Virus record (IMG/VR): IMGVR_UViG_3300009481_002631
Coordinates: 1-31,135 of that record
Direction: 5' to 3' (one strand)
Length of the DNA stretch: 31,135 bases
From: a virus
A program made the translations under genes and the position numbers. The first letter of the stretch is position 1. Each line of letters begins with the position of its first letter. Positions 1-31,135 of this stretch are shown in pieces. Below the pieces are notes generated by a model. That model was not told the DNA's origin. It worked only from the letters and a program-made list of their open reading frames with translations, and did no database searches.

Positions 1-125
1 CTAGCTCTTTCTTGCTCGCTGGCGTTCTGGCACCATTGCCAGTTTGGTGGGTCGTATGTCATTTCTTGCTTAAAAAACTCACAATATCCCGCCTGAGCAC
101 ATTGGCACTCATGTATATCTTCCAT
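1..125 (-). CDS. Partial Cys-rich protein, N-terminus only (runs off left edge)
   Basis: An open frame starts at an ATG at 123-125 and is still open at base 1, giving 41 residues. An AAGGA Shine-Dalgarno lies a few bases upstream, and the start is 10 nt past the stop of the preceding gene, as expected for the next gene in the leftward operon. The visible N-terminus has four cysteines in the pattern C-x-C-x5-C-x13-C (ECQCAQAGYCEFFKQEM, then WQWCQN). From memory, similar short Cys clusters occur at the start of phage and planctomycete proteins found near GT2 glycosyltransferases. That link is inference. A zinc-binding module is possible, but no function can be assigned from this fragment. Confidence 0.55.
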   Translation of the reverse strand, partial: MEDIHECQCAQAGYCEFFKQEMTYDPPNWQWCQNASEQERA

Positions 126-134
126 CTGTCATCC

Positions 135-542
135 TTACATAAACATCTCAAAGGCCGATCCTAAAATTTTTACAAACTTGTGCGGTGCTTGTTCTGGAGA
201 ACCCGAGCTACCACCGCCAGAGGGTAGGTCAAGCGGTGAGTCATCGCCGGTTCCGGCTGTATCGTAAATGTACTGCATTGTAATATCATCGGAAGAACCC
301 CCTTCCTCTATATCAGCATATGTTACCGCTGTGATTACATATACATAGGTGGAAAGCACTGAACTACCAGTACCATCTCCAGCACCCCTCTTTTCTACAT
401 AAACATGGTCTCCAATGATTAAATTGGTCGGGGGGCCAGAAGGTGCATATGAAATTGTGTAATTAGGGCCAGTTCCTGAAACTGTTCTTTCTGTTCCACT
501 TTCTGTGCCGATTACGACATGGTTTCTTAAATTTCTAGCCAT
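135..542 (-). CDS. Hypothetical structural-region protein, 135 aa
   Basis: The ATG overlaps the stop of the giant fibre gene in a TAATG arrangement, so translation is probably coupled to it. The protein is rich in Gly, Ser and Thr with predicted beta character (segments such as NLIIGDHVYVEKRG and TYVYVITAVTY) and a Gly/Ser-rich stretch near the C-terminus (SGGGSSGSPEQ). It has no signal peptide, membrane segment or recognisable catalytic motif. Its position right after the fibre suggests a small virion-associated or fibre-accessory protein. This is inferred from context only; I do not recognise the family. Confidence 0.6.
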   Translation of the reverse strand: MARNLRNHVVIGTESGTERTVSGTGPNYTISYAPSGPPTNLIIGDHVYVEKRGAGDGTGSSVLSTYVYVITAVTYADIEEGGSSDDITMQYIYDTAGTGDDSPLDLPSGGGSSGSPEQAPHKFVKILGSAFEMFM

Positions 543-3500
543 TAGTCTGGTATGTCCTGACCTATGATAAAGCCATCAAATTTAGTGTCGTTTGCACTAC
601 CTCCGGTAGCCGTGCATAAAAACCCGTATACATCTTTATGGCTTCTGTGGTTTGTGTTATTTTCTCCGATCATAGTTGGGGCGATATTTCCAGCCCACTT
701 TAATTCAGCAGCAACGCTCCCGTTTATTCTTACTGTTGACCAGCTTATGCCATGTCCAGCAGTAGCATCCGCCCTTTGGATAAACCTTATGATAAACTTT
801 TGTCCTATTGTTGCGTTTTGAAACTCGACGGCTGTTATGTCGGCACCCAGTAGTATGTTGAAATAATTACCCTTACTTAGATCTATCTCTAGTGTAGCAT
901 TTTCTGTCGTGCTTCCGGTAGCTGGAACAGGTTGATTAACGTATGCTCCTTGTACTAAGTGTAGTCTATCTTCGCTTTCATCCCACTCTAGGTAAGAACC
1001 GGCAGTGGCTCCATAAAACTTGACATCTTTACCTGTGTCGTTGACACCGACAGTAAGAGTTCCATCTAACTGGACATTACCATCAATATCTACTGCGTCT
1101 AGGTTAGTTGTGCCGCCTACATCGAGATCAGTTCCAACATACAGCTTCTTGGCGATACTGGCACCACCTTCACATCTTAATGCTCCAGTATCTCCGGTAG
1201 CATCAGAAGCATCTGTAGTGTCGGTAATGTCTGCCACACCAGCCAAAGTTAACGTACTGCCGTCAAATGTTAAGTTAGCTTCAGCAGCAAAAGTATTATC
1301 GCTAGTAACCCAAGTCATTACTCCGTTATCAGTATCTCCGGCAACTGATCTTGAACTACCACCCCCGCCCGCTGCGGCAATGGTAATAGCACCATCAGCA
1401 TTCGTAATAGTTACGTTGGAACCGGCTGTCAGGGTGGCCACTGCTGGGCCACTGGTACCACCGATTAAGAGTTGTCCGTTGCTACTCATAGCAGCAGCCG
1501 CGACGGTATCGGTTCCAGTATCCTGTGTTATTAATACGGCCTTGTCCGCAAAAGAGGTCGCACCTGTTCCACCCTTGCTAACAGGTACGGTGTCTGACAG
1601 TGTAGAGCCAGCAGCGGTTACTGTTATGTTTGCCGAACCATCAAATGCAACTCCGTTAATATTTCTTGCTGTGGTCAGGGTAGCTGCACTTCCGGTGGTA
1701 TTCTGATTAAGAGTACCAATCGTAAATGTTAAATCGTAAGGATCAGCATTTGTACCGTTGTCAGTATCAGTCCAATTTATAGTAAGACCACCAGCGCCTA
1801 TGAACTTAACTTCTTTGTCTTTAGTTATGGTGACCTCGTCTCCGCTGTCATCCTCAAGAACAAAACTGGTTACGTCTGCACCATCGGCAACGTTGGCTAT
1901 GGTTCTGATATTCGCACCAGTCAGCTCTTCAATTACTCCAGCTCCAGAAGTGATTCTACCCAACACCCTGCTGGTGGCAGATACATTCTGAACCTTAGCG
2001 TAAGTAACTTGATCATCATCTATATGTGCGGTGTCAATAGATCCGTCTACATAGTGTTCACTGTTAACAGCGTTGTCTGCTATGTTATCTCCATCAATAG
2101 CGTCATCACCAATATAAGCATGTGCTATAGCAGTACCTTGCCAAATGCCGTTTGCAATTGTGCCCAGCGTTGTTACATTAGTAGAGCCTTCATAGCCATC
2201 TTTCAACCCATCCGGTGTTACTGCTCTTGCTGTATCAGTACCAGTTGTTGTTTCAGCAGTTGTTGCTAATTCAACTTTACCAGCAGCCGTAGTAGATGCT
2301 GCGGAGACAATAGCTGTAGCATCTCCGGCAGCTAATGTGCCAACCGTAGTGATTGCTAGGCCGTCTATATCAGATTTAGTTTGATCTGCGGTAGCCCCAT
2401 CCTCAACATTAATCATCGTTCTGAGGTTTGCAGGAGTAATTTCTTCTATGACTCCTGCTCCTGCACTATCTCTACCAAGAATTCTATTTGTAGCAGTGAC
2501 ATCCTGTATCTTAGCATAAGTGACGGCATCGTCTGCCACCATGTCTGTAGCAACCTGAACTTCTCCAATGACTCCAGCGCTAGCTGCACCTAGAACCCTA
2601 TTGGCGGTGCCGGTGTGTTGCATTTTAGCATAAGTAACAGCGTCGTCGGCTATCATGGCGGTAGCAACCTGTACTTCTCCGATAGTACCAGCGGTAGCGG
2701 CACCTAATAATCTATTGTCAGCGCTAGTGTCTTGCATCTTGGCGTAAGTTACAGCGTCGTTGGCTATGGTACTTGTAATAGAAATACCTACCGAGCCGTC
2801 AAAGTTAGCTGTACCAGTTACGTCTCCTGCTAGCGCTATGGCTCTGGCTGTCGTCAGGGTAGCTGCGCTACCAGTAGTATTTTGGTTAAGTGTGCCAATT
2901 GTAATATTTATCTCTGTATCTGGGGTTTCTGCAACACCAAAGTCGGACGAGAAGTCTAGGGTAACTATATCTGAACCGCCAACGGCAGAGCCATTAGACT
3001 TGACGCTAGTCATGCTGCCGCCGCCCCCTCCGCCTCCGGCATTCTCTACCCAAGTAAATTGACCGGTAGCAATATCGTAAGATGGGACATAGTTGTCCGT
3101 AGGAGTATTTGTGGCTAAAAGATTAGCTCCACTAACTGCGGCTTGGAATGCTTTTCCGTGAAGTTCTATTCCGGAACCCGCCGAGAAATTTCCACTCGCA
3201 CTGTTTGTTGTAATCTCATTAAGCAGGAAATCGCCGGAAGCATTTATTGCATTAACGTTCACGGTTCCGCTGGCTGAATTAGCTCTAATCTCTGTTAAGT
3301 TAGCAGCCCCAGAAGCTGAGTTAGCTCTGATCTCGGTAAGGTTGAAGTTGCCACTCGCTGAGTTAGCTCTAATCTCGGTAAGGTTGGCGGCTCCAGAAGC
3401 TGAATTAGTTTGGATTTCCCCAAGCCAGAACACACCCGAGTTATTAATGGCGTTTAAGCTACTATTTGCAATTCCAGAAATCACTACTCCGCTAGCCGAG

Positions 3501-5866
3501 TTAGCTCTGATTTCTGTCAGGTTGAAGTTACCACTAGCGGAATTAGCCCTGATTTCGGTTAAGTTAGCTGTGCCTGAAGCTGAGTTGGATCTAATCTCAC
3601 CTAACCAGTACACGCCAGAATTATTTATCGCATTGGCATTTGTGACCCCACTGGCTGAATTTGCTCTGATATCTACAACATTCGCTGCTCCAGAAGCAGA
3701 GTTAGCTCTAATCTCTGTAAGATTAAAGTTGCCAGACGAAGAGTTAGTTCTGATTTCTGAAAGGTAAAAGTCACCAGATGAGTGCGGGAGGGATGATCCA
3801 CCGGCTGATGCTATTCCTGAAATAACCAAACCGCTTGCGGAATTAGCTCTAATCTCGTTTAGCCAGTATACACCAGAATTATTAATCAGACCAGCGTTAA
3901 ACGCCCCTGAAGCAGAGTTGGTTCTAATTTCCCCAAGGTGGAACTCCCCGGATGCAGAGTTGAGCCTGATTTCACCTCGATTGTAAGAAACACCGGCGTC
4001 ATTGTCTGTTGCGGAGATTGTGATAGTATCGCTAGCAGCAGACGTAGTTATGGTGACATTATCACCGGCAGCAAGTGTTAGGATATCACTATTTGTGGTA
4101 GCTACAACGTGGTCTTGCCCAGCAACCCTCACTTCGTCAAATATATTTAAGTTATCTATTGAGGTGGTGTTGTTTGTTATGAGTGTTGTGAGCGAACCGG
4201 CTAAATCTGTATTGTCATTTAGGGAGTCTGCTATCTCGTGTAGGGTGTCTAATGCTGCGGGAGCACCGTTGATAAGATTTGTTATCTTTACGTTAGCGTA
4301 ACCCTCCGCGTAGCCGGAGACAGCAACCGTAGCGGTATTAGCTAAACCAGACACGGAAGCACCACTGGCTGAGATTTTGTCTAGGAGAAAATTACCAGAA
4401 CTGTGGATTAAGTTTGTATTGGCTGTGATGCTACCACCGCTGGCTTCTGGAAGTCCAGCCGCATTAGCAATTCCTGAAACTACCAATATATCAGCCGCGT
4501 TTACTGATCCACTAGCTGAGTTTGCCCTAATCTCTGTTATGAAATATTCGCCAGAAGCGTAGGGCATCGAACTTACTGAAGCAGATGCTATGCCAGAAAC
4601 GACGATTATATCTGAAGCATTCTTGTGTACAATAGAACCGCTAGCCACCGGCAATCCAGCGGATGTTTGAGTGCTTTCGTCAGAAAAGCGTAGGGTTTCA
4701 AATGAACCGCTTCCTCTGACATCGAGAAGGAAGTTGGGGGTGTCTGTACCAATCCCAACCCTATCATTCTCAGCATCTGTTCTTATGAGATGATTTTCAT
4801 TCTCACCCTTAACCTGAAAATCAATATCATTTCCGCCGTTGTTAATTCTAACAATATCCTGTGACGTTTCATCGAGCGTGAGCATCGTAAGGTTGCCAGC
4901 CACGAGGTCAATTTGGTCACCTCGGAATCTAATGTAGGTATGTGAGTCCGAGTTGTGACGAATATATTCATCGACACCAATATTGCCAGCAACATCAAGA
5001 GTATAGTCTGGTGAATCCGTCCCGATGCCGACATTTCCGTCCTTAGTCACGCAAGATAAAACTGTACCCGCACTGTCTTGCCACTCCTGAATATTGGCAG
5101 ATTGTGCAGCAGTGGCCTTGATTATTAGAGAGGGATTTGTGGTGGAAAAAGAATTTACCGATACGCCAGTTGTGCTATATGCCGTAAGTATTGTATTACC
5201 CTTGTTGACGACATTAAAGCCGCCGCCGTGTGACAGATTAATACTGTTATCACTGTTAGAGTAAATGCCAGCGGTACCATCTCCGGCATAGACATAGGCG
5301 TATGACGGTGCTTCACCTGAATTGCTTGGTGAATTTTTAAGCCCTAGCTTCCAGTCGGGAGAAGATGTGCCGTCATGATATAGTGAGATAGTTCTATCGT
5401 TAGAGTCGTCTACGTAGGCATGGAAGAAGTTGCCCGCCGAAGTTCTCCTCAGCGTTAAAAGGCCGCTTATGCCAACATCGCCGTCTGAGTTTATACTGTG
5501 AGCATTTACCCCAGAAAGCCCTACCTTTGTGGACTCAAGGGACAATTTGTCATTAGCGTCTAGGAAAACCGCCTTGTCTGCCGGGTATGTACAGAAGACG
5601 ACGGTCAGGCCGTCAAGAGAGATCTTTGCGTCACCGCTAGAGCTTTGCAGCACGGTGTCTCTGGACAGAGTGTTTGTGTCAGTATCGTAGGTTCCAATAC
5701 CAACCTCAAACCTAGTATCGTTTTCTAGTGTATAGTAGGTTGAATTGCCATCACCTATCGCGGAACTAAAGGACTCAAAACCGCCAAAAGCACCGGCGAG
5801 CGTGATGCTCCCGGTGCCAGTGGTAGTTGTTGTTTCCTTTACTCTGTCTGAAAGTATAAGTGCCAT
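542..5866 (-). CDS. Giant phage tail-fibre-like protein, 1774 aa, with 14-residue NSASG repeats
   Basis: The N-terminus (residues 1-105; DRVKETTTTTGTGSITL, FEVGIGTYDTDTNTLSRDTV, VFCTYPADKAVFLD) matches a domain commonly seen at the start of phage tail-fibre proteins. It is followed by 'VGIGTDSPDYTLDVAGNIG' segments typical of marine phage fibres, then a long tract of NSASG repeats (about residues 425-480 and 626-896). Next come repeated 'ADDAVTYAKMQ' and 'TGSAATLTTAR' blocks, and a C-terminal globular part ending FIIGQDIPD. The likely role is a trimeric fibre or adhesin for host recognition. The start has a GAGAGAA ribosome site about 7 nt upstream. The protein is far longer than typical fibres. 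No chaperone or peptidase domain is recognised at the C-terminus. Shadow frames on the opposite strand reflect the repeats and are not genes. Confidence 0.9.
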   Translation of the reverse strand: MALILSDRVKETTTTTGTGSITLAGAFGGFESFSSAIGDGNSTYYTLENDTRFEVGIGTYDTDTNTLSRDTVLQSSSGDAKISLDGLTVVFCTYPADKAVFLDANDKLSLESTKVGLSGVNAHSINSDGDVGISGLLTLRRTSAGNFFHAYVDDSNDRTISLYHDGTSSPDWKLGLKNSPSNSGEAPSYAYVYAGDGTAGIYSNSDNSINLSHGGGFNVVNKGNTILTAYSTTGVSVNSFSTTNPSLIIKATAAQSANIQEWQDSAGTVLSCVTKDGNVGIGTDSPDYTLDVAGNIGVDEYIRHNSDSHTYIRFRGDQIDLVAGNLTMLTLDETSQDIVRINNGGNDIDFQVKGENENHLIRTDAENDRVGIGTDTPNFLLDVRGSGSFETLRFSDESTQTSAGLPVASGSIVHKNASDIIVVSGIASASVSSMPYASGEYFITEIRANSASGSVNAADILVVSGIANAAGLPEASGGSITANTNLIHSSGNFLLDKISASGASVSGLANTATVAVSGYAEGYANVKITNLINGAPAALDTLHEIADSLNDNTDLAGSLTTLITNNTTSIDNLNIFDEVRVAGQDHVVATTNSDILTLAAGDNVTITTSAASDTITISATDNDAGVSYNRGEIRLNSASGEFHLGEIRTNSASGAFNAGLINNSGVYWLNEIRANSASGLVISGIASAGGSSLPHSSGDFYLSEIRTNSSSGNFNLTEIRANSASGAANVVDIRANSASGVTNANAINNSGVYWLGEIRSNSASGTANLTEIRANSASGNFNLTEIRANSASGVVISGIANSSLNAINNSGVFWLGEIQTNSASGAANLTEIRANSASGNFNLTEIRANSASGAANLTEIRANSASGTVNVNAINASGDFLLNEITTNSASGNFSAGSGIELHGKAFQAAVSGANLLATNTPTDNYVPSYDIATGQFTWVENAGGGGGGGSMTSVKSNGSAVGGSDIVTLDFSSDFGVAETPDTEINITIGTLNQNTTGSAATLTTARAIALAGDVTGTANFDGSVGISITSTIANDAVTYAKMQDTSADNRLLGAATAGTIGEVQVATAMIADDAVTYAKMQHTGTANRVLGAASAGVIGEVQVATDMVADDAVTYAKIQDVTATNRILGRDSAGAGVIEEITPANLRTMINVEDGATADQTKSDIDGLAITTVGTLAAGDATAIVSAASTTAAGKVELATTAETTTGTDTARAVTPDGLKDGYEGSTNVTTLGTIANGIWQGTAIAHAYIGDDAIDGDNIADNAVNSEHYVDGSIDTAHIDDDQVTYAKVQNVSATSRVLGRITSGAGVIEELTGANIRTIANVADGADVTSFVLEDDSGDEVTITKDKEVKFIGAGGLTINWTDTDNGTNADPYDLTFTIGTLNQNTTGSAATLTTARNINGVAFDGSANITVTAAGSTLSDTVPVSKGGTGATSFADKAVLITQDTGTDTVAAAAMSSNGQLLIGGTSGPAVATLTAGSNVTITNADGAITIAAAGGGGSSRSVAGDTDNGVMTWVTSDNTFAAEANLTFDGSTLTLAGVADITDTTDASDATGDTGALRCEGGASIAKKLYVGTDLDVGGTTNLDAVDIDGNVQLDGTLTVGVNDTGKDVKFYGATAGSYLEWDESEDRLHLVQGAYVNQPVPATGSTTENATLEIDLSKGNYFNILLGADITAVEFQNATIGQKFIIRFIQRADATAGHGISWSTVRINGSVAAELKWAGNIAPTMIGENNTNHRSHKDVYGFLCTATGGSANDTKFDGFIIGQDIPD
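3180..3990 (-). repeat. Tandem ~42-nt coding repeats (EIRANSASGxxNLT units) in the giant fibre
   Basis: The fibre gene holds many degenerate copies of a unit that encodes a 14-residue motif, such as LTEIRANSASGNFN or LTEIRANSASGAAN. Longer variants carry INNSGVYWLGEI between units. The length equals two heptads, which would suit a regular trimeric shaft, though the secondary structure is not known. Synonymous differences between copies show that the protein repeat is kept while the DNA drifts. An isolated unit also occurs near 4520. Confidence 0.85.
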
Positions 5867-5877
5867 TTATATTCTCT

Positions 5878-7002
5878 CTATTTATTTTTACAACATTTTT
5901 TACCTTGTAGCTTTTTTAGCTTATTCTGGAGAGCAACTATTTCAGATTCAAGGTCTTTTTCGATTGGCTTTTCAGGCTCACTACCCCAAGTATCGTTGAA
6001 GAACTGTTCGGATACATTTAGCTCACCAATGAAATGTCTCCTAAGTGGGGTAGGATCTAAACCCAATTCTTTAAATTCGTAAATATAGTTTTTGAGCTTT
6101 TGTTCTGTAGACACTCCATACTGCACGCCCTCTGGTCTTCCAAATCTATGTATCCACTTCAGGAAGGGAAGGCAAACACACTTTCTTCCGGCTTGCCTGT
6201 ATTTTTCGTGTATGTAGCATTCTTCTCCGCCAAATCCTGACTGGTCTTCGTTGAATTTCAACCAAGAATTTTTTCTGGTAAGAAAGAGTCCTAAGCCTTG
6301 GGCGAAAATCTCAAAAGGCTTTTCCTTGGCGTCAAAACCTATTCTGTCAAAACCTTCTGATGAAAGCTTGCCCTCGTGTCCAGCGTGATTTATGTCAGAC
6401 GGAAAGTTTCTCTCACAGTATCCACACTTCTTTAATTCCTGCTGAGTATCTAATGATACAAACTTGCATTTTTTACCTTCTGGGACTACGGAGAAGTTAA
6501 AGGCTTCACATACGCAACGCCAAGCAGTGCCCCATCTGCCCCACATGCCTCCTCCCCACTCATCGTTAAAGTGAGTGTAGATTTCTCTCATGTTATCAAA
6601 GACTAATGGACCAGAGTATAAGTCTTCAGACTTTGAGTTATAGTTTATAAACTGTAGTAATTTATCTAGTGTGTCTACTACTGGACAAAGGAGTATGTGA
6701 CAATCCATCACCATTACAAAATTAGTAGTGGCCTCTTCAATTATCTTGTTTCTAGTACAAGAAGTGCCCTGTTTCTCATCCAGATCAACAACCCGTACCA
6801 TTCCTCTGTGCTTTGCGGCAAAATTCTTGACAGCCTTTGCGTGGGGGCAACTGCTGTTATTTTCCACAATCAAAAATTCTATCTGGGAAAGTAAATCCCT
6901 CCTTAGATTAAAGGCTAGCTCCTTGATTATGTCCTGAATAGTAAAGAATACTCCGTGGTAATCAGAGTAATGAGCCATCCCAATCGTCAATGTCTTTTCC
7001 AT
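5878..7002 (-). CDS. GT2-family glycosyltransferase (GalNAc-transferase-like), 374 aa
   Basis: The N-terminal GT-A fold has beta strands LTIGMAHYSD and IEFLIVENNS, then QGTSCTRNKIIEEA, and the metal-binding DxH-type motif in VMVMDCHILL (near residue 100). The C-terminal half carries GLGLFLTRKNSW, then GFGGEECYIHEKYRQAG and WIHRFGRPEG, matching the acceptor-side GGEE motif region of polypeptide GalNAc-transferase-like GT2 enzymes. An insert has C-x2-C-x9-H-x2-H (CGYCERN...NHAGHE), a possible zinc site. The C-terminus is a short Lys-rich coiled coil ending KKCCKNK. An AGGAGAA site sits 5 nt before the ATG, and a late-promoter-like motif lies 35 nt upstream. It lies between the giant fibre and the Thr-linker Cys-rich protein, so virion glycosylation is a reasonable inference; host glycan modification is the alternative. 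Donor and acceptor cannot be read from sequence. Confidence 0.85.
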   Translation of the reverse strand: MEKTLTIGMAHYSDYHGVFFTIQDIIKELAFNLRRDLLSQIEFLIVENNSSCPHAKAVKNFAAKHRGMVRVVDLDEKQGTSCTRNKIIEEATTNFVMVMDCHILLCPVVDTLDKLLQFINYNSKSEDLYSGPLVFDNMREIYTHFNDEWGGGMWGRWGTAWRCVCEAFNFSVVPEGKKCKFVSLDTQQELKKCGYCERNFPSDINHAGHEGKLSSEGFDRIGFDAKEKPFEIFAQGLGLFLTRKNSWLKFNEDQSGFGGEECYIHEKYRQAGRKCVCLPFLKWIHRFGRPEGVQYGVSTEQKLKNYIYEFKELGLDPTPLRRHFIGELNVSEQFFNDTWGSEPEKPIEKDLESEIVALQNKLKKLQGKKCCKNK

Positions 7003-7036
7003 CTTATTCTCCTAAAAAAAGTTCCTTGGTCTAATA

Positions 7037-7047
7037 TATAATACACC
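7037..7047 (-). promoter_or_regulatory. Late-promoter-like motif upstream of the GT2 gene
   Basis: The minus strand reads GGTGTATTATA, one mismatch from the TGTGTATWATA motif found ahead of four other minus-strand genes. It sits in the 66-nt gap between the Cys-rich gene and the glycosyltransferase, about 35 nt before the start codon. No good -35 box is visible, which fits a gp55-type late promoter. The assignment is inference from recurrence. Confidence 0.5.
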
Positions 7048-7068
7048 TTTTCTGTGGTTTTGTTTGTG

Positions 7069-10000
7069 TTAATAGTATCCATATGATCCGCTTGGGTCTC
7101 CAGAACCACTTGGCTCTCCAGTTGTTGAGCCTCCAGAGCCACTTGGGTCTCCAGAACCACTTGGTTCTCCTCCGCCACTAGAGTAGGAGCTTGGTTGAAC
7201 GGTGAGGTCGGGACATGAGATATCCTCACATGACACGCCTTCGTGCCACAGTGCCTCTTGTGCATCTGGGTAAGACATGCAGGTGCTTTCAGTTACTTCA
7301 GAGTTACAGAAATATATGTATTCACCACCTAGTGAATAGTCTGTGGCATAACAACAAGCTCCAGTTGGATCGGATGGACCAGAGCCTCCACCGCCGGGGT
7401 CGGATGTTGTGGTTGGTGAAGAGGTGGTTGTGCATGAACCACATTCGCACGGAGAAACATGGTTATCTGTGCAAGTAGAGAGGCTAAAAAAGCCTTGATG
7501 CCACCCACGATATTCGTAACCGCTCGCATTGGTGCCCTGTGCCTTGTCTTTACACTCCTGCTCAGTCAAGGAATAACCAAGACTAGATATCTCTCCTCCG
7601 CTTTCGTCATACTTGCATACACAGCATATGCCTGCGTTTTCTGATCTACAGTTTAAACTAGCGACGGTACCGTCGTCAGCATCAGGATTTAACTCATTGA
7701 GCAGACTTTCAGCAGGCCCAGTGGTTGAGCCAAGCCAACCGGGTAAACATTCGCAACCAGTGTCGCATGTACTCCACGGGTAATTTGTTGTGGTGTCTAT
7801 GAAAATACCGTCAGTTTCATGTAGATCTATATTTAGGGAAGATAGTACTGACGCATCGGCGCTGGATAAGCTGTACGGGGTATGATGCCACCTACCGTTA
7901 GTGTAAATGTAATTACAAGTACCGGTACAGTCTCCAACGCCGCCGCCACCCGGACCTTCGGGGTCGATACCGACGCCGGGATCAGGATCGGGGCCGGGAC
8001 CGGGATCGGGATCGGGATCAGGGCCGGGATCGGGATCGGGGTCAGGGCCGCCTCCGCCGCCTCCGCCGCCTCCGCCGCCTCCGCCGCCTCCGCCGCCTCC
8101 GCCGCCGCCCATGCCGCCGCCGTGGCACGCAGTTCCTACTCCATCAGCAACGTCATCGCAGGTTTGACCTTGATTGAAAGAACCACCGAGGGCGTCACAT
8201 AACGCCTGTGTCATCATATTGCACGCGCTCTCAAGCGGCGCACCGGCACCGCCAAAAGTGTTTATGCAGCAGGCCCATTCTTCTTCACCCGGAGGACCAT
8301 CGTCACCGCAATCCTCTCCGTGCGTGTCTACGCAAATAGAGTGTTCGGTACTCCCCGGATGGAATGAAAGGAATTTGTATTCGTCGATGGCATCTGCTCG
8401 TGCACGACACTCATTCTCGGAGTCTTCGAGTCCGTGGGAAGATACGTCGCCGTTGATGAGACCGCCGGTTCCGTCTGGATCACCCTTACAAATACAGCAA
8501 ATCCCCTCTTCATCAACCCCACAACGTTCGGGGCAGTGGATGGTGTTACATTTGCTTCCAGCCCCATAAAATTTACCATTTTTCTTATCTTTGCATTCGT
8601 TTTCTGTTAAATTTTCGCATACGGTCGATTCGATCAAAGGCCACGGAAGCAAAGGTGATCGCTGACACCAACAGCAAGCCCCTTTATTATCTGGCTCTGC
8701 GGTTGTTGTTGGTATAGCTTTATTGCAGGGATCATCATTACAGTCTGTTCCAGCACCACCCCAAACTCCTCCGAGAAGAAAACGGTCATCGCATTCAGCT
8801 TTGGTAACGACTTCACATTCGCATCTAGCACCGGGGTCGTCGAGTGTTGGTGCTATGCAATCTGGATAAGGATCTGCTGCGCTACGCCCGTAACAGCATC
8901 GCCCCAGCTCATCATCTCCATCGCAAAGTGCTCCTTCTCCACCACTAGCTACGTCGTCACATGTTTTGCCTTCATGAAAGGTTCCATCGAGTTCGTTCAT
9001 ACAAGTGGCGTCGTTGGTGTGAAAACATTTGCCTTCCATATAAGAATCCACGCCTGTACAGCAAGCCCAAATCCACGCATTGCACCAAAGCCACCGATCA
9101 GTGATTTTCTTGTAGTCTGGTATGGTACGATGGATTGCGCTGCTACCGTCTGGACAGTTAGCGCAACATCCGGCTGACGCAGGTACACTTATGGCTTCGT
9201 TGACCGGACGTGTGCCAGCTGCGTCGGTCATTGTTTCAGATGTTGGAGAACAGCAGTCAACACCGCCACAGGCGTTATCTGAATTCCACTCCATCATCCC
9301 CCACTGACCCTCCTCTTGAAACCAGCAGTCTTTATTCTCTTGACACGTAGAGAGGCCATTATCGCACTCTTGGCATATATCGAACCCGTCCGGACAACAG
9401 CAGCAGCAACCCGCTTTCTCTTCACAGACGACCGACTGTGTATCTCCGTCATCGTTGCAACACTTCAGAACTGTTCTTATGATACCACCTGCCCCATCAT
9501 CATCACCATGAGGGGCTTTTAGTTTAACACACTCTCCTTGTGGGTCACAGCCGTCTCTTACATCATTGTCTGAACACGGTGGGGTTAAGCATTCATCGCA
9601 CTGGGGTTCTTCTGTAGTTGTGGTAGTTCCACAACAAAAGCAACCGGCAGCGGTGCCTCCATCGCTACATGTAAGCTTATCTGCTATCAATTCAGGCTGT
9701 GTATCGCAGGCAGATTGAGCACTTACTTGGAAATTTAAACCACATTCTCCTTGAACCGCGCCATTATCGAGAAGTTTTTTCCATTTTATCTTGGATGTTG
9801 CCGGTTCTCCGGGGTCGCAAGACATTGCACCTGTCCAGTTTCCATTCATCGACGGTATGTCGACATTTAAATCACACAGTATTTCCTCTGTTAACCAATC
9901 ACCATTAGCTTCATACCGCATCGTATCATTACATCTGTTGCCGACTTCTGCCTCTGACTTTCTGCCATCAGCCTTGAAGAATAGGTTAATCGTTGGATCG

Positions 10001-11175
10001 GGGTCACAGCAATCATCGGCGTCATTAACTGAGGTAACTGTAATGTCTACTGACTCTGGGCAACAGCAGGGTACACAAGCATCATCACCAGCTTGTGAGC
10101 ACGGAACGGCTAGTGGCGATCCACCAAGTGCCTCGCACGTATCAGGATCAAGGTCAGAGCGACAATCACCGTCTAGGCAACAGCCTAACGGTTCTGCCGT
10201 GGTGGTGGTGGTTGGGCAAGGCTCTGTCGCGCAGAGAACATCTTTGTGCCATTTATTATGGGGGAAGCCGCTACCTTCCGCCGCGCACTGAGCATACGTC
10301 TTGCTGTCTTGGCACCAATATCCACCCTCGACACCTGCCGTGCAGCAAGCTCCGACTGGGGCCACTGTTGTTGTAGTAGTATTGGGACATTGGTTGCATC
10401 TGAATGTTTGTCTGGCTGAAACCACATTACTGCGATCAGGCTCAGACATCTGGTTTTTGCAGCAATCAACCTCACTAACGTCTCTTCCGCATGACGTGTG
10501 TACCGCACTTACACAGTCAAGTAGAGTGTCACTGGAATCGTAGCAGCATAATCTCATAAATGTGCAATTATGAAATAACAAGTCATTGACAAAGTATAAA
10601 TGGTTTCCATCTATGCCTAAGTCAAATAAATCTGTGTCGGGATCTGCTTCTTTGAACTCTATGGAGCGTACTTGTGAAGCGCCTTCTGGCGTGTTGATTA
10701 AATCGCCCACTCGTAGCTCACCAACAAAGTCGATGTCAGTGTATCTGGCTCTGGATGACTCTACATCACAAGACTTTATACCTCTGGATGTAAAAATAGG
10801 GTGATCGTCAGAGAAGAAATAATCACTACCATTTATTGAGACTAGTCTTCTGCCGCCAAGTTTAGTTCTTTCTAAGTGTAGTACCGTATTAAAATTATCC
10901 CAAGTGGTCTTTACTTTATCACCAATTGTGATATCAGATATCTTTTTTGGTCCGTCTTGCGAAATGACAATAGAATCACCAATAAAGCAAGTAACGGTAC
11001 AATTAGTTTGTCCGCAGGTCTGGTCAGGATAAAACTTTCCGCAAGGCAAGCTCAGACAGTCTCCTTCACTGATGTTATCTGTGCATAGCCGATCCGCAGT
11101 TACGCATCCGTAGCAGCAAGACCCTACTGGTGGTGGGGGAGGAGTAACGCCATCGCATTGGCAGCACTGAGTCAT
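7069..11175 (-). CDS. Giant Cys-rich modular virion protein with embedded mini-intein, 1368 aa
   Basis: About ten modules start with G-x-CC (GSCCYGC, GACCTAG, GRCCYGR, GACCWCQ, GICCICK, GACCYAT) and usually continue with further cysteines and a 'F..G..C....C' ending. Thr/Pro-rich linkers (NTTTTTVAP, PTTTTTAEP, GTTTTTEEP) join several of them. Residues 63-203 form a Hint/intein domain inserted between the first two modules. A poly-Gly run followed by an Asp-Pro/Gly-Pro tract lies around residues 1020-1067, and the C-terminus is a PSGSG repeat ending GYY. There is no signal peptide or membrane span. The gene lies between fibre genes, so a structural, possibly fibrous and disulphide-linked or metal-binding virion protein is inferred. 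After splicing it would be 1227 aa. I do not recognise the full-length family. Confidence 0.8.
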   Translation of the reverse strand: MTQCCQCDGVTPPPPPVGSCCYGCVTADRLCTDNISEGDCLSLPCGKFYPDQTCGQTNCTVTCFIGDSIVISQDGPKKISDITIGDKVKTTWDNFNTVLHLERTKLGGRRLVSINGSDYFFSDDHPIFTSRGIKSCDVESSRARYTDIDFVGELRVGDLINTPEGASQVRSIEFKEADPDTDLFDLGIDGNHLYFVNDLLFHNCTFMRLCCYDSSDTLLDCVSAVHTSCGRDVSEVDCCKNQMSEPDRSNVVSARQTFRCNQCPNTTTTTVAPVGACCTAGVEGGYWCQDSKTYAQCAAEGSGFPHNKWHKDVLCATEPCPTTTTTAEPLGCCLDGDCRSDLDPDTCEALGGSPLAVPCSQAGDDACVPCCCPESVDITVTSVNDADDCCDPDPTINLFFKADGRKSEAEVGNRCNDTMRYEANGDWLTEEILCDLNVDIPSMNGNWTGAMSCDPGEPATSKIKWKKLLDNGAVQGECGLNFQVSAQSACDTQPELIADKLTCSDGGTAAGCFCCGTTTTTEEPQCDECLTPPCSDNDVRDGCDPQGECVKLKAPHGDDDGAGGIIRTVLKCCNDDGDTQSVVCEEKAGCCCCCPDGFDICQECDNGLSTCQENKDCWFQEEGQWGMMEWNSDNACGGVDCCSPTSETMTDAAGTRPVNEAISVPASAGCCANCPDGSSAIHRTIPDYKKITDRWLWCNAWIWACCTGVDSYMEGKCFHTNDATCMNELDGTFHEGKTCDDVASGGEGALCDGDDELGRCCYGRSAADPYPDCIAPTLDDPGARCECEVVTKAECDDRFLLGGVWGGAGTDCNDDPCNKAIPTTTAEPDNKGACCWCQRSPLLPWPLIESTVCENLTENECKDKKNGKFYGAGSKCNTIHCPERCGVDEEGICCICKGDPDGTGGLINGDVSSHGLEDSENECRARADAIDEYKFLSFHPGSTEHSICVDTHGEDCGDDGPPGEEEWACCINTFGGAGAPLESACNMMTQALCDALGGSFNQGQTCDDVADGVGTACHGGGMGGGGGGGGGGGGGGGGGGGGGPDPDPDPGPDPDPDPGPGPDPDPGVGIDPEGPGGGGVGDCTGTCNYIYTNGRWHHTPYSLSSADASVLSSLNIDLHETDGIFIDTTTNYPWSTCDTGCECLPGWLGSTTGPAESLLNELNPDADDGTVASLNCRSENAGICCVCKYDESGGEISSLGYSLTEQECKDKAQGTNASGYEYRGWHQGFFSLSTCTDNHVSPCECGSCTTTSSPTTTSDPGGGGSGPSDPTGACCYATDYSLGGEYIYFCNSEVTESTCMSYPDAQEALWHEGVSCEDISCPDLTVQPSSYSSGGGEPSGSGDPSGSGGSTTGEPSGSGDPSGSYGYY
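7974..8119 (-). repeat. Low-complexity tract: poly-Gly then Asp-Pro/Gly-Pro repeats
   Basis: Within the Cys-rich gene, tandem GGCGGA-type hexamers encode an uninterrupted run of more than 20 glycines. This is followed by CCCGATCCC-type units encoding DPDPDPGP repeats. The GC content is much higher than in the flanking genes. It is a flexible-to-stiff linker in the protein and a likely site of replication slippage. Confidence 0.85.
10567..10989 (-). other. Mini-intein / Hint self-splicing domain inside the Cys-rich protein (141 aa)
   Basis: The domain begins with Cys63 in block A (CFIGDSIV, then DGPKKISDITIGDKV). Block B is FSDDHPIFTSRG, where His125 is the conserved histidine and Ser takes the place of the usual Thr in TxxH. 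The C-terminal blocks are TDLFDLGIDGNHLYFVN followed by LLFHN|C, giving the penultimate His202, Asn203 and the +1 nucleophile Cys204. At 141 aa it has no room for a homing endonuclease. All residues expected for class 1 protein splicing are visible. Splicing would join GQTNCTVT to CTFMRLCC. It could instead be a bacterial-intein-like (BIL) domain that mainly cleaves. The assignment to the Hint superfamily is firm; splicing activity is inferred. Confidence 0.88.
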
Positions 11176-11188
11176 TTCAGAATCCTAT

Positions 11189-13852
11189 TTAAGAGCCGTC
11201 TCCAGAACAGCTTATGTAAACTGGCCTGTTTTCTCCATTGACGCGGGCGGTTACAACGAAAGCTGCTCCACCATCAGAACCCGGACCGTGGATGACGAGT
11301 TTTGGATCTCTGTTAGTTACCCAAACGAGATTGTCTGTTCCAAAACTATTTCTGTGAGTCTGAGTACGCATAAGTCCGCTCGTGGGACTTGAATAAGAAG
11401 ATGGAGCGTTTATCTGCTCTGTAACAAAGCCCTCATAAGAACCAAACCAAGCCTCAATACCTCCCGCATCGCCGTGGATAGTCCTGTAATCCCCCGAGGA
11501 GTCAACAAGTCCAACAGAAGAGTTGTTGTTGAACCATCCATGTATCACGTCTATATCGTTGTGTGCCGTTGATAGGGTGTCATCTTTTCTAGACTCTACT
11601 GGATAGATTGGGGAAACTCTTGCGTCCCCTAAACTTATGAACTTCTTGCTGTGGTCCCCAGCTATAATATTCTGTATATTGATTCTACTATTAAGATTAC
11701 CACTGGAGTAGAGCAGTCTTTCATCGTTGTCTAGGCCGGTTATTATTTCTATGTTCTTATTTCCACCCAGTGAGTCATGTCCCGGCGTATCTAGTCCGTT
11801 TAGCGCATTCTCACCTATACCTATTGAATTTCTGTTGCCAGACGCGTTGAGACCAGCGCTTGAGCCTATGAAGATAGAGTCGGCAGATTCATCTGCGTTT
11901 TTACCGGCTGCGGTGCCAATAGCAATTGTATTATCTAAGTCATCTGAGTCGTAACCTGCTTGGTATCCAATAAAAATAGGAGCCGTGTCAGTAGCTAGGC
12001 TGGTGTTGGCCACAGTACTGTAGGCTCCAGCCTGCTGACCTATAAAGATCGAGTTCTTCCATCCCGTCGATTCTACGCCTACCTCACAACCTATGAATAC
12101 AGTACCTGAGTTATTGATCGTGTCGATTCTGTTCTCTGAAGTGATGTCAGACCATACGAGGTTGCAGTTTTCTGCTACCGATGCGTGCCCACTAGAGACA
12201 TAATTTGCCAAACCTTGTATACTGATTTTACCCATCTTCCTGACAGATCCAGAAGGAACTTCGAGGGATAGGTAGCTAAGTCCAGCGTCAACGCTAGGTG
12301 TTAAGCTGTCCGCAAAATTTAAATTTGTATAATCTAGAGTGAACGTACTCCTTGTACTGTCAACGTTCTTTTTAATTCCAGAGTCTGCAAATAGATTGCG
12401 ATCTCCAGCCCCACAAAGCACTGTTTCGTCAGAGAACCTTATGCAGCCATTGACATATAAGTCTCCACTAACAGCCATAAATGGTGTTGGGCTTGCTGGT
12501 TTGGTGAATGATGGAGCGGGGTTTGGAATGAGGCCGCTCGGAACAAAATCAACGAGCGTCTGCTCCTGAGAAAATTGATTGACAAACCTCATTGAGGCCA
12601 TGCCTCTATGCTGCAATGAAGCTCTTAGGTCTTGAAACTCTAAGATGCCAATGTTAGCCACTCCAATGTGGTCTGTCAACTCTGTTGCATCAGTCAGGCT
12701 GAATACATTATCAGAACTTGTGACAGAGAGTTTTGCCTTCTGAAAACCAGCAGAATCTACAGAGAAGAATCTTTCTGAAGTGGTTCCTAAGCCTGCGCGG
12801 ACTAATGGGTGTTCGCCAAAACCAATTAGCATCGTAAATGGGTCTAGATCCAAATCTCTAGCGAGGCCGCTACCGATTAAAATATTATTTTTGAGCGGTT
12901 GTGGTGGTGTCTGGTTATCACTATTTAATATGAGTTCAGGTGTCAGGTTGTACTGTCCAAGGATCACCATATTGTCTGTGTCAACATTTGTAGCATTGAA
13001 AGATCCAAATATGGTATTGTTACTTCCATCTATCAACCCGCTACCGGCATTGCAGCCAATGACTGTATTTCTGTCTCCGGTACTCAGTTTAAAACCGGCA
13101 GAAAAGCCAAGTAGCGTATTTTGTGCTACCTGTGTGTTGTGCAGTAAGCCATATGAAGAATACGGAGCAAACTTTCCGCCGAATGTATTCTGTACTTCAT
13201 CAGTCTTTAGGTTCCCCGCGTCTCCATCCCCATCGTGAGGGTGGGTCAAGTTATACTCTACGCCCGCATCATCTAAAAAGAAGAGGCTTTGCTTGGTAGA
13301 TGAAATGGGTTTTACAAAGATTTTTCCAAACGACGAATTGGGGCTTGGCGCAGAAGCCTGCTCCTTTAGGGCAATGGTACCACTATTTGTTGTGCCGCTA
13401 TGCCAGATTGTCAGTGGGGAGTTGGGCGTGAATTTAGTAGAGGCGTTAAACTTAGTTGTGCCTATTCCAACAAAGTTATTGGAGTGGGCGGAGAGAAAAC
13501 CAATCTCTTTGCCGGTACATCCATCTGGAAATATCTGGGAGAAGTCGGCTTTTCTTGATCCGGGAGAATATGAGATTAGCAGTCCAGAGGCTTTTGAGTT
13601 CCCGTTTCCAAGCAGCTCAATAGAGCTATCATAGAAACCTCTGGAAGAGAATCTTACGCTAGACTTTTTCTCGGACTGGGTATTAAAGATTGTCTCTGGA
13701 AGTATCGGAGATTCGCTATCTGAATGCGTGATATTGGTTATACCAACAAGGCCATCAGGAGAACCTACGGTAAATCCATTTCTCAATACCGTAAAAGCTT
13801 CCAGAATCTCCGGTTGCCCGTCGTCTACATGTAGTGAAAATCTATCTTTCAT
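11189..13852 (-). CDS. Fibre-like structural protein with YadA-head-type beta-roll repeats, 887 aa
   Basis: Two blocks of beta-roll repeats are visible. Residues 245-290 include NTLLGFSAGF and NTVIGCNAGSG. Residues 580-686 include NSIFIGQQAGAYS, APIFIGYQAGYD, NTIAIGTAAG and NSIGIGENALNG. Such 'NxxxIGxxAG' units form left-handed parallel beta-rolls in trimeric adhesins of the YadA family. Other stretches, such as SGDLYVNGCIRFSDETVL, are typical of phage fibres. The likely role is a trimeric fibre or baseplate-associated adhesin. The start has an AAAGG site about 9 nt upstream, and the stop lies 13 nt before the Cys-rich gene. The two beta-roll blocks may be separate receptor-facing units. Confidence 0.8.
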   Translation of the reverse strand: MKDRFSLHVDDGQPEILEAFTVLRNGFTVGSPDGLVGITNITHSDSESPILPETIFNTQSEKKSSVRFSSRGFYDSSIELLGNGNSKASGLLISYSPGSRKADFSQIFPDGCTGKEIGFLSAHSNNFVGIGTTKFNASTKFTPNSPLTIWHSGTTNSGTIALKEQASAPSPNSSFGKIFVKPISSTKQSLFFLDDAGVEYNLTHPHDGDGDAGNLKTDEVQNTFGGKFAPYSSYGLLHNTQVAQNTLLGFSAGFKLSTGDRNTVIGCNAGSGLIDGSNNTIFGSFNATNVDTDNMVILGQYNLTPELILNSDNQTPPQPLKNNILIGSGLARDLDLDPFTMLIGFGEHPLVRAGLGTTSERFFSVDSAGFQKAKLSVTSSDNVFSLTDATELTDHIGVANIGILEFQDLRASLQHRGMASMRFVNQFSQEQTLVDFVPSGLIPNPAPSFTKPASPTPFMAVSGDLYVNGCIRFSDETVLCGAGDRNLFADSGIKKNVDSTRSTFTLDYTNLNFADSLTPSVDAGLSYLSLEVPSGSVRKMGKISIQGLANYVSSGHASVAENCNLVWSDITSENRIDTINNSGTVFIGCEVGVESTGWKNSIFIGQQAGAYSTVANTSLATDTAPIFIGYQAGYDSDDLDNTIAIGTAAGKNADESADSIFIGSSAGLNASGNRNSIGIGENALNGLDTPGHDSLGGNKNIEIITGLDNDERLLYSSGNLNSRINIQNIIAGDHSKKFISLGDARVSPIYPVESRKDDTLSTAHNDIDVIHGWFNNNSSVGLVDSSGDYRTIHGDAGGIEAWFGSYEGFVTEQINAPSSYSSPTSGLMRTQTHRNSFGTDNLVWVTNRDPKLVIHGPGSDGGAAFVVTARVNGENRPVYISCSGDGS

Positions 13853-13890
13853 CTAAAAAACCTTTATTGATTGTCCTAATGGGTTGCTAT

Positions 13891-15507
13891 TCAGTTTAAC
13901 TGGTCACAGTTAGAAGCCACGGAGTCAAACTCATCGTGGTACACCCAACTGAACCCTCGTATGGTGCTACAGTTTTTAATTCTAGAACCAAACTTCTGCG
14001 TTACCTTAACTCCGGAATCAACGCTTCCAAACATAACAGATAGGTCATGGCCACTGGGATTACCATCTGGCATCGTGTAGTCTCCAGATGGCGACACGAA
14101 GTTGAAGCTTTTCTCATTGCAAAATCCACTATCAATTATGGTGACAGGGCCGAAGTCAAGCCTGTTGGCCGCAGTTGCTAGATCTGTTCTTAGGGATATT
14201 CCAAAACATCCACTCTGAGTAAGCAGGGTAAGTTTGTCTCTTGGTCCTAGAACTCTGTCTGTCTGTATATGTTTGCCAGATGTAACCTCAAGTGATATAT
14301 TTGACTGCCATCTTGATCTGGAGTATTTAGAGTCTTCCTCTAAGGAGCAGGAGCTTAGGCTGGTATCTGGGAATCTGTAGAGGAAATGGTAGTTATTTCT
14401 ATAGTCTGCCCCACTGGAGTGTATTTCAAGGCCAGCTCCGTCTAACGCTTCATCGCTCAAGAACCCGCAAGGCTGACCATTGGTTGTAAAGCCCATATCG
14501 GACGAGTCGCAAAGACCACTAGTCGCTAGATGGAGAGTTTTGCAATCGTAGAAACATTCGTCTATATGGTTGAAATGCGTTATGTTGGCATGTAGTTGTC
14601 CGCTAACAACAACGTCATTGAACCAACCATCCCATTTAAGGTCTTTGTGGCCTAGGGAATATATACCATTCTCATGCGGTACAATATTACCTTTGGAAGT
14701 GACAAGACCTTGGTCTCCGGAAGGGGACTCTGTGTCTAGGCCAACCTTACCTCCGGAGAAGTGCATCACCTCATTAATTGAAGCAAAGGCGTACTTGGAG
14801 GTACCTAGTTTGCTTTGACCGCTAGCAAAAGGCGTGATGTCCCCAGACACCTGTAGAGTACCCCCATCAGAATGCGTGGAGGGCATTGCTACACCTAAAA
14901 GCAGATCGTCCAGCTTACCGTAGAGAAGAGGTCTTGCTCCTGATCCAGCCACTATGTCACAGGTATGTTCCTGATCAAAGCCGGGATAAACACCTAGAAA
15001 GAACTGAAAATCATCATCAATCTGAACGAAGTGTCCAGCGCCATGACCAATAGCGATATTGAAATCGCCATGCTTATTGGATAAGAGTGAAAAATTTCCT
15101 AAGCCAAGGTTGCCAGATCCATTTACGTTGCCGCCAAGGGCATTAAGTCCAACACCCACATTGTGGGTTCCCTGAAGGTTACAACCAAGCGCATAGGAGC
15201 CTACTGCGGTGTTACCGCTACTGATGTAGTTTGCCCCAAGTGCTGCATACCCATAAGCTGTATTATCAATACTGAGTCTATTTACTAGATTGATTTTCTC
15301 TAATGCTAAGTCTCCGCCAATAGTTGTTCTAAAGTTTGGCGAAGAAAAATTAAGGGTATTTATCTCCCGTCCATCTAAAAATAAATGAACAGAGTCGACT
15401 AAATCTACAAGGCTTTCTCTCAGGTCTTCTGGTGAGATCTGTTGAGTTGAGTTATCCGGTAGTAAACCAGTAATTTTATCGAGATATGCAGACTTACTTA
15501 AAATCAT
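13891..15507 (-). CDS. Fibre-like structural protein with N-terminal beta-roll, 538 aa
   Basis: A short N-terminal helix-rich part (residues 1-45) may anchor or trimerise the protein. Residues 82-160 hold beta-roll repeats (NTAYGYAALG, NTAVGSYALG, HNVGVGLNALG, NIAIGHGAGH), as in YadA-type heads. The rest is beta-rich with DGWFNDVVVSGQL and SGDITPFASGQSKLG, the latter resembling the 'SGDITP...LG' segments of phage fibres. It resembles the next gene in design, and the two may have diverged from a common fibre. An AAAGG site precedes the ATG. A virion adhesin role is inferred. Confidence 0.78.
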   Translation of the reverse strand: MILSKSAYLDKITGLLPDNSTQQISPEDLRESLVDLVDSVHLFLDGREINTLNFSSPNFRTTIGGDLALEKINLVNRLSIDNTAYGYAALGANYISSGNTAVGSYALGCNLQGTHNVGVGLNALGGNVNGSGNLGLGNFSLLSNKHGDFNIAIGHGAGHFVQIDDDFQFFLGVYPGFDQEHTCDIVAGSGARPLLYGKLDDLLLGVAMPSTHSDGGTLQVSGDITPFASGQSKLGTSKYAFASINEVMHFSGGKVGLDTESPSGDQGLVTSKGNIVPHENGIYSLGHKDLKWDGWFNDVVVSGQLHANITHFNHIDECFYDCKTLHLATSGLCDSSDMGFTTNGQPCGFLSDEALDGAGLEIHSSGADYRNNYHFLYRFPDTSLSSCSLEEDSKYSRSRWQSNISLEVTSGKHIQTDRVLGPRDKLTLLTQSGCFGISLRTDLATAANRLDFGPVTIIDSGFCNEKSFNFVSPSGDYTMPDGNPSGHDLSVMFGSVDSGVKVTQKFGSRIKNCSTIRGFSWVYHDEFDSVASNCDQLN

Positions 15508-15524
15508 TTAAGAAACCTTTATAA

Positions 15525-16043
15525 TTATTTGAAGCTTATTTGCAGGGTAGACACATCAAATTTTACGGTGTCCCCTGCGTAGATTACCCTTGGGTTATCC
15601 AATGCCGCGTGCATAAGAACATTTCCAGTTCCATACTCGCCAGAGTCAACTATGGCTATGCCTGATACCCATCCCCAGTCTACTAAAGCTGGAGAAGCTT
15701 CACCTACATCAAAGGTTATTGCATTTGTATTTTTAACGACACCACTACCAACCGCGTGGTCATCTGCGTGATAAGTCCATACTCCATTGCCACCATCTTC
15801 AGGCTTACCAAGACTAACTCTACCATATCCAGTGGGATTACCGTTGGAGTCCCCAGATGGTAACTCAGGCAGGTAGGCAATGTCATAGGTTCCACCAGCC
15901 TTGTAGTGAGCAACGCCCGTGTTTGCATCGCTTGGAACGCCGCTAGTAAGGGCTATAGCAATATTTTCTGGTTTTGGGAAGGATTGGCCTCTAAAAATAT
16001 GGTGTAACAAACCAGACTCTAGATAATCTGATAAAGCTGCCAT
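15525..16043 (-). CDS. Virion-associated protein of a common phage tail-fibre-like family, 172 aa
   Basis: The N-terminus MAALSDYLESGLLHHIFRG followed by NIAIALTSGVPSD matches a small phage family that starts 'DYLE..LL.H.LR', continues 'YVALYTAAPSD', and is often labelled putative tail fibre or structural protein. The protein is beta-rich and has no catalytic motif. An AGGAG site lies upstream, and a late-promoter-like motif lies about 50 nt before the start. It is the first gene after the capsid terminator, so it probably opens a separately transcribed adhesion block. Its exact virion position is unknown. Confidence 0.65.
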   Translation of the reverse strand: MAALSDYLESGLLHHIFRGQSFPKPENIAIALTSGVPSDANTGVAHYKAGGTYDIAYLPELPSGDSNGNPTGYGRVSLGKPEDGGNGVWTYHADDHAVGSGVVKNTNAITFDVGEASPALVDWGWVSGIAIVDSGEYGTGNVLMHAALDNPRVIYAGDTVKFDVSTLQISFK

Positions 16044-16093
16044 TTTAAAAACTCCTACTAAAATTCCTAAAAAGAGATTGTACGATTATATAG

Positions 16094-16104
16094 TATTATA
16101 CACA
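16094..16104 (-). promoter_or_regulatory. Late-promoter-like motif downstream of the capsid gene
   Basis: The minus strand reads TGTGTATAATA directly after the T-run of the capsid terminator, and about 50 nt before the 172-aa gene. Identical or near-identical copies precede the scaffold, portal, GT2 and 52-aa genes. It re-initiates transcription right after termination. The assignment is by recurrence. Confidence 0.6.
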
Positions 16105-16140
16105 AAAAAGAGCCACTCCCAAGAATATGAGAGTGACTCT
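16104..16140 (-). terminator. Intrinsic terminator after the major capsid gene
   Basis: On the minus strand AGAGTCACTC pairs with GAGTGGCTCT (10 pairs including one G-U) around a 12-nt loop, followed directly by six T. It lies 27 nt after the capsid stop codon. The T-run leads straight into the next late-promoter-like motif. Confidence 0.85.
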
Positions 16141-16167
16141 TCTTACGATGACTAGTGACAGTTGATC

Positions 16168-17175
16168 TTAGAACGAGCCAAGAATAACTCTTCTATTGTC
16201 AAGAACACCAAAGCCAAGTTCAGCAAAGCCGTAGTAACCAGCTCTCTGTTGACGGTGCAGAGTAGGATCTTCAAAGACCTCTACATTCTGCTTCATTGGC
16301 ATGATGAAGCTATCATTAGCTCCTTGGTCAATACCAACGACCAGCTCAAGGTCGGCACCTTGAACAGAACCACCAAGACCGTCGCTGAAGAACGTCTGGT
16401 ATTCCTGACCTTCTCCAAGCTCATCGAGATCATGCAAGTTCACACCAAAAATACGTGTGATCGGAGCGCCGCCTTCGCTAGCGGTATAGATCTCTCTACG
16501 GGTTACTTCATCAATCTGATCCAGACCCCAGTTGCGAACATCTTCCAGAGCTTCTGGAGAAACGTAGATGTCTGTCAGACGACCACGATTGGCAGATCCA
16601 GTGTTACCGCCAGCATTACGGCGCATAACAGTCTGCATCAAGGATACCAATCTCTTGCTGAACATTCCAGCCGTCGCGTCACCGTCATAAACCAAAATAT
16701 TACGGTCAACACCAGCAGCAAGAATAGTATGCCATCCGTCGTCATTCATCTTTTTGACGAATCCGGCTTCAAGCACTTGCATAGCGCGGCCTACAATATC
16801 CCAACGAGCCTCTCTAGCATATCGAAGCAAGTAATCAATGCTACTTGTGATGCTATAGGTTGGAATCATGACATAGTCGCTTTCGACCGCACGCTCTGGT
16901 ACGCGACCATGACCCGGATTGGTGTAAGCTACGTGCTCACCCTCAAGTCCCGGAGAAATCAAGTCGAGCGGATACTCAGTGGAGGCTCCCGGCTCAACAT
17001 TGATGGTTTCAAAAATATTCCCGAGAATATTACCAACGAGAACACCCTTACGGAGGGGAAGTTCAAGAGCCTTGGCAAACTCTCTTTGGGCAGCGTAAGC
17101 GACATTCTGATCGCTGTCGCCCGATTTTTTAAGCAATGAAATGAATTCATCACTAGGTCTTTCTGTGAATGACAT
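16168..17175 (-). CDS. Major capsid protein, 335 aa (HK97-fold inferred)
   Basis: Position and content identify it. It follows the terminase, portal, protease/scaffold and decoration genes, and a strong terminator follows it. The N-terminal ~45 residues are helical (FISLLKKSGDSDQNVAYAAQ). The middle has VESDYVMIPTYSITSSIDYL and GRAMQVLEAGFVKKMNDDGW, then GRLTDIYVSPEALEDVRN and a C-terminal beta region ending RRVILGSF. Length and order fit HK97-like capsid proteins without a long N-terminal delta domain, which agrees with a separate scaffold. Sequence similarity alone does not prove the fold. An AAAGGAGAT site precedes the ATG. It should be the most abundant virion protein. Confidence 0.85.
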   Translation of the reverse strand: MSFTERPSDEFISLLKKSGDSDQNVAYAAQREFAKALELPLRKGVLVGNILGNIFETINVEPGASTEYPLDLISPGLEGEHVAYTNPGHGRVPERAVESDYVMIPTYSITSSIDYLLRYAREARWDIVGRAMQVLEAGFVKKMNDDGWHTILAAGVDRNILVYDGDATAGMFSKRLVSLMQTVMRRNAGGNTGSANRGRLTDIYVSPEALEDVRNWGLDQIDEVTRREIYTASEGGAPITRIFGVNLHDLDELGEGQEYQTFFSDGLGGSVQGADLELVVGIDQGANDSFIMPMKQNVEVFEDPTLHRQQRAGYYGFAELGFGVLDNRRVILGSF

Positions 17176-17204
17176 ATTAATATCTCCTTTAAATGGGCGA
17201 TTAA

Positions 17205-17708
17205 TTACGCGTTATGAGGAAGGTTGACATACAATTTAGCGTATCCGTCAGCGTCTTTGCGAGACATCCAACGCCCAACGCACAAAGCGCCCGAAGCTCC
17301 AGTGAACAGCGTGGCGTTTGTCAGCGAACCTGCGGTTGCATCTCCAACGCCGACGCCTACAGCATAAGCTTTTTCGCCAGCTTTTGGTGTACCTTCGATG
17401 TTATTAGTTACAACCCACCCACGAGTCATGATGGTGACTTTGCCACCCTTCTGAACTTCGTCTTTGTACTGGTTGAGATGAGTTCTAGTCAAGTCCTTGT
17501 TAACAACGTCGTTAAGAAGGATACCAACTGGAATGTCGTTTTTGGTAGCAGCCTTATACTTGACGAGGTTTTCACCTTGGTCAAGAGCTGCACCAGAAGC
17601 TTGGCCGCCATCGTCTAAAACAACAACACCACCGCGAGTAGCTGTGCTAGCGTTGTAGAAGAAGCTGATGTCGGTTGATTCTTCATATCTATCTGCTTTA
17701 AGAGCCAT
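17205..17708 (-). CDS. Probable capsid decoration/stabilisation protein, 167 aa
   Basis: This small beta-rich protein directly precedes the capsid gene, the usual place of a head decoration (lambda gpD-like or DUF2190-like) protein. Visible elements are RGGVVVLDDGGQASGAALDQ, VKYKAATKNDIPVGILLNDV and KGGKVTIMTRGWVVT, a pattern ('P.GIL...V....G..v.v...G') shared by such proteins. It has no enzyme motif. An AGGAGAT site sits 6 nt before the ATG. Its binding site on the capsid is inferred from gene order only. Confidence 0.65.
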   Translation of the reverse strand: MALKADRYEESTDISFFYNASTATRGGVVVLDDGGQASGAALDQGENLVKYKAATKNDIPVGILLNDVVNKDLTRTHLNQYKDEVQKGGKVTIMTRGWVVTNNIEGTPKAGEKAYAVGVGVGDATAGSLTNATLFTGASGALCVGRWMSRKDADGYAKLYVNLPHNA

Positions 17709-17727
17709 GATTAAATCTCCTGTTAAT

Positions 17728-18393
17728 TTATTTGTTAAGTACGTGATTCTCTAACCAGTTAGCAACGCTAGCTCTGGTAGCTTCCATTTCGTCTTCCACT
17801 TCGGCTTCAACCAAGGTTGCCTCAGAGGTTTCTACTTCCTCGAAAGCTTCTGGAGAAATTTCCGCTTCAGCTTCAGCTTCTACTTCTTGTTCAGCTTCTT
17901 CTTCAGTAGCCGCAGACGGCTTGTCTGGAGTCGCTTTTTCTTTTTCCTTTTTCTCTTTGTCTTCCTTTTTATTCATAAGGGCGACAACAGTGTCAAAGGC
18001 TTCGTCTTCCAAAGCATCAAAGCTCGCTAAGGAATCTTCGATTTCTTCTTCGTTGAGACCGGCTGCCGTGAGAGCTGCCTTTCTCTTCTCAACCTTTTCT
18101 TTTTTCTTCATGTCTTTCATGTCTTTCATGGCGACAGAAAGTTCTTCTTGTGACTTAGCAAGTGCGTCTTCGAGTTCGGCAACGCGAGCTTGAGTGCTCT
18201 TGATACTTTCTTCGAGTTCAGCAATGCTAGAGTCTTTTTCTTCGATTGTGCTTTCAAAAGCTTCAACCCGAGAAGCAAACTCATTGTCTTTAGCTTCTTC
18301 AATCTTAGCTCTGATAGCCTCATTTTCGGCCTTTGCAGAAGCGAGTTCAGTGCGAACATCGTCCAACTGCTTCTCTAAAAGGTTCTCAGCCAT
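17728..18393 (-). CDS. Nested in-frame scaffold protein, 221 aa (internal start)
   Basis: An in-frame ATG at residue 267 of the long protein is preceded by AGGAG with an 8-nt gap (18402-18406), a better ribosome site than that of the full-length gene. The product (MAENLLEKQLDDV onward) would be just the coiled-coil and acidic scaffold part. The layout is the same as lambda C/Nu3, where a protease-scaffold fusion and a free scaffold are made from one frame. Expression is inferred from the ribosome site. Confidence 0.65.
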   Translation of the reverse strand: MAENLLEKQLDDVRTELASAKAENEAIRAKIEEAKDNEFASRVEAFESTIEEKDSSIAELEESIKSTQARVAELEDALAKSQEELSVAMKDMKDMKKKEKVEKRKAALTAAGLNEEEIEDSLASFDALEDEAFDTVVALMNKKEDKEKKEKEKATPDKPSAATEEEAEQEVEAEAEAEISPEAFEEVETSEATLVEAEVEDEMEATRASVANWLENHVLNK

Positions 18394-19191
18394 AGTAAAT
18401 TCTCCTATATGAAAATTAGAATTGTGGTCTACTTCAAATGCGACAGATTTAATAATTATACTTCTTGGGTTGGCAGGTTTAGCCACTAAACCCTTACCTG
18501 AAAAAGAAATATTTCTTAATGCTCTACCAACTTTATATCCTTCATACTCACCTGTTCCGCCATAAGCCCTAAGATGCTTTGTCAGGAACGCTGACTCCTC
18601 ATCTCTAGCAAGGATTTTGGCACTTCCTTCTGTTCCAATTAGAGCATAATCAAAACCGGCAAATAGACATTCCATAGAAACGTACCATTCGCCTTCTTCA
18701 ATTTCAGCAATAATTTTCTTCATTCTTTCTTGGTTTTCAGGGCCGGTCCAACTGTTGTATAATACAGCCTGTGTTATGATATCAAAATCTTCAGGCATTT
18801 CTGCTTCGTCTTCAGCAACAGCCTTACCGTCTTTGGTTAGAACATAACTTCCGGTAATATGTCCGATGATATCGTTTTCATCGTGCATAAAATTGAATTG
18901 CTTGTCTTCTGGGGTGCCTCTTGCTGCCCACGTAGCTTCTGGTAAGAATACATCATCGTTCTTATTCCAGCCACATGAAACTAAGACCGACTCCAGATAG
19001 TACAAGTCTATTTGGTCTTTATTCTCTGCAACAACTCTGTCTAAAACTTCTTGATCAGATATGATCTCTTTAGCGGCTTCCAGAGAACCTTTGTTGACGG
19101 TTGCTTCAGAGCAATAGGCGACACTGGCGGTGCTTTTGACAAGATCGCCAATGCCGTCATCTACTTCTTTTTGGTATATTTTTATGGTCAT
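17728..19191 (-). CDS. Prohead protease-like domain fused to scaffold, 487 aa
   Basis: Residues 1-250 form a globular domain with FNFMHDENDIIGHITGSYVL (His103) and GEWYVSMECLFAGFDYAL (Ser172). The order and spacing resemble the His and Ser of prohead proteases with the herpesvirus-assemblin fold, which is an inference. Residues 267-400 are a long charged coiled coil (AELEESIKSTQARVAELED). An acidic/Ala tail (EEEAEQEVEAEAEAE) leads to a short C-terminal helix ending LENHVLNK, the usual place of a capsid-binding scaffold tail. The gene sits between portal and decoration genes, as expected. A GAGG ribosome site lies upstream with a late-promoter-like motif just before it. A nested start at residue 267 has its own ribosome site. 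Confidence 0.75.
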   Translation of the reverse strand: MTIKIYQKEVDDGIGDLVKSTASVAYCSEATVNKGSLEAAKEIISDQEVLDRVVAENKDQIDLYYLESVLVSCGWNKNDDVFLPEATWAARGTPEDKQFNFMHDENDIIGHITGSYVLTKDGKAVAEDEAEMPEDFDIITQAVLYNSWTGPENQERMKKIIAEIEEGEWYVSMECLFAGFDYALIGTEGSAKILARDEESAFLTKHLRAYGGTGEYEGYKVGRALRNISFSGKGLVAKPANPRSIIIKSVAFEVDHNSNFHIGEFTMAENLLEKQLDDVRTELASAKAENEAIRAKIEEAKDNEFASRVEAFESTIEEKDSSIAELEESIKSTQARVAELEDALAKSQEELSVAMKDMKDMKKKEKVEKRKAALTAAGLNEEEIEDSLASFDALEDEAFDTVVALMNKKEDKEKKEKEKATPDKPSAATEEEAEQEVEAEAEAEISPEAFEEVETSEATLVEAEVEDEMEATRASVANWLENHVLNK

Positions 19192-19206
19192 TTTTTTACC
19201 TCACAA

Positions 19207-19217
19207 GATTATACACA
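19207..19217 (-). promoter_or_regulatory. Late-promoter-like motif before the protease-scaffold gene
   Basis: The minus strand reads TGTGTATAATC between portal and scaffold genes, 16 nt before the ATG at 19191. It is preceded by T-rich DNA (CTTTTTT), as in the copy after the capsid gene. A weak 4-bp stem plus T8 just upstream might also attenuate read-through from the portal gene. The very short leader is unusual, so the transcript would begin close to the ribosome site. Confidence 0.55.
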
Positions 19218-19249
19218 AAAAAGTAAAAAAAATATCAAAAACGATAATT

Positions 19250-21238
19250 TTAGCGTGATAATGACTCCACATATTTCGCTATTACGTGATTTTTGTAGTC
19301 CTGCAACGTTGAGGTATTTGACCTGATATCTTTAAAATCGGAGAAAAGGGTGTTGCTACCGTTGGATATGGCAGCATGAATGGAAGAATTGCAGACACTA
19401 GACATAGGCTCTAAATTAAGAAATGCGTAGAGCTTAAGGTTGTCAAGCTCTTTTGTTTCGTCTTTTGTTAGCTGTCTCATATCTGACTTGTCCTTGGATG
19501 CGAGATACCCCTGCGAAAGAACATTTACCTCTTCAAATGCGGAAGATGCCCAGACAAAAAGTTCGGCAACGCCCGGCTTAGACTTTGGTGTGTCAACCCT
19601 CTTTTTTCTTGGCTTATCGTCTAGGCGGAACGGCGGTCTTCCGTTGTCATTTTGCGGTGCCTTGGGTGCATCCTGTTCCTTTTTCTCGTCAAGCGTGCTT
19701 TGCTTTTCCATTTTTTCTATTTCTAGCTTCTGGTTGGCATTGTGAAAAGGACTGGCCTTTGGAGGTATCTTTTCACCATTTCTCTCCGACCCCTCGCGTT
19801 TCAGCCTGACTTTTTCCACATCTGGAATTTCCTTGAACCTTTCAAGGATGGTTTCGTGTGAAATAATATCTCTGTCGGCAAGTTGTATGAGTAGCTGCTT
19901 TTCTGAAGATTCGTCAGATAAGCTCATTTGATCAAATACAATATGTGCTGACTTTCTGAAGCCCATAGACTTTCTTACAAGTTCGACTTCTGCTTGCCAA
20001 AACTTTGTGAGCTGATCTCTGCCGTACTGGAGTCTCTCAACAAGGGTTTTAAGGGAAATGAAGTTATTCGTAAATCCACCGCTCTGACCTGCGATGCCGG
20101 TCAACGTAGGTGGAACGCCTAATCCTGCATATATGCTATTTAAAACGGATTGATATTTTTCAGAGCCTAAGAATTTATAAACTTGACTGTTTGATTCAGT
20201 GTAAGAGAGTTCTGGACCCCAAACTAACTCCATTGTTCCGCCACCAACATTACTGGCGAGAATGTTTCTAAGTTTGTTAATTACCGCTTTATTGGGAAGT
20301 ATTTTGTGATCTAAACTACCTATGGTCCAAAGTCTTATATTAGAAATGGCCCCGTCCAAAGCTGAAAGATCTGCCAGCTTCATCTTCTCTAGCATAATGA
20401 TGTCGTCTAGAATTGCGTACGTGAGGGGGTATGCCCACTGCTGCCAGTCATCCTTCTTGTAGTAGAAAACGCTGAGTCTCTCTGGTTCTAAGTCTATTTT
20501 TTTTTGGCCAGACTTCATGGCGTTCTTAACGTTTGCGGGTAAGGTCTCCATTATCTTGGCAGGAATGGAATTATCCTTAAAGTTATCAAAGAAAGTGCTC
20601 GACGAAAGCTCGAAACTCTTTCTTCCGAAGAAAAGGCTGATTGCCCCGTCTTTCATATCTATATTCATGGGGTTGAAGAAATTGTATCTCCAAGGCACTA
20701 CATTCTGCTCAGTTACAGGAACCTCAAGTCTGATATCATTTGCCATAGACCTCATATACTTTTTGATTTCTGGCGTTATGTTTGCGTAGCTTCTGTACAC
20801 AAAGACCTGTCCTGTCTTGTAGAGATTATTCAGAAACCTTTCTGACCTCTCCTTCCCCTCAATTTTTTTGAACCACTGTTTATAGAATTTTTCAACACTT
20901 TTACTTTCGTGGACGATGTTTATACCTTGGCACCCGAAGTCACCCATAAGATCTATCACGTTTCTTACGATTCCCACTTTTTCATAGGCGTCCATGCATA
21001 ATTTTATGGCTCGCTTTTGTTTTTTAGGGGTCGCTTCGTTAGGTCTGAACGCATAGTAGTCATTTGGACCAAACTGTGGGCGGACAGATCTATTAGGCTC
21101 AATGTCTAGAAAGTCCCTGTGGTAACCTTTTGCGATACCCTCGTATGAGTCTAGGGATTCGGAAAAAGATTCAAAAGCCTTAGCTTTGCTGTCATGATCA
21201 GAATCATTCCATGTTATAAAGGAGTCTTCTTTTGACAT
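19250..21238 (-). CDS. Portal protein, 662 aa
   Basis: The position between large terminase and scaffold, and the length, fit a portal that forms the dodecameric packaging vertex. Supporting segments are QWAYPLTYAILDDIIMLEKM, followed by a predicted stem-like region, then LNSIYAGLGVPPTLTGIAGQ and NNFISLKTLVERLQYGRDQL. This 'GVPPTLTG...NNF..L' pattern is seen in phage portals that bind near the tunnel loop. The C-terminal third is charged and likely disordered (KKRVDTPKSKPG). The ATG at 21238 is chosen over an upstream TTG at 21250, which has no usable ribosome site; both are in frame. A late-promoter-like motif precedes it. Confidence 0.85.
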   Translation of the reverse strand: MSKEDSFITWNDSDHDSKAKAFESFSESLDSYEGIAKGYHRDFLDIEPNRSVRPQFGPNDYYAFRPNEATPKKQKRAIKLCMDAYEKVGIVRNVIDLMGDFGCQGINIVHESKSVEKFYKQWFKKIEGKERSERFLNNLYKTGQVFVYRSYANITPEIKKYMRSMANDIRLEVPVTEQNVVPWRYNFFNPMNIDMKDGAISLFFGRKSFELSSSTFFDNFKDNSIPAKIMETLPANVKNAMKSGQKKIDLEPERLSVFYYKKDDWQQWAYPLTYAILDDIIMLEKMKLADLSALDGAISNIRLWTIGSLDHKILPNKAVINKLRNILASNVGGGTMELVWGPELSYTESNSQVYKFLGSEKYQSVLNSIYAGLGVPPTLTGIAGQSGGFTNNFISLKTLVERLQYGRDQLTKFWQAEVELVRKSMGFRKSAHIVFDQMSLSDESSEKQLLIQLADRDIISHETILERFKEIPDVEKVRLKREGSERNGEKIPPKASPFHNANQKLEIEKMEKQSTLDEKKEQDAPKAPQNDNGRPPFRLDDKPRKKRVDTPKSKPGVAELFVWASSAFEEVNVLSQGYLASKDKSDMRQLTKDETKELDNLKLYAFLNLEPMSSVCNSSIHAAISNGSNTLFSDFKDIRSNTSTLQDYKNHVIAKYVESLSR

Positions 21239-21286
21239 ATTTGGTACCAATCTTGAAGTAATTGAATTGTAATTGAACTGCTATTG

Positions 21287-21297
21287 TATTATACACA
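21287..21297 (-). promoter_or_regulatory. Late-promoter-like motif before the portal gene
   Basis: The minus strand reads TGTGTATAATA starting only 2 nt after the terminase stop codon, about 50 nt before the portal ATG. No good -35 element is visible. The 11-nt sequence is identical to the copy after the capsid gene. Two imperfect direct repeats of TAATTGAA (plus strand, 21268-21290) lie in the short leader. Confidence 0.6.
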
Positions 21298-21299
21298 AA

Positions 21300-23273
21300 T
21301 CAATAGAGGTTCTTCATATTATCGGTGAACCAGTTGGGGCCGCTATAATCTTCACCCTTACTGTCGGTTTTTTCTATCGTGGCGAACCCTCCATAAAAAT
21401 TATACTCCGCTGCTGGAGGTATCCTAGCGAGTGTTCTGGCGGACATATTCGCCATAAGCAGTGCCGAGTAACGGTCTTTTCTCAGCTTACCCTTTTTACC
21501 TGTGCCTATAACTGTCTCTGGGGTATCCCACTTGTCACGACCAGTTGCTGTCTGGGTAATCTGGATCATAGTAAGCTCATCTTTAAGGTCTTCTATCTCC
21601 ATGACACATTGTTCTAGGGTGTCGTATGTTCTTCCTTTTAGCCCATCCTCTGCATTGGCTATCCCAAGACTGACGGTATCGAACATTGGAAACAATAACA
21701 CCTTGTCCTCAAAATCTTTTCTGAGTCCGTGATTAGCTTCTGCTAACCAGTCGTACTTGGAAAACTGACACATTTCTAAGATATGTAAGCCCCTGTTATC
21801 ATCAGTGTCTTTGGGTTTATCCTCGTCTATTACTGGCCAGATAGCGAATTCACCTTCTTGGATTTTATCGTTGTCGTGGAGCGACTCCATTACAGCTATG
21901 CCGCCACCCCCAGCATCCATTGCTATGTGGACGCATGGAAATATCTTCATGAGGTCTCTAATCTTACGGGCGCAGTAGGCGTAAAAGTCGCTCTCCTTGG
22001 AATATCCACTCTTGACTTTTTCTTTGTGCTGCTCCCTGTTCGTAGTCCAGCAGTGAACTATCCTTCTGTGGTCCGGATTAGCTTCTATAACAACGATACT
22101 AAAGTTATCTACTTCCGACGCTGGGTCAACACCAAAAATATATTTTTTGTCTGAGACCCCCCTTAGTTGAGCCTGAAAGCATATCTCCTTACCGTTAGAA
22201 TCCTTGATCTTTCCAGTGTCATCGGTAACGCAGCTCTCTAGCAGGGTACGCTTAAAGAAGCCCTGAGAATCGCGTGTAAAGCACGCTCCAAACTCCATTT
22301 GGTATATTCCAGTATGGACCGTCGCCTTCGATCTGGCGACCTGTGAGGCGTCCATAAAGCCCTCTGGGAGAAGTTCGTAAGGAACTCTGATTATAGAATA
22401 ATCCTTCCAGTGAAAATCTTTGGGTGGGTCTTCTCCAAATATCTCCCTGAGTCTGTTTATTTTGCCTTGACTTCTTATTATGCTCTTCCATTTTTTCCAG
22501 TACTCAGAAAAATGATTAAAGTCATAGTAAGCAGTACCGCTAAGGATAATTTGGTTGTCCTTTTTCTCTAGTACTCCTTCACTTTCCTGCTCTATTTCAA
22601 TCCCAAGCTCTGCTGCTTTTTTCTTAGCTGCTATCTTCTTGACATTTTCAATGGGGTCAGAACTAACCGCTGCAAAACCTGCGACCACAGTCTCAAAAAT
22701 GTCCCTCGGGATACTAGCAAATTCGTCAGAAATAATGTCGTTAGCACGCTGGCCTCTAATTTTCTGTCCGTCCCCCAGAGGCAGGCAAGTGACACGAGAT
22801 TTATTAATACGCATAACGCAACGGTCAACGTCACGTCTCGGCCCACTACTTCCATCACACATACTCCTTAATATAGGTGCGTTATTCCAAATAGTTTCCA
22901 TATACTCAAAAAGAACTTTTGACTGCCTGAAAGCGGCACCTACTATGACAACTTTTCTTTCTGGCAGCACCAAGGCTCTTATCATAGCGTAAAGAGATAA
23001 GATAAAAGACTTACCAAAACCACGACTGGCTATTAGCATGGGGAACTTTCTGTTCCATAGCTCACACAGAAACAGTGCCTGTGAGGGAAGTAAACTTATA
23101 TTGAAAATATGCTTGCACAAAAACGAAAAATACTCTGGTCTTGTCATAAGCCAAAGTATTCTGTATTGAACGTCATCCTCGTTAAAGTTAACTAAGTCGA
23201 ATGGATTTATAAGTTCTGACTCTTTGACCCCGTCAAGATTAAGCCATGCTTCGTCTATATTCTTTAAGTTCAT
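21300..23273 (-). CDS. Terminase large subunit, 657 aa
   Basis: The DNA-packaging ATPase and nuclease. The Walker A motif is ASRGFGKS (residues 82-89), with the variant form typical of phage terminases. Walker B with the catalytic Glu is NDIISDEFA (Asp183, Glu184). The RNase H-like nuclease has its acidic residues in FGVDPASE (Asp383), AMDAGGGG (Asp453) and KDRYSALL (Asp600). An SGTAYYDFNHF segment near residue 245 fits motif III. Length is normal for the family. The start overlaps the ClpP stop as TAATG with no clear ribosome site, so translational coupling is likely. Confidence 0.97.
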   Translation of the reverse strand: MNLKNIDEAWLNLDGVKESELINPFDLVNFNEDDVQYRILWLMTRPEYFSFLCKHIFNISLLPSQALFLCELWNRKFPMLIASRGFGKSFILSLYAMIRALVLPERKVVIVGAAFRQSKVLFEYMETIWNNAPILRSMCDGSSGPRRDVDRCVMRINKSRVTCLPLGDGQKIRGQRANDIISDEFASIPRDIFETVVAGFAAVSSDPIENVKKIAAKKKAAELGIEIEQESEGVLEKKDNQIILSGTAYYDFNHFSEYWKKWKSIIRSQGKINRLREIFGEDPPKDFHWKDYSIIRVPYELLPEGFMDASQVARSKATVHTGIYQMEFGACFTRDSQGFFKRTLLESCVTDDTGKIKDSNGKEICFQAQLRGVSDKKYIFGVDPASEVDNFSIVVIEANPDHRRIVHCWTTNREQHKEKVKSGYSKESDFYAYCARKIRDLMKIFPCVHIAMDAGGGGIAVMESLHDNDKIQEGEFAIWPVIDEDKPKDTDDNRGLHILEMCQFSKYDWLAEANHGLRKDFEDKVLLFPMFDTVSLGIANAEDGLKGRTYDTLEQCVMEIEDLKDELTMIQITQTATGRDKWDTPETVIGTGKKGKLRKDRYSALLMANMSARTLARIPPAAEYNFYGGFATIEKTDSKGEDYSGPNWFTDNMKNLY

Positions 23274-23926
23274 TATTTTAGGCTATTTATTGAGTTAAAT
23301 TTTCTTGTGTTTAAAACTAGGTCCGAGAAGCCGTAGTAAACGGATTCGTGGGCGTCGAGGAACCAATCACCGTCTTTAAGCTTTCTCTTGAGATAATTCT
23401 TAACCTTCTCTTCTGACACATCCGTGTATTGCTCCTTGAAGTACTTTCCTTCGGCGCATACTTCTGAATATATATCTAACATTTTATCTGTTAATTTTTT
23501 CTCGAAGGCCGCACCTTTCTGTACATCCAAAAAGTTACCGGCGTAACCACTGGAGCCAAAGTGACACATAAAGTATGAGCTGGGCGTCATAACTCTTTTA
23601 TCTGCTGCCTGTAAAACAATACTGCTCATAGACTCCGCTTGGCCGTATGCTATGATTGTCACATATGACTTGGAGAGCGTAATAGCGTCGTATATAGCCA
23701 TGCCGTCATTCCAGTTACCTCCGATGCTGTGCATATGGATTATAACCGGATCATTGTTAATGGTGTCGAGGAGTCTAATATTTTTATAGAAGTTGGTCGC
23801 CATTCTATATTCAACGCCCGGATCTTCATCTGCATTACAGACGTAACCATGTAGGTAAATCTCTCTATTCTTGACATCTAAACCGTAGCTATGTATATCA
23901 GATATAGCATCAACATTTAGTTGCAT
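23273..23926 (-). CDS. ClpP-like serine protease (S14), 217 aa; candidate head-maturation protease
   Basis: The fold markers of ClpP are present: IIHMHSIGGNWNDGMAIYD (oxyanion-loop Gly pair), GQAESMSSIVLQAAD with the nucleophile Ser99, SSYFMCHFGSSG with His122, and DWFLDAHESVYYGFSD with Asp187. S14 proteases act as head-maturation proteases in several phages. Here it sits just before the large terminase rather than between portal and capsid, so another processing role is possible. The ATG at 23926 is chosen over one at 23944 because GGGAG lies 6 nt before it and it follows the nuclease stop by 1 nt. Confidence 0.88.
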   Translation of the reverse strand: MQLNVDAISDIHSYGLDVKNREIYLHGYVCNADEDPGVEYRMATNFYKNIRLLDTINNDPVIIHMHSIGGNWNDGMAIYDAITLSKSYVTIIAYGQAESMSSIVLQAADKRVMTPSSYFMCHFGSSGYAGNFLDVQKGAAFEKKLTDKMLDIYSEVCAEGKYFKEQYTDVSEEKVKNYLKRKLKDGDWFLDAHESVYYGFSDLVLNTRKFNSINSLK

Positions 23927-23927
23927 T

Positions 23928-24428
23928 TTAGTCTCCCAAGTCATAAAGTTCGTTAACCCTCTTTAAAATACTCAAGACAGTCCATTTAGCATTCTTTTTA
24001 GAGTCACAGAACATAACGTGAATGTTGTCGTACATCTGATACTCCATTATTTTCTTAAGCATAAATTTATTTGTAACTTTAAGTTTACCCCAATCGTCTT
24101 CTGGTATATTTGACCCCTCTGGGAAGTTCATCATATCAGAAAGTGAAAACTCTAGTATTATGAATCTATGCGGAAATTCTTTCATCCTCTCTATTTCTTT
24201 TGCAAACCTCACACCGTCATGCCCTACGTTATTTGCAAACTCTACGACACTAGCCTTTCTTTCAACACACACTTTATCCTCAAGGCCTTCTAGGCTGTAG
24301 TCTCCAGTGTCTAGCTTTCTGACTACCATTCCATCGCACTTGTGATATCTGGAGCTGCTAGACTCAAAAGTATACCCCTCTTGCTCTCTCGTATCTTTGA
24401 TTATCGTAAAGGCTTGTATTTTAGGCAT
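23928..24428 (-). CDS. ERCC4/XPF-type nuclease, 166 aa
   Basis: The motifs of the ERCC4 nuclease domain appear in order: IIKDTREQEGYTF (Asp12, Arg14, Glu15), KLDTGDYSLEG and VCVERKASVVEFANNVG (Glu56-Arg57-Lys58). The basic and helical part RFAKEIERM follows. Such nucleases cut branched DNA at single-strand/double-strand junctions, so trimming replicative or recombined DNA before packaging is a plausible role. The domain makes up the whole protein, with no helicase or helix-hairpin-helix module. The start overlaps the HNH stop by 8 nt, and the stop is 1 nt before the ClpP ATG. Confidence 0.88.
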   Translation of the reverse strand: MPKIQAFTIIKDTREQEGYTFESSSSRYHKCDGMVVRKLDTGDYSLEGLEDKVCVERKASVVEFANNVGHDGVRFAKEIERMKEFPHRFIILEFSLSDMMNFPEGSNIPEDDWGKLKVTNKFMLKKIMEYQMYDNIHVMFCDSKKNAKWTVLSILKRVNELYDLGD

Positions 24429-24687
24429 TTTTATCTCTCACTATTTGGTTGAATAAAGACTCGTAATAATTCTCGTTGTTAGTGACCTCTTTATGGCAAC
24501 CGTAACAAAGGGTGATTCCATTGTCTATTTCAAATCTAAGTGTAGAGGCTGACGACCATTTTCTAATATGGTGTACTTGTAGACCTTTCTTTCTTTTGCA
24601 GCTTGGCATTTGGCATTTATATTTATCCCTTGCTAATACCCTCTTTCTCCATTCTGCATATACTGGGTCGTCGTAGTTTCTTCTCAT
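24421..24687 (-). CDS. HNH endonuclease, 88 aa
   Basis: A compact HNH domain: zinc cysteines Cys25 and Cys30 (CQMPSC), then GLQVHHIRKW with His39-His40, DNGITLCYGCH with Asn56, and Cys61, Cys64 and His65. The N-terminal YAEWRKRVLARDKYKC is the usual lead-in. In many phages a small HNH protein near the terminase assists DNA cleavage during packaging. A free-standing homing role is less likely because it is embedded in a tight operon with ATGA overlaps on its 5' side. Confidence 0.9.
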   Translation of the reverse strand: MRRNYDDPVYAEWRKRVLARDKYKCQMPSCKRKKGLQVHHIRKWSSASTLRFEIDNGITLCYGCHKEVTNNENYYESLFNQIVRDKNA

Positions 24688-24929
24688 CTTGGCATCTCTA
24701 TTTTTTTAATTGTTATGTCGTTAAAAATATCTTTCATATTATTGACTATTTTCTTATCTTGCCTCATGAGTCTTGCCGCTAATTTGTGGTAGCATTGGTA
24801 ACAAGCGTCGTCCGGATCTTCAGCCTCGACGAATATTATTGGTCTATCGCCGTTGAATTCTCCCAACGATATGTGTTTGAGTCTAGGCATGACTAGTAAC
24901 ATATCCATTGTTACTTTATAGATTCTCAT
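24684..24929 (-). CDS. Hypothetical protein, 81 aa
   Basis: A short soluble protein coupled by ATGA overlaps to gmd before it and to the HNH gene after it. The N-terminus is a predicted beta strand (MRIYKVTMDMLLVM) and the middle has EAEDPDDACYQCYHKLAARLM, with two cysteines three apart. No family is recognised. The conserved coupling at both ends shows that it is a real gene. Confidence 0.7.
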   Translation of the reverse strand: MRIYKVTMDMLLVMPRLKHISLGEFNGDRPIIFVEAEDPDDACYQCYHKLAARLMRQDKKIVNNMKDIFNDITIKKIEMPR

Positions 24930-25978
24930 GCCGTGTCGTGATCTACCATCATCTTAGCAAGGTCTTCAAAGGTATGCCTAGGTTCCCATCCTAAGACGTT
25001 ATTCGCTCTGGAGCAATCGCCTCTTAGGTAGTCTACCTCAGCGGGTCTGTAAAACTCTGGGTCTTGTACTACATACTTTGACCAATCGTCTACGTTTATA
25101 TGTCTAAATGCTACGTCTAGGAACTCTCGAATCGTATGAGTTTCGCCGGTGCAGATAACATAATCCTGTGGACTTTCCTGCTGTAGCATCATCCACATCG
25201 CTTCCACGTAATCTCCTGCGTACCCCCAATCTCGAAATGCTTCTAAGTTGCCCAGACGTAGCTTTGGGAAATCTTCTCGTCTAGACGAAATAAAATTCTC
25301 GTCAAACGTGTAATGTCTGGGATCTTGGTCTAGGCCTTGAGCTTCCGACCATTTGTAAAAATCCCCAATCCACTTCGTTATTTTCCTCGTTACAAAAGTC
25401 TCGCCTCTACGCGGACCCTCGTGGTTAAAAAGGATTCCGGAACTAGCATGAATCTTATAGCCCTCTCGATACAATCTTGTAATATGGTGTGCAGCACACT
25501 TGGCTATTGCATAGGGACTCTGCGGTAAAAACTTAGTCTCTTCGTTTTGGTATTTCTTCTGATCTCTATCTACGTCAAAATTTCTTCCAAACATCTCGCT
25601 GGAGCTAGCTTGGTAGAACTTCACTTTCATAAGGTCATTACTAACTATGGATTCTAGGATGTTAAGGCAGCCTTTCCCCGTTATATCCCAAGTAAGAGCT
25701 GGTTGCTTAAATGATACAGCAACATGACTCTGGGCAGCTAGATTGTAGATTTCATCTACGTCTGCGTGTTCTTTAAGAATGTTATTTATAGAATGTGCAT
25801 CAGTAATATCGCCCTGAATGAGCTGAAGCTTATCATTCTGGAGAATGTGACTGATTCTATACGTATTGTTTGTGCTAGATCTTCTGCAAACACCGACTAC
25901 TTCGTAGCCTTTCTCAAGCAGCAAATCAGCCAGATGGCTTCCGTCTTGTCCTGTTATCCCAAATATTATAGCTTTCAT
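24926..25978 (-). CDS. gmd: GDP-mannose 4,6-dehydratase, 350 aa
   Basis: An extended short-chain dehydrogenase that converts GDP-mannose to GDP-4-keto-6-deoxymannose, the precursor of GDP-fucose, GDP-rhamnose and GDP-perosamine. Visible motifs are the NADP-binding GITGQDGSH (residues 7-15), YNLAAQSHV, SSSEMFG (catalytic Ser/Glu around 125-128), YAIAK (Tyr156, Lys160), NHEGPRRGETFVTRKI, and RPAEVDYLRGD for GDP-sugar binding. Length is normal. No fucose or rhamnose synthase follows in this window, so a host or off-window enzyme would be needed to finish the sugar. GGGA lies upstream of the ATG. Confidence 0.97.
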   Translation of the reverse strand: MKAIIFGITGQDGSHLADLLLEKGYEVVGVCRRSSTNNTYRISHILQNDKLQLIQGDITDAHSINNILKEHADVDEIYNLAAQSHVAVSFKQPALTWDITGKGCLNILESIVSNDLMKVKFYQASSSEMFGRNFDVDRDQKKYQNEETKFLPQSPYAIAKCAAHHITRLYREGYKIHASSGILFNHEGPRRGETFVTRKITKWIGDFYKWSEAQGLDQDPRHYTFDENFISSRREDFPKLRLGNLEAFRDWGYAGDYVEAMWMMLQQESPQDYVICTGETHTIREFLDVAFRHINVDDWSKYVVQDPEFYRPAEVDYLRGDCSRANNVLGWEPRHTFEDLAKMMVDHDTA

Positions 25979-25986
25979 TGTATCCC

Positions 25987-26508
25987 TTATTGTAAAAAAT
26001 ATACTTTATCTTTGTTTATTAGTTCTTGTATTAGAACATGTTCCTCCTTCGGTTTATGTAGAGTCCCTCTGGATTCGTTATCTCCGTAATGGTGTTTTTC
26101 TCTGTTCCACCAATCAAAACCGGTTATGCAGACTTTATTGTATCTTGCCAACATCATGTATATAGCTATAAGACCAGTGCTTGGTGTATCAAGTGGAATG
26201 TTGCCCCGTACAAAGTCTCTTTGTGTTTGCTTACAGTTAGGTCGGCGGCTAATGAAGTCTTGGTATATTTTGCATTTCTCTGAGTCCCACTGCCAACTAT
26301 GGATTATAACCTCATCAAAGGTATCCAGTTTATTAGTATGAGCGTGGTTAACAGTAAACCATATATTCGTTTTAGTACCAGTGTATTCTTCGTATCCATT
26401 TATCTTAAAGCCATTAAACCTTAAGACTGTATCAAACGCATCAATCTTGTTTCCATTTTTATGATCAGTTATGGATGTTCCATTACCGACAATAATTATA
26501 TTCATCAA
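25987..26508 (-). CDS. Sialyltransferase-like (GT29-type) glycosyltransferase, 173 aa
   Basis: Sialylmotif-like elements appear in order. L-type: VGNGTS (7-12) followed by FDTVLRFNGF (25-34) and TGTKTNIWF. S-type: PSTGLIAIYMML (109-120) followed by TGFDWW. VS-type: His-x4-Glu as H151..E156 (HKPKEE). GT29 enzymes use CMP-activated sugars, usually CMP-sialic acid. The protein is smaller than eukaryotic members, giving a minimal catalytic domain without a membrane anchor. The phage also encodes CMP-Kdo synthetase, so CMP-Kdo is a candidate donor by inference. It precedes gmd in the operon. Confidence 0.8.
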   Translation of the reverse strand: MMNIIIVGNGTSITDHKNGNKIDAFDTVLRFNGFKINGYEEYTGTKTNIWFTVNHAHTNKLDTFDEVIIHSWQWDSEKCKIYQDFISRRPNCKQTQRDFVRGNIPLDTPSTGLIAIYMMLARYNKVCITGFDWWNREKHHYGDNESRGTLHKPKEEHVLIQELINKDKVYFLQ

Positions 26509-27329
26509 TCCTGTACCGTGTCTGGTGTTAGAAATGGTTGATCTACAAGATCATCCTGATATTTATGGTACTGAGCTAGCCTTTCCTTTTCCTTCTCCAT
26601 AGCCATTCGCATTTTCTCTAGCTCAAGTCCATAAGATTTGGTTATTTCTGGGTTTGCTACCAGATACGCCATCCATCCCGAGAAACTAGTCTTACTATCC
26701 TCTAATCTTTTCACACGCTGCTCACGAGTCGCCTTCATCTCTTTGAGCATCGAGTTTTTCTTGGTCTGTAATTCTCTGTAATCCTTGTTCAATGATTCTT
26801 GTGAGGCTTTCAGAGACGCCGCCTGACGCTCCATGTTGAATAACACGTCTCTATCCTGCTGATCTGGATCAGTTTGTCTCTCAGTAAGGATGAGGACTTC
26901 TAGGGCGGAAATTTGTTCTATGTTATCTTTGTTGTGTTTAAGACAACGGTTCATAAGTAGTTCTAGTTTAATTAAGTCTACTACTTGTAATTCTTCTGTA
27001 GGAATAACGTCATCTTTAAATTGTGATATAATCCTAGCCCAGTGATATTGGAATAATTTAAGCTCATCTTCAGTGAACTGTTGTTGTAGCTCTACCCAAT
27101 AAGGGCGAAATTGTAAGTCAAAGTGTGCTTGTTCTTCACTAGAGAACTCTTCATTAAGCCAGAGTGGAGTGTCAAACACTCCCTGAGCTATTTTTTTCTT
27201 GATAAAACCGAGTACAGAGTCAGGATCTCGGTCTAGTTCGGTTGCTATTCGGTTTAGACCAAGGTGAATGTTGGTTTTTATGAGATTTTCTTCTCCTTTG
27301 GAGATTCTACCCTTCTTCATGGTAACCAT
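26505..27329 (-). CDS. Candidate small terminase subunit / helix-turn-helix coiled-coil protein, 274 aa
   Basis: The N-terminus is a likely helix-turn-helix (RISKGEENLIKTNIHLGLNR, IATELDRDPDSVLGFIKKK), like the DNA-binding domains of small terminases. A long central coiled coil (ERQAASLKASQESLNKDYREL and following charged helices) and a C-terminal helix follow. Small terminases recognise the packaging site and oligomerise through helical regions. Position before the large terminase is consistent but not adjacent. The start may be the ATG at 27329 (3 nt after GGAGG) or 27320 (12 nt after); both are in frame. The gene overlaps the sigma gene by 23 nt. Confidence 0.55.
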   Translation of the reverse strand: MVTMKKGRISKGEENLIKTNIHLGLNRIATELDRDPDSVLGFIKKKIAQGVFDTPLWLNEEFSSEEQAHFDLQFRPYWVELQQQFTEDELKLFQYHWARIISQFKDDVIPTEELQVVDLIKLELLMNRCLKHNKDNIEQISALEVLILTERQTDPDQQDRDVLFNMERQAASLKASQESLNKDYRELQTKKNSMLKEMKATREQRVKRLEDSKTSFSGWMAYLVANPEITKSYGLELEKMRMAMEKEKERLAQYHKYQDDLVDQPFLTPDTVQD

Positions 27330-27822
27330 GTTCCTCCAAAATCTCGTTAATAAGGAAAAGAATTTCCTCTCTGCGTTGTTTTGTTACATAAATTTCATTT
27401 AAAATCTTTAAGTAATCCATTCGGTACTGGGCAGGGAGGTATTTATTAATAATGTGAGACATGTTTTTAGTTTCCATGTCATCATAAGAGATAGAGTACT
27501 TGTAATCTTGGTCAACTAGGTAGTCTTCATAGTCCAGTTGGGCAGGTTTGAGTACTTTAACTCGGTCTTCGTCGGAATTAGACGTGAAATGATTGTCTCT
27601 TACGAAGTTTTTGAGTCTGTTAGAGAGATTTACGCTGAGGAAGTTCTCCAGAGGGCGACCTTCTTCATATCTATTGAGAGCCTCCATGCAAATAATAAAA
27701 GATTCTTGTCTAATATCATCAACAGTATAACCATAGAAGGTATATCTGGGGGCAATTCTATTGCAAACCAGTGTAATTGTGTCAATAACTTGTTCTTCTG
27801 TCATTCCGTTTGGTACATGCAT
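27307..27822 (-). CDS. Sigma-factor-like protein (T4 gp55-type late sigma), 171 aa
   Basis: Region 2 of sigma70-type factors is clear: GYTVDDIRQESFIICMEALN (31-50) followed by RPLENFLSVNLSNRLKNFVRD (56-76), the helices that bind core polymerase and the -10 element. A short C-terminal segment remains, with no clear region 4, as in gp55-type late sigmas that read promoters lacking a -35 box. This fits the recurring TGTGTATWATA motifs in the window. GGAGG lies 8 nt before the ATG. Function in late transcription is inferred from the domain and from the motifs. Confidence 0.82.
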   Translation of the reverse strand: MHVPNGMTEEQVIDTITLVCNRIAPRYTFYGYTVDDIRQESFIICMEALNRYEEGRPLENFLSVNLSNRLKNFVRDNHFTSNSDEDRVKVLKPAQLDYEDYLVDQDYKYSISYDDMETKNMSHIINKYLPAQYRMDYLKILNEIYVTKQRREEILFLINEILEEHGYHEEG

Positions 27823-27825
27823 ACC

Positions 27826-28617
27826 TTATTCCTCCGTTTTAATCTTGACCCAGCCGGTTCCATTATAGAATTCTAGACATTTTTTGTCAGAATTGTAAAT
27901 TATGGAGCCTTCTTGTCTGTTTCTGGGTTTACTTCTCCTTGGACTTAGGGCGATATGGTTAGCAACTAGCTTTGATTTCTGGCTAGTAAGCTCAACATGG
28001 TCAGATGCAATCAAAATAGGCGAAGAATTAGCCTGCAAAGACTGTACCGTGAAGTCTGGACTAAGAATAAATCCAAGTTCTTCTGAGTTAATGGACTGGA
28101 TCTCACCTTCTAGTCTTCCTAAGAGGGAATTTTCTTCTATTTCGACTGGCGAGGGCGTGTCTGGCTCAGTGCTACATACTACAGTATTGTTTCTACAGAA
28201 GAGATCTATATAATTATGTGGAATGTAGGTGCCAACAACTACATGGGTGTCATCTGGAAGGGAGAGAAAACCATCATCTGTGGTGGAAGTTCCTTCCTCT
28301 TCATTTTGTATAAGCTCTAAAGAGACCTGTCTTTTGAGATGAAACCTCTTACCAACCCGTTTTATTTGAGCTAGGCCGCGTTCCTGCTGAATCAATTTTC
28401 GATAAAGAATATCTTCTGAGTCAAAATTCTCTAAAGTATAGAAAAATTGAGTTTCTTCATCAAAAGATTCACGCAAACTGTCTTCTTCAGCAATATATCC
28501 AGTAAAGTGACTTCCTGTTTTAGCTAAGAAGTCAACATGTAGAAGCTGTGGTTGTCCGTTTTTAAATACGGCAGGGCTAACAGCAAAGTTTTTATTGCGT
28601 ATCTTCGGCATTGTCAA
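27826..28617 (-). CDS. Fibre-tip-like structural protein, 263 aa
   Basis: The C-terminus (EGSIIYNSDKKCLEFYNGTGW) is the common phage fibre ending 'GTIVYNS..N.LQFYNGT.W', and HVELTSQKSKLVANHIALS is a typical stalk-like segment. The N-terminal part (KNFAVSPAVFKNGQPQLLHV) is less familiar. It is placed early in the leftward operon, away from the other fibre genes. The start may be TTG at 28617, with AGGGG 6 nt upstream, or ATG at 28611 at a wider gap. Both overlap the 52-aa gene. A virion adhesion role is inferred. Confidence 0.65.
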   Translation of the reverse strand: MTMPKIRNKNFAVSPAVFKNGQPQLLHVDFLAKTGSHFTGYIAEEDSLRESFDEETQFFYTLENFDSEDILYRKLIQQERGLAQIKRVGKRFHLKRQVSLELIQNEEEGTSTTDDGFLSLPDDTHVVVGTYIPHNYIDLFCRNNTVVCSTEPDTPSPVEIEENSLLGRLEGEIQSINSEELGFILSPDFTVQSLQANSSPILIASDHVELTSQKSKLVANHIALSPRRSKPRNRQEGSIIYNSDKKCLEFYNGTGWVKIKTEE

Positions 28618-28750
28618 TGATTTCCCCTAATGGTTTGTCCTGTTCCTTTAATTCTTCCTGAACCTCTTCGTCTAGTGCGGCTGTCGCTTTACAAGACAGC
28701 TCTGTTTCAACTTTCGAGTTGCATTTTTTATTCTTACAGCATTTGCTCAT
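28592..28750 (-). CDS. Small Cys/Lys-rich protein, 52 aa
   Basis: ATG at 28748-28750 has AGGAG 7 nt upstream, and the frame closes with TAA at 28592-28594. The N-terminus is MSKCCKNKKC, then a further Cys at position 20 and an acidic helical tail. Four cysteines and lysines near the N-terminus suggest metal or nucleic-acid binding, but the family is unknown. It is the first gene of the leftward operon, 28 nt after the leftward promoter. The CCKNK pattern recurs at the C-terminus of the GT2 enzyme. Confidence 0.7.
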   Translation of the reverse strand: MSKCCKNKKCNSKVETELSCKATAALDEEVQEELKEQDKPLGEIIDNAEDTQ

Positions 28751-28777
28751 GATATTCTCCTATCTAGGGTACACTAT

Positions 28778-28806
28778 ATAATACACAGAAAGGGACAAAT
28801 TGCCAA
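28778..28806 (-). promoter_or_regulatory. Leftward promoter of the structural operon
   Basis: On the minus strand TTGGCA (28801-28806) is separated by exactly 17 nt from TATTAT (28778-28783). It also contains the TGTGTATTATA motif shared with late-promoter candidates. It could therefore serve host sigma70 as well as the phage sigma. It drives the 52-aa gene and the operon behind it. Confidence 0.7.
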
Positions 28807-28817
28807 AAACGTTTTTG
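28804..28817. promoter_or_regulatory. Perfect 14-bp palindrome between divergent promoters (candidate operator)
   Basis: The sequence CAAAAACGTTTTTG is a perfect palindrome. It overlaps the -35 box of the leftward promoter (28801-28806) on one side and that of the rightward promoter (28815-28820) on the other. A dimeric repressor bound here would block both promoters. The regulator is unknown. Confidence 0.6.
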
Positions 28818-28842
28818 AAAAATGCGTGAGAATGGCTATAAT
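28815..28842 (+). promoter_or_regulatory. Rightward promoter toward kdsB
   Basis: TTGAAA (28815-28820), 16-nt spacer, then TATAAT (28837-28842), a near-consensus sigma70 promoter. The expected start near 28849 would give a leader of about 300 nt before kdsB. It lies back-to-back with the leftward promoter. Confidence 0.7.
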
Positions 28843-28848
28843 AACGTG

Positions 28849-29155
28849 GGCGAATGGTTGAAAAGTCGTCCGAATTCAGAGAATATTCGTAAAAATCCGT
28901 TAAATGGGGCTGTGGTAGCGAGTCCAAGTCCATCTGAATAATGAGTGACAAGAGAGTTTACAAGGACTCCGAGGTCAGGCGAAAAAAAATTCTAGGCTCT
29001 GTGTGACCAACCAACCTAGACCTGTGAAGCTTGAAGTGGCTTTTGGCGTTGAAAAGAAAATAGTGTTGAAGACCTGACTGCTCATAGAATCAACCTGTTA
29101 CCTGTTTGTTTCTTCACAGGTATAAATGGTCTTGGTACGCACCTAGGGAAAATAA
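28849..29155 (+). promoter_or_regulatory. Long structured leader of kdsB with alternative hairpins
   Basis: This is most of a 405-nt stretch without an accepted gene. ACCTGTGAAG (29020-29029) can pair perfectly with CTTCACAGGT (29112-29121), a 10-bp long-range stem. The same 3' partner can instead pair with ACCTGT (29100-29105) in a local 6-bp hairpin, so the two structures exclude each other. A smaller pair CTAGG/CCTAG sits near 28992-29018. No known riboswitch class was recognised. Three short frames (28822-28941, 28941-29006 with TAATG coupling, 29024-29077) could be leader peptides or remnants. Confidence 0.45.
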
Positions 29156-29878
29156 ATGAAAAGAATTGTTGTTATACCGGCTCGTCTGAGATCAGCGAGA
29201 CTTCCGGAAAAAATGCTTTTGTGTGAGACTGGAAAAACTCTGGTTCAGCACACTTATGAGTCCGCAAGTAGGGCAGAGTTACCAGAGAGAGTGTTAGTTG
29301 CTACAGATCATGAGCGTATATACGATGCTGTCACGGGTTTTGGGGGCGAAGCCGTAATGACTAGTGAGAATGCCGCTAGGGGCACAGACAGGGTCGCAGA
29401 GGTGGCACAGAAGCTAGAGGATGTAGATATATTTGTAAACGTTCAGGGGGATGAGCCTGAGATATGTGGGCGTGACATAGACAGGGCAATACGTATTCTT
29501 GAAGAAAACCCTAGCGCTCAGATGTCGACTCTGGCAACTCCTATCACAAACAAAAGTAAACTAGAAGATCCAGCGTGCGTCAAAGTTATATTTAGTAATA
29601 ATAAAGCAATAAACTTTAGCAGGAGGGCGTTTTCAGAGGGCGATAATTGGCAGCATGTGGGTTTGTATGTATATCGTCGTGAGTTTTTGTTATCTTTAGC
29701 AGAACTTGAGCAACCAGAGATAGAAAAAGCAGAAAGTTTGGAGCAACTGAGGGTTCTTTGGCATGGATATACGATTTTAGTCGCTTTAACAAAGAGTCCA
29801 TCTATCGGTATTGATACAAGGGCGGATTACGAGGCATTCGTGGGACGATTCAGAACCTTGCAGGGTCAATCTAATTGA
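29156..29878 (+). CDS. kdsB: CMP-Kdo synthetase (3-deoxy-manno-octulosonate cytidylyltransferase), 240 aa
   Basis: Transfers CMP from CTP to Kdo, giving CMP-Kdo for lipopolysaccharide or capsule assembly. All family motifs are present: IPARLRSARLPEKM (7-20), ATDHERI, GTDR (76-79), VNVQGDEPEI (metal and substrate site, Asp99-Glu100), HVGLYVYRREFL (167 on), and ESLEQLRVLWHGY (193 on). Length is close to that of bacterial KdsB (about 248 aa). AGGGA lies 8 nt before the ATG. It is the first rightward gene, behind a long leader. Phage-borne kdsB is an auxiliary gene, probably host-derived. The GT29-like enzyme in the opposite operon may use its product. Confidence 0.97.
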   Translation: MKRIVVIPARLRSARLPEKMLLCETGKTLVQHTYESASRAELPERVLVATDHERIYDAVTGFGGEAVMTSENAARGTDRVAEVAQKLEDVDIFVNVQGDEPEICGRDIDRAIRILEENPSAQMSTLATPITNKSKLEDPACVKVIFSNNKAINFSRRAFSEGDNWQHVGLYVYRREFLLSLAELEQPEIEKAESLEQLRVLWHGYTILVALTKSPSIGIDTRADYEAFVGRFRTLQGQSN

Positions 29879-29930
29879 TACTTATTTCTTTATTAGTGGT
29901 GTAGTTTAGCTAAGACACCCGTAGTGAGTG

Positions 29931-29964
29931 AGCTTGATTGCGTCTGAACCACCCAAGCTTTTTT
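29931..29964 (+). terminator. Possible intrinsic terminator after kdsB
   Basis: AGCTTG (29931-29936) pairs with CAAGCT (29954-29959) around a 17-nt loop, and six T follow (29959-29964). The stem is short, so strength is uncertain. It lies about 50 nt after the kdsB stop. A small GGTGT/ACACC hairpin sits just before it. Confidence 0.5.
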
Positions 29965-30005
29965 CGCTATGTACATTGGAATTTGTCGTGAAGATAAAAC
30001 ACCCG

Positions 30006-30094
30006 CCCCCATTCCCTATACGAAAAAAATATCCTGCCAAGTGAAAAATGGGGGGGCATTTTTGACGTAAGTCGTTGGTATATAAGGACTTACG
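30006..30094. repeat. Cluster of inverted repeats in the kdsB to early-gene gap
   Basis: Three inverted repeats lie in 90 nt. CCCCCATT (30006-30013) pairs with AATGGGGG (30047-30054). AAAAATG (30044-30050) pairs with CATTTTT (30057-30063) around six G. CGTAAGTC (30066-30073) pairs with GACTTACG (30087-30094). The first two share bases and exclude each other. The CATTTTTG following the GC stem could be a second terminator. An origin or regulator-binding role is also possible; nothing here decides between them. Confidence 0.55.
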
Positions 30095-30134
30095 ACGATT
30101 ATCAAAAAAAAACAAAATAATTTGAGGATTTCCC

Positions 30135-30163
30135 TTGACAGACTCAAGTCTATGCTGTATAAT
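30135..30163 (+). promoter_or_regulatory. Early promoter P1 (consensus sigma70)
   Basis: TTGACA, 17-nt spacer, TATAAT: a perfect consensus promoter, 27 nt before the 39-aa gene. Its spacer differs from that shared by P2-P4, suggesting separate regulation. Confidence 0.92.
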
Positions 30164-30189
30164 GTCGATATAAGTAATAGAGGGAAACA

Positions 30190-30309
30190 ATGACACTAAC
30201 ACAATTCATCAGCTACATTCAATACAGCACAGTTTGCCCTAGTAGAATTCATCCGGCACGCTGGAATGGCATGATTAAGTACGCAAAGAAAAACAAGATT
30301 ATTTCTTAA
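30190..30309 (+). CDS. Small early protein, 39 aa
   Basis: The frame MTLTQFISYIQY through KNKIIS is closed by TAA, with GAGGG 6 nt before the ATG and consensus promoter P1 upstream. It is basic at the C-terminus (MIKYAKKNK), with no membrane span or known motif. Short, strongly transcribed early genes of this kind in phages often inhibit host functions. That is inference from context. Confidence 0.7.
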   Translation: MTLTQFISYIQYSTVCPSRIHPARWNGMIKYAKKNKIIS

Positions 30310-30326
30310 AAAAGGTCTAAAGTCTA

Positions 30327-30354
30327 TTGACAAATCTGCCGATCTATGTATAAT
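30327..30354 (+). promoter_or_regulatory. Early promoter P2
   Basis: TTGACA, 16-nt spacer, TATAAT, 41 nt before the 68-aa gene. The spacer carries GCCGATCTATG, the core shared with P3 and P4 but not P1. Confidence 0.9.
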
Positions 30355-30394
30355 AGAGACATAACAAGTTAACAACAACTAAGAGTAAACAACT

Positions 30395-30601
30395 ATGACA
30401 AACTTTGAAAACTTCATCGCAACCACAGATTCAACCGCTAACATTATCGTTAAGGGTATCGGCGTCAAATCCGATTGGGTACACACAACCACGCCAAACA
30501 ATGTATCTATCAATGGTGAACGTGTTATGTTCTACGATCACAAGCTACAACGATACATTCACACAACACAAAAAGATCTAAAATCTTTTGAGAAAAAGTA
30601 A
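30395..30601 (+). CDS. Small early protein, 68 aa
   Basis: Starts MTNFENFIATTDSTANIIVK and ends DLKSFEKK. It has alternating strands (NIIVKGIGVKSDWV, ERVMFYDHKLQRYIHT) and a Lys-rich end. A weak AAGAG site precedes the ATG, and promoter P2 lies upstream. No family was recognised. Its compact beta-rich pattern suggests a soluble binding protein, but no partner can be named. Confidence 0.8.
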   Translation: MTNFENFIATTDSTANIIVKGIGVKSDWVHTTTPNNVSINGERVMFYDHKLQRYIHTTQKDLKSFEKK

Positions 30602-30610
30602 AGATTAGGC

Positions 30611-30639
30611 TTGACAAATGCCGATCTATATGATATACT
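30611..30639 (+). promoter_or_regulatory. Early promoter P3
   Basis: TTGACA, 17-nt spacer, TATACT, starting 9 nt after the preceding stop codon and leading into the 35-aa gene. The spacer is nearly identical to that of P4 (AATGCCGATCTATATG against AATGCCGATGTATATG). Confidence 0.9.
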
Positions 30640-30677
30640 TAAAGCATAACGAAAACACAACACAAAGGAATTTTAAA

Positions 30678-30785
30678 ATGGCTCAACTAGAAACACTTGC
30701 AACAGTCATCGTTTACGGTTCGGTTATCGTATCAATCGGCGGTTTACTGGCTAACATAATTTTCTGGAATATTCTGGGAAAATAG
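30678..30785 (+). CDS. Small membrane protein, 35 aa
   Basis: A single predicted transmembrane helix covers most of the protein (VIVYGSVIVSIGGLLANIIF), flanked by MAQLETLA and WNILGK. AAGGA lies 8 nt before the ATG, and P3 drives it. Such tiny early membrane proteins in phages may act on the host envelope or exclude superinfection. That is inference. Confidence 0.75.
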   Translation: MAQLETLATVIVYGSVIVSIGGLLANIIFWNILGK

Positions 30786-30796
30786 TCAAGTAGGGC

Positions 30797-30825
30797 TTGA
30801 CAAATGCCGATGTATATGGTATAAT
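30797..30825 (+). promoter_or_regulatory. Early promoter P4
   Basis: TTGACA, 17-nt spacer, TATAAT: full consensus, 40 nt before the 84-aa gene. It shares the spacer core GCCGATNTATATG with P3, and the leader AACACAACACAAAGGAA is also shared. Confidence 0.92.
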
Positions 30826-30864
30826 GTCATTATAAGAAGTTAACACAACACAAAGGAAAATGTT

Positions 30865-31119
30865 ATGATTAATCTAGGAACTGCTAACGGTTGGAAAGAA
30901 AATCCTGCTGAATACACTAAGCATCTTGCTGAGTGTGGTACTGAGCATGAGGTTACCATGTGTTACATGGAGTACCCTGCTGAGGGTAGTGCAATCAAAC
31001 GCCAACGCCAAGAGGTTAGGCGTCAGTACGATGTAACTGTTACCCGCAAAGGTAATTGTTACAACAACTACACTTGTAACGAGTGTGGTATTAGCTACGA
31101 TGTAGATAGTAGCGGTTAG
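30865..31119 (+). CDS. Small early protein with possible zinc site, 84 aa
   Basis: Starts MINLGTANGWKENPAEYTKH, with a basic middle (KRQRQEVRRQY) and a C-terminal CNECGISYDV. Cys-x2-Cys plus other cysteines (CGTEHEVTMCY, NCYNNYTC) may bind zinc. AAGGA lies before the ATG, and P4 drives it. The family is unknown; a DNA- or RNA-binding early regulator is possible. Only 16 nt of window remain after its stop. Confidence 0.78.
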   Translation: MINLGTANGWKENPAEYTKHLAECGTEHEVTMCYMEYPAEGSAIKRQRQEVRRQYDVTVTRKGNCYNNYTCNECGISYDVDSSG

Positions 31120-31135
31120 ATGGGTAGCTATGCTA

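Follow-up and report, generated by a model that had tools for sequence, protein, structure and literature searches.

A candidate mini-intein in a Cys-rich modular protein from the structural gene cluster of uncultured tailed phages

The DNA analyzed here (the window) comprises the whole of one 31 kb IMG/VR virus record, IMGVR_UViG_3300009481_002631 (31,135 nucleotides). Its minus strand encodes a modular Cys-rich protein into which a domain with similarity to Hint domains is inserted. The features of this locus are as follows.

7069..11175, minus strand: host ORF (from the translation), Cys-rich modular protein of 1368 aa, syntenic in the related phages examined
10990..11175, minus strand: N-extein, residues 1-62, with the MTQCCQCDG leader and the first Cys module, Thr at position -1
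10567..10989, minus strand: Hint/mini-intein domain, residues 63-203, 141 aa, without an endonuclease insertion
10987..10989, minus strand: Cys63 (intein Cys1), putative N-terminal splice nucleophile, invariant in the aligned Hint homologs
10801..10812, minus strand: block B motif S122-D-D-H125 (S/T-x-x-H), with Asp-His-Pro invariant in the Hints of Cys-rich proteins
10567..10629, minus strand: block F/G, LFDLGIDGNHLYFVNDLLFHN, with Asp185, His192, the penultimate His202 and Asn203, as aligned with gp41-1
10564..10566, minus strand: Cys204, putative +1 nucleophile of the C-extein, Cys in 11/11 distinct Hint-bearing genes
7072..10566, minus strand: C-extein, residues 204-1368, starting with CTFMRLCC and continuing with further Cys modules and Thr-rich linkers

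Outside the insert, Cys makes up ~10% of the product of the 1368-aa ORF, and its modules open with G-x-CC and are often separated by Thr-rich linkers. A DPDPDP/GPDPDP stretch, preceded by a long run of Gly residues, is also present in the C-extein (window ~7880-8080, minus strand; protein residues ~1035-1100). The Hint domain occupies a variable linker between two Cys modules, a site with no conserved motif. Relatives compared in full share a gene order that comprises a 487-aa gene, a 167-aa virion gene, the putative major capsid protein, a head gene, two fibre-like genes, the Cys-rich gene, a glycosyltransferase and a long fibre-like gene, and it is this gene position that suggests the presence of the Cys-rich protein in the virion. 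The glycosyltransferase belongs to family 2 (window 5878-7002, minus strand); its gene lies directly downstream of the one for the Thr-rich Cys protein, also in those related loci that extend far enough, and we speculate that the enzyme may glycosylate the Thr-rich linkers.

The segment 10567-10989 translates without stops into 141 residues (CFIGDSIV...DLLFHN), with His125 placed within SDDHP and the domain closing on His202-Asn203, followed by Cys204. The residues that characterize class 1 inteins (C63, S-D-D-H125, H202-N203 and C204) were found in the window and also in its homologs, with Ser122 at the block B position that is usually Thr in inteins. The Hint stretch contains only two Cys residues, Cys63 included. 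Mini-inteins by definition are devoid of a homing endonuclease, and the Hints of this family, with 141-144 aa, leave no space to house one. The GC content is lower in the Hint (0.35-0.38) than in the extein (0.48-0.51); we considered this as a sign of foreign origin and set it aside, as the Cys/Thr/Gly/Pro-rich extein biases the codons.

A phmmer search of the PDB sequences reported the gp41-1 intein as the best match (E-value 1.3e-6), with an alignment that closes on the same His-Asn, and we regard the similarity as more than a chance one. A profile built from three sequences matched the Clostridium BIL domain (2e-4). Among the Pfam families, Hint_2 (1.3e-5), Vint, Hint, PT-HINT and Intein_splicing were matched, all under their curated cut-offs, so that a standard annotation pass could miss the domain; an NCBIfam search gave nothing useful. 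AlphaFold, supplied with residues 55-215 and 13 aligned sequences, returned a mostly beta model (pLDDT 87.2, pTM 0.81) with low confidence only at the extreme ends. The best Foldseek matches of this model were Tetrahymena BIL2, gp41-1 (2e-8) and Clostridium BIL (6e-8), together with many DnaB, RecA and other inteins, and the VIA comparison gave Z-scores of 16.7 for Tetrahymena BIL2, 15.2 over 123 residues for gp41-1 and 14.8 for Clostridium BIL. On the strength of the model, we confidently predict that 10567-10989 encodes a Hint fold.

These results bear on the preliminary description of the locus, which had proposed a 141-residue Hint domain running from Cys63 to His202-Asn203, followed by Cys204, and had called for searches of Hint/intein profiles and for structure prediction. 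The translation, the PDB sequence match and the AlphaFold model agree on the domain and its limits; the Hint fold was indeed predicted (AlphaFold, Foldseek, VIA), and the Pfam Hint models do match, though below the curated cut-offs. Its further proposals, namely a complete set of splicing residues, a Cys-rich host protein in a structural gene cluster and an insertion between two Cys modules, are supported by the sequence and the homologs, by the ORF and the gene order, and by the location of the insert in the variable linker, respectively.

IMG/VR scans with the full protein, the N-terminal module, the Hint and the capsid protein were used to gather relatives. The Hint is present in 11 distinct genes (the window, L001, L003, L021, L056, L073, L080, L086, L163, L164 and L169) and missing from 7 of the 18 related genes examined (L004, L005, L007, L008, L076, L096 and the more distant L123); L002 is a near-duplicate of L001 and L006 a duplicate of L007. 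In the syntenic L005, module 1 is joined directly to module 2 (CAQITC-PDAEPVV-CCRYD), with neither a Hint nor the +1 Cys. The linker of L005 differs in length and sequence, hence the insert-free homolog has continuous flanks around an empty site that is not residue-exact. The preliminary description had regarded Hint-free homologs without an intact flank as evidence against an intein; in L005 the domain is absent and both flanks are intact. Most other Hint-free genes have Thr-rich linkers at the corresponding place, and the C-exteins of the related genes differ strongly in length and module content.

Searches with the full-length protein against annotated phage records gave no match, and no relatives emerged from GTDB genome contigs queried with the Hint alignment and the N-terminal module. 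The capsid protein found no close match among isolates, only Bacillus phage G with 20% identity. The phages concerned form a widespread group without a close isolate. The assignment of the putative major capsid protein (window 16168-17175, minus strand) follows from the order of the genes and from a weak similarity to the major head protein of phage G. The best 80 of at least 598 IMG/VR stretches carry this protein at 85-98% identity, while the fibre-like proteins that neighbor the capsid gene fall to 37-50%.

In a tree of five neighboring proteins we found two main clades, each with Hint-bearing and Hint-free members, and these main groups recur in the Hint tree, where some of the branches have modest support. 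Over 28 pairs, which are not independent so that r is descriptive, the identity of the Hint correlates with that of the flanking genes, closely for the fibre-like, head and capsid proteins (spk887, r = 0.92; spk538, 0.89; head172, 0.86; mcp, 0.85) and less so for the 167-aa protein (o167, 0.52). Because the Hint tracks the neighboring structural genes in this way, the element appears to be old, to have passed mainly by vertical descent and to have been lost repeatedly, and a recent horizontal arrival was rejected, the divergence of the Hint matching that of the flanking genes; exchange within the phage group may also have occurred. Counted on the neighbor-protein tree, the presence pattern fits ~4 gains or 5 losses, and while parsimony does not decide between these, the congruence of the Hint and phage trees favors losses. 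In the two computable pairs dN (0.29 and 0.41) is far below dS (3.3 and 1.8), a qualitative statement only, as synonymous sites are saturated in the others. The deep Hint tree is weakly supported, with one long branch misplaced, and for this reason we make no claim as to an origin from enzyme inteins or from structural-type Hints.

Among the Hint-bearing phages the exteins diverge, whereas the Hint keeps 48-72% identity to that of the window. All 11 distinct genes have Cys1, the His of block B, the penultimate His, the Asn and the +1 Cys, and position -1 is Thr in ten of them and Ser in one; these genes are related, hence their agreement does not amount to 11 independent observations. In L080 the Hint starts at residue 216, behind extra modules, and yet it has Thr at -1 and Cys at +1. 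As a Cys might be expected by chance in such Cys-rich proteins, we counted Cys six residues before CC in CC modules away from the junction (n = 71): it occurs in 1 of these 71 background modules versus 5/5 Hint-bearing genes of that set, and it is absent from L005. The +1 Cys goes with the Hint, which is the best sequence evidence that Cys204 serves splicing, although part of its conservation could be structural, Cys being common in the exteins. The same data bear on the possibility that the Hint is an inactive structural insert, which folds without reacting and is displayed as part of the protein. The loss of the block F His in some members (His192 is replaced by Asn in L001, L073 and L169) and the Ser for Thr in block B would agree with this, but over a long divergence the catalytic residues and those at the two junctions rank with the best-conserved positions, and an inert insert needs none of them; we regard this explanation as highly improbable.

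We consider it likely that the Hint is a cis-splicing class 1 mini-intein, devoid of a homing endonuclease, old and mainly vertically inherited in uncultured tailed phages. Class 1 inteins act by an N-S acyl shift, transthioesterification, Asn cyclization and an S-N shift. In the window protein, Cys63 would attack the carbonyl of Thr62 (N-S acyl shift), the thioester would pass to Cys204 (transthioesterification), Asn203 would cyclize with the help of His202, and the S-N shift would give a normal peptide bond, joining the Cys-rich parts as ...NCTVT-CTFMRLCC... in a mature protein of predicted length 1227 aa. The catalytic parts are all present; we infer from them that the Hint is spliced out of the Cys-rich protein, and the timing of this reaction and the presence of its product in the virion are proposed on the same footing. 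What speaks against a mini-intein is the hypervariable host site, typical of BIL domains (PMC7765530), the closest relatives outside the group (L022-L035), which end with HN followed by Lys or Glu and thus have no +1 nucleophile, the Asn in place of the block F His in the three members named above, and the Pfam scores below the curated cut-offs.

The chief rival of splicing is BIL-type autoprocessing, in which the Hint would cleave at one or both ends or hand the N-terminal thioester to another nucleophile, so that several forms of the Cys-rich protein would arise in place of one spliced product. According to PMC7765530 and its reference 69, A-type BIL domains cleave without ligating and have no C-flanking nucleophile. 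The host is hypervariable and module-shuffled, a known BIL setting, and the variation of the C-exteins in length and module content agrees with the non-conserved hosts of A-type BILs; moreover, the best structural match is Tetrahymena BIL2, Clostridium BIL is also close, and the nearest outgroup Hints reside in phage structural-type proteins without a +1 nucleophile. However, A-type BILs have no conserved +1 nucleophile, and here the +1 Cys accompanies every distinct Hint and disappears at the empty site of L005; with Cys1, His-Asn and Cys+1 all in place, standard splicing is to be expected. The site of the window Hint resembles that of BIL domains, while its splice residues are of the intein type, and BIL-type processing seems to us unlikely.

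Splicing could also, as the preliminary description suggested, be gated by redox state or assembly, so that the N-terminal Cys module is joined only in a reducing cytoplasm or at a given assembly step. Both nucleophiles are Cys residues among many others, the Cys at -4 of the window, L001 and L073 could pair with Cys63, and there is a precedent for a redox-trapped intein (Callahan et al. 2011, as cited in PMC7156551). The nearest upstream Cys, however, is found at varying spacing (-4, -5 or -7) in different members, and the 7 Hint-free genes indicate that such control is not essential; we give little credence to this gating. With similarly low expectation, we speculate that the element is a domesticated, non-homing phage intein whose splicing belongs to the maturation of a virion protein. 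The N-terminal Cys module would then be attached only while the protein is in the reducing cytoplasm of the host, ahead of disulfide formation, either as a checkpoint or to create a Cys-rich junction that is out of reach of the unspliced form.

Comparison with known systems places the mini-intein candidate close to the gp41-1 type phage inteins (PDB 6qaz, 6riz), with which it shares the Hint fold, the block B His, the HN ending and a similar size (128-residue chain versus 141 aa). The gp41-1 intein is naturally split, with a DNA helicase as its host and Ser as its +1 residue, whereas the window intein is continuous, has Cys at +1 and resides in a Cys-rich modular protein. A-type BIL domains such as that of Clostridium thermocellum (2lwy) are similar in the fold, the HN ending and the variable non-conserved host, but differ from the window gene family at the +1 position. 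Hedgehog autoprocessing domains combine a C-terminal Hint with a sterol-recognition region and lack an HN followed by a nucleophile; here HN is followed by Cys and then by more than 1100 residues of Cys modules. The terminase, helicase and RNR inteins of phages (mycobacteriophages, phiCbK, Mic1) are likewise phage-borne Hint domains with splice residues, some of them patchy among relatives (PMC5050341, PMC3706429, PMC3556154, PMC7156551), but they occur in enzymes, often in active-site motifs and often with endonucleases, while the window Hint, which has no endonuclease, is inserted into a linker of a protein from the structural cluster. A literature search of partial coverage revealed no described intein in a Cys-rich virion protein.

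Location in a conserved motif of an essential protein is typical of inteins without defining them, and the window Hint lies in a variable linker instead. The usual view of inteins is that of selfish elements which stay in conserved enzyme sites since imprecise loss there is lethal. The window intein has no visible homing function, resides in a fast-evolving linker and diverges at the pace of its neighbor genes; the splice residues are retained, and the element as a whole was lost on several occasions (or regained). Its persistence in such a linker offers a natural setting for testing whether inteins can be retained because they are of use. Variable structural proteins are commonly regarded as the setting of BIL domains, and the occurrence there of Hints with intein-type splice residues also makes the border between inteins and BILs less clear than the usual division suggests.

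Virion-type proteins with a Hint domain are already known; the present case is set apart by having, all together, the intein-type residues, a site in a variable Cys-rich linker and a long retention by vertical descent. In Erwinia phage pEa_SNUABM_32 a protein annotated as virion structural contains a Hint, but with HN/T (the slash marks a boundary of the Hint) and a C-extein of 10 aa, and the structural-type proteins L022-L035 have HN/K or HN/E. The tail-type proteins of DUF4815/PHROG 358 (L171-L178), which come from unrelated phages, contain C/C...HN/C Hints with complete splice residues that resemble the window Hint in HN/C, in an unrelated host protein. Among predicted viral structures there are also proteins of uncultured phages whose names refer to Hint, collagen or fibronectin domains. 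In L022-L030 (e.g. L022:5001-5438 onward) the HN/K end is immediately followed by a second Hint-like segment, CF[IL]KGTL...DLGDEV. The DUF4815 tail-type protein of L171:1-4557 (IMGVR_UViG_3300025429_000031) has three tandem Hints at its C-terminal end, the first two ending with HN/C and the third without an HN end. L175:3001-3489 and L176:3001-3477 have a Hint (GHC/C...HN/CC) inside the DUF4815/PHROG 358 tail-type protein, and the homolog of the L175 protein in Ochrobactrum phage vB_OspM_OC aligns on both flanks and has no Hint. The Hint of L038:5001-5402 belongs to an RNR-like ORF; its match contains two in-frame stops and may represent an intein that has decayed or is split.
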